The translations under genes and the position numbers were made by a program. DNA of 33,658 nt, taken from positions 1 to 33,658 of the IMG/VR virus record IMGVR_UViG_3300024062_000003. One strand, given 5' to 3'. The notes under the pieces were generated by a model, which was not told where the DNA came from, searched no databases, and worked only from the letters and a program-made list of their open reading frames with translations. This DNA comes from a virus. The first letter of the stretch is position 1. Every line of letters begins with the position of its first letter. This document shows, piece by piece, positions 1 through 33,658 of the stretch.

Positions 1-127
1 CCAAACGCATTGACGGCTACCGACATTGCTGTGATCGGGTCGATCATTACCAAGGCACTCCAGCAGTAATCGCTGGTGCTTTGCTGTCTGCAATCTGTGC
101 TGCAATGCTTGCCTCTACAGCGTCAGC
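1..127. repeat. Contig-end direct repeat, left copy
   Basis: These 127 bases are identical to 33532-33658. On the minus strand they hold the end of the DUF7936-like gene (stop at 47-49) and the first 47 bases of the membrane protein gene annotated at 33093-33578. The two genes overlap as TAATG, so the repeat sits inside a continuous coupled cassette. A length of 127 equals a common maximum assembler k-mer, so I read this as overlap from a circular assembly graph and not as a biological terminal repeat. Confidence 0.95.
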
Positions 128-352
128 GTCAACGTCAGCCTTTACCCACTCGATAACCTGAGCCTCTGTGATGTCAGCGTAGGCTGTGTAGCCATCAGCA
201 GTGCTGTCAGGGGTAAAGCCGCAAGCGCCATAGCTGCTACCTGAGTGTTCTACTTCGCCTACTATTTCGCTATCGCTAGCTCGCCAGTGTGCTACTACAA
301 CACCATCATCAGTGTTGCGTTCTAGGGTTGAGATTGTCCAAATTACTGCCAT
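47..352 (-). CDS. Small conserved phage protein (DUF7936-like)
   Basis: A 101-aa protein beginning MAVIWTISTLERN and ending ITAGVPW. It contains a central HWRASDSE stretch and a TAYADITEAQVIEWV segment. I recognise this layout from a small family (DUF7936) that commonly sits beside tail fibre genes in phages from marine metagenomes. Its function is unknown. It has no signal peptide or membrane segment. Its ATG overlaps the stop of the upstream fibre gene by one base (TAATG), and its own stop overlaps the next ATG across the contig join, so it is translated as part of the fibre-to-lysis cassette. The family assignment rests on sequence memory, not on a search. Confidence 0.85.
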   Translation of the reverse strand: MAVIWTISTLERNTDDGVVVAHWRASDSEIVGEVEHSGSSYGACGFTPDSTADGYTAYADITEAQVIEWVKADVDADAVEASIAAQIADSKAPAITAGVPW

Positions 353-1428
353 TAGTTATTCTCCAATTGCGTTATTCTTGCTTCAAGTTCTTGTATTGCT
401 TTGACAAGTACAGGCACTAATTCAGTGTACCTAACTGACATATACTCAGTGTCATCACCTGTTTTCTTTACTGGGTCAATAACTTCATCCAAAACACCAA
501 CTAAGTCTTGAGCCATTAAGCCTATCTTTTTCTTATCTTCAGTAGAGTCAACGTCTTTAAGTCTATACTTTACTGTCCTTAAATTGCTTAGACTTTCTAC
601 CGCATTCTCAACTGGCTCTACGTCATATTTAAGACGCTCATCAGAGAATGTACCCCAAGATGTTGCATTTGCATTTAGGTTTACGCCAGAACTTTCAGTA
701 CCAGAATAAATACGCACTCTTCTTGCTAACGAGTTTTGTCCCATATAGTAGGCAGTTGCGTCAAGCCAGTGGCTTGCGGTGTAGGTACTTGCCGCCCCGT
801 CAATCCTAAAGTGGGGGCTTGCTTCTGACCCGTCTGTAGCTCGACTAAGATGCAAGCGAGCTTGTGGCGCAGTAGTGCCTATGGCGACATTGCCAGAGCC
901 GTCTATGCGCATGCGTTCTGAGTTGTTAGTTGCAAACAGAGTTGGAGTGTTGTCGTAATTCCACATTGCTGTAGAGCTGCCTGTGTTCCAGAACCTCAAC
1001 CCATCAGTTGCCCCTGTCCCTGTAGTGGTTGATATTATTTGTATTGAGCTACTACTGCCACCTGAAACAGTTAGTTCGTGTCTAGGCGATGTAGTACCAA
1101 TACCCACATTGCCACCATTAGGTTGTACAAGTAGGTCATAAGTAGCTGTGTTTCCGTCAAATCTTTGTTGCTGTATATAGCCAGCACCAGAACCCAATGA
1201 ACCAATCATAGTTCCGTACTGGTCGTTTTTGCCCACAGCTAAGTGAGATGAATCAGCACCTGCGGCAGGAACACTAGCACTTGTGTCAGCCATTATTGAC
1301 AAAGGAGCACTAGGCGATGTAGTCCCTATGCCCACGTTCTCTGAAGAATCAATAGTAATTGCAGTGGCGTTGCCGTTGTCAACAATGCTTGTATTCAGCA
1401 ACTCTCTGCTTACTTTTGTTAAAGCCAT
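352..1428 (-). CDS. Tail fibre/spike with C-terminal S74 chaperone domain
   Basis: A 358-aa virion protein. The N-terminal two thirds carry beta-rich repeats with GNVGIGTTSP-type motifs (about residues 30-40, 105-115 and 180-190), typical of trimeric fibre shafts. From residue 262 begins an intramolecular chaperone (peptidase S74) domain: SDERLK with the expected Ser262 and Lys267 dyad, then IGLMAQDL and YTELVPVLVKAIQELEARI, the last forming a coiled coil. In this family the chaperone trimerises the fibre and then cleaves itself off before the serine. The gene lies between the 764-aa fibre and the DUF7936-like gene and shares sequence blocks with the larger fibre, so the two are probably paralogues. 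The target receptor cannot be read from sequence. Confidence 0.88.
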   Translation of the reverse strand: MALTKVSRELLNTSIVDNGNATAITIDSSENVGIGTTSPSAPLSIMADTSASVPAAGADSSHLAVGKNDQYGTMIGSLGSGAGYIQQQRFDGNTATYDLLVQPNGGNVGIGTTSPRHELTVSGGSSSSIQIISTTTGTGATDGLRFWNTGSSTAMWNYDNTPTLFATNNSERMRIDGSGNVAIGTTAPQARLHLSRATDGSEASPHFRIDGAASTYTASHWLDATAYYMGQNSLARRVRIYSGTESSGVNLNANATSWGTFSDERLKYDVEPVENAVESLSNLRTVKYRLKDVDSTEDKKKIGLMAQDLVGVLDEVIDPVKKTGDDTEYMSVRYTELVPVLVKAIQELEARITQLENN

Positions 1429-2427
1429 TGTTTTATTCCTCTAATGCCGCTATGCGGGTTTCTAATGTTTCAATGCGGGTCTGTGCTTCCTGAAGTGCCT
1501 TGATAGCCATCCACATCATCTGCTGTTCTTTAACGCCTTTACGCTCAGTGTTCTCATCTTTCTGATAAGCATCTATTGCTTCGGGGTTGGTCTGCTCAAC
1601 ATCTTGTGCAATTACACCATAATTCTTTGTGCTTTCATCTGCTTGGTGGTTGTAATGGAATGTCTTTAAAGACCAAGACTTCACTGAATCCCATTTAGAT
1701 TCTAGTGGCTCAATGTTCTTCTTTTCACGCTCATCAGACAGATTTACATTATTGGCTTGGTAATTAATAACGCCACCAGTGTAGCCAACATAAAAGGTGT
1801 AGCCAGGGTTTGTTGTATTGTAAACATGGTAGGTGTTGCCAGCAGGGATGCTAGAGAAAGCACCACCATTAGGCCCCACTACAAACCCTCGTGTACTAGC
1901 AGAAGATGTAGTTTTTCCTACAATCAAAGCGCCAATGGAGTCTATGCGCATGCGTTCTGTGTTACTTGTCCAAAACGCCATTGGACTTGCTTCTCGATTT
2001 AACAGGTTTACTTGACGGCCAGCATTAGCCCCATTCATTATTATTTGGAAACCGTCAGCAGTAGTTGTGCCTGTGTCAGCGTTTGTTAAATGAATCCGAG
2101 CATCAGCGTTTGCTGTTGATTCATGCACTGATAACTCATAGTTAGGCGAACTAGTACCAATACCAACATTGCCACCTTGCGGATTTAGCAATAAGTCATA
2201 AGTAGCAGTAGCTAGATTATCTACAAAACCTGCTTGTATGTACGACCTATAGGGAGAAGTAGCTTGTGTGCCAAATAGCATACCATTGCCGCCAAGTCCT
2301 TCAACATTTAGGTTGGCATTTGCTTGGTTGATTGTGTCATTAGAAGAACCAAGAATATGTGCCTTAGAAGCTGGCAAACTAGTACCTATGCCTACTTTGC
2401 CAGCGGGGTCTATGCGCATGCGTTCTG
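901..2427. repeat. Three exact 20-bp direct repeats in the two fibre genes
   Basis: The 20-base sequence GTCTATGCGCATGCGTTCTG occurs at 901-920, 1940-1959 and 2408-2427. On the coding strand it encodes the recurrent ERMRID motif just before GIGT-type repeats. The first copy is in the 358-aa fibre gene and the other two are in the 764-aa fibre gene. Longer diverged similarity also surrounds about 1090-1145 and 2150-2210, where both proteins read TYDLL, then PxGGNVGIGT. The identity at DNA level suggests recent duplication or ongoing recombination between the fibre genes. Confidence 0.85.
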
Positions 2428-3727
2428 TGCCAGCCGCATTGACCCAAGCAAACTCTGCTACGCTTGCTCCAGTTGTTGATTTGAAGAACATTCCCCAGTT
2501 TGCGTCAGCAGAAATAGTACCAGCACCAAAAGCTGAAGTAGAGCCATCAACACCCGCATAACTTAAAGAGTAAGCACTACTTGCCCTTACAATTCCGTTT
2601 GTATCTAAAGCCGTAGCTGGACTACCAGTCCCTATACCCACGCGATTGTTTGTTGAGTCAACGTAGAGGGTGTTGGTGTCAAAGTAGAAATCACCACTCG
2701 CAATCTTGGCAGGTGTAACTGAGCCATCTGCGGGTACAAGTAAAGCTGTGGGCGTTATAGTCATAACCTCTACAGCACTACCAGTTGGAGGAGCAGTGGA
2801 GAATGTTAAGGTTGTCCCACTGACGCTGTAAGTATCTTTGTTCTGGTAGACACCATCTATATAGACCTGAGTGTTATTCTCTACTGTAGGGTTTATAGAT
2901 AAAGTAAGAGTGGTGTCGCTACCGTCACCTGTCATAGTGTCTATGTTTAGATTAGAACCGCCACCGCCACCGCCACCAATAGAACCCCATTCGCCATCGC
3001 TGTAGCCTTCAAACTCCTCAGTAGTAGAGTTGTAACGGAACATACCATTAGCAGGGCTACCGTCACGTTGGGCTGTAGTGCCGCTAGGGACTTTTACAGA
3101 GCCTGTGCCGCTTAGTGTTAGGTTGACAAATGCAGGGCTGTCAGTAGTGGCTACGCCTTGATCTAATGCTTTAACAGATGCTTCGCTAGTCAACTCGCTG
3201 TCCATCAGCGCACCAGCGGCTGTGACGTTAGCTGTGTCTGTAACGTCTGCACTGGCCTCTATGCCATCTAGCTTAGTGTTATCAGCAGAAGTAAAGTTTA
3301 TTTCAGTTAGCCCACCATCCCCAACACTGTATGTTGTGTTAGTGCTAGTAATTGTAAAGTTCGGATAAGTTCCTGAGATGCTGGTAGCGCCAGCGCCAGT
3401 CAACACAACCGTCTGATCCGGTGCCGTGTTGGCAAACTCTGTGCCTGTCAGGCTGAGCCCAGATCCAGCAGTGTAAGTCGTATTAGAATCATCGGTCCAG
3501 ATAGCGTTAGCGCCTGCACCCTGAGACTTTAAAACCTGCCCTGCTGTACCAGTAGACCCGCCAAAACTAGCAGTCCCGGTAAAGGAGGCATTCTGGAGGT
3601 TCGCAGAGCCGCTTAAAAGCCCATCTAAGGCAGTTAAGTTAGAATTGAGCTTGGTACCCCACGTTCCGTCAGAACCGTCTATTTCGGGCAATACAAAGCT
3701 ATATACGGGGGTAGTAGTGTCGGCCAT
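1433..3727 (-). CDS. Large tail fibre with N-terminal anchor and S74 domain
   Basis: A 764-aa protein. Residues 8-40 (VYSFVLPE, then TWGTKLNSNL and LDGLL) match the N-terminus of the neighbouring 263-aa fibre, and probably form the virion attachment end. The middle is a long beta-rich shaft with a poly-Gly stretch (eight Gly near residue 255) and GIGT/ERMRID repeats. The S74 intramolecular chaperone starts at Ser664 (SDEREK, Lys669), continues with GVIAQDVEQ and ends in a coiled coil. It is likely the main receptor-binding or adhesin fibre, self-cleaved after trimer folding. Its ATG overlaps the stop of the upstream 263-aa gene (TAATG at 3727), so the two are coupled. No enzymatic depolymerase motif is evident. 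Confidence 0.9.
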   Translation of the reverse strand: MADTTTPVYSFVLPEIDGSDGTWGTKLNSNLTALDGLLSGSANLQNASFTGTASFGGSTGTAGQVLKSQGAGANAIWTDDSNTTYTAGSGLSLTGTEFANTAPDQTVVLTGAGATSISGTYPNFTITSTNTTYSVGDGGLTEINFTSADNTKLDGIEASADVTDTANVTAAGALMDSELTSEASVKALDQGVATTDSPAFVNLTLSGTGSVKVPSGTTAQRDGSPANGMFRYNSTTEEFEGYSDGEWGSIGGGGGGGSNLNIDTMTGDGSDTTLTLSINPTVENNTQVYIDGVYQNKDTYSVSGTTLTFSTAPPTGSAVEVMTITPTALLVPADGSVTPAKIASGDFYFDTNTLYVDSTNNRVGIGTGSPATALDTNGIVRASSAYSLSYAGVDGSTSAFGAGTISADANWGMFFKSTTGASVAEFAWVNAAGTERMRIDPAGKVGIGTSLPASKAHILGSSNDTINQANANLNVEGLGGNGMLFGTQATSPYRSYIQAGFVDNLATATYDLLLNPQGGNVGIGTSSPNYELSVHESTANADARIHLTNADTGTTTADGFQIIMNGANAGRQVNLLNREASPMAFWTSNTERMRIDSIGALIVGKTTSSASTRGFVVGPNGGAFSSIPAGNTYHVYNTTNPGYTFYVGYTGGVINYQANNVNLSDEREKKNIEPLESKWDSVKSWSLKTFHYNHQADESTKNYGVIAQDVEQTNPEAIDAYQKDENTERKGVKEQQMMWMAIKALQEAQTRIETLETRIAALEE

Positions 3728-4518
3728 TACAGTGCAGTCCTTTTCCAGCGATAAACAACGACATATGGCTGTAGGTTGTTGTGAGCAGCGTCACTGCCTG
3801 CAGTAGAGGTTGTGATCGTTGATGAAACGGAAAGCTGGCCACCTCCCGTTCTGTTTACAGAGCTACTCGTTAGGGCCATAGCAGTAAGAGTGTGATTATG
3901 AGAGGGCATCTCGGCTTCTGTCAGCGTATGCGTTTTAGATCCGCCAGTTTCACCATTTCCGTTAAACTCAGACTGAGAGCTGTCTTGGCCAACCGTTACC
4001 CGCCCGTTGCCAAACCTTGCCCAAGTGCCGCGACTAAACGTGGTGCCCGGATTCTCCGAGCTTGTAGTTTCGTACAGGCAACCTACCGGATAAATGAGGT
4101 CTATAATTTGATTGTTGGTTATTCCACCTGATGTTGCAATCGAGACATTACCCGAGCCATCAATGCTAGTGCTGCCGGTAATAGTCCCTGTCAGAGAGAT
4201 AGTGCGAGCAGTAGCCCATTTTGTTGCGGTGTCTGCGTTGCCAGTTACGTTACCAGCTACATTACCTGTCACATTGCCCGTGAGAGCTCCTGTAACGCCA
4301 CCAGAGGCCGATACGGTAGTAAAGGCACCCGTTGATGCAGCATTAGCGCCAATCGCTGTACCGTCAATTGAGCCGCTGTTTATATCAATGCCAGTAACCG
4401 GCTGATCGCCACCTAAAAGGTCATCCAGCTTTTCTGTGTTGGCGTTTAGATCTCCGCCCCAAGTATTGAGGTTTGCCCCAACCGTTGGTACTGCAAAAGA
4501 GTAGTTTGTTGTAGCCAT
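3727..4518 (-). CDS. Tail fibre with collar-like C-terminal domain
   Basis: A 263-aa protein. The N-terminus (NYSFAVPTVGANLNTWGGDLNANTE) is the same anchor seen in the 764-aa fibre. The middle has short GNVTGNVAGN repeats, consistent with a beta-helical shaft. The C-terminal part, from IYPVGCLYETTSSENPGTTF, resembles the phage tail-collar/short-fibre tip: FGNGRVTVGQD, an HTLTEAEMPSHNH histidine motif (metal binding in this family) and NNLQPYVVVYRWKR at the end. The HNH triplet and LQPY end are the main diagnostic features. It is encoded directly upstream of the larger fibre with a one-base overlap, so a heteromeric or alternative fibre arrangement is plausible. Confidence 0.85.
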   Translation of the reverse strand: MATTNYSFAVPTVGANLNTWGGDLNANTEKLDDLLGGDQPVTGIDINSGSIDGTAIGANAASTGAFTTVSASGGVTGALTGNVTGNVAGNVTGNADTATKWATARTISLTGTITGSTSIDGSGNVSIATSGGITNNQIIDLIYPVGCLYETTSSENPGTTFSRGTWARFGNGRVTVGQDSSQSEFNGNGETGGSKTHTLTEAEMPSHNHTLTAMALTSSSVNRTGGGQLSVSSTITTSTAGSDAAHNNLQPYVVVYRWKRTAL

Positions 4519-4529
4519 TTAATTTGTCC

Positions 4530-4814
4530 TCAAGTCCTAGTATCTTGCCAGTCTGCATCTGACGCTGTTTGATCTGTCCACACTGCCGGGTTAAGTGATG
4601 CATCTTGCCACGTTGCCGGGTTCAATGGTGTTGTATCCCAGATGTTGATTAGGTTAGCCGTCATCAGCGACTGTGTAACCGAGTCAGCAAATATTCTTAC
4701 AAGCTTGCGCAAAAACATTGTTGTGGCGCTAGAGCTGCTAGAGGCCAAGTACATATTGGGCGAGCCCTCAGTGCCATATACCCCGTAGCTGTAATAAAAC
4801 TGCCCGTACTTCAT
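4530..4814 (-). CDS. Small virion-region protein, unknown
   Basis: A 94-aa protein beginning MKYGQFYYSYGVYG, with a serine-rich stretch near residues 25-31. Its C-terminus repeats a Trp-Asp motif three times (PATWQD, PAVWTD, ADWQD), which looks like a short repeated binding element. Its start overlaps the stop of the upstream 123-aa gene as ATGA, so it is coupled to that gene. Position between adaptor-type genes and fibre genes suggests a tail or neck accessory role, but no family is recognised. Confidence 0.75.
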   Translation of the reverse strand: MKYGQFYYSYGVYGTEGSPNMYLASSSSSATTMFLRKLVRIFADSVTQSLMTANLINIWDTTPLNPATWQDASLNPAVWTDQTASDADWQDTRT

Positions 4815-5182
4815 GTCAGAGTCACATCTATATCGCCTATCGAGAAGCGAATAATATCACCAGTGACAATATCTCTACTTGTTTGCAAGCCGGTTGAAAT
4901 CAACATATTTCCGCCACTTATAGCGTCATGGATCGCAGCATAGTTGACAATGCCCCAGTCTGAGCCAGCGCTGTATTCCACGTTATTTGTGTTAGTGCCT
5001 GCCGAGGCCGTCACAGAAAAAGACGCGGATTGGCGAGCATACCCGGTCCCGGTAGTTTCGGTCCCGCCATTTAGCGGATCTCCTGCATATAAAGCCACAT
5101 AGACCGTGGTAGGCGAGGCATATGCCGTATTGGTCAAAACATGGCCCAGCAGTTTATTCTCTAGATAGGGGGTGAAGCTCAT
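4811..5182 (-). CDS. Conserved virion-associated protein
   Basis: A 123-aa protein with the pattern LENKLLGHVLTNTAY, then SPTTVYVALYAGDP, GYARQSASF, WGIVNYAAIHDA, GGNMLISTGL and a final GDIDVTLT. This is a family I recognise from many tailed phages, annotated loosely as a tail fibre or head-associated protein, probably a beta-sandwich. No catalytic residues are apparent. It is coupled at both ends by ATGA overlaps, to the adaptor gene upstream and the 94-aa gene downstream. A structural role at the tail-fibre junction is inferred from this context. Confidence 0.85.
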   Translation of the reverse strand: MSFTPYLENKLLGHVLTNTAYASPTTVYVALYAGDPLNGGTETTGTGYARQSASFSVTASAGTNTNNVEYSAGSDWGIVNYAAIHDAISGGNMLISTGLQTSRDIVTGDIIRFSIGDIDVTLT

Positions 5183-5835
5183 TGCATTCTCCAGTAATTT
5201 GCAGACCTGCTTGTATCGAGGCCCTTAACGCGCATTCCTAGACCTGTGCCTGAGTATTTAGCGCTGTCTGACTCCTCATTCAGTCTCTTGACCGCTGCAC
5301 TGTACAATTGTGCCCATACAGCCACCCTAGCGTCTTCTGCAAGGTAAGGGGCCGAGTGGAGAAGGCTACCATATAGGTAAACGTCAGGTGCCGTAGACAT
5401 CAACCAGTTGGTTGTAGCGGTGTCTGACAGTGCGGGTATTTTCTGCAGGTAAACCAACTCTGTGCTGGCATTGCTATCAGGTGAGGGGAATACCTCAAAC
5501 TGGTCCTCAATGTGTCGATAGAACCGGGGCTCACCAGCAACATTGTCACTGCTGGCTCTGCGCTCATCCATTGCTGCTGTGCTTAGAAACTGCAGGGGTC
5601 TGGTGCCATTACCCAGTATGGTAAAGCGGATAGTCTCCACCCAATCGCTGGGACGGGTCAGGTACTGATCGTTCAGGGTAGCCGTTGCCCGGTTCTCCAT
5701 CTGCCAGTGACGCACATCACGGGCCATCTGAGCCTCTGCTAGACTGATAAATGTCGGTATTACTGCGGTCAGGTCTTGGCGGTTAAGAAAGTCCGCCATA
5801 CTGGCCTTCAGCTCTGTGTAATTTGTTAGTGCCAT
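5179..5835 (-). CDS. Head-tail adaptor (SU10/gp4-like)
   Basis: A 218-aa protein beginning MALTNYTELKASMADFLNR, followed by a helical ISLAEAQMARDVRHWQME segment and the RPSDWVETIRFTI strand, then ARVAVWAQLYSAAVKRLNEES near the end. This is the pattern of podovirus adaptor or neck proteins that bind below the portal (SU10-adaptor type). The start at 5835 is supported by a GGAG ribosome site, and a promoter-like TGTTAAAATCGGCC lies 18 bases upstream. It sits far from the portal gene (23040-25139), which is unusual for an adaptor. The assignment is by motif memory and could be refined by structure prediction. Confidence 0.75.
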   Translation of the reverse strand: MALTNYTELKASMADFLNRQDLTAVIPTFISLAEAQMARDVRHWQMENRATATLNDQYLTRPSDWVETIRFTILGNGTRPLQFLSTAAMDERRASSDNVAGEPRFYRHIEDQFEVFPSPDSNASTELVYLQKIPALSDTATTNWLMSTAPDVYLYGSLLHSAPYLAEDARVAVWAQLYSAAVKRLNEESDSAKYSGTGLGMRVKGLDTSRSANYWRMQ

Positions 5836-5852
5836 TATCTACTCCGATTATT

Positions 5853-5866
5853 GGCCGATTTTAACA
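5853..5866 (-). promoter_or_regulatory. Late promoter-like motif
   Basis: Minus-strand TGTTAAAATCGGCC in the 35-base gap between the 1194-aa gene and the adaptor gene. The TAAAAT hexamer (5858-5863) would place a transcript start near 5851, giving a short leader with GGAG before the ATG at 5835. It belongs to the six-site motif family described in the findings. No good -35 hexamer is present. Confidence 0.5.
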
Positions 5867-5870
5867 TTTT

Positions 5871-8800
5871 TTACTGCAATAGTCCGATTGGTTTACTGTT
5901 AGGTAAGCCTTCAGGCATCACCAGCTCGCCCTCTAAAGGGTTTAGCCGCCCCAGTATGCCCGGTCCACCCGGCTCACCTACAATGCGCTTACCGCCCTGC
6001 AATGCAGCTTTACCAGCGCCCAAGCCATATGCGGAAAGCACCAATGTTGCAGCGTAGGGTAATCGTGGCGTGACAGAATCTTGAAAAGACTGAGGCGTGG
6101 CCGTATACGCAGCCACAACGTCCTGTACTGTCTTGTCAACTTTGTCGTTAATACTGCGCCCGGAATCGCCCTTCCATGCAAATGCCTCTTTGAGCTCTGG
6201 TACTACATACTTCTCAAGGCCAGCAGCAATTGCACCTGTGACATCTTCATACGCCTCGGACGGCTTGCCAAACACAGAATCAGAGCCAGACACCTTCTCG
6301 TAAAATCCAGAGTCAGGAGAAAACAGGCTGCCAGTTGCGCCCACAATAACCTTGGCCAGATCTTCAGCGCCTCGCATAGCAAACTCAGTGCCAAGCTGTA
6401 AGGTGCCGGGACGATCAACGTCAAGCAGTTTGCGCGTAGTGTCTTTAAGCTTGATAGCTTCCCTGCGGCTCTTGAGCGCATCGCCATATTTTGCGAGCTG
6501 TTGTGATCTGGCATTCTGAGCCATCATTTGATTGATGATCCCACCATCTGCGGTTTGCTGCATTCTGGAAAAGTCATCATCAAGGCTGGAGGCGTCTGAC
6601 CGGAAGTTAGGAAGGTCTAAGAGCGCAAGCTCATTAGTCAGCTCATCGTCACTGCCAGCCCTAAAGATCTGCTGGCTTGTAGGCTCAAATGCATCCTCTG
6701 AGTAATACGGAGATGTATCCCGCAATCCCAAGTCTGCAAAAGTCTGATCCCTGTATTCAACATTTCTTGCCTCAACCTCGCCCATCAAACTTCGGTACAT
6801 TCCGTAGGGAGAGCGTGCTCCAGCCTCGCCTACTGTCTCAGCATTGAACCTGTCAGCAATTTGCTTTTCGACCTTTAGGCGCTCTAGCTCATTTAGCTCC
6901 TTGATCGACATAGAGCCCTGACCCACTTCGTTACTTTTTGCTTCAAGCTCTTGTAGTCTTTTGCTTCCAGCCGGAGTTAGTCCAACACCATCATAAAACG
7001 CATCCCTGATTCTTTCTTCTTTTTCAAAGCTGCGAGCAGAGCCCCCAGACGCAAAGCCTTCGCGGTCCTGTATGGCGTGCTGCAGCTCATGCAAGACGGT
7101 TGCTCTTTGCTCAGCCGGTGAGCTCTTGCCGCTGATAACAATCATTTCAGGTGACCACTCTTCATTAGAGTTAAAATGGCCCTCTTTGTGAAACCCTTGG
7201 TCTGCTGGCATATTTCTGTCAACAATAAACTCGATGTCACCTAAAGGCCCGTAAGTGCCCCTAGATCTATACTCTTCAATCTCACCATCCATATCCCTAA
7301 CGGTGGGTTTTCTGCCGCCTTTCTCATATTGAGACAGCAATTCTGGGTCATCAACAATGTCAGCAATAGTCCCAGTGTAATACTGCCTTCCCTCTTCAAT
7401 TTGAGGGATGTTAATTTTTGTCTTCGTGTTAGGCAGCTCTGTTTTCCACTGTCCGTCAGTCCCAAGCTCCCATCCGGTACGCTGCCAGATACGGGCACGA
7501 TCCATGCCCTCGTTTGACATCTTCTTGGCCATCCCCAGAAGGTCTTGCCGTCCAGCACCAAGTTTGGATAGAGACCCTACGATGCTCGCATCGCTCTCTT
7601 CACTAGCGCCTAGCAAACCTGTGCCTAGTGCAACAGATGTGCCACCGGCCAGCAGGTTGCGGCTAGATGGGTCTTTAACCTGTGCGCTAGGGGACCTGCT
7701 TAGCTTGACCACCTTAACTGCGCTGCCTGCTGAGATGTCTTTTGCTGGTACAATCTCTACACTAAACCCGTCACCCAGCACGCCCTGCACATACTCCTGC
7801 AGCTCAGGCCGAGTAAAGCCTTTTTGATATGATCCCCGGCTGGTTACGAATGCTCCACTCTCGTCTTGCGGTGTTGCTGTCTTAGATTTCTTGAGCTCGT
7901 TGACAGCGCTTGCTGATCTAGTCTGTATTACAGCCATGCCGCCATCTTGCAGTGCATCGCCAATGTTAAGCACAGCCATGTCTCGCGGCCTAAACACCTG
8001 CCCATCAATGACATCAGTAGGCGGGATGACGTTGAGCACGTTGGTGCTTACAATTTGACCATATGAGCCTCTAGGTATGTCTTGGCCAGAGGTATAGGTA
8101 GGGGTGAACCCCTCGCCAGCAAATGGCTCAAATGTCTCATCAAAGCCCATAGCCTTTGCATTAATGCCATGCCCTGCACCGTAATCTAATGACTTGCCGC
8201 TGGCTCCCTGATTCTTGAGATAGGCTGCGGCTGACTTGGCGGTGTTGACAGTGTTGGCTCGCTGCGTAGTCTTTGCGTCTGCTGCTACTACCTTTTTGGC
8301 AGTATCGACTACACCAGCCTCAACCTCTTGGCCGGAGTAACCCATGCCAACTGCACCAGCTAAAGCGCCTAACCCAACGGCAATGGGAGATCTAACCTTC
8401 TTACCCTTGGCGCCTTGCTCGTCCACCAAGTCTTGAGTGATTAGACCACCAAATATTCCGGTTTGCATGGCTCTACCGGGAGAGGTTCGGGTTGATAGAT
8501 AATCAATGCCGGGGGGCCCCTCCCTGAATGTGCCGTCCTTCTTCACAGCCCTTGCAAGCCTATTTGGGTTGAGATCCATGGCTGTCACATCAGTATCCAG
8601 CGTACCCAGATAGCTCCCTGCAATTGCATCAGGGTAGGTAGCGTTGCCTTGGCCAGATAGTATTCCGCCCTCTAAGTCCATAACCCCAACATTCTTAAAC
8701 CCGCCAACATTTGGCAGCAACTGAGTTTGATCTGACACCGCTAGTCTAGCTTGAGGCAGGGATATGCCCCCAAGATTCCTAAACTCCGTGTCCATCATGG

Positions 8801-9455
8801 ATTTGATGCTCTTGCGGCCCTTATCATTTACCTGTCCAAACTGCACCAAACTATAAGGGTCCTCTACTCCTACAAAGTCAGGTATCAATAGCTCGATCTT
8901 TTTGTTGAGTTGGCTGCGATTGTTTGCAGGCATATTGCGCCCCGCCCATGACATCATGGTCTGTCCAGTCATATGGGCAAAGTCGCCCCCGGTAGGAGCC
9001 ATCTGGAAGGGCATGTGAACCGGAGCTTGGCCGTACAAATTAAAGAGCTCATCGCCTGCTGTTTTAAGATCTGCAATTGGGGATACGCCAGAGGCCCACA
9101 GTTGATTGTTCTCACGCATATAGTCTTGGCCGCCTGTCAGCCTGATTGGATGCGCTAAGGGAACGTCACCAATACCCTCAAGAATGCCGCCTGCAGCCGT
9201 TAGGTCAGACATTGACGTTAAGAAAGGCCTGCCTACCAAGTCTTGCAGGGTTATTGGATTTACAGGCTGTAGCGTCCCAGTTGGGGCCACATTTGGTCTA
9301 AACTCAAGGGGATCTTTTACCCGGTACTCGGTAGTCTTTCCGGGATGGAATCTGGGGTCAAACTCTGAGCGATTGTACGTTAGCTCATCCAGAATTTTAG
9401 GGATATTATTTAGGATGCCATCCATACGGGTAGGTTTGTTGGGATCTCTTGCCAT
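5871..9455 (-). CDS. Polyvalent virion protein: methyltransferase-like and zincin domains
   Basis: A 1194-aa protein, the largest in the genome. Residues 410-590 look like a class I SAM-dependent methyltransferase: motif I is SLDYGAGHG at about 423-431, followed by VSTNVLNVIPP and an AVIQTRS strand. Residues 640-860 resemble a large polyvalent-protein domain (LPD23-like), with TVLHELQHAIQ at about 786-796 giving an HExxH zinc site, and a downstream GEVEARN that may supply the third ligand. Short hydrophobic Gly/Ala stretches occur near 357-373 and 601-616 and again near the C-terminus. Its place between terL and the adaptor suggests a virion component injected with the DNA and acting in the host cell. 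Domain calls are from motifs only. The extreme N-terminus is unassigned. Confidence 0.8.
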   Translation of the reverse strand: MARDPNKPTRMDGILNNIPKILDELTYNRSEFDPRFHPGKTTEYRVKDPLEFRPNVAPTGTLQPVNPITLQDLVGRPFLTSMSDLTAAGGILEGIGDVPLAHPIRLTGGQDYMRENNQLWASGVSPIADLKTAGDELFNLYGQAPVHMPFQMAPTGGDFAHMTGQTMMSWAGRNMPANNRSQLNKKIELLIPDFVGVEDPYSLVQFGQVNDKGRKSIKSMMDTEFRNLGGISLPQARLAVSDQTQLLPNVGGFKNVGVMDLEGGILSGQGNATYPDAIAGSYLGTLDTDVTAMDLNPNRLARAVKKDGTFREGPPGIDYLSTRTSPGRAMQTGIFGGLITQDLVDEQGAKGKKVRSPIAVGLGALAGAVGMGYSGQEVEAGVVDTAKKVVAADAKTTQRANTVNTAKSAAAYLKNQGASGKSLDYGAGHGINAKAMGFDETFEPFAGEGFTPTYTSGQDIPRGSYGQIVSTNVLNVIPPTDVIDGQVFRPRDMAVLNIGDALQDGGMAVIQTRSASAVNELKKSKTATPQDESGAFVTSRGSYQKGFTRPELQEYVQGVLGDGFSVEIVPAKDISAGSAVKVVKLSRSPSAQVKDPSSRNLLAGGTSVALGTGLLGASEESDASIVGSLSKLGAGRQDLLGMAKKMSNEGMDRARIWQRTGWELGTDGQWKTELPNTKTKINIPQIEEGRQYYTGTIADIVDDPELLSQYEKGGRKPTVRDMDGEIEEYRSRGTYGPLGDIEFIVDRNMPADQGFHKEGHFNSNEEWSPEMIVISGKSSPAEQRATVLHELQHAIQDREGFASGGSARSFEKEERIRDAFYDGVGLTPAGSKRLQELEAKSNEVGQGSMSIKELNELERLKVEKQIADRFNAETVGEAGARSPYGMYRSLMGEVEARNVEYRDQTFADLGLRDTSPYYSEDAFEPTSQQIFRAGSDDELTNELALLDLPNFRSDASSLDDDFSRMQQTADGGIINQMMAQNARSQQLAKYGDALKSRREAIKLKDTTRKLLDVDRPGTLQLGTEFAMRGAEDLAKVIVGATGSLFSPDSGFYEKVSGSDSVFGKPSEAYEDVTGAIAAGLEKYVVPELKEAFAWKGDSGRSINDKVDKTVQDVVAAYTATPQSFQDSVTPRLPYAATLVLSAYGLGAGKAALQGGKRIVGEPGGPGILGRLNPLEGELVMPEGLPNSKPIGLLQ

Positions 9456-9483
9456 CGTGCCTGCTCAGGTTGTCCGTGAATGA

Positions 9484-9497
9484 GGCCGATTATACCA
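9484..9497 (-). promoter_or_regulatory. Late promoter-like motif
   Basis: Minus-strand TGGTATAATCGGCC, the best example of the repeated motif, in the 46-base gap between terL and the 1194-aa gene. The perfect -10 TATAAT (9489-9494) is preceded by TGG, the extended -10 element. No -35 hexamer is visible 17 bases upstream. A start near 9482 would leave a leader of about 27 bases before the ATG at 9455. Confidence 0.6.
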
Positions 9498-9501
9498 CGT
9501 T

Positions 9502-10791
9502 TTAAACGATTCCCTGAAGGTTCCTTCTGATAGGGTCACCCCAGTCATTAAAGGGCCTGTAACCGACTGCTAGGTAGCGGAATGCGTCTGCACAGTGTGA
9601 TGTCCAATCGTGTAGCGGTTTGCCACGCCAGACCATGTTCTTGTCGTCATAGTCCCTGCGGTACTGCCTGAGAGCATCTACGCCACGCTCGCACTTCTTG
9701 AGATCGAACCAGCAGCGGCTAATCATGGTCCTAGCTGCCTGTATCCCGTCATCCACCCCCAGTTGAGGGGCAATGGTTACCGGGCGTACTGCCAAGGTAT
9801 CGAGGGTCTCCAGCCGTGACTTGCCTGTGCCCATCTCCCGGACCCGGACATCATGCGGCAGGATATGGCTCTCGTAATGGTAGCCCTTCTCAGCTAATAC
9901 TCTTGCGTAGTGATCCAGACCCACGCCACTGCACTCATAGTAGTCAATAAGGCGCACCTCTTGCCCCACCATCTGCGCAAACCATATGGCAGTGCTATCG
10001 CCTACCCCAAGATCCCAAGCCGTTACAACGCCAACAGAGCGCTCGTATGGCACCTCACCAAGACGGCCTTCGTTGTTAACTGCACGCATTTCTTCAGCAT
10101 AGAACGCACCATCAGCATGGATCAGCATGTCGCCATTCCAGATATGGTCATACAGTTCTGGGCGCTTAGCCTTGTCATCCTTGCGCTCTTTGTCCAGCAC
10201 ATCAGGGAAGTAGGGATTGTTCTCCCAGTTCATCTGGATGATCTTGCTGTCCTCTGGAGGGTCTAGCCTGAATCGCCTGTGCGTAGCTGAGCGCTTTGTT
10301 TCTGGATTCCACGTTACCCAGATCTCTGAGTCCTCTTCCCGGACAGTTGGTATTAGCTTCTGCCATGCGCTGTCAGACACTCCCTCAGCCTCGTCTACCC
10401 ACGCTAGAATGATCCTAGCCTTTGACTTGATGCTGTCGAGGTTTCGCCTTAGACCGGCAAAGACATAGTTAATACGGCCATCACGGGACCTGACAAACTT
10501 CTCACCAATCTCGTAATACGCATTGAGCCAATCCACGCTGCGGATAGCTGACTTTATCTCTTCAAGGCTAGACTCATCCAGAGAGTTGAGGTGCTCACGG
10601 GCACAGAGGATCTGGCCACTCTTTCCTGCCATCCCCCACTGGTAACCACGCACTGCAGTCATCAGGGCAAAGGATCTGGTCTTGCCTGAACCACGGCCTC
10701 CAAAGGCTCCCCGGTATCTGGCGGACCCTTCAAAGATCGAGACTATCTTGGGTGGTAGGCGTATCTCAGCCTTAGTGCATTTTTGGGTCAT
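9502..10791 (-). CDS. terL: Terminase large subunit (PBSX/Sf6-type)
   Basis: A 429-aa packaging motor and nuclease. The ATPase domain shows Walker A GGRGSGKT (residues 31-38), Walker B ILAWVDEAE (129-136) and a coupling-type IWVTWNPETKR (157-167). The C-terminal RNase H-like nuclease has TAWDLGVGDS with Asp260 as a metal ligand, an LIDYYECSG strand, and HCADAFRYLA near the end. Length and motifs match the PBSX/Terminase_3 group that includes Sf6 gp2, phages that package by headful from a pac site. It overlaps terS by 20 bases and has no clear ribosome site of its own, so it probably depends on translation of terS. Headful packaging agrees with the circular assembly. Confidence 0.95.
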   Translation of the reverse strand: MTQKCTKAEIRLPPKIVSIFEGSARYRGAFGGRGSGKTRSFALMTAVRGYQWGMAGKSGQILCAREHLNSLDESSLEEIKSAIRSVDWLNAYYEIGEKFVRSRDGRINYVFAGLRRNLDSIKSKARIILAWVDEAEGVSDSAWQKLIPTVREEDSEIWVTWNPETKRSATHRRFRLDPPEDSKIIQMNWENNPYFPDVLDKERKDDKAKRPELYDHIWNGDMLIHADGAFYAEEMRAVNNEGRLGEVPYERSVGVVTAWDLGVGDSTAIWFAQMVGQEVRLIDYYECSGVGLDHYARVLAEKGYHYESHILPHDVRVREMGTGKSRLETLDTLAVRPVTIAPQLGVDDGIQAARTMISRCWFDLKKCERGVDALRQYRRDYDDKNMVWRGKPLHDWTSHCADAFRYLAVGYRPFNDWGDPIRRNLQGIV

Positions 10792-11200
10792 CAGGGAAGG
10801 GCTCAGCGACCAAGGTCACATGGGTAGGCTGCATGGAATTGTCACTGCTCACATGGTCAACCTGCGACTTGTCCCCGTACTTTCTGGGAGACATCCGGGC
10901 AACCTTCCACTTGCGGGAGTCTACTCGGAGCTTGGCGCGTTGGATCGCATTGCTGTCAGCGTCTTCGGATAGCTCATCTGCAATGTCTACAATCTCATCA
11001 GCGTAAAAGTCAGCCTGACAATCCCGAGCTCTCGCGTACTGCTCCGAAAAGTCTTTCTTGTCACTGTCCGTTACCCACTTCATTAACGTGCTGAGTGCTG
11101 GCATTGAGTCATCACGACAGATCTGCCGGGCGCTCTCGCCCAAGGCTAATCTTCTGCAAATGGTGCTCGCTAGTTCATCATTAAATATTGTTGGTCTCAT
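10772..11200 (-). CDS. terS: Terminase small subunit
   Basis: A 142-aa protein. Residues 1-60 form a helix-turn-helix (CRRLALGESARQICRDDSMP, then STLMKWV) that would bind the packaging site. The middle (QYARARDCQADFYADEIVDIADE) is the helical oligomerisation region, followed by AKLRVDSRKWKVARMSPRKYGDK. This series closely follows Sf6 gp1-type small terminases. Its ATG overlaps the stop of the 59-aa ORF (ATGA at 11197-11200), and its end overlaps terL. It should form a ring that recognises pac and hands DNA to terL. Confidence 0.93.
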   Translation of the reverse strand: MRPTIFNDELASTICRRLALGESARQICRDDSMPALSTLMKWVTDSDKKDFSEQYARARDCQADFYADEIVDIADELSEDADSNAIQRAKLRVDSRKWKVARMSPRKYGDKSQVDHVSSDNSMQPTHVTLVAEPFPDDPKMH

Positions 11201-11376
11201 TCTTCACATATACAAGGGCTCTGGAAGCATCTACAGGCCCTCTCCAGTCGTTGTCTACTTAGGTGTATCACATCATCAAGCAGTAACTGATCGCGGTCAT
11301 ACAGCGCCTGAGCTAAGTCCTGCACCAGCTCAAGGTCCGCATCGTTAAGGTCACTGCCAATGATAAATTTGCTCAT
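11197..11376 (-). CDS. Hidden 59-aa ORF coupled to terS
   Basis: Reading the minus strand from the ATG at 11376 gives a 59-aa protein starting MSKFIIGSDLNDADLELV and ending CRCFQSPCICEE. The stop overlaps the terS start as ATGA. The gap it fills is otherwise empty, and it fits the dense packing of this operon. The N-terminal half is acidic and helical. The C-terminus carries a cluster of four cysteines (C-R-C, C-I-C), which could bind metal. No ribosome site precedes the ATG, but a TATAAT hexamer ends seven bases before it, so the mRNA may be leaderless. The function is unknown; a terminase accessory role is only suggested by position. Confidence 0.7.
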   Translation of the reverse strand: MSKFIIGSDLNDADLELVQDLAQALYDRDQLLLDDVIHLSRQRLERACRCFQSPCICEE

Positions 11377-11391
11377 GGCTCGATTATAACA
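11377..11391 (-). promoter_or_regulatory. Late promoter-like motif, leaderless position
   Basis: Minus-strand TGTTATAATCGAGCC fills the whole 15-base gap between two genes. TATAAT lies at 11383-11388, and six bases separate it from the ATG at 11376, so the predicted start falls on the A of the ATG. It is the probable promoter for the 59-aa ORF, terS and terL. Confidence 0.55.
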
Positions 11392-11595
11392 CTATTGGTC
11401 ATCTTGTATCTGCTCGGACCAGCTAACCTCTACTGGCGCCCCCAGATGGCAGGCAGGGCAGAGTCCATATGCTGTGTCCTCCTCCTCGCTCAACCAATAC
11501 TGCAGCCCGGTGCCACAGTCATCACAGAACGCTCTGGTTAAGGTCATGCCTGACGTTGGTTTATCCGGCTTATTTAACCAGTGGATCTTTGCCAT
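11392..11595 (-). CDS. Small zinc-ribbon protein
   Basis: A 67-aa protein with two CxxC pairs, CDDC at residues 24-27 and CPAC at about 46-49, spaced as in a zinc ribbon. The rest is MAKIHWLNKPDKPTSG at the start and an acidic SWSEQIQDDQ tail. Small zinc-ribbon proteins are common in phage early regions, and they often bind nucleic acid or RNA polymerase, but no specific partner can be named here. Its ATG overlaps the stop of the DUF3310 gene (TAATG). It lies just before the late promoter at 11377-11391, so it belongs to the early block. Confidence 0.8.
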   Translation of the reverse strand: MAKIHWLNKPDKPTSGMTLTRAFCDDCGTGLQYWLSEEEDTAYGLCPACHLGAPVEVSWSEQIQDDQ

Positions 11596-11813
11596 TAGTC
11601 GTATACCTCGTCACTATATTGGTAATGTAACAGCAGCTCGCAGTAGTGCATGGCCTTCTTGACGTCCTCTGCTCCGTTCTTACCCTTGTGCCGGGTGATG
11701 TACTTAATCACGTTGCCCTGAAAATAGTCAAGCTCATTCGCTGCAATATACTCTATGGGCTGGATGGCCAACTTGTAGTGGCTGCCACCCTCCTGCTTAT
11801 CCAGTGCGCTCAT
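11595..11813 (-). CDS. DUF3310 protein (T7 gp1.7-like fold family)
   Basis: A 72-aa protein with the DUF3310 signature: GGSHYK, IQPIEYIAANELDYFQGNVIKYITRHK, then KNGAEDVKKAMHYCELLL. Members occur in many phages. The T7 gp1.7 nucleotide kinase belongs to this superfamily, so a nucleotide-metabolism role is possible but not shown. I place the start at 11813 and not at the in-frame ATG at 11819, because GGAGG directly abuts the latter while it lies six bases before 11813. The gene overlaps the end of the phosphoesterase gene by 17 bases. Confidence 0.85.
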   Translation of the reverse strand: MSALDKQEGGSHYKLAIQPIEYIAANELDYFQGNVIKYITRHKGKNGAEDVKKAMHYCELLLHYQYSDEVYD

Positions 11814-12636
11814 CTTCATCCTCCATATATGTCCTAGCTAGGTAGTCTAGGCTGATAGGCATCTCGTCAAACTCACCGTCCTGCACCTCGTTAAGCATCC
11901 AGATACCACGCCAGCTATTGTTAGTCTGGTAGTTGAGGTACTCCTCAGCGTGCGTGTAAAAGATCCCTGCGAATATCCCGGTCAATCTCTTGCCATCGGC
12001 CCTCTTGTTGAAGGCTATCGCCCGGTCCTGAACGTGGCCCATCACGGTGGACATATGGAGCTTTTTAAGCATGAGGTCAGGGCTCGATACAGGGCGCCCC
12101 ATCACACCTGAGCAGTGGTAGTGGGCGTAACAAACGCCATCAATCACTACGGGTTTGAGGAAGTCATGCACCTCCCAGCCCATCTCCTTTAGCTGCAGAT
12201 CGTCATAGCTCATTAGGCCCTCTAGCTTAACGTCAGCATCCAAAGCTCTCTCTATGCGGTACTCATGGTTGCCAATGGTAAACACCAGCCGAGGGTTCCA
12301 TTGTTTCTTCTTGTCGTGCTTTAGTTTGGCCTGCTCCTCCCTGATGGGGTCTAGGAAGGCTCTCATTGCGTTTATACCGGCGTTAACGTCCTCGACATAC
12401 CTGCGCCCCTCAAAAGACTTGCTGCCCTTAGCATCGTGGCTGGACAGCGAGGGGAAGTCCCAGTGGTCACCTATGTGAACAATAACGTCTGGTTTTGTTT
12501 TGGCGGCATACATTCCTGCCCAGCGGAGGTGGTCCCACGACTGACCCGGCTTTGTCTGGGTGTCTGGTATGACCATGTGGCGAGGCAATGGCTTGCCTTT
12601 TCTGCGTTTGAATAAATCTCGTAGGTAATCGAACAT
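11797..12636 (-). CDS. Calcineurin-like metallophosphoesterase
   Basis: A 279-aa protein with phosphoesterase motifs in order: HMVIPDTQ (metal motif I, about residue 20-27), VIHIGDHWDF (motif II, GDxxD), FTIGNHEYRIER (motif III, GNHE), CYAHYHCSG and VMGHVQDRA (late His motifs). The usual DxH of motif I reads DTQ and the usual GHTH reads GHVQ, a variant common in phage members. Substrates could be phosphodiester bonds in nucleic acids or nucleotides. The N-terminus is basic (FKRRKGK). Start 12636 is chosen because GGAGG lies nine bases upstream; an upstream GTG at 12678 lacks such a site. A possible promoter precedes it at 12659-12686. Confidence 0.88.
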   Translation of the reverse strand: MFDYLRDLFKRRKGKPLPRHMVIPDTQTKPGQSWDHLRWAGMYAAKTKPDVIVHIGDHWDFPSLSSHDAKGSKSFEGRRYVEDVNAGINAMRAFLDPIREEQAKLKHDKKKQWNPRLVFTIGNHEYRIERALDADVKLEGLMSYDDLQLKEMGWEVHDFLKPVVIDGVCYAHYHCSGVMGRPVSSPDLMLKKLHMSTVMGHVQDRAIAFNKRADGKRLTGIFAGIFYTHAEEYLNYQTNNSWRGIWMLNEVQDGEFDEMPISLDYLARTYMEDEDERTG

Positions 12637-12658
12637 TGGGGTAGCCCTCCGTGGCTGT

Positions 12659-12686
12659 ATTGTACACCAGTTGATCACTGGCGCAA
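12659..12686 (-). promoter_or_regulatory. Possible promoter before phosphoesterase gene
   Basis: Minus-strand TGTACAAT contains the -10 hexamer TACAAT at 12659-12664. A partial -35, TTGCGC, lies at 12681-12686 with a 16-base spacer. The predicted start near 12652 leaves a leader of about 16 bases with GGAGG before the ATG at 12636. It overlaps the end of the preceding gene. Confidence 0.35.
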
Positions 12687-12902
12687 TGGGGCTGTATCTG
12701 CCTCCAGTATGGCTTCGATAGCCAGCTTTTGCTGCGGGGTAACCCAGAGGTGCAGCTCGGTCATGCCCTCGTTATTTCTGCGCTCTCGCATCTCTCGCAT
12801 GATCTGGGCCTTTGGCTTTGGGCCGCTGTTAAACACTGCGTCAAAGTTTTTGCTAAAGGTCTCCCGGTCAGGGAGGGGTCTTGCTGCTGATCCCTTACCC
12901 AT
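12675..12902 (-). CDS. Small basic protein, unknown
   Basis: A 75-aa protein starting MGKGSAARPLPDRETF and containing KAQIMREMRERRNNEGMTELHLWVTPQQK. The C-terminal half (TELHLWVTPQQKLAIEAILEA) has the strand-helix look of a ribbon-helix-helix DNA-binding protein, but this is only an impression. GGAGG lies six bases before the ATG at 12902, inside the upstream gene, and the two genes overlap by eight bases. A longer in-frame reading upstream would overlap the neighbour completely and has no ribosome site. Confidence 0.75.
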   Translation of the reverse strand: MGKGSAARPLPDRETFSKNFDAVFNSGPKPKAQIMREMRERRNNEGMTELHLWVTPQQKLAIEAILEADTAPLRQ

Positions 12903-13122
12903 TTGGCACCTCCAGAGAGTATTCAGCAACCATGCACTTCTCATCAAACTGGTTGTAAACCGGGACCTGAGTGGAAGTGATTTTGTGGCCCATGCAGCGC
13001 AGGTCATATACCCTTGCTGCCAGCCTGCTAATGCCTAGCTCCTGCCAAGCGTTTAGGGTGGTCAGAGCACCACCCCCCTCAAGAAACTCAATCACGCGAT
13101 CATTCTGACTTAAATTTTTCAT
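12895..13122 (-). CDS. Helix-turn-helix protein (HTH_39-like)
   Basis: A 75-aa protein, MKNLSQNDRVIEFLEGGGALTTLNAWQELGISRLAARVYDLRCMGHKI. This matches the short phage helix-turn-helix family (HTH_39) with the LNAWxELGIxRLAARVYDLR core at about residues 23-42. The C-terminus (VPVYNQFDEKCMVAEYSLEV) forms the small wing. It probably binds DNA, perhaps as a transcription regulator of the early block. A strong GGAGG ribosome site lies just before the ATG, which overlaps nothing upstream. Confidence 0.85.
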   Translation of the reverse strand: MKNLSQNDRVIEFLEGGGALTTLNAWQELGISRLAARVYDLRCMGHKITSTQVPVYNQFDEKCMVAEYSLEVPNG

Positions 13123-13133
13123 ACATCCTCCGG

Positions 13134-13607
13134 TTAAATAACATCACAGCCGTGGCTCTCTTCAAGACCTTGGGCCTCAAAGAGTTTGTCACGGAGAGTA
13201 GCCTCAAGCTCAAGATAGATAAGCTCCTTATACATATCTCCAAAGCCAATGCGCTCATTGCTAATAAAATCAACAGCATTAGCACACACAGTTTGAAAAT
13301 CACCCAGAGCCGCACAGTGATTGAAGACATCTTCATTGCCCTCCACAGTGATGTCGTGCTTTACGCTGTAAACATCACGCCAGTAGTTGATGATTTTTTC
13401 AAAGTTCTCAGTGTCTTCGTAGAGCACTCTTATCCATGTCTTCTTCAGATCATGCAGCGCTTCAGGAAGAAAGTCCTCAATCCAGCTAGGCTTTGCCTGA
13501 AACCAGCTAAACACTGCCAGATCCTTCAACTCATCTGACAGGCTCATCAGGTCATTATCCCAATCAGCCGGTGCCTGTGCAATTACGTTTTCAAAAATAT
13601 CTTTCAT
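13134..13607 (-). CDS. Early-region protein, unknown
   Basis: A 157-aa acidic protein beginning MKDIFENVIAQAPADWDND and rich in aromatic residues (WFQAKPSWIEDF, WIRVLYED, IINYWRDVY). It looks mostly helical, without membrane segments or recognised motifs. The start at 13607 is set by AAGGGGAAAGAC immediately before the ATG, a leader shared by several early genes. That ribosome site overlaps the stop of the preceding 68-aa gene, so the two are coupled. Its place among small early genes makes host takeover or anti-defence roles possible, without direct evidence. Confidence 0.8.
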   Translation of the reverse strand: MKDIFENVIAQAPADWDNDLMSLSDELKDLAVFSWFQAKPSWIEDFLPEALHDLKKTWIRVLYEDTENFEKIINYWRDVYSVKHDITVEGNEDVFNHCAALGDFQTVCANAVDFISNERIGFGDMYKELIYLELEATLRDKLFEAQGLEESHGCDVI

Positions 13608-13617
13608 GTCTTTCCCC

Positions 13618-13824
13618 TTAAATGTTGGTTTTGATAACGTCAACCGCGCTATCGAGATTAGCGAAATACAGAGCCTCTTCGAGAGCACCTACGCCAGCAG
13701 ACATAACATGTGACCGCACAAAATACTGCACAGTCTCATCGCTGTCTGCCAGCAGCCTCTCGGCCATTAGCTGCTCGATAATTTTTACATCTACATCCAG
13801 AGTCATTTCAATTTTGATTTTCAT
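13618..13824 (-). CDS. Small early protein, unknown
   Basis: A 68-aa protein beginning MKIKIEMTLDVDVKII and continuing with an acidic helical region (LADSDETVQYFVRSHVMSAG, ALEEALYFANLDSAVDVI). The alternating N-terminal strand followed by helices is compatible with a small alpha/beta domain, but no family is recognised. It is the first gene after the promoter and leader at 13845-13888, and its ribosome site is AAGGGGAAAAAC before the ATG. Confidence 0.78.
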   Translation of the reverse strand: MKIKIEMTLDVDVKIIEQLMAERLLADSDETVQYFVRSHVMSAGVGALEEALYFANLDSAVDVIKTNI

Positions 13825-13844
13825 GTTTTTCCCCTTACTTATTG

Positions 13845-13888
13845 CGTTAGTGAGGCTTCATGGTAATACAGTAACGGTTACCATGCAA
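13845..13888 (-). promoter_or_regulatory. Early promoter with palindromic operator and conserved leader
   Basis: On the minus strand a -35 TTGCAT (13883-13888) and -10 TACCAT (13860-13865) are 17 bases apart. The palindrome GTAACCGTTAC (13871-13881) occupies the spacer. Downstream is the 11-base leader CCTCACTAACG (13845-13855), then AAGGGGAAA before the ATG at 13824. The same elements, in the same order and spacing, recur at 14566-14608. Confidence 0.6.
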
Positions 13889-13908
13889 CCCCCCTAAGCA
13901 AAATAATT

Positions 13909-14190
13909 TTACCAGTCCAAACTGCAGGCCATCATGGTCCCGGCATCTTGGTTCTCAAGGTAGAACCCATGCTTCTCCACCAGCTTCTGCAGCTTTGGGT
14001 GGAACCCGGTAGGATGCCACTCCTGCCAGAAGTCGTGCAGCGGCATTCCATCAGGGGCACACTCGCCCTCGCAACGGAACCAAATGCGGTGCTTATCGAC
14101 CTTTTCTTCGCCAGTCCATTCATCGTAGGTCACCGCGTTAGCCTTTGGAAACGCCTTGTTGATGTGCTTGCATAAAGTGATTGCTTTCAT
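13909..14190 (-). CDS. Early-region protein, unknown
   Basis: A 93-aa protein beginning MKAITLCKHINKAFPKANAV. The middle is rich in Trp, His and Cys (RIWFRCEGECAPDGMPLHDFWQEWHPTGFHPKLQKL), which might bind metal, but no known zinc motif is clear. The ATG at 14190 is preceded by AAGGGGAAACAT, the leader seen before other early genes. A stable GC hairpin lies just upstream at 14207-14222. The function is unknown. Confidence 0.8.
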   Translation of the reverse strand: MKAITLCKHINKAFPKANAVTYDEWTGEEKVDKHRIWFRCEGECAPDGMPLHDFWQEWHPTGFHPKLQKLVEKHGFYLENQDAGTMMACSLDW

Positions 14191-14206
14191 ATGTTTCCCC
14201 TTAGTT

Positions 14207-14222
14207 GCCCCCCGGAGGGGGC
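14207..14222 (-). other. GC hairpin with UCCG tetraloop
   Basis: GCCCCC and GGGGGC form a perfect 6-bp stem around a TCCG loop on the minus strand (an extra-stable cUNCGg tetraloop in RNA). No U-run follows, so it is not a standard terminator. It lies between the 104-aa gene and the ribosome site of the 93-aa gene, and may protect the upstream mRNA end or reduce downstream translation. Confidence 0.55.
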
Positions 14223-14229
14223 GGTTAGA

Positions 14230-14544
14230 TTAAAGTTCTACAGCCCAAGACTCAGTAGCGTCATAGTTAATGTCAAAGTCTTCGTGATACATATCTATGT
14301 GGCTGTGTGCATCGTACTGACCGCGAATGTGAAACTCTGTTCCTTCTGGATAATCATCATCCTTAAATCGGTTGATTTCTTTTAGAGTGATCGCGCCATT
14401 TCCAAGCGCATTGTTGATCTCAGTATCGTTATGCTCCGCGATCAGTGCCCAACCACCACAGCGTACAATTGGGTAGCCTTTATAGCCCTCTACGCTCTCA
14501 CGACACTCTGCTCTTGCTAGTTTAATTTCTTGTAATTTAGTCAT
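14230..14544 (-). CDS. Early-region acidic protein, unknown
   Basis: A 104-aa protein beginning MTKLQEIKLARAECRESVEG and strongly acidic toward its end (HIDMYHEDFDINYDATESWAVEL). A GGWALIAEHND strand and TLKEINRFKDDD helix are visible. The high acidity in a small early protein is reminiscent of DNA-mimic proteins, but this is speculation. The ATG at 14544 follows GGGGAAACAAA. It is the first gene after the promoter at 14566-14608. Confidence 0.8.
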   Translation of the reverse strand: MTKLQEIKLARAECRESVEGYKGYPIVRCGGWALIAEHNDTEINNALGNGAITLKEINRFKDDDYPEGTEFHIRGQYDAHSHIDMYHEDFDINYDATESWAVEL

Positions 14545-14565
14545 TTTGTTTCCCCATACATATCT

Positions 14566-14608
14566 CGTTAGTGAGGTCACATTGTACACTAGTAACCGTT
14601 ACTGTCTT
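14566..14608 (-). promoter_or_regulatory. Early promoter with palindromic operator and conserved leader
   Basis: Minus-strand -10 TACAAT (14581-14586) with a weak -35 AAGACA (14603-14608), 16 bases apart. The palindrome GTAACGGTTAC (14592-14602) lies in the spacer, five bases from the -10. Downstream are CCTCACTAACG (14566-14576) and GGGGAAAC before the ATG at 14544. The arrangement copies the promoter at 13845-13888. Confidence 0.6.
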
Positions 14609-14625
14609 AGAACCATTTTGCATAT

Positions 14626-14689
14626 GGTTATAACTTTTTGGAATAACCAGGGAATTACCCTCCGGACAAAGTTTGGTGTTTTTTGTCCG
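14626..14689. repeat. Two inverted repeats in the early intergenic region
   Basis: GGTTAT and ATAACC pair at 14626-14648 (6-bp arms, 11-base loop). CGGACAAA and TTTGTCCG pair at 14663-14689 (8-bp arms, 11-base loop). They lie between the terminator at 14705-14730 and the promoter at 14566-14608, in a 251-base stretch without a gene (14545-14795). No supported ORF lies in that stretch. The rest of it (14731-14795) shows nothing clear. Confidence 0.5.
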
Positions 14690-14704
14690 CTACTTTTTCA
14701 GGGC

Positions 14705-14730
14705 AAAAAAAAGACCCCGCAAGTGCGAGG
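14705..14730 (-). terminator. Rho-independent terminator of the first early block
   Basis: On the minus strand CCTCGC pairs with GCGGGG around an ACTT loop (14715-14730), followed by TC and a run of eight T (14705-14712). It lies 65 bases past the stop of the 79-aa gene, so it ends the regulator-initiator-Nin transcript. Confidence 0.8.
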
Positions 14731-14795
14731 CCAAAGGGGAATCAATAAATTAGAAAGCGATAAAGTTACATTGCCGGGGAATTCCGACAACACCG

Positions 14796-15035
14796 TTAGT
14801 CTACTGGAAAAGAGGGATTAAGCAACAATAATTGATCCTCATTCGGAGGGATCTGCGCATCCTCGATTTTCTCCTGCACAATGTCTGCGATCTCCTCAAT
14901 CTCAGCAAAGGCTCTGTCAGGGTTGGCGCCCTCAGAGATCACGCTGTCACACACTGTGAGTATTCTGTCCTGCAGGTCATCGAACCCGTTAGCTCTGCAC
15001 AGCTCAATTAAGTTGCCGATAGTGATAGTCTTCAT
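14796..15035 (-). CDS. Small early protein, unknown
   Basis: A 79-aa acidic helical protein, beginning MKTITIGNLIELCRANGFDD and ending LLLLNPSFPVD. The segment RAFAEIEEIADIVQEKIED is likely a helix. Its ATG overlaps the ninG stop as ATGA, so it is coupled to that gene. It is the last gene before the terminator at 14705-14730. No family is recognised. Confidence 0.78.
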   Translation of the reverse strand: MKTITIGNLIELCRANGFDDLQDRILTVCDSVISEGANPDRAFAEIEEIADIVQEKIEDAQIPPNEDQLLLLNPSFPVD

Positions 15036-15439
15036 TTCAATCTCTCCGTATGGAATTTTATCTGTTCGTTGAAGTCATCCAGCAGATCACGATAATCTGC
15101 CGCGTACATTTTTTTAACCTTGCGCTTGTCCCGGTGCATCTCGTCCACAAAGTCTCTGCCAAAGTAGTCAATCATCCACAGGGTGTACTCGCTCTCTGCA
15201 GAGCCGTAGCGCATACCAAAGCCGTTGCACCCCTTGCACTGTGGCCAGACATTGCACTCCTCTAAGCTCCAATAGCTGGAGCTCCCCTTGGGTATGTAGT
15301 GGCCGCCATCGCACTCTTTCCAGTGGACGTTCTTTCCGCAGCTCACGCAGCTACAGTAGCCGTTGTCATCTGCTGACTTCATCCTGCTGAGCTTCTGCAG
15401 TTTCTCAAGGCACTGAGCTCGTAATGTTTTTTTAGCCAT
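15032..15439 (-). CDS. ninG: NinG-like recombination protein
   Basis: A 135-aa protein. Residues 25-75 hold a zinc/HNH-like core: CSCVSCGKNVHWKECDGGHYIPKG, then EECNVWPQCKGCNGF, with CxxC pairs on each side of an (D/E)xGHY motif. This is the pattern of lambda NinG (Rap), which targets branched recombination intermediates. I start it at 15439 (MAKKTLRAQCL) because that ATG overlaps the ninB end by eight bases; an earlier in-frame start would lie deep inside ninB. Placed next to ninB as in lambda, it probably resolves or channels recombination structures. Confidence 0.85.
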   Translation of the reverse strand: MAKKTLRAQCLEKLQKLSRMKSADDNGYCSCVSCGKNVHWKECDGGHYIPKGSSSYWSLEECNVWPQCKGCNGFGMRYGSAESEYTLWMIDYFGRDFVDEMHRDKRKVKKMYAADYRDLLDDFNEQIKFHTERLK

Positions 15440-15896
15440 AATTGTGAACCACCGAGCTCTCCCTGAGTACCGGGCCATCCTTGCTGGGGAACCCAACACT
15501 TACCACCCCATTAGTAATGGTGGCTATATTACTGTCTAGCTCCCGGTAAACCTTGCTCACCTGATCCCTCTCCAGATTGCTTGTTTTGCCCATTGTGTCT
15601 GGAAAAAGAGCAATTTGCAAAGCGGACCAAAGGGCCTTCACGCTGTCCTGCGTCCACTCAACCTCGATGCCGGGAACATCCCTGCCCTTAAATCTCACCT
15701 GAGAGGTGTAGCCTGCAGCGTTGAGCTCCTCTGCCAGCTCACGGCAATATTTGTGGATCGCGTTGTTTTGCGTGCCGGTTCTGGACCTGTTGGTTTTGCA
15801 CACCACCTTGAGGTAGCGCTTTTCTTGCCAGAGATCACCAAGGTTCTTAAACAGGTTGATTAGGTCTAGCTCTGTATCGACAACGTAGTCTTTCAT
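15432..15896 (-). CDS. ninB: NinB-like recombination mediator
   Basis: A 154-aa protein, with KTNRSRTGTQNNAIHKYCRELAEELN (residues 35-60) matching the QNxxxHxxxxxLA helix of the NinB/lambda Orf family. The C-terminal part (WTQDSVKALWSALQIALFP, then TSNLERDQVSKVYRELDSNI) fits the rest of the domain. Lambda Orf helps load annealing protein on SSB-coated DNA. The gene pairs with ninG downstream and, functionally, with the Rad52-exonuclease-SSB cassette across the control region. Its ATG overlaps the stop of the 112-aa gene as ATGA. Confidence 0.8.
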   Translation of the reverse strand: MKDYVVDTELDLINLFKNLGDLWQEKRYLKVVCKTNRSRTGTQNNAIHKYCRELAEELNAAGYTSQVRFKGRDVPGIEVEWTQDSVKALWSALQIALFPDTMGKTSNLERDQVSKVYRELDSNIATITNGVVSVGFPSKDGPVLRESSVVHNYG

Positions 15897-16231
15897 AATT
15901 TCACCCTCAAAAATTTATCCCGTAACTTGTCAGCTTTTGTCTCCAGCCGCATCTGGCACCTTGGCAAGGCCTTCTTGATCCCCAGCCTGTCTCGCCTTTT
16001 AGTGTTAACAGCAACGTACTCCTCTTTCTGTAGCAGGCAGTGGGGCTCACAGGCTGCGCGAAACTTTAGCCTTCCCTTTAAGGTTGCCCTGCCAATCCTG
16101 CCAGTCTTGCTATGGTCTCTGGTCCAGTTGCTGTACATGCTTATCGTGTACAGCTTACCGTCCTCAAAATACTCATGGTCCCCGGAAAACGGTACCCACT
16201 TAACCGCATTGTTTGTATTATTCTTCACCAT
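15893..16231 (-). CDS. Basic early protein, unknown
   Basis: A 112-aa very basic protein starting MVKNNTNNAVKWVPFSGDHEYF. The middle contains FRAACEPHCLLQKEEYVAVNTKRRDRLGIKK and the end KADKLRDKFLRVKL. The charge suggests nucleic-acid binding. It lies between the replication initiator and ninB, where helicase-loading proteins sit in lambda, but it has no ATPase motif and is too short for lambda P. It starts one base after the initiator stop region and is coupled to ninB. Confidence 0.78.
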   Translation of the reverse strand: MVKNNTNNAVKWVPFSGDHEYFEDGKLYTISMYSNWTRDHSKTGRIGRATLKGRLKFRAACEPHCLLQKEEYVAVNTKRRDRLGIKKALPRCQMRLETKADKLRDKFLRVKL

Positions 16232-16232
16232 T

Positions 16233-16913
16233 TTATTCCGCCCATGATCTATCAGTTAGTGATTGCTCCAGAGATTTACCCCTGATGCTGTCTGTCCCCT
16301 TGCCCTTGCTTGCGCGGTCCCTATCGCCCTTCTCCCAAGTCCTAACGCACGCCTGCCAATCCTTGACCGGGTTGCCACCCTTTGTCTTCCAGCCCCTTAC
16401 CGAATAGTAGTCAACAAAATACTGTCCATCTATTCCGTTACCCCTAGAGTTACAATACTCCTGCACCTCTTCGTGTGTTGGGCGAACAGCCCCCCTCTTC
16501 TCTTTAGTATTAGTTTTATTATTCTCCTTTACTATTAAGGTAGAAGATTTGTTCGTGGGGGTATGGAAGTTTTCTTCGTGCCCCCCATGAAGATTTTTTC
16601 CACCCCCCATGAAGTTTTCTTCTAGGGGTGCTGCTTTATCGACTAGGTAGATGTGCCTGCGCTGCTGCTGGTTCTCGTCCAAAAAGCACTGCACGTTGAT
16701 GTACCCGGCATCCTGCAGCTCAGAGATCCACTTGCTGATCGAGCGCTTTGTGACGTTATGACGTTTCTGGAAGTATTGATTGCCCGCCCAACAAAACCCC
16801 TCAGAGTTTGTCAGGCCAGAGATCTCACCAAAAAGTAACCGGGCGTTTGCCGAAAGGCTGTGGTCATAAAAGACGTTAGCCGGGATGATGGCGTATAGCG
16901 GCTTATTTTCCAT
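16233..16913 (-). CDS. O-like replication initiator with internal origin
   Basis: A 226-aa protein. Residues 1-90 form a winged-helix (HTH_36-type) domain: LSANARLLFGEISGLTN, then FQKRHNVTKRSISKWISELQDAGYI and a wing RRHIYLVD. Residues 97-124 are a low-complexity linker encoded by iteron DNA. The C-terminal domain (EEVQEYCNSRG, then DYYSVRGWKTKGG and VKDWQACVRTWEK) is the type found in phage initiators that recruit host or phage helicase functions. The start at 16913 follows GGTGAGT and overlaps the regulator gene by 11 bases. The structure matches lambda O: N-terminal DNA binding with the origin inside the gene. Confidence 0.85.
   Translation of the reverse strand: MENKPLYAIIPANVFYDHSLSANARLLFGEISGLTNSEGFCWAGNQYFQKRHNVTKRSISKWISELQDAGYINVQCFLDENQQQRRHIYLVDKAAPLEENFMGGGKNLHGGHEENFHTPTNKSSTLIVKENNKTNTKEKRGAVRPTHEEVQEYCNSRGNGIDGQYFVDYYSVRGWKTKGGNPVKDWQACVRTWEKGDRDRASKGKGTDSIRGKSLEQSLTDRSWAE
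16501..16622 (-). other. Putative replication origin: four iterons plus A+T-rich block
   Basis: Four copies of GAAGWTTTNTTC lie at 16543-16554, 16566-16577, 16589-16600 and 16611-16622, with 22-23 base periodicity (about two helical turns). One copy, GAAGTTTTCTTC, is a perfect palindrome and the others have GAA and TTC ends. Two copies are preceded by CCCCCCAT. On the downstream side of the gene lies a block, 16501-16540, in which 31 of 40 bases are A or T. The order initiator N-domain, iterons, A+T-rich block is that of lambda ori. Confidence 0.7.
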
Positions 16914-17112
16914 ACTCACCCCACTTGATAAACTGCGATAGGTTAACCCCAAATGACCCGGCCAGCAGGTTCAGAGTTGTGAGGGTTGGATTGCCTCTGC
17001 TCTTGAGGTTGCTAAGGGCCGCCTGTGACATGCCTGCAGCATCCGCTAGATCCTGATTGCGAGCATCATTCATTGTTAACCCGATTTCAATTGCCTGTTT
17101 TAAGTTGAACAT
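16903..17112 (-). CDS. Cro-like helix-turn-helix regulator
   Basis: A 69-aa protein with an XRE/Cro-type helix-turn-helix: RNQDLADAAGMSQAALSNLKSRGNPTLTTLNLLAGSFGVNLSQFI. The recognition helix is SQAALSNLKSR, at about residues 29-39. The size is that of a Cro-type single-domain repressor, without the cleavable C-terminal domain of a CI. It is the first gene leftward from the control region, whose paired TTGCAA promoters would be its operators. There is no CI-type partner gene, so it may regulate early lytic timing and not lysogeny. Confidence 0.88.
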   Translation of the reverse strand: MFNLKQAIEIGLTMNDARNQDLADAAGMSQAALSNLKSRGNPTLTTLNLLAGSFGVNLSQFIKWGEYGK

Positions 17113-17144
17113 TGTTTTGTACCTGTTAGTGAATGTCTGCGCAT

Positions 17145-17171
17145 CCTATAGCACCTTTCAATTCATTGCAA
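17145..17171 (-). promoter_or_regulatory. Leftward early promoter
   Basis: Minus strand: -35 TTGCAA (17166-17171) and -10 TATAGG (17145-17150), 15 bases apart, which is short. It would drive the Cro-like gene at 17112. The leader contains TTCACTAACAGG, resembling the CCTCACTAACG leader at the other early promoters. Confidence 0.45.
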
Positions 17172-17212
17172 CAATTACGGCTACAAATTAATTTCATATT
17201 GTGTGTTGCAAT
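17165..17212. promoter_or_regulatory. Inverted-repeat operator pair
   Basis: ATTGCAACA at 17165-17173 is the inverted copy of TGTTGCAAT at 17204-17212. Each arm contains TTGCAA, a self-complementary hexamer that serves as the -35 of one of the two divergent promoters. A dimeric regulator, most simply the Cro-like protein, could bind both arms and close both promoters. The intergenic region 17113-17259 holds no gene. Confidence 0.5.
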
Positions 17213-17233
17213 CAAAAGTTAGATGTGTATACT
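17206..17233 (+). promoter_or_regulatory. Rightward early promoter
   Basis: Plus strand: -35 TTGCAA (17206-17211), 16-base spacer, -10 TATACT (17228-17233). A start near 17240 gives a 20-base leader that ends with CCAAGGGGAACC before the ATG at 17260. It drives the recombination cassette. Confidence 0.65.
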
Positions 17234-17259
17234 GGGCGGACTAACCAAGGGGAACCATT

Positions 17260-17610
17260 ATGAAATTAGTAGAAGGCAACACCATCACTATTAACGGCCA
17301 CGACTGGCTTATAGATAACGTGTTAAACACAAACGATGCAGGCGAGACTTGCATACAAGTTAGGGCGCTCACCAAAAAGCGTTTTACTACTCGCAACCCG
17401 GATGGGTTTGTAGGTTGGCAAACGGCCCTTTGGGTGCGGGAGGACGCAACTCCTAGCCCTTTTGATGATTATGCTCAAGGTGAGTATGATTGCCTGCATG
17501 GCTATGATGCCTTGGCAGGAAGATCTGAGTGCTATTACAACGGCTTTGCCGATCAGTACGCGGCAGAGCAAATTGCAACTAACATATCTGAGTTGGGGAG
17601 ACTACTATGA
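17260..17610 (+). CDS. Unknown protein heading the recombination cassette
   Basis: A 116-aa acidic protein starting MKLVEGNTITINGHDWLIDNV. It contains a GFVGWQTALWVRED strand and a Tyr/Asp-rich segment (FDDYAQGEYDCLHGYDAL), ending in a helix with ISELGRLL. There is no membrane segment and no recognised family. It is the first gene after the rightward promoter, uses the AAGGGGAAC ribosome site of the early leader type, and overlaps the Rad52-like gene by four bases (ATGA), so it may be a partner of the annealing system. Confidence 0.8.
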   Translation: MKLVEGNTITINGHDWLIDNVLNTNDAGETCIQVRALTKKRFTTRNPDGFVGWQTALWVREDATPSPFDDYAQGEYDCLHGYDALAGRSECYYNGFADQYAAEQIATNISELGRLL

Positions 17611-17999
17611 AAAACTGGGATCAAATCAGGGAGGAGCTCAAGGCTCCTTTCGCCACTAACGTGCTTAAATTTAGAGCCGGTGGTGGTGGTAAGCAGTTGG
17701 CGTACATTGATGCGCGTGCTGTTATGAAGCGTCTTGATGACGTTGTTGGTATGGAAAACTGGCAGTGTCACTATGAAGACCTGAGTGGCCGGGTTATCTG
17801 CAGGCTGTCCATCCGTGTTGACGGAGAGTGGATCACCAAGTGTGATGGCGCCGGGGACACCAAGATAGAGGGCGAGAAGGGCGGTATTTCAGACGCTCTT
17901 AAACGCGCTGCAGTATTATTTGGTGTAGGGCGTTACCTCTATTACTTGCCTGCAGGGACTACTGTCAACAACCTGCCAGCATGGGCGGTGCCACAATGA
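17607..17999 (+). CDS. Rad52-family annealing protein
   Basis: A 130-aa protein with the Rad52/22 core: LAYIDARAVMKRLDDVVGMENWQ (residues 31-53), CRLSIRVDGEWITKCDGAGDT and GGISDALKRAAVLFGVGRYLYYLP (92-115). It pairs complementary single strands coated by SSB. It lacks the long C-terminal tail seen in many Rad52-type phage proteins, ending shortly after GRYLYYLP, as in other compact phage members. Neighbours are an exonuclease and SSB, a standard SynExo arrangement. It overlaps the exonuclease gene by four bases (ATGA). Confidence 0.9.
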   Translation: MKNWDQIREELKAPFATNVLKFRAGGGGKQLAYIDARAVMKRLDDVVGMENWQCHYEDLSGRVICRLSIRVDGEWITKCDGAGDTKIEGEKGGISDALKRAAVLFGVGRYLYYLPAGTTVNNLPAWAVPQ

Positions 18000-18754
18000 A
18001 ATATACTGCTGAGGCTGGACACTGGTACACTCGCTCTGGTGAGCCTGCATATACCTATGAGACTGGTTGCGGGGAAACCAAAAAGACGACACTGAGAGAG
18101 GCCAGAAAACTTAATCTGGTCCCCTCGGTAACATCTATTCTGGGCATTGCTGATAAACCTGCATTGACCCATTGGAAAATTTTGCAGACCATTCAGGCCA
18201 CCAAGGATGTCAGGCGCTCTGACTATGAGGATGAAGGGAGCCACCTAAAGGCCGTTCTAAGGGAATCTAAGCGCGTTGGCCGTGAGGCGGCAGAACGGGG
18301 CACCGAGATCCACGCAATGATTGAGAAGGGCTTTAGAGGCGGTTTAAAGGGCCCTGCGTATACTGCAGTAAGGGAGATTCTCGATATGCTGCACCCAAAT
18401 GACACTTGGCGTGCGGAAGATAGCTTTTGTAGCAGACTGGGCTATGGTGGTAAGGTTGACCTTAGCTCATTGAGTGGCGTATTTGTGGATTTTAAAACCA
18501 AAGACAATTTGGCTGACAAAGAGGTCAGCAAGCTAGTGTATGATGAGCATGGCATGCAGTTGAGCGCCTATGCTGAAGGTATGCGCTTTTATAATCCTGA
18601 GAGAATTTCTATTTTTATTGATAGGGATGACCCTACTGTCGTTAAGCATTACGTTTGGGACCGTGATAGCCATGAAAGACACTTGGCCATGTTTAAGGCC
18701 TTGTTGACTTACTGGCAGCTTGCGAAAAACCACACCACTGAAACTGGAGAATAA
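17996..18754 (+). CDS. RecB-like PD-(D/E)XK exonuclease
   Basis: A 252-aa protein. Motifs of the Cas4/RecB-like nuclease fold: REAAERGTEIHAMIE (RGTxxH, about residues 95-109), then GKVDLSS (metal Asp) and FVDFKTKD (DxK), followed by HGMQLSAYAEGM with the QxxxY motif. The order H, D, DxK, QxxxY is diagnostic. It would resect double-stranded ends to feed the Rad52-like annealing protein encoded just before it. The start at 17996 makes an ATGA overlap; an ATG at 17981 is less suitable. Confidence 0.9.
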   Translation: MKYTAEAGHWYTRSGEPAYTYETGCGETKKTTLREARKLNLVPSVTSILGIADKPALTHWKILQTIQATKDVRRSDYEDEGSHLKAVLRESKRVGREAAERGTEIHAMIEKGFRGGLKGPAYTAVREILDMLHPNDTWRAEDSFCSRLGYGGKVDLSSLSGVFVDFKTKDNLADKEVSKLVYDEHGMQLSAYAEGMRFYNPERISIFIDRDDPTVVKHYVWDRDSHERHLAMFKALLTYWQLAKNHTTETGE

Positions 18755-18755
18755 T

Positions 18756-19139
18756 ATGAATGTTTTAATTTTTACTGGCAATTGCGGGGCAGATATGGAA
18801 GTGCGTCACACGCCAAATGGCAAAGTGATTGGTTCTGTACCTGTTGCGTGCAAATCAGGTTGGGGCGATAATGAAAAAACCACTTGGGTAACCTGCAAGG
18901 TGTTTGGTGAGAAGCGCGTACCAGCACTTTCCAACCTGCTCAAGAAGGGCGCACCCGTTACAGTACAGGGCGAGTTTTCGCTGGATACTTGGGAGCATGA
19001 AGGCAAAAACTACAGCAAGGCCTGCTTGGTGATCAACGACATCAAGGTCCACTCTGCAGGTCAGCAGGAAAGCCAAAAGCCAGCTCAAGTAGCGCCACCT
19101 GCAAACAATGTATTTGATGAATCAGACATCCCATTTTAG
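18756..19139 (+). CDS. ssb: Single-stranded DNA-binding protein
   Basis: A 127-aa OB-fold SSB. It begins MNVLIFTGNCGADMEVRHTPNGKVIGSVPVAC, continues with TTWVTCKVFGEKR and VQGEFSLDTWEHEGK, and has a short linker rich in Gln, Pro and Ala. The C-terminus DESDIPF is the acidic tip by which bacterial SSBs contact partner proteins. The start at 18756 follows GGAGA, immediately after the exonuclease stop (18752-18754). It completes the SynExo-SSB recombination set. Confidence 0.95.
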   Translation: MNVLIFTGNCGADMEVRHTPNGKVIGSVPVACKSGWGDNEKTTWVTCKVFGEKRVPALSNLLKKGAPVTVQGEFSLDTWEHEGKNYSKACLVINDIKVHSAGQQESQKPAQVAPPANNVFDESDIPF

Positions 19140-19147
19140 GAGGGAAT

Positions 19148-19339
19148 ATGACTACCAAGCAAAGAAAGAAAAAGATCAAAGAGGCCAACAAGGCGGCAGA
19201 TAAAGCCATCCGTGACGCACAAATGCCGGGAGTATTGAAGTCCGTGAGAGACTTTGTGTACACTCCGCTGACGGTTAGCTATGGTCAGATGATACTAGCG
19301 TGCATGCTCATTATTGGTCTCATTTCTATCGCCAACTAA
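19148..19339 (+). CDS. Small single-pass membrane protein
   Basis: A 63-aa protein. Residues 1-26 are very basic (MTTKQRKKKIKEANKAADKAI), and residues 45-62 form a hydrophobic membrane span (SYGQMILACMLIIGLISIA). This is an N-in tail-anchored topology. A strong AGGAGGGAAT ribosome site precedes the ATG. It closes the rightward recombination cassette. Its role is unknown: membrane anchoring of replication or a superinfection function are possible but not shown. Confidence 0.8.
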   Translation: MTTKQRKKKIKEANKAADKAIRDAQMPGVLKSVRDFVYTPLTVSYGQMILACMLIIGLISIAN

Positions 19340-19410
19340 TTTCCCCCTGACCGCCAGTATCCCCTTGCTGGTTAGTGACAGGATTAGCCCACCTGTGGTC
19401 ACAACGGGCT

Positions 19411-19425
19411 GCATATTGCATATGC
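19411..19425. promoter_or_regulatory. Perfect palindrome GCATAT-TGC-ATATGC
   Basis: A 15-base perfect inverted repeat lies in the gap 19340-19482, upstream of the promoter at 19460. It is a candidate regulator-binding site. The rest of this gap shows no gene. Confidence 0.4.
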
Positions 19426-19459
19426 TTCTAAATCATTATCTTCCCCACGCATAGCTCTG

Positions 19460-19465
19460 TACAAT
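19460..19465 (+). promoter_or_regulatory. Possible promoter of the micropeptide unit
   Basis: TGTACAAT contains -10 TACAAT at 19460-19465, in a context like the early promoters at 14581 and 12659. No strong -35 is visible. A start near 19472 would give a leader of about 23 bases with GGAGG before the GTG at 19495. Confidence 0.35.
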
Positions 19466-19494
19466 CTCGCCTGAATCAATCAATGGAGGTAGTT

Positions 19495-19572
19495 GTGATA
19501 CTTTACGGTATAGCGGTGGTGTTGTTAGGTTTATCGGCAATAGCAAAAGACGATTTAAAGGGCTCATTGTAG
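19495..19572 (+). CDS. Membrane micropeptide (25 aa)
   Basis: Starting at GTG 19495, with GGAGG five bases upstream, it reads (M)ILYGIAVVLLGLSAIAKDD and ends LKGSL. An in-frame ATG at 19483 would give 29 aa but has a poorer ribosome site. The whole peptide is one hydrophobic helix followed by a short charged tail. Its stop codon lies inside the loop of the terminator at 19557-19583, so the unit ends with the peptide. Such single-span peptides occur as holin-like or inhibitory proteins in phages, but no family is recognised. Confidence 0.6.
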   Translation: MILYGIAVVLLGLSAIAKDDLKGSL

Positions 19573-19583
19573 GGCCCTTTTTT
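19557..19583 (+). terminator. Rho-independent terminator of the rightward unit
   Basis: AAAGGGC (19557-19563) pairs perfectly with GCCCTTT (19574-19580) around a 10-base loop, and T-run bases follow to 19583. It separates the recombination and micropeptide units from the basic-protein genes at 19598. Confidence 0.8.
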
Positions 19584-19597
19584 GGTATAATCGGACC
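19583..19597 (+). promoter_or_regulatory. Late promoter-like motif, leaderless position
   Basis: TGGTATAATCGGACC with TATAAT at 19586-19591 begins where the terminator ends. Six bases separate the hexamer from the ATG at 19598, so transcription would start on the ATG. It is the only plus-strand member of the six-site family. Confidence 0.6.
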
Positions 19598-19882
19598 ATG
19601 AAAAAGAAAGACAGCAAACTTACAAATGCAGGGGTCTCTGGCTACAACAAGCCAAAGCGCACCCCCGGCCATAAAACCAAAAGCCATGTTGTGGTTGCCA
19701 AGGAGGGTGGAAAGACAAAAACCATCCGGTTTGGCCAGCAGGGTGTCTCTGGGTCACCAAAGAGAAAAGGCGAATCCAAGTCAGATACTGCCAGACGCAA
19801 ATCATTCAAAGCCCGGCACGCTGAAAACATCAAGAAGGGCAAGATGTCTGCAGCTTATTGGGCCTCAAAAACTAAGTGGTAA
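19598..19882 (+). CDS. Very basic conserved protein (DUF6321-like)
   Basis: A 94-aa protein rich in Lys and Arg. It contains GVSGYNKPKRTPGHKTKSHVV, then GGKTKTIRFGQQGVSGS, a KARHAENIKKGKMSAAYWASK end, and a final KW. I recognise this family from marine phages (DUF6321). The charge implies DNA or RNA binding. No ribosome site precedes the ATG; a TATAAT hexamer ends seven bases before it. It is isolated from the recombination genes by a terminator and has a late-type promoter, so late expression is likely, for instance in DNA condensation or packaging. Confidence 0.85.
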   Translation: MKKKDSKLTNAGVSGYNKPKRTPGHKTKSHVVVAKEGGKTKTIRFGQQGVSGSPKRKGESKSDTARRKSFKARHAENIKKGKMSAAYWASKTKW

Positions 19883-19913
19883 AAAACCTTACGAAACATT
19901 AGAGGATATTCTC

Positions 19914-20027
19914 ATGCCAATGGTAGGAAAGAAGAAGTACCCGTACACCAAAGAGGGTAAAGCAGCCGCCAAAAAAGCAGCTAAAAAGTCAGGCAAAAAA
20001 GTAGTCAAGAAAAAGAAGCGCTACTAG
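19914..20027 (+). CDS. Very basic small protein (37 aa)
   Basis: A 37-aa protein, MPMVGKKKYPYTKEGKAAAK and then a Lys/Ala-rich tail ending KKKKRY. It has 17 Lys or Arg in 37 residues, with AAKK repeats like histone H1 or bacterial Hu-like tails. AGAGGATATTCTC precedes the ATG. It follows the DUF6321-like gene by 31 bases, so both are probably co-expressed nucleoid-type DNA-binding proteins. Its stop shares the palindromic CTAG with the convergent endolysin gene. Confidence 0.8.
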   Translation: MPMVGKKKYPYTKEGKAAAKKAAKKSGKKVVKKKKRY

Positions 20028-20374
20028 TAAGGCCAAGACACGGGTGTAGTCTCCCGCATATCCACATGCACAAATGCCCGGTGGACACCGATCCCGGTAA
20101 ACCCCAAGGCATATGCGTGCTTCTGTATTAGATACCTCTCATTGCCTCCTGAGACCGCTATGTCGCAAGCCAGCCCACTGCTATGCATTCCCGGACCATT
20201 GGCCTTAGATCGCTCTATAGAGTGCTCTGGGGACCTATATCCGCTGGTGATCGTAAAAGGGAATCCGCACGCCTCTCGCAAGTGGTCCAGCTTCAACAGG
20301 AAAGACTCCTGCATCTTATTCTCGCCAGTCTCTTGGCAATCAAACTCATCCACCGAAAAGTATTTTAAATCCAC
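20024..20374 (-). CDS. Endolysin, peptidase M15 family
   Basis: A 116-aa zinc peptidase. Metal-binding motifs: SGYRSPEHS, GMHSSGLACDI (H and D of the HxxxxxxD site), and FVHVDMR with the final His. This is the M15_3 layout of phage L-Ala-D-Glu or D-Ala endopeptidases that cut peptidoglycan. There is no signal peptide or transmembrane segment, so it needs a holin to reach the wall; candidates lie at 32550-33578. The start is GTG, overlapping the upstream stop by one base (TAGTG). It is the last gene of the leftward transcript. Confidence 0.9.
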   Translation of the reverse strand: MDLKYFSVDEFDCQETGENKMQESFLLKLDHLREACGFPFTITSGYRSPEHSIERSKANGPGMHSSGLACDIAVSGGNERYLIQKHAYALGFTGIGVHRAFVHVDMRETTPVSWPY

Positions 20375-20670
20375 TAGAACGTCCCCTTCCAGACCCTAAA
20401 CTTGTCAAACTCCCCAGAGAGCATTTTCTTCCGTATGATCTCCTTCCGGGCATCGGTGTCATCAAGGGCAACGCCTGCCTCTTTCATCCATTCCGTCACC
20501 ATAAACATGGGTATCCTGCCAACCAGACGATTCTCCCCGGTTACCCCGGCACCAGAGTCACGGATGATCTTGCTCTGCTCCAATACTGGAGTGGTGTCAT
20601 ATTGACGCTGCACGGTAAAGTGCCTTCCGTCAGTGTCGTAATGGACCTTCTCTTTAAACTTGTCTTTCAT
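20374..20670 (-). CDS. Small conserved phage protein
   Basis: A 98-aa protein, MKDKFKEKVHYDTDGRHF and then YDTTPVLEQSKIIRDSGAG, RLVGRIPMFMVTEWMKEAGV, RKEIIRKKMLSGEFDKFRVWKG. It is a family frequently found between capsid and lysis genes of podovirus-like phages. Its function is unknown. The start at 20670 follows GGAGAAGGCA; a longer in-frame reading has no such site and would extend into the terminator. It lies beyond the terminator at 20759-20786, so it depends on read-through or on an unseen promoter in 20671-20758. Confidence 0.8.
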   Translation of the reverse strand: MKDKFKEKVHYDTDGRHFTVQRQYDTTPVLEQSKIIRDSGAGVTGENRLVGRIPMFMVTEWMKEAGVALDDTDARKEIIRKKMLSGEFDKFRVWKGTF

Positions 20671-20758
20671 TGCCTTCTCCACATAAATGGGTAGGTTGGA
20701 ACACCTTTGCCCAAAAATTGATAATTTAGTTCCGACCACCCTAGTGATTAACGCTTGC

Positions 20759-20786
20759 AAAAAAAAGGAGGGCCGGAGCCCCCCTT
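20759..20786 (-). terminator. Strong rho-independent terminator after the capsid gene
   Basis: On the minus strand AAGGGGGGC pairs with GCCCTCCTT (9 bp, one G-T) around a TCCG loop, followed by six more T. The cUCCGg tetraloop makes the stem extra stable. It lies 22 bases past the capsid stop. Confidence 0.88.
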
Positions 20787-20808
20787 AATTTTAACTTACT
20801 CTACTAAA

Positions 20809-21756
20809 TTAGCTAGTAGTAAGGTCAGCTACGATACCGCTTGCAGCTTCGTTCTTAGAGCACAAAGTCAGCTCAGTAAGAATTTGACGCATGGTAGAGT
20901 CACCAGTCTTGGCCAGAGCAACGCTCTTGGTTGGACGGAGAACAGCTACGTTGAACATATCGTTCTGCAGGATGTAAACATCGCGTGAACGGTTCTCACG
21001 GCTAGGCATAAACTCTACAGTACCCCAAGGAGTAACGTAAACGTCCAGAGACTTAACCACTTTGCTGTCGCCAGCCTGAACAGTTGAACGCTGGTTGTTG
21101 TTACCAGTAAAGCCAAGGGCCTTGTTCATCTGGAAAGGAGACAGGTAAACACGGTCAGGATCGCCGCCGTTAGTCCAGATAGACTCCATTACAGCGTCAA
21201 ACTTAGCCTGATCGAATACACGCTGAGTGCCGTCAGTACGCTTGTCGGTGCCATCTCCAGCAGGAGCTGCGCCGCCAGTGCCTTTTGACTCGTTAGTCTT
21301 TACCCAAGAACCTAGACCGGCCAGTTTACGGGCAACAGTAGCAGAGCCTGCAACGCGCTCTTGGTTCTCAAACAGAGCTTTTTCAATATCGAGCTTCTGC
21401 TCACGCGCTTCTTTAAGCATTTGGTAAGCCATTTCCTGCTTTCTGCCTGCTTTCTCAACGCCTTCTTCAGTGTCAGCAATGACGACTGCGTTCTTAAAGA
21501 TCTGCGTGTAGTTGCCCAAACGGACAGTAGGAGTCACTGCACCAGCAGAAGTATCACCGCCTTCAATGTGAGCATTTACCGCTGAACTTCTCAGGGTATC
21601 TGTCTGCCACTCATGCAGAGTGTTAGTTGCTTTGGTCTTCTTACAAGCAGTGTACAGGGGAGTGTCATCAGGGGTCACAGAGTAGATCACATTGCTTAGG
21701 TCTTCTCGGATGCCCACTGCATCGTAAGTATCGAAAGTATTAGTTGGTTGTGCCAT
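20809..21756 (-). CDS. Major capsid protein (DUF5309/SU10-type)
   Basis: A 315-aa protein. It starts MAQPTNTFDTYDAVGIREDL and continues VIYSVTPDDTPLYTACKKTKATNTLHEWQTDTLR, the N-terminal pattern of the SU10 major head protein family (DUF5309), an HK97-fold capsid. A TVRLGNYTQIFKNAVVIADT segment and C-terminal PSRENRSRDVYILQNDMFNVAVLR fit the rest of the fold. It follows the scaffold gene by 11 bases with AAGGAATTTTAAA before the ATG. It ends 22 bases before a strong terminator. A promoter-like site upstream at 22886-22900 may boost it. Confidence 0.9.
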   Translation of the reverse strand: MAQPTNTFDTYDAVGIREDLSNVIYSVTPDDTPLYTACKKTKATNTLHEWQTDTLRSSAVNAHIEGGDTSAGAVTPTVRLGNYTQIFKNAVVIADTEEGVEKAGRKQEMAYQMLKEAREQKLDIEKALFENQERVAGSATVARKLAGLGSWVKTNESKGTGGAAPAGDGTDKRTDGTQRVFDQAKFDAVMESIWTNGGDPDRVYLSPFQMNKALGFTGNNNQRSTVQAGDSKVVKSLDVYVTPWGTVEFMPSRENRSRDVYILQNDMFNVAVLRPTKSVALAKTGDSTMRQILTELTLCSKNEAASGIVADLTTS

Positions 21757-21767
21757 TTTAAAATTCC

Positions 21768-22805
21768 TTAATCAATTAATAAAGCTATGGCGTCCTCTAC
21801 GGAGCCAGTGCGGTTCAAAGTTTCTCTTTGCTTTTTGCGCAAGGTCTTATTGCTTCCGGTTTTCTTGGCGCCAGCTTTCACGGGCCGCTTTCTGCGGTTT
21901 GCCGGGTCAGCCTTTACCTCTGCAGCTTTCTTACCACTCATCAGCTCTTGATATTTCATGGCATCGTGAAGCACCCGGATAGCCCGGTGATCCATAACCT
22001 GTCCTATCTCCGCTGGCTCATAGCCATACACGGACGAACCAACAGTCATCAACTTATCCCGGATCGCACCAGCTTTTTCACCATCAGCAAAATCTGGTAG
22101 TACCTTCTGCAAGGTAGCCAGTTCGTGCTGAACGTAAGCCTGCTGTGCGGCCTGAGTTGCCTCTGTCTGCTGCTGAGAAACAGCCTCCATTTGTTGCATC
22201 TGGGTGTTGTAACTAACCAGTTGCTCGTCATATTTCAGCTTAGCATCCATATAACCAATTGGGTCTGTCTCAAAAAGCTCTCTAGAGGGCTCTACCGGGG
22301 CAGTCTGTATCTGACCGCTTTGAGCTTGTGCATATACCTCTGCAATTTGCCTGCGCTCATGCAATAGGGCGTTGTAGACATCTTCAGTTGCCTTTCTGGC
22401 ATCCGAGACCTCTTGCATACCCTTTTGGATGTACTTTTGACCACTGTATCCTCGCTTTAAATCGTCAAGGGTTACAGCCTCGCTCTTGCCGTCAACTTTG
22501 ACGGTGAACATTTGCTGCTCTTGTTCGGTTTCCGCTTCTTCAGTGTCTTGCTCATCCTCATCGGAGTCTCCTACCTCCTCATCGTCATCTTCGGGCTCGT
22601 CTCCCTCTGACTCCGGTTGCTGCTCCTCCACATCCTCTGGTTCTTCTTCAACTTCTTCCGGGGTTTCTGGTTCAAGGAGAGACTCGACAGCCTCCTCTGA
22701 GATAGAATCCGTTTCAGTTGTAGCGCCCTCTTCTGGCTGTAACATTGCTGCAATGGCTCCCTCAATAGAGCCGTCTGTACTACCTAAAGTTTCAGTCGTT
22801 TCCAC
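21768..22805 (-). CDS. Capsid scaffolding protein
   Basis: A 345-aa protein. Residues 1-100 are extremely acidic (many Glu and Asp), residues 130-250 are helical and Gln/Ala-rich (coiled coil), and the C-terminal 50 residues are very basic (ANRRKRPVKAGAKKTGSNK). That profile is typical of scaffolds that contact the capsid protein through a basic C-terminal helix. It starts with GTG at 22805, with AAGGA upstream. It is located between portal and capsid genes. No protease motif is seen. Confidence 0.85.
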   Translation of the reverse strand: METTETLGSTDGSIEGAIAAMLQPEEGATTETDSISEEAVESLLEPETPEEVEEEPEDVEEQQPESEGDEPEDDDEEVGDSDEDEQDTEEAETEQEQQMFTVKVDGKSEAVTLDDLKRGYSGQKYIQKGMQEVSDARKATEDVYNALLHERRQIAEVYAQAQSGQIQTAPVEPSRELFETDPIGYMDAKLKYDEQLVSYNTQMQQMEAVSQQQTEATQAAQQAYVQHELATLQKVLPDFADGEKAGAIRDKLMTVGSSVYGYEPAEIGQVMDHRAIRVLHDAMKYQELMSGKKAAEVKADPANRRKRPVKAGAKKTGSNKTLRKKQRETLNRTGSVEDAIALLID

Positions 22806-22809
22806 GGTA

Positions 22810-23043
22810 CTAATCCTTCTGCTTTTTGTCGAAAATCGCCTCGTCTGTAAACACAGTGTTGAATTGAGCTTCGATCAAGTTAAGCGCCCTGATTATATCA
22901 TGCGCGTCTTTAATAGTCTCTACTTGAGACTGGCTGTTCAGGAACACGCTGGTCTGCGCATCCCGAATGCTTTGCAAGATTTCCTGAAAGGTATCATCTC
23001 GCCATAGGTTTTTGGCCAGTGCGGCCTTATCCTTTATGTTCAA
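22810..23043 (-). CDS. Small protein between portal and scaffold
   Basis: A 77-aa helical protein, (M)NIKDKAALAKNLWRDDTFQEIL, then QSQVETIKDAHDIIRALNLIEAQFN. This short helical family often lies beside portal genes in podovirus-like phages. Its role is unknown. The start codon is TTG at 23043, overlapping the portal stop as TTGA, and no ATG or GTG alternative exists nearby. Its coding sequence contains a copy of the late promoter-like motif (22886-22900). Confidence 0.78.
   Translation of the reverse strand: MNIKDKAALAKNLWRDDTFQEILQSIRDAQTSVFLNSQSQVETIKDAHDIIRALNLIEAQFNTVFTDEAIFDKKQKD
22886..22900 (-). promoter_or_regulatory. Late promoter-like motif inside a gene
   Basis: Minus-strand TGATATAATCAGGGC, with TATAAT at 22892-22897, lies inside the 77-aa gene. 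It matches the 30371 site at 12 of 15 bases. It would give a separate transcript for scaffold (22805) and capsid (21756). Confidence 0.4.
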
Positions 23044-25139
23044 AATCTACCACCCGTTACAGCTTGTACGGGGGTGCTATCTGGGTATCTAGGGGCTGCC
23101 TGCTCCGCCTTAATTCTTGCGGTGTCTACTGCAGTGCCGTACTTGCCAAAGATCTCTGCAGCGTCTACCAGCAAGTCCTGATCCATCTGGTCACGGTCCC
23201 GGTCATCTGCCGCTATGGCCTTCTGTGCGTCTATCTGGAGCTTAGCCATGTCAGAGGCAGCCTTAGCCTGTGCCTTGATCTGTTCGGCCTGTACATACGC
23301 CTCTGGCTGCGTCAGGGCCTGTTGTTGCTGTGCTGCCTGTTGCTGCTGTTGCTGCAGAATCATCTGCTCCTGCTCGATAGTCATTGGTAGGAAGTAGCGC
23401 TCAGTGTTAGACAGGCCATTCATAGCCAGCATATCTCCAAGGGTGTTGCGGATCTGGGTCATGCCCACAATGCCGTTCTGGGGTCCGTATGCTTGGAAGA
23501 CCTGCATTTGGATCTGTAGCGCTTGCTGTAGGGCTGCCTGTTTCTGGTCCTCTTGGCCTGTTCCCAGACCAACATTCACAGCAACGTCCATAGATCTATT
23601 CCATGACCGGGGATCGACTGGCTCATACTGACCGCCAGAGACTCGCATCATGGTAGCCTCATCGCAGTTTTCCACGGTAAGCTTCAGGAGCAGTTTAAAC
23701 AGTTGGGTCATACCACCTTGGCCAAGGTTTCTGGCCATGATCTCAATCTGCTGGGCAGCACCCTGCATTGTGGCATTCACTGCAGTAGCCGTTCTGGCCT
23801 GCAACGCTTCCGGGTTCAATCCCAGACTTGCCTTAGAGATTCCAACCTTGTTCTCGATCTCCTGATCGTAATACTGGATAGCAGACAGTGTCTGTCCAGC
23901 AACAAATGGAACGGTCTGGGCCGTAATGGCGCCAGCCTGCTTTGTTCTGATAATCCCGCCAATCTCGTTATTGAGCAGGTCATCGACATTCACCATGCCA
24001 TCGACAATCTCGGTCCGGGGGTTGTTGGTCAGGGCAATGTTATCTAGCACGCCTCTGAGCAACGCTGTGGCGCTGTCTTGGTCATTAATGATTAGGTCAG
24101 CCACTGAGGTGCCATAGAACGTATGGGGCTCAGGATCGACCTCAAACACGGCAAACGGCATATGGCCCCACTCTTCGTAGGACAATAGCTTGTAGTTGTC
24201 TCCACCCATTGTCAGCTTGTACTGCTGCGCGATCCCAGTGCCGTCCACATCAATCTTCATGTACAGCTCGGTGATCAATACGTTGCGCATAGACGGGTCT
24301 TGGCTCTCTGACTCGTTATACTGATCTAGGTAGCCAGTGCGCTCAAAGTCTTCCATATCTGAAATGGTGCTGTCAGTGCCTGAGTCAGCCAGCTCGCTAA
24401 CCTCATCAAAGTCGTAGCCCATCTCTACTAGCTCGCCAACCCGGACATCGGTCCTGTGAGCAACGGCATATGCGTCCTCTAGGTTTCTGGCGTTGGAGTC
24501 TACAAAAAACTCTTCCGGTGGTACGCTCTCCATCTTGAGATCGCCCATCTCCTTGGTGCGCATAATCTTGAGATCATGCCGGGGAGACTCAACCTCTAGG
24601 CCAGATGGGTCCAGCTCGATATTAATCTTGGTGGTGTGCTCAATTACCTCAACACCCTCATCGTTAACAATGGCAGTAAACTCCATGTCATTGAGGTTGT
24701 CGAAAGTGTAGGTCTCAGCATCATAGCTGGTGTCCCAGTATGCCTTCACAATGCCGTTCTTTTTTAGCAGGGCATCGTGGAAAGCATCATAGATAACCCT
24801 GTAGCCGTTCAGCTCATTAAACTTGTAATTGATGTACTTGGTTGCCTGCTCTGCAAACTTTACATCTTCCGGTCCACGCGGAACATACTCCACCGCCCGG
24901 TCAGTCTGCAAAAATACCCGCATTAGGCTGGGCTTGATAGATCGTATGGCATCACGCACCTTGGTGGCAACAACAGAGGATCTGCCCTCTTCCTGACCAA
25001 TGTCTACATGGCCATCGTAGTACCGCTGAGACTTCAGTCGATCAAATGCGATCTCTGACTCTACAAAGTCAACACAGTCCTCGATAGCGTTCTGTGCAAT
25101 GCCCTCAATCTCATCTCTGTCTAATGGTTTTAGTTCCAT
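23040..25139 (-). CDS. Portal protein (P22-like, long)
   Basis: A 699-aa protein. It begins with an acidic helical region (DRDEIEGIAQNAIEDCVDF) and continues with VVATKVRDAIRSIKPSLMRVF, FHDALLKKNGIVKAYWD, and HMPFAVFEVDPEPHTFYGTSVADLI, the typical clip/stem/wing order of P22-like podovirus portals. The last 130 residues are Gln/Ala-rich, helical and long, like the P22 barrel. The length is near the 725 aa of P22 gp1. Its ATG lies directly beside the stop of the 548-aa gene, and it overlaps the 77-aa gene. It forms the dodecameric channel for terminase and the neck. Confidence 0.93.
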   Translation of the reverse strand: MELKPLDRDEIEGIAQNAIEDCVDFVESEIAFDRLKSQRYYDGHVDIGQEEGRSSVVATKVRDAIRSIKPSLMRVFLQTDRAVEYVPRGPEDVKFAEQATKYINYKFNELNGYRVIYDAFHDALLKKNGIVKAYWDTSYDAETYTFDNLNDMEFTAIVNDEGVEVIEHTTKINIELDPSGLEVESPRHDLKIMRTKEMGDLKMESVPPEEFFVDSNARNLEDAYAVAHRTDVRVGELVEMGYDFDEVSELADSGTDSTISDMEDFERTGYLDQYNESESQDPSMRNVLITELYMKIDVDGTGIAQQYKLTMGGDNYKLLSYEEWGHMPFAVFEVDPEPHTFYGTSVADLIINDQDSATALLRGVLDNIALTNNPRTEIVDGMVNVDDLLNNEIGGIIRTKQAGAITAQTVPFVAGQTLSAIQYYDQEIENKVGISKASLGLNPEALQARTATAVNATMQGAAQQIEIMARNLGQGGMTQLFKLLLKLTVENCDEATMMRVSGGQYEPVDPRSWNRSMDVAVNVGLGTGQEDQKQAALQQALQIQMQVFQAYGPQNGIVGMTQIRNTLGDMLAMNGLSNTERYFLPMTIEQEQMILQQQQQQAAQQQQALTQPEAYVQAEQIKAQAKAASDMAKLQIDAQKAIAADDRDRDQMDQDLLVDAAEIFGKYGTAVDTARIKAEQAAPRYPDSTPVQAVTGGRF

Positions 25140-26786
25140 TTATTGTAGCCTCTGTTCTTTATCTTCAAGCAGTCCTGCCTGATACAGTGCATTATATACC
25201 TCTGGGGTGCGATACGGGGCTGTGATTTGTGCGGCTTTATTGCCTCCAAACTGCTGAAGACCTCCCATCGCCTTACCTAAAGCGTGTGAAACCTCGCCAG
25301 CCACTCTGGGAGAAGATGCCGCACCCATCAACACTGCTTGCGGCAATTGTCCTGTAAGCGCCATGCTTGATGTTAGCGCTGGCTGAGTAGCAGACTGCAA
25401 TCCCCTCGGCATCACTGTAGACATTGTTTGCCCAGCAACGGCAGGAATTATTTGTCCGCCAGACGCCTCATCGAGAATCTGGCCAAGGCGCAGGCGCTCT
25501 CCATAGTTAGTGTTTACGTTGTTGCGCATCAAAGACGTTAGCTTTCGCAAGGCCGTGTCAGCAGAAGCCTTGTTACCCAGACTTAGCGCCCTTTCCATTT
25601 CTCTTAATAAATCCGCAGATTTGGAATAATTATCCATAGCCTTGGCATAGTCAGGAGCCTGCTGCGCTACAGAATTTTTAATAGAGTCATATACCTGTTT
25701 GACAGCGGCATAGGCGGTCCTGTTTTCGGCTGGTAGCCCATCTAGAATTTCACCAACAGATTGCTTGAGTTGATCTAACCCTTCTGGCGTGTGAAATTGC
25801 TCTGGGTCAAGCTGTCTCCACTGCTGAACCTTATCGTCTACAGCCTGCAATGCTTTTGCTACAGACTCGTTTTTAATTTGGCCCTTATATGCAGCAAACT
25901 TGTTAAACGAATCGCTGAGCGCATTAACTGTGTCATCAAAACTTAGCACTGTTTTGTCTTTCGATACGCCTGCCATGTTTTGTCTGTAGGTTTGTGACGC
26001 TTGAGCTCTAATGCTTGCCAGAGCCGCACGGGCCGTGTCAACAATATCGGTAGGGTTAGCTGTGCCGCGCATAGAAGATGTAAACAAAGCGCTCGCCTCA
26101 CCTCCTTCCTGCCCTGCTCTAAACGCCTGCTTAATCGGTTCAGGCCCAACGCCAGTAAGCCCGCCAGAAAGTCCTGTAACAGCGCTGGCTGCCACAGGGG
26201 CGATTGTTCGAGTGGTAGCTGATAGAGGCTCAATTGCCGCCCCTACACTAGACATTTTTTCTCCAACTTTAGACAATGCTGGAACCTTTGATACGACCGC
26301 TCCCCCTCCAGTAAGTAGGCTTGCCGCGTCAGCTAGTATTGCGGCAGGATCTTCTGCTACAGCCCTCTTAAATCCCTCCTCGCTGCCGTACTGTCGAACA
26401 TAATGCTGTGCTACTGCGTCATACACCTCATCACCGCGCTCGTCCCTCCCAAGGGCTTCCACTACACTGTCAGGCACTGCCCTTTGCACTATCCCGCGAG
26501 CTAGTTTTTGCAGCCCAGTAAGGGTATCTATTGGGCTGGCCACGGCCTCTACCAAGCCTTCTCCAAGGTTATAAACAGATCCCGGAAAACTAGCCACTCC
26601 TGACATTAAGGCCTGTGGCCAAGTTCTTTCTGGCTCTACCTCAGCATCGGGGGTGACTGCCGGTACTGGCTGGCTAGATCGCTGAACCTCCAGCGCCTTC
26701 AGGTAAGCATCTTCATCTGAGAGCCTAACGTCAGAGGGAACGATAACCGTCTCGCCATTAATAATTACATCGTACTCATATGCCAT
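25140..26786 (-). CDS. Probable DNA-ejection protein
   Basis: A 548-aa protein. The N-terminus (MAYEYDVIINGETVIVPSDVRLSDEDAYLKAL) is followed by hydrophobic amphipathic segments (LMSGVASFPGSVYNLGEGLVEAVASP, about residues 58-85; VAASAVTGLSGGLTGVG, about 195-212). The remainder is long helices rich in Ala, Gln and Ser. This mix of amphipathic and helical segments is like ejected internal virion proteins of podoviruses (P22 gp16/gp20-like function). No enzymatic domain is evident. It is coupled to the upstream 445-aa gene by a one-base overlap and lies next to the portal. Confidence 0.7.
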   Translation of the reverse strand: MAYEYDVIINGETVIVPSDVRLSDEDAYLKALEVQRSSQPVPAVTPDAEVEPERTWPQALMSGVASFPGSVYNLGEGLVEAVASPIDTLTGLQKLARGIVQRAVPDSVVEALGRDERGDEVYDAVAQHYVRQYGSEEGFKRAVAEDPAAILADAASLLTGGGAVVSKVPALSKVGEKMSSVGAAIEPLSATTRTIAPVAASAVTGLSGGLTGVGPEPIKQAFRAGQEGGEASALFTSSMRGTANPTDIVDTARAALASIRAQASQTYRQNMAGVSKDKTVLSFDDTVNALSDSFNKFAAYKGQIKNESVAKALQAVDDKVQQWRQLDPEQFHTPEGLDQLKQSVGEILDGLPAENRTAYAAVKQVYDSIKNSVAQQAPDYAKAMDNYSKSADLLREMERALSLGNKASADTALRKLTSLMRNNVNTNYGERLRLGQILDEASGGQIIPAVAGQTMSTVMPRGLQSATQPALTSSMALTGQLPQAVLMGAASSPRVAGEVSHALGKAMGGLQQFGGNKAAQITAPYRTPEVYNALYQAGLLEDKEQRLQ

Positions 26787-28123
26787 TATGGAACAATCCT
26801 TTCTGTTACTTGTGTAGAGCCATCCCGAAATTTCGAAAGCTTCTGTTGTTTTTCATAAATTTTGGCTTTTTCCAAATCTATGAGATCTTGCATCTCTGCT
26901 GCAGCCTCTTTCATGGCCGCAACATAGTCTTCGTCTGATAGATTGATGTTATTTAGCCTATTGAGCGCGGCTGTAGCTGCCGCGCCTTCGGTTTCGGTAA
27001 TCTGGCCGCCACCTTTAATAGATTCAAATGCTCGCAGGAAGGTTTGCCCCTTCACCTGATCAATAAAGGATTCGCCTAATGACTGACCTGATGTGAGTGC
27101 AGGGAATTTGCCTTGCATGGCACCCACCCTGCTCTGTATAGCATTTAATTTTGCTGGATCTTTTAAAAGCTTAACAAGCTTAGCCCGATGATTCTCCAGC
27201 ATAGTGACACGATTCTTAGCGTCAACCTCTTCCTCCATCGCGTTTCTTATGTCTACAGTTCCAAACTCTTTCTGGCCTGCTACTGCACTAATATTTTTAG
27301 GGATCATTTTTACAACTGAGCCCTGATCATTTATCAACGCAGTTGAGGTTCCCATATCCACTTCGGTTAAGCCTGCTGAGACCGTTGCACCTTCTGGCAA
27401 ATTAATTCGCTTTATGTTTCCGTAATTAGACGTTACATAGGGTATTACTGTGTCCCCTTCAGTATAGGTTCGCACAGTAGTACCAAAGGTTTCAGCGCCC
27501 TTTTGTCCTGCAATTGGCTTAATCTCTTGAGTCACAGTATTTACTGAGTACAAGCTTTCAGGAATAAAGCCTTCCCGTCCTTTTTCTGCAAGTTGAGCGC
27601 CTGTCATTGTCACAAAGGTATCTTTGGGAGCTCGCAACGTAGATGTAACGTATGCTTGATAAATAGCGCTTGCGTTATCTGGGTTTGCCTCAATCATATC
27701 CGCCACTTGCCGGGCTGTCGGATCATCAGATTTTCGCAGCATCTCTACGGTCTGATTGGCTTGATTCCTCACAGTTCGCAGAGCCATGAGGTCACTAGCA
27801 CGCTTCTGTAGCTGCGCATTAGGGTTAAGGGTCATCTGGTTAAATGCAGCAGCCAAGCCAGCCATAGTGGCCGGGTCCTTCAGGCCGGTTCTTATGCGGT
27901 CCATCATTCCCGGCTTTTGAGCAGGGGGCGGGGGAGGAATTACAGGCTTAGGTGTCATCATAGGCTGTGGAGCAGCGCCTGATCCCATAGGAGATTGACC
28001 GCCAAAATTGATCCCCTGCATTAGACCTTCTGCAGATACCGGGACAGAGTTCTGAGCATTTTGAGCACGCTTCTGTCTTTCAAGCGCAATCATTGTCTCT
28101 ACATCGAAAATACCGTTAGCCAT
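26786..28123 (-). CDS. Probable internal virion protein
   Basis: A 445-aa protein, starting MANGIFDVETMIALERQKRAQ, with a Pro-rich stretch near residues 55-70 (MTPKPVIPPPPPAQKPGMMD). The rest is helical: PAQLQKRASDLMALRTVRNQANQ-type segments, with EEEVDAKNRVTMLENHRAKL and a C-terminal coiled coil (AAAEMQDLIDLEKAKIYEKQQKL). The sequence resembles internal or ejection proteins of marine podoviruses. Its function is inferred from location between the S74 protein and the 548-aa protein. Confidence 0.7.
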   Translation of the reverse strand: MANGIFDVETMIALERQKRAQNAQNSVPVSAEGLMQGINFGGQSPMGSGAAPQPMMTPKPVIPPPPPAQKPGMMDRIRTGLKDPATMAGLAAAFNQMTLNPNAQLQKRASDLMALRTVRNQANQTVEMLRKSDDPTARQVADMIEANPDNASAIYQAYVTSTLRAPKDTFVTMTGAQLAEKGREGFIPESLYSVNTVTQEIKPIAGQKGAETFGTTVRTYTEGDTVIPYVTSNYGNIKRINLPEGATVSAGLTEVDMGTSTALINDQGSVVKMIPKNISAVAGQKEFGTVDIRNAMEEEVDAKNRVTMLENHRAKLVKLLKDPAKLNAIQSRVGAMQGKFPALTSGQSLGESFIDQVKGQTFLRAFESIKGGGQITETEGAAATAALNRLNNINLSDEDYVAAMKEAAAEMQDLIDLEKAKIYEKQQKLSKFRDGSTQVTERIVP

Positions 28124-28130
28124 TAGTGCC

Positions 28131-28571
28131 TCACATTCTACCCATTGATTGGGCTCTCTTAATTAGTTCCATTAGGCCCATATTGTCGCCTGCAGCAGTC
28201 AAAGCCTGAACCTGTGGGCTCTGGGCCATTTGTTGGCCAGCTCCTCGCAGAAGCTCCATCTCTGGAACGTCTGTAACCCCAAGACCGGGCATAGCTGCCA
28301 TGTTGGCGTTAAACTGAGCTAAGTCAAAGCCCATCCCACCTTGACCCATTTGCTCCTGCATAGCACGCATTCCTTCAGGAGACGTTCCTAGATCATTTAT
28401 GGTGGATGCAATGTTGTCTATGCCGCCACCGGGGGTGGTGTTAGACATTGTTGCGTTGATCTCTAGGTTTTCGATAGGTGCGGCAGGATTCATTCCAGAC
28501 ATTGCTGCAGGATCTATCATATTGCCGCTTTCCATGATCTTGCGCAGCATATCTTCTCTAGTCATATTCAT
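28131..28571 (-). CDS. Met/Gly-rich virion-region protein
   Basis: A 146-aa protein with many Met, Gly and Gln (GNMIDPAAMSGMNPAAPIENL, REQMGQGGMGFDLAQFNANMAAMPGLG). Low complexity and helical content suggest an internal or ejection protein component. I place the start at 28571, immediately after the stop of the 328-aa gene; a longer in-frame reading would overlap that gene and has no ribosome site. No family is recognised. Confidence 0.7.
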   Translation of the reverse strand: MNMTREDMLRKIMESGNMIDPAAMSGMNPAAPIENLEINATMSNTTPGGGIDNIASTINDLGTSPEGMRAMQEQMGQGGMGFDLAQFNANMAAMPGLGVTDVPEMELLRGAGQQMAQSPQVQALTAAGDNMGLMELIKRAQSMGRM

Positions 28572-28572
28572 C

Positions 28573-29559
28573 TTACAAGCCTTGATACAGTTCGTTATAT
28601 TTAACAGCCAAGTATCCAGATGGAGTCGTAACCGTAAGAGAAGGATCAAATGCCTCTACTTCTTGAGCAATTGCACCCAGAGTCATGCTGTTGCTTAGAC
28701 CCTTCTCTTTTGCGTCCTCAGTCCATTCCCAAGTATATAGGCCTAGACCATTAGGAAGCTCTCCAACGCGCTCTATGTTCGTTTTAAGGCGCATGTCAGA
28801 CATACCCATTGCTCCCGCTGCGCTTGCACCTAGTGATAGGTAGTCAAACAGACCGGGCTGGCTGGTAGTGGTTTGCGACTGCGGTATTGGAGACGATCCC
28901 AGCGCGTTAGACACATAGCCAATAGTTGATGCTGGCGCTCCGGTGTACCCGGCAAACTGCTGCTTAGCGGCATCAATTAACTGCTGCTGCATCAACTGCT
29001 GTACGTTGCCCTGATTCTGCAGGTTCTGCTGTACAGTTTGACCCATACCAAACCCAAGGTTGCCAATGTTGGCAAACTGGTTTGCTGCCTGTAGGCCCAT
29101 AGCGGCCTGCTGCTGCCCTGCACCTTGATTGGCTAGATCAGCCCTCATGGTGTTGGCAATGTCCTGCTGAGCCATTTGCTGTGCGTTCTGGAAGCCTGCC
29201 TGCCTAAGTGCTGCAGATTGCTGCCCAACAGTAGACAATGCTCCTCTGCCCAGCTCACCCATAGCGACTCCGTGACGAGATCCGCCAAAGCCACCAGCCG
29301 CGCTCATTTGCGAGCCTAGCTCATTCAGGCCCATTTGCGCAGTGCGCATAACGTCTGCAGCCTGTGCATCTACAACAGATTGAGTGTACGGGTTTTCGTA
29401 AGCGGATAAATCAGTGCTTGCCAGTTGGCCAGCCTGTACCTGCATTGGCTCATACATGCCTGCCGCCGCTGTGCCTGCCATACCACCCTGAATGCCCTGC
29501 ATGGCCATTTGATTGATGTTAGGAGTAGCGGGAGCTCCGCCTGTTGCTGGATTAGCCAT
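28573..29559 (-). CDS. Ala/Gln-rich virion protein with short S74-like domain
   Basis: A 328-aa protein. Residues 1-250 are Ala/Gln/Gly-rich and helical (QQSAALRQAGFQNAQQMAQQD, ANQFANIGNLGFGMGQTVQQ), like ejection proteins. The last 75 residues form an S74-type domain: SDMRLKTNIE with Ser254 and Lys259 in the Ser+5 Lys spacing, IAQEVEAF and LAVKYNELYQGL. It stops right after YNEL, without the C-terminal coiled coil of the two fibre S74 domains. It may be self-cleaving, or the domain may act only as a trimer cap. It overlaps the upstream gene by one base (TAATG). Confidence 0.78.
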   Translation of the reverse strand: MANPATGGAPATPNINQMAMQGIQGGMAGTAAAGMYEPMQVQAGQLASTDLSAYENPYTQSVVDAQAADVMRTAQMGLNELGSQMSAAGGFGGSRHGVAMGELGRGALSTVGQQSAALRQAGFQNAQQMAQQDIANTMRADLANQGAGQQQAAMGLQAANQFANIGNLGFGMGQTVQQNLQNQGNVQQLMQQQLIDAAKQQFAGYTGAPASTIGYVSNALGSSPIPQSQTTTSQPGLFDYLSLGASAAGAMGMSDMRLKTNIERVGELPNGLGLYTWEWTEDAKEKGLSNSMTLGAIAQEVEAFDPSLTVTTPSGYLAVKYNELYQGL

Positions 29560-29975
29560 TAGCGGTACCTCCCAAGATTAGGTGTTGGCCTGTAAGGTGC
29601 AGGAGCCCCACCACCAAACAGTGCATCGTATGCCGCCTGCTGTTGTGGATTGCGTGCCGCCAGCTCTTGCTGAGCCTGTTCAAATATTGGAAATGCCGAA
29701 TATCCCATCACACCACCACCAAAGTCTTGCGGTGCTGGCATGCCTTCCATGACAGAAGCCGGGGCGTTTAAGCCAAATGCGCTGGCAGCATCAATATTGC
29801 TCTGCATGGCAGCCTGCTGTGTGGGGTTAAATGCTGCAAGGTCTGGACCCATGTATGGCTGATAGCCAATCTGCTGAGCAGCCTCTGCACGCGCTAGGTT
29901 TCGGATAGTGGGCTCTTTTGCCCAATCTGGAATTGTTGCTTCTGTTGTTTGGCTTCCGCCTTTGCCGCCACTCAT
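29559..29975 (-). CDS. Small virion-region protein, unknown
   Basis: A 138-aa protein, MSGGKGGSQTTEATIPDWAK, then ARAEAAQQIGYQPYMGPDLAAFNPTQQ, and a Gly/Pro/Tyr-rich end (APAPYRPTPNLGRYR). The N-terminal PDWAK/LARAEA/YxGPDLAAFNPTQQ layout recurs in small phage proteins upstream of ejection proteins. The start has a strong AAGGAG ribosome site. A role in the tail or ejection complex is inferred from the neighbours. Confidence 0.78.
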   Translation of the reverse strand: MSGGKGGSQTTEATIPDWAKEPTIRNLARAEAAQQIGYQPYMGPDLAAFNPTQQAAMQSNIDAASAFGLNAPASVMEGMPAPQDFGGGVMGYSAFPIFEQAQQELAARNPQQQAAYDALFGGGAPAPYRPTPNLGRYR

Positions 29976-29976
29976 C

Positions 29977-30348
29977 TTATAGCTCCTTAGCTAATGTGGT
30001 GAACGACTCAGTCCACCCTTCGTTTTTTAGGACCCTAGACCAGCCTTTGCGGCCAGCTATCGACATTCCGTCACAGCCCTGCGCTTTTGCAAATTGCGCT
30101 GCTGAGTCATTCATATCTACAATCTGATCCATCTCACCCCCGGCCAAAAAAACATGAAATATCTTTTTCTTCGGGAACATAATAATTTCTGTAACTGCGC
30201 AGCCTTTTTCAGCAGGCCAAAACTGGTATCTCAGAGAGTGGATGCCTTCAACAATGTCGCTCCACTCATGTGTGCCTCCAGAATACTCTAGGGCGGCCTC
30301 AATCCAATCCTTACAGCGTTCCAGCTCTTCATTGATACTTGCGGCCAT
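29977..30348 (-). CDS. Conserved phage protein, possible GNAT-like fold
   Basis: A 123-aa protein beginning MAASINEELERCKDWIEAAL. The centre has EIIMFPKKKIFHVFLAGG and the end GRKGWSRVLKNEGWTESFT. The GxKGWxRxLxxxGW pattern is seen in a phage protein family with an acetyltransferase-like fold, but no catalytic residues are obvious here. It lies downstream of the late promoter-like site at 30371-30385, the first gene of that putative sub-transcript. Confidence 0.75.
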   Translation of the reverse strand: MAASINEELERCKDWIEAALEYSGGTHEWSDIVEGIHSLRYQFWPAEKGCAVTEIIMFPKKKIFHVFLAGGEMDQIVDMNDSAAQFAKAQGCDGMSIAGRKGWSRVLKNEGWTESFTTLAKEL

Positions 30349-30370
30349 TCTTTAATCCTGTGTCTTATAT

Positions 30371-30385
30371 GGGCTGATTATACCA
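30371..30385 (-). promoter_or_regulatory. Late promoter-like motif
   Basis: Minus-strand TGGTATAATCAGCCC, with TATAAT at 30377-30382, in the 37-base gap before the 123-aa gene. A start near 30370 gives a leader of about 22 bases with AGGA before the ATG at 30348. Confidence 0.55.
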
Positions 30386-31045
30386 TTATTGGCGTGATCG
30401 CGTGATACTGATTCTTGCCGCCTCAGACGCTGGCGCAAAGGCAGTTGCAGCAGAAGCATCGAGCCAAAGGGCAACGTCATCCACCGCGTAGTTAAGCTGA
30501 ATGTAATCGCCTGCGTTCAAGCTTATCTGGTCTGTTACGGCAAGCAGGGCAAAGGCGTTATTGTTGTGCATTGTCAGACGCTCAGAATGGTCTACGTTGC
30601 TGCCATTTACGGATAGCCAGTAGTACACTGTTTTGCTGGCTGCGCTGCTACTCTTTAGCTGTATGTGCCCGGTAATGCTATAAACCCCAGCCTCAACAAA
30701 GTCTATCCGGGTGTTATCGGATGCGTTAACAGAGATGCCTCCATTGGTGGTGCTGGAGTTAAATGGTATCTGGTACGCAGTGTTGGCAGCGGTAGCAACT
30801 TGGCTGGTGGTGCAGGCTATCTCTCCATACCCGTCAGCTAGGACAATCTGTCTCCACTGGTTGTCTTTGGAGATTACCGGGTAACCTGTCCTATCCCAGA
30901 GCAGCACGCCATCCTCATCTGCAGAGTCGCCAGCCACATAAAACGCCAGCTTTGACTTTGTGCGCACCAAGAAGTCATTGAGCCTCTCAGCCCATCTTCG
31001 ATACTCAGTCCTACCCGCTGCGGGTGGTCTTTCAGACAGACTCAT
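30386..31045 (-). CDS. Virion protein with jelly-roll-like domain
   Basis: A 219-aa protein. Residues 1-70 are an attachment region (GRTEYRRWAERLNDFL). Residues 80-215 have the alternating strand pattern of a TNF/C1q-like jelly roll: ISVNASDNTRIDFVEAGVYS, then KTVYYWLSVNGSNV, AFALLAVTDQISLNAGDYIQL and ARISITRS. These domains form trimeric knobs in phage tail or head fibres. It is coupled to the 501-aa tail gene upstream by an ATGA overlap. The target is unknown. Confidence 0.75.
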   Translation of the reverse strand: MSLSERPPAAGRTEYRRWAERLNDFLVRTKSKLAFYVAGDSADEDGVLLWDRTGYPVISKDNQWRQIVLADGYGEIACTTSQVATAANTAYQIPFNSSTTNGGISVNASDNTRIDFVEAGVYSITGHIQLKSSSAASKTVYYWLSVNGSNVDHSERLTMHNNNAFALLAVTDQISLNAGDYIQLNYAVDDVALWLDASAATAFAPASEAARISITRSRQ

Positions 31046-32547
31046 CTTTCTCCACCGGGGGTGACATTGATTCGCATGGTTCCGGCTTTCCAGTCGTTGA
31101 GCGCTACGCCAGTAATTCGCATCCTGACCTGCCTACCTTGGAACCGGACCCCTGTGGGATTTAACATGGTAAACGGACCATAGCTAAACTCCTCCGAGGT
31201 TGGATAGAATCTGGTTTTAAAAGTCAGCGTAATGTCACCCAGATTGCTTTCATCCGGGATAATCTCGTTGACCTTCATTATCTGCTCGCCATTTCCAATA
31301 GAAACTGGTCCACTCTCAACAAACGGCAAAGTAGAGTCGTGATCATAGTTGATTTCATGGTTGTAAACGTCACCATTTGGGGCAAACCAGATGGGGTTAG
31401 TAAACACGCCAATATCAACTGCAGATGTACGGGATAGCGTACCGATATTCCAGTGCTGCTCTTTGTAATCGTAGATCACATAGCGGTCATTCTCGTTTGA
31501 CCCACCGCTGGGATAGAACCACCACAACTCGTTAAACTGGCTATTATCGACACAGGTTACTTTAGACTGCTCCGCCTTGTTTATGTCCTTAAATACATAG
31601 TCATGCACATCACAGGGCATCTCGACAACTGCAGAGCCGTTGTAGGCGAAAAACCCGTTGTAGCCCATCCAGAAGGCGCCCTCGTCAATAGCAATAGCGC
31701 AACGTCTAGAGATAGCTCCACAGGCTGTACCTACACGCTCAAAACCGTAAACCACCGGAGGACCGCTGTATGCAGCTACATGGGCGTCTGTAGTGGTCAG
31801 GATCAGCGTCCTGCCTCGAGTATTAATGCCTAGCTGTATCTCTCCAGAGGTCTGCAGCTCTAGGTCACCAGCCTGATTTAATGCTGTAGGGGTCCAGTCG
31901 TTATTATCCTCCCGGTCACACCACTGCACCTTCCGGGGATTGCCTCCTGCAGCAAGAGCGAACAAGAAGCGGTCCTCTGTAACAATAATTCCGTTGTTCC
32001 CGGTGGGCGCGTTAGAAAGCACTGCAGCCTTATTTGACGGGTTTAGTGTCCACTGGTAGATCTTGCCGTCACTGTTAGCGCAAGCCACTAGGTACTCGCC
32101 CCAGTTGTCTACGGACCACGTTGTAGCCTCTACCCCAATACTGTTGCTGGGACGTTCCACACCAAATAATCCAAGGCCAAAGTAGTATCCGCCAAAGCCA
32201 ATGTTTGGATCAGAGTCAATGGTGCCAATGGTGTAGCCCACTGGCGTGATGTCTGTTGCTACGCCCACACCGGATATGTGCCAGAGCTTGTTGTAGGTGC
32301 CTGCCGCAATGTGAGGGTTAGCGCTGTTATCAATCCACGCTGTTGCACCACGCGCAGGAGCGCCCAGAGTAATATCTGTCGGGCTCGCGCTGTTGACAAT
32401 GTTCTGTCGTTTCTGCCACCCACCAATAGGACGGATAGCGTTATTTTCCCAGCGTATAAAGTTAGCATCACGCCAGCGATTAGCAGACTCTAGGTCAGTG
32501 CCGTGACGATAAACGCCTGCCGGGATCTGTAGGCTAATAAGCGGCAT
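31042..32547 (-). CDS. Tail protein, probable beta-propeller hub (gp10-like?)
   Basis: A 501-aa protein, starting MPLISLQIPAGVYRHGTDLE and with RWRDANFIRWENNAIRPIGGWQ, a widely distributed pattern in marine podoviruses. The sequence is beta-rich with many short strand repeats and a late CDREDNNDWTPTALNQAGDLEL motif. It resembles tail-hub or DNA-stabilisation proteins such as P22 gp10 in size (472 aa there) and place, but the match is by pattern and not confirmed. It is coupled downstream to the 219-aa gene. Confidence 0.75.
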   Translation of the reverse strand: MPLISLQIPAGVYRHGTDLESANRWRDANFIRWENNAIRPIGGWQKRQNIVNSASPTDITLGAPARGATAWIDNSANPHIAAGTYNKLWHISGVGVATDITPVGYTIGTIDSDPNIGFGGYYFGLGLFGVERPSNSIGVEATTWSVDNWGEYLVACANSDGKIYQWTLNPSNKAAVLSNAPTGNNGIIVTEDRFLFALAAGGNPRKVQWCDREDNNDWTPTALNQAGDLELQTSGEIQLGINTRGRTLILTTTDAHVAAYSGPPVVYGFERVGTACGAISRRCAIAIDEGAFWMGYNGFFAYNGSAVVEMPCDVHDYVFKDINKAEQSKVTCVDNSQFNELWWFYPSGGSNENDRYVIYDYKEQHWNIGTLSRTSAVDIGVFTNPIWFAPNGDVYNHEINYDHDSTLPFVESGPVSIGNGEQIMKVNEIIPDESNLGDITLTFKTRFYPTSEEFSYGPFTMLNPTGVRFQGRQVRMRITGVALNDWKAGTMRINVTPGGER

Positions 32548-32549
32548 TC

Positions 32550-32921
32550 TTACTTCCTCATGTTCATTAGTTTGCTTGCACCCTTAATACCAAAGCTGGC
32601 ACTAATCGCCACAAACAAAAGGTATTGATACCATTCTGGTAAATCATTCAGTGCAGCAAACGCTTGCTCAACTCTATGTATTACCGACATATCATTTACC
32701 ACTATGGCATACCCAACCATGAAGATGGGCACTGCCAATACAATAGTCCAAAACTCGTCCTTCCAGCTATTGCCAGAAGCATCAGCCATCTTGGCCTCCC
32801 AGTCAGCATCATTCTGGATCACGTTCATCTTGGCTTCATGCTTGGCCTTAGACTGCTCGGCCTTGTTCTTTAAAAAGCCGCCAGCAAGATCAGCGATTGG
32901 CCCTAGCAATAATTTAAGCAT
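32550..32921 (-). CDS. Holin-like protein (3TM gene-transfer release type)
   Basis: A 123-aa protein. N-terminal helical part LLLGPIADLAGGFLKNKAEQSKAKHEAKM, followed by FWTIVLAVPIFMVGYAIVV (residues 58-76) and LPEWYQYLLFVAISASFGIKGAS (94-116) as membrane spans. The layout WKDEF, LPEWY and SFGI is that of the 'holin of 3TMs, for gene-transfer release' family, usually a lysis protein. It lies beside two other membrane proteins. Its ATG overlaps the stop of the 61-aa gene (TAATG). Confidence 0.82.
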   Translation of the reverse strand: MLKLLLGPIADLAGGFLKNKAEQSKAKHEAKMNVIQNDADWEAKMADASGNSWKDEFWTIVLAVPIFMVGYAIVVNDMSVIHRVEQAFAALNDLPEWYQYLLFVAISASFGIKGASKLMNMRK

Positions 32922-33106
32922 TACAGTATGCCTTTCTCAATTAAGAATAACCCTATTATCAGGGGGTAAATACCCCACAGCATCATTTCGCTTTTCTTGA
33001 ATCGCTCAGAGCCATCATCCAACCGCTTCTCAATATTAGCGTATCTGATCGCGCATTCTTTTTCATGTCCTTCCAAGCGAATCAGGGCTTCCTTAACTGT
33101 TGCCAT
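32921..33106 (-). CDS. Small tail-anchored protein (lysis accessory?)
   Basis: A 61-aa protein with an amphipathic helical N-terminus (EALIRLEGHEKECAIRYANIEKRL) and one C-terminal membrane span (SEMMLWGIYPLIIGLFLIEKG). The arrangement resembles XhlA-type haemolysin proteins that accompany holins. It overlaps the 161-aa gene by 14 bases at the start and the holin-like gene by one at the stop. It is a candidate accessory or antiholin; no experimental homologue can be named. Confidence 0.75.
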   Translation of the reverse strand: MATVKEALIRLEGHEKECAIRYANIEKRLDDGSERFKKSEMMLWGIYPLIIGLFLIEKGIL

Positions 33107-33578
33107 TGATGGCTCCTAATATTAGTGCAAATACAAAGTAAACTGCACAGCCAAGTACAGCTATCCCAGTGATCTGGATACTATTCCAGAATAACGCCTT
33201 GCGCTTCCTATCTTGCAGGTAAATAGTCTTTTCCCTCTGCGCGGCAATAGACCTGCGGAGATCAACGAGTTCCTGATAGCCATCCTTGCCATATTGATAC
33301 ATCAAGAGTTCCCTGAGTTCGCGTTCCATCTGCTGTGTGCGCTTAGTTCTCGCGTATGTCTCCAGCGCCTCTTCATTTACAGACTTGGCAGCAATGATCT
33401 TCTTAAACAGGGGAGGGTTATCAGCCCTTCGCCTATGCTCTGACAGGTCACTCACAGCACCATAGAATCGCCCAATCTGTGACAGGGTATCCTCTACTTC
33501 TTTGCCAGCAGCTACCATACGCTTGATAGTACCAAACGCATTGACGGCTACCGACATTGCTGTGATCGGGTCGATCAT
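33093..33578 (-). CDS. Coiled-coil membrane protein, lysis cassette
   Basis: A 161-aa protein, MIDPITAMSVAVNAFGTIKRM, then a charged coiled coil (EELRELLMYQYGKDGYQELVDLRRS-type region) and a C-terminal membrane span (ITGIAVLGCAVYFVFALILGA). This family is common in marine phages next to the holin. The start at 33578 is chosen because ATG overlaps the stop of the DUF7936-like gene as TAATG; a TTG six bases upstream is an alternative. The first 47 bases are repeated at 1-47 on the contig. It may act as spanin-like or holin-regulating protein, but this is not shown. Confidence 0.8.
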   Translation of the reverse strand: MIDPITAMSVAVNAFGTIKRMVAAGKEVEDTLSQIGRFYGAVSDLSEHRRRADNPPLFKKIIAAKSVNEEALETYARTKRTQQMERELRELLMYQYGKDGYQELVDLRRSIAAQREKTIYLQDRKRKALFWNSIQITGIAVLGCAVYFVFALILGAINGNS

Positions 33579-33658
33579 TACCAAGGCACTCCAGCAGTAA
33601 TCGCTGGTGCTTTGCTGTCTGCAATCTGTGCTGCAATGCTTGCCTCTACAGCGTCAGC
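33532..33658. repeat. Contig-end direct repeat, right copy
   Basis: Identical to 1-127. It holds the first 47 bases of the 161-aa gene (33578 downward) and, from 33578 upward, the last 81 bases of the DUF7936-like gene as a truncated copy. Joining the two ends restores both genes without change of frame, which supports a circular 33,531-bp assembly. Confidence 0.95.

Follow-up and report, generated by a model that had tools for sequence, protein, structure and literature searches.

The window, i.e., the whole 33,658-nt stretch of viral DNA analysed here (positions 1 to 33,658 of IMG/VR record IMGVR_UViG_3300024062_000003), carries on its minus strand a large open reading frame (ORF) of 1194 amino acids that runs from an ATG at 9455 to a stop at 5873-5871. 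The ORF starts 46 nt after the end of terL and its stop lies 35 nt from the adaptor ORF; a preliminary description of this DNA had placed it between these two genes, giving no strand, and the profile matches to both flanks confirm that location. As the adaptor and the portal (PF23899, 8e-192) are both of SU10 type, we consider the genome to be that of an SU10-like podovirus. A near-identical copy of the ORF (99.8%) is found in another IMG/VR record (L006). Elsewhere in the genome we found genes for a Rad52-family recombinase, a single-strand binding protein and NinG, as well as a gene (26786-28123) whose product is similar to a protein ‘released from the phage upon host infection’. The features discussed below are as follows (↓ marks the bond that would be cut if the junctions were processing sites):

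5179..5835, minus: SU10-type adaptor, downstream flank of the slot (PF24175, 1.2e-33)
5871..9455, minus: ORF of the polyvalent protein, 1194 aa, flanked by terL and the adaptor
5874..6542, minus: C-terminal module CTa, aa 972-1194 (low-confidence model, mostly helices)
6741..7253, minus: predicted M78/IrrE-like zincin, about aa 735-905 (conserved motifs, profile match)
7413..7538, minus: LPD23 domain, aa 640-681 (Pfam PF18838, E 3.1e-9, 36.9 bits, cut-off 27)
7587..7655, minus: junction 2, aa 601-623, LLAGGTSVALGTGLL-GASEESDA↓S (DNA identity step)
7656..7700, minus: scar of a deletion, aa 586-600, SRSPSAQVKDPSSRN (C-terminal residues left over from an ART-like module that is intact in L010)
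7707..8294, minus: predicted class I SAM methyltransferase module, aa 388-583 (conservation, predicted fold, structure matches)
8316..8384, minus: junction 1, aa 358-380, IAVGLGALAGAVGMG-YSGQEVEA↓G (disordered in the model, aa 356-389; DNA identity step against L010)
8415..9275, minus: N-terminal module NT, an unnamed conserved domain, aa 61-347 (alignment; AF2 pLDDT about 60-96 in most blocks)
9502..10791, minus: terL, upstream flank of the slot (phrog_3717, 2e-61)
17607..17999, plus: Rad52/Rad22-family annealing recombinase, a candidate for driving module exchange (PF04098, 3.7e-20)
18720..19139, plus: single-strand binding protein (PF00436, 7.7e-15)

The order of the parts, from the N- to the C-terminus, is thus NT, junction 1, methyltransferase, scar, junction 2, LPD23, zincin and CTa. 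The preliminary description had picked out SLDYGAGHG, HELQH and a distal GEVEAR in one 1194-aa chain; all three are present, and none of them by chance, as they are conserved in relatives. It had missed the N-terminal domain, LPD23, the C-terminal helical part and the two repeated junctions. When the full 1194-aa protein was searched directly against the PDB there was no match, and a search of NCBIfam returned one meaningless weak match only.

The methyltransferase-like domain proposed in that description is borne out by structure prediction. SLDYGAGHG occupies aa 422-430 (motif I, LDYGAGHG, aa 423-430), and across eight relatives of 28-45% identity the SAM-loop residues D39, G43 and G45, the pair E58/P59, VLNV and QKGF are invariant. 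The AF2 model has a pLDDT of about 80-97 in most blocks, and a fold comparison with VIA placed solved methyltransferases at Z 12.7-15.5, all of the top rows being methyltransferases (best match METTL6, 8owx: Z 15.5, 192 aligned, rmsd 4.3). The module is thus confidently predicted to have a class I Rossmann-like methyltransferase fold. Its score against Pfam Methyltransf_23 (17.2 bits) is under the curated cut-off of 27, which weakens the case for that Pfam family but leaves membership of the superfamily unaffected. The (D/N/S)PP(Y/F) motif IV is absent, the equivalent position being NVLNV in seven of the eight relatives and AVLNV in the other; we therefore rejected the reading as a DNA-adenine methylase (amino-DNA N6A/N4C, DarB-like), and for the same reason DNA is not a proven substrate. 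In sequence, the domain is related to TIGR04096 (DNA phosphorothioation-associated putative methyltransferase), which was matched by four of the eight relatives (best 5.5e-8), whereas the window's own domain had no match below E 0.05; phosphorothioation genes were not recognised among the window genes examined. The dN/dS of the module is about 0.08-0.11, which together with the invariant catalytic motifs implies selection on enzyme function.

The zinc-protease-like domain that had been proposed is likewise supported, here mainly by sequence. HELQH lies at aa 789-793 (positions 7077-7091) and GEVEAR at aa 892-897 (6765-6782), and LHE-x-QH and GE-x-EAR do not vary among 11 zincin relatives, consistent with HEXXH plus a downstream glutamate as putative metal ligands. 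The zincin profile matches IrrE (PDB 3dte, E 8e-4), and the adjoining LPD23 domain is significant in its own right and was matched by 11 of 11 relatives. Pfam M78 scored 20.2 bits with the whole protein and 22.6 bits with the isolated domain, the curated cut-off being 22. Since the predicted model is poor (mean pLDDT 45, with VIA giving PprI 8sln at Z 4.5 among noise), support for the zincin fold comes mainly from sequence. The HEXXH helix and the strands preceding it align to IrrE, as in the IrrE/PprI and M78 (ImmA/IrrE) metallopeptidases; unlike in these, HELQH in the window zincin is separated from the glutamate of GEVEAR by a long insert, the domain is fused to LPD23, and no HTH or DNA-binding domain was found in it. 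Its dN/dS was 0.83 against L008 and 0.50 against L020, whereas terL had values of about 0.06-0.12 between close sister phages; a host-directed protease might change as fast in protein sequence, although this is suggestive only.

NT had no Pfam or PDB match and its best PHROG match was no better than E 0.06; the fold-match lists of the two-domain model that includes it are filled by methyltransferases. NT is mobile and in other phages also lies on the C-terminal side of the methyltransferase. CTa is 94-98% identical in L012 and L007, and a Foldseek search of the C-terminal half against the PDB gave noise (14-3-3 and other helical proteins).

Taken together, the disparate domains in one chain, an LPD23 match above cut-off and late virion genes as neighbours identify the protein as one of the phage polyvalent proteins described by Iyer et al. 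2017 (PMC5512222), as had been proposed; the class is already known. In that class, too, unrelated enzyme domains, LPD domains and a zincin are combined in one chain encoded among the late virion genes of terminase-portal phages. The methyltransferase of the window is, by contrast, not the DarB-type adenine methylase described there. A further likeness is to the MuF polymorphic toxins of temperate phages (PMC5576092), which are also phage-borne proteins with exchangeable effector modules; proteins of the window type, however, vary in the middle and at both ends rather than at the C-terminus alone, and the window protein had no Pfam match to the MuF domain to E 1.

To compare what different phages carry at this position, we fetched 36 loci using terL as the anchor. 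Most loci long enough to show it had a large ORF a few dozen nt after terL and before the adaptor. Among sister phages with terL 97-99% and adaptor 97-100% identical, this slot was filled by differing sets of at least eight module types. Specifically, the nucleotide identity between L010 and the window is 98.9% in terL and 99.2% in the methyltransferase, but 46% in the N-terminal module and 53% in the zincin; between L008 and the window, terL is only 72% identical while the zincin module is 95.3% identical. About 20 slot proteins were covered by the resulting architecture table, and the following arrangements illustrate their range (FDP, X3, EIQ, GN2 and ART-like are working names, with ART-like and GN2 assigned by eye; the first GNAT label is backed by annotated acetyltransferases, and the GNAT module of L012 is related to an annotated ‘minor capsid protein’):

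Window: NT-MT-ZN-CTa
L010: NT-MT-ART-ZN
L012: NT-GNAT-FDP-GN2-CTa
L019, L020: FDP-ZN-CTb
L029, L031: NT-FDP-GN2-CTc
L030: NT-GN2-X3-CTc
L055-L061: NT-MT-EIQ

The slot of L097 holds a methyltransferase alone (336 aa), and that of L037 is empty, the 355 nt between terL and adaptor leaving no room for such a gene. The slot protein was not found in any close cultured relative; Paracoccus phage KLEP18-1 and Sulfitobacter phage pCB2047-A, the isolates closest to the window in terL, have none at that place. With the ART-like, GN2 and FDP modules as queries, tblastn against cultured phages gave no match.

The modules are separated by a junction of repeated layout, i.e., about 15 Gly/Ala/Leu-rich hydrophobic residues followed by a motif like SEE[AVST][DE]A↓[AGS] (e.g., SEESDA↓S, GQEVEA↓G, SEDADA↓S or SEETEA↓A). 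In 20 slot proteins, [ASTV][DE]A occurred within 14 residues after 41 of 61 hydrophobic segments, compared with 5.9% of random 14-residue windows and with 17 of 232 hydrophobic segments in other phage lineages carrying the same domains. BLAST segment ends also fell near junctions more often than expected (73 of 221; expectation 20.4 +/- 4.7, maximum 37 in 2000 shuffles). These statistics were drawn from related slot proteins and are not independent, so we give more weight to the DNA comparisons. In nine pairwise comparisons, DNA identity switched from low (about 25-30%) to near-complete (about 95-100%) or back, no further than roughly 25-100 nt from a junction. In L030, the left side of a junction is that of junction 1 of L031 and the right side that of its junction 2, with 20 identical bases, GGTAGTGAAGATGCTGATGC, in between. 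Reading frames are open across every junction. In distant lineages the protein motif of the junction is kept with differing codons, which together with the identity steps points to selection on the junction peptide as well as recent DNA exchange. In the window, the end of the methyltransferase is joined at an AGGT microhomology to the last residues of the ART-like module. Most simply, the window would be a deletion derivative of an L010-like arrangement that lost the ART-like module and has a zincin of the L008/L020 type, the direction of this change being inferred.

Iyer et al. 2017 only suggested recombinational variability, for a kinase locus, and the words ‘linker’, ‘transmembrane’ and ‘shuffl’ are absent from the text of that paper. 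What is new here, on the DNA comparisons, is that module exchange located at junctions is seen directly within one slot and goes with a repeated peptide motif. How giant polyvalent proteins gain activities, and whether they act whole or processed, has so far been discussed mostly on the basis of lists of domains; this slot, fixed in place and with near-identical flanks, provides a natural comparison series in which modules are exchanged at defined junctions.

We propose that the gene between terL and adaptor occupies a virion cargo slot, and that its product is a polyvalent protein made of swappable modules strung together by the repeated junction (a hydrophobic run of Gly, Ala and Leu, then E-x-[AVST]-[DE]-A↓[AGS]). 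Module exchange and the scar are visible in the sequence itself; modules would be deleted, inserted and exchanged by recombination at the junctions. A plausible enzyme is the phage's own Rad52-type annealase acting on 20-60 bp of shared sequence, with the single-strand binding protein and NinG encoded in the same genome; Rad52-like recombinases have been reported to drive phage mosaicism (PMC3945230). Judging from the gene position and from Iyer et al. 2017, virions most likely contain the protein and deliver it together with the DNA. Each module may then have a target of its own: the methyltransferase would be a modifier, and the zincin would cleave either a host protein or the polyprotein itself. 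We give this explanation as a whole a probability of roughly 0.72, having counted against it, among other points, that some mosaic contigs (L010, L030) come from single metagenomes, that the nearest isolates lack the slot protein and that the zincin model is poor.

The part played by the zincin could also be read differently. It may be the polyprotein's own processing protease, cutting the junctions before packaging or after entry and so freeing the modules; Iyer et al. 2017 (PMC5512222) made the case for self-processing by polyvalent zincins with P1 DdrB and cases like it. In the window, and in most of its slot relatives, a junction stands immediately before the zincin module, and three unrelated zincin ORFs (L177, L204, L209) also have one just before LPD23. 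Set against this, the junctions are kept in slot proteins with no zincin (L012, L029, L030, L031, L033, L055, L057-L061), for which reason we rejected processing in cis by the zincin as their sole cause, and the dN/dS values of the zincin fit a changing external target at least as well. We regard self-processing as possible, if on balance unlikely. A related idea concerns the junctions themselves, most of which have a signal-peptide-like layout, with a basic residue, a weakly hydrophobic stretch and (A/V/S/T)-(D/E)-A↓ before a small residue, resembling an A-x-A site. The junctions might then be processing sites and the cargo a true bacteriophage polyprotein, which the host signal peptidase or another shared protease would cut into effectors as it crosses the host membrane, while phages would also use these short sites to recombine and trade whole effectors. 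This proposal is doubtful; the repeated motif defines the exact peptide bonds at which cleavage would fall and so makes polyprotein processing testable.

That the protein is mainly structural or part of an ejection channel, with decorative domains and no effector, seems improbable to us. It would fit with the annotation of Myrna gp97, which holds the methyltransferase, as a tape measure, with the helical C-terminal part (in a low-confidence model) and with the window gene 26786-28123 and its likeness to a released protein. However, the slot may be empty, as in L037, its content differs widely among near-identical phages, and the low dN/dS and invariant catalytic motifs of the methyltransferase point to enzyme function.

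According to the preliminary description, methylation and proteolysis in one injected protein would make a compact anti-host or anti-defence tool. Both domains do lie in one chain within the virion gene block, yet among the loci fetched the methyltransferase was found in 93 ORFs, the zincin in 95 and both in only four: the window, its near-copy L006, L010 and L071. The last is unrelated, so that the pair recurs, but with the domain order reversed. Since either domain can be lost or replaced in sister phages whose terL is 97-99% identical, the pairing is incidental and not a unit, and we consider a purposely combined tool very unlikely. Finally, that the mosaics are artefacts of metagenome assembly is hardly credible: while every slot relative is a metagenomic contig, with L010 and L030 known from single records, frames are open across the junctions and architectures recur in separate records (L012, L013, L016 and L018; L024, L025 and L026; L029 and L046; L055-L057; L008, L009 and L014), L006 repeating that of the window.

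A terL, portal, scaffold, capsid or adaptor gene, in every case on the same strand, was recognised within the fetched DNA at 52 of the 78 IMG/VR loci with the methyltransferase and at 40 of the 76 with the zincin. A genome scan with the methyltransferase gave five MAG loci only, too few for naming a host, and we found no virion mass-spectrometry evidence in the literature for any carrier phage. Stand-alone relatives of the methyltransferase also occur among virion genes. In Microcystis phage MJing1, the methyltransferase and a DUF7178-family protein are two adjacent genes after the portal, each product ending in a short hydrophobic tail, and in Roseobacter phage CRP-738 the two are in one ORF at the same place; these split and fused forms support the view that modules are cargo units which work when separate. 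The methyltransferase module is also carried beside the portal gene, annotated only as a hypothetical protein, by HMO-2011-type phages, a group described as one of the most abundant known in the sea (PMC6918029).

The zincin module of the polyvalent protein (window 6741-7538) gave dN/dS values of 0.83 against L008 and 0.50 against L020, two loci with related proteins; the values for terL of close sister phages were lower, at ~0.06-0.12. Its pairing with a methyltransferase recurs in an unrelated locus, L071, where the zincin precedes the methyltransferase, i.e., the order is reversed relative to the window. Two of the features described here are:

Window 8415-9275 (minus strand): N-terminal domain of the polyvalent protein (aa 61-347)
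L071:4201-8043: zincin and methyltransferase pair, after the portal in an HMO-2011-type-like locus

Pfam and PDB searches with the N-terminal domain returned no match, and its best PHROG match reached only E 0.06. Among the fetched loci, 51 ORFs contain a domain of this type; among them are L076, L077 and L100-L106, where it follows the methyltransferase on the C-terminal side, and the zincin ORFs L159-L161.

In the adaptor-like ORF L008:7267-9174, which is 636 aa long, the SU10 adaptor domain is repeated in tandem as several divergent copies. The L031 adaptor (11998-12936) carries an insert of ~85 aa.

Elsewhere in the window, a candidate Calcineurin-like phosphoesterase gene (11797-12678; match slightly under the Pfam cut-off) lies upstream of terS, with a few small genes between. 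The C-termini of genes 352-1428, 1433-3727 and 28573-29559 read like S74 intramolecular chaperones; the last, the one searched, matched PF13884 (4e-7). The product of 26786-28123 is likely an ejected protein, matching phrog_2534 (5e-7), annotated as ‘released from the phage upon host infection’.
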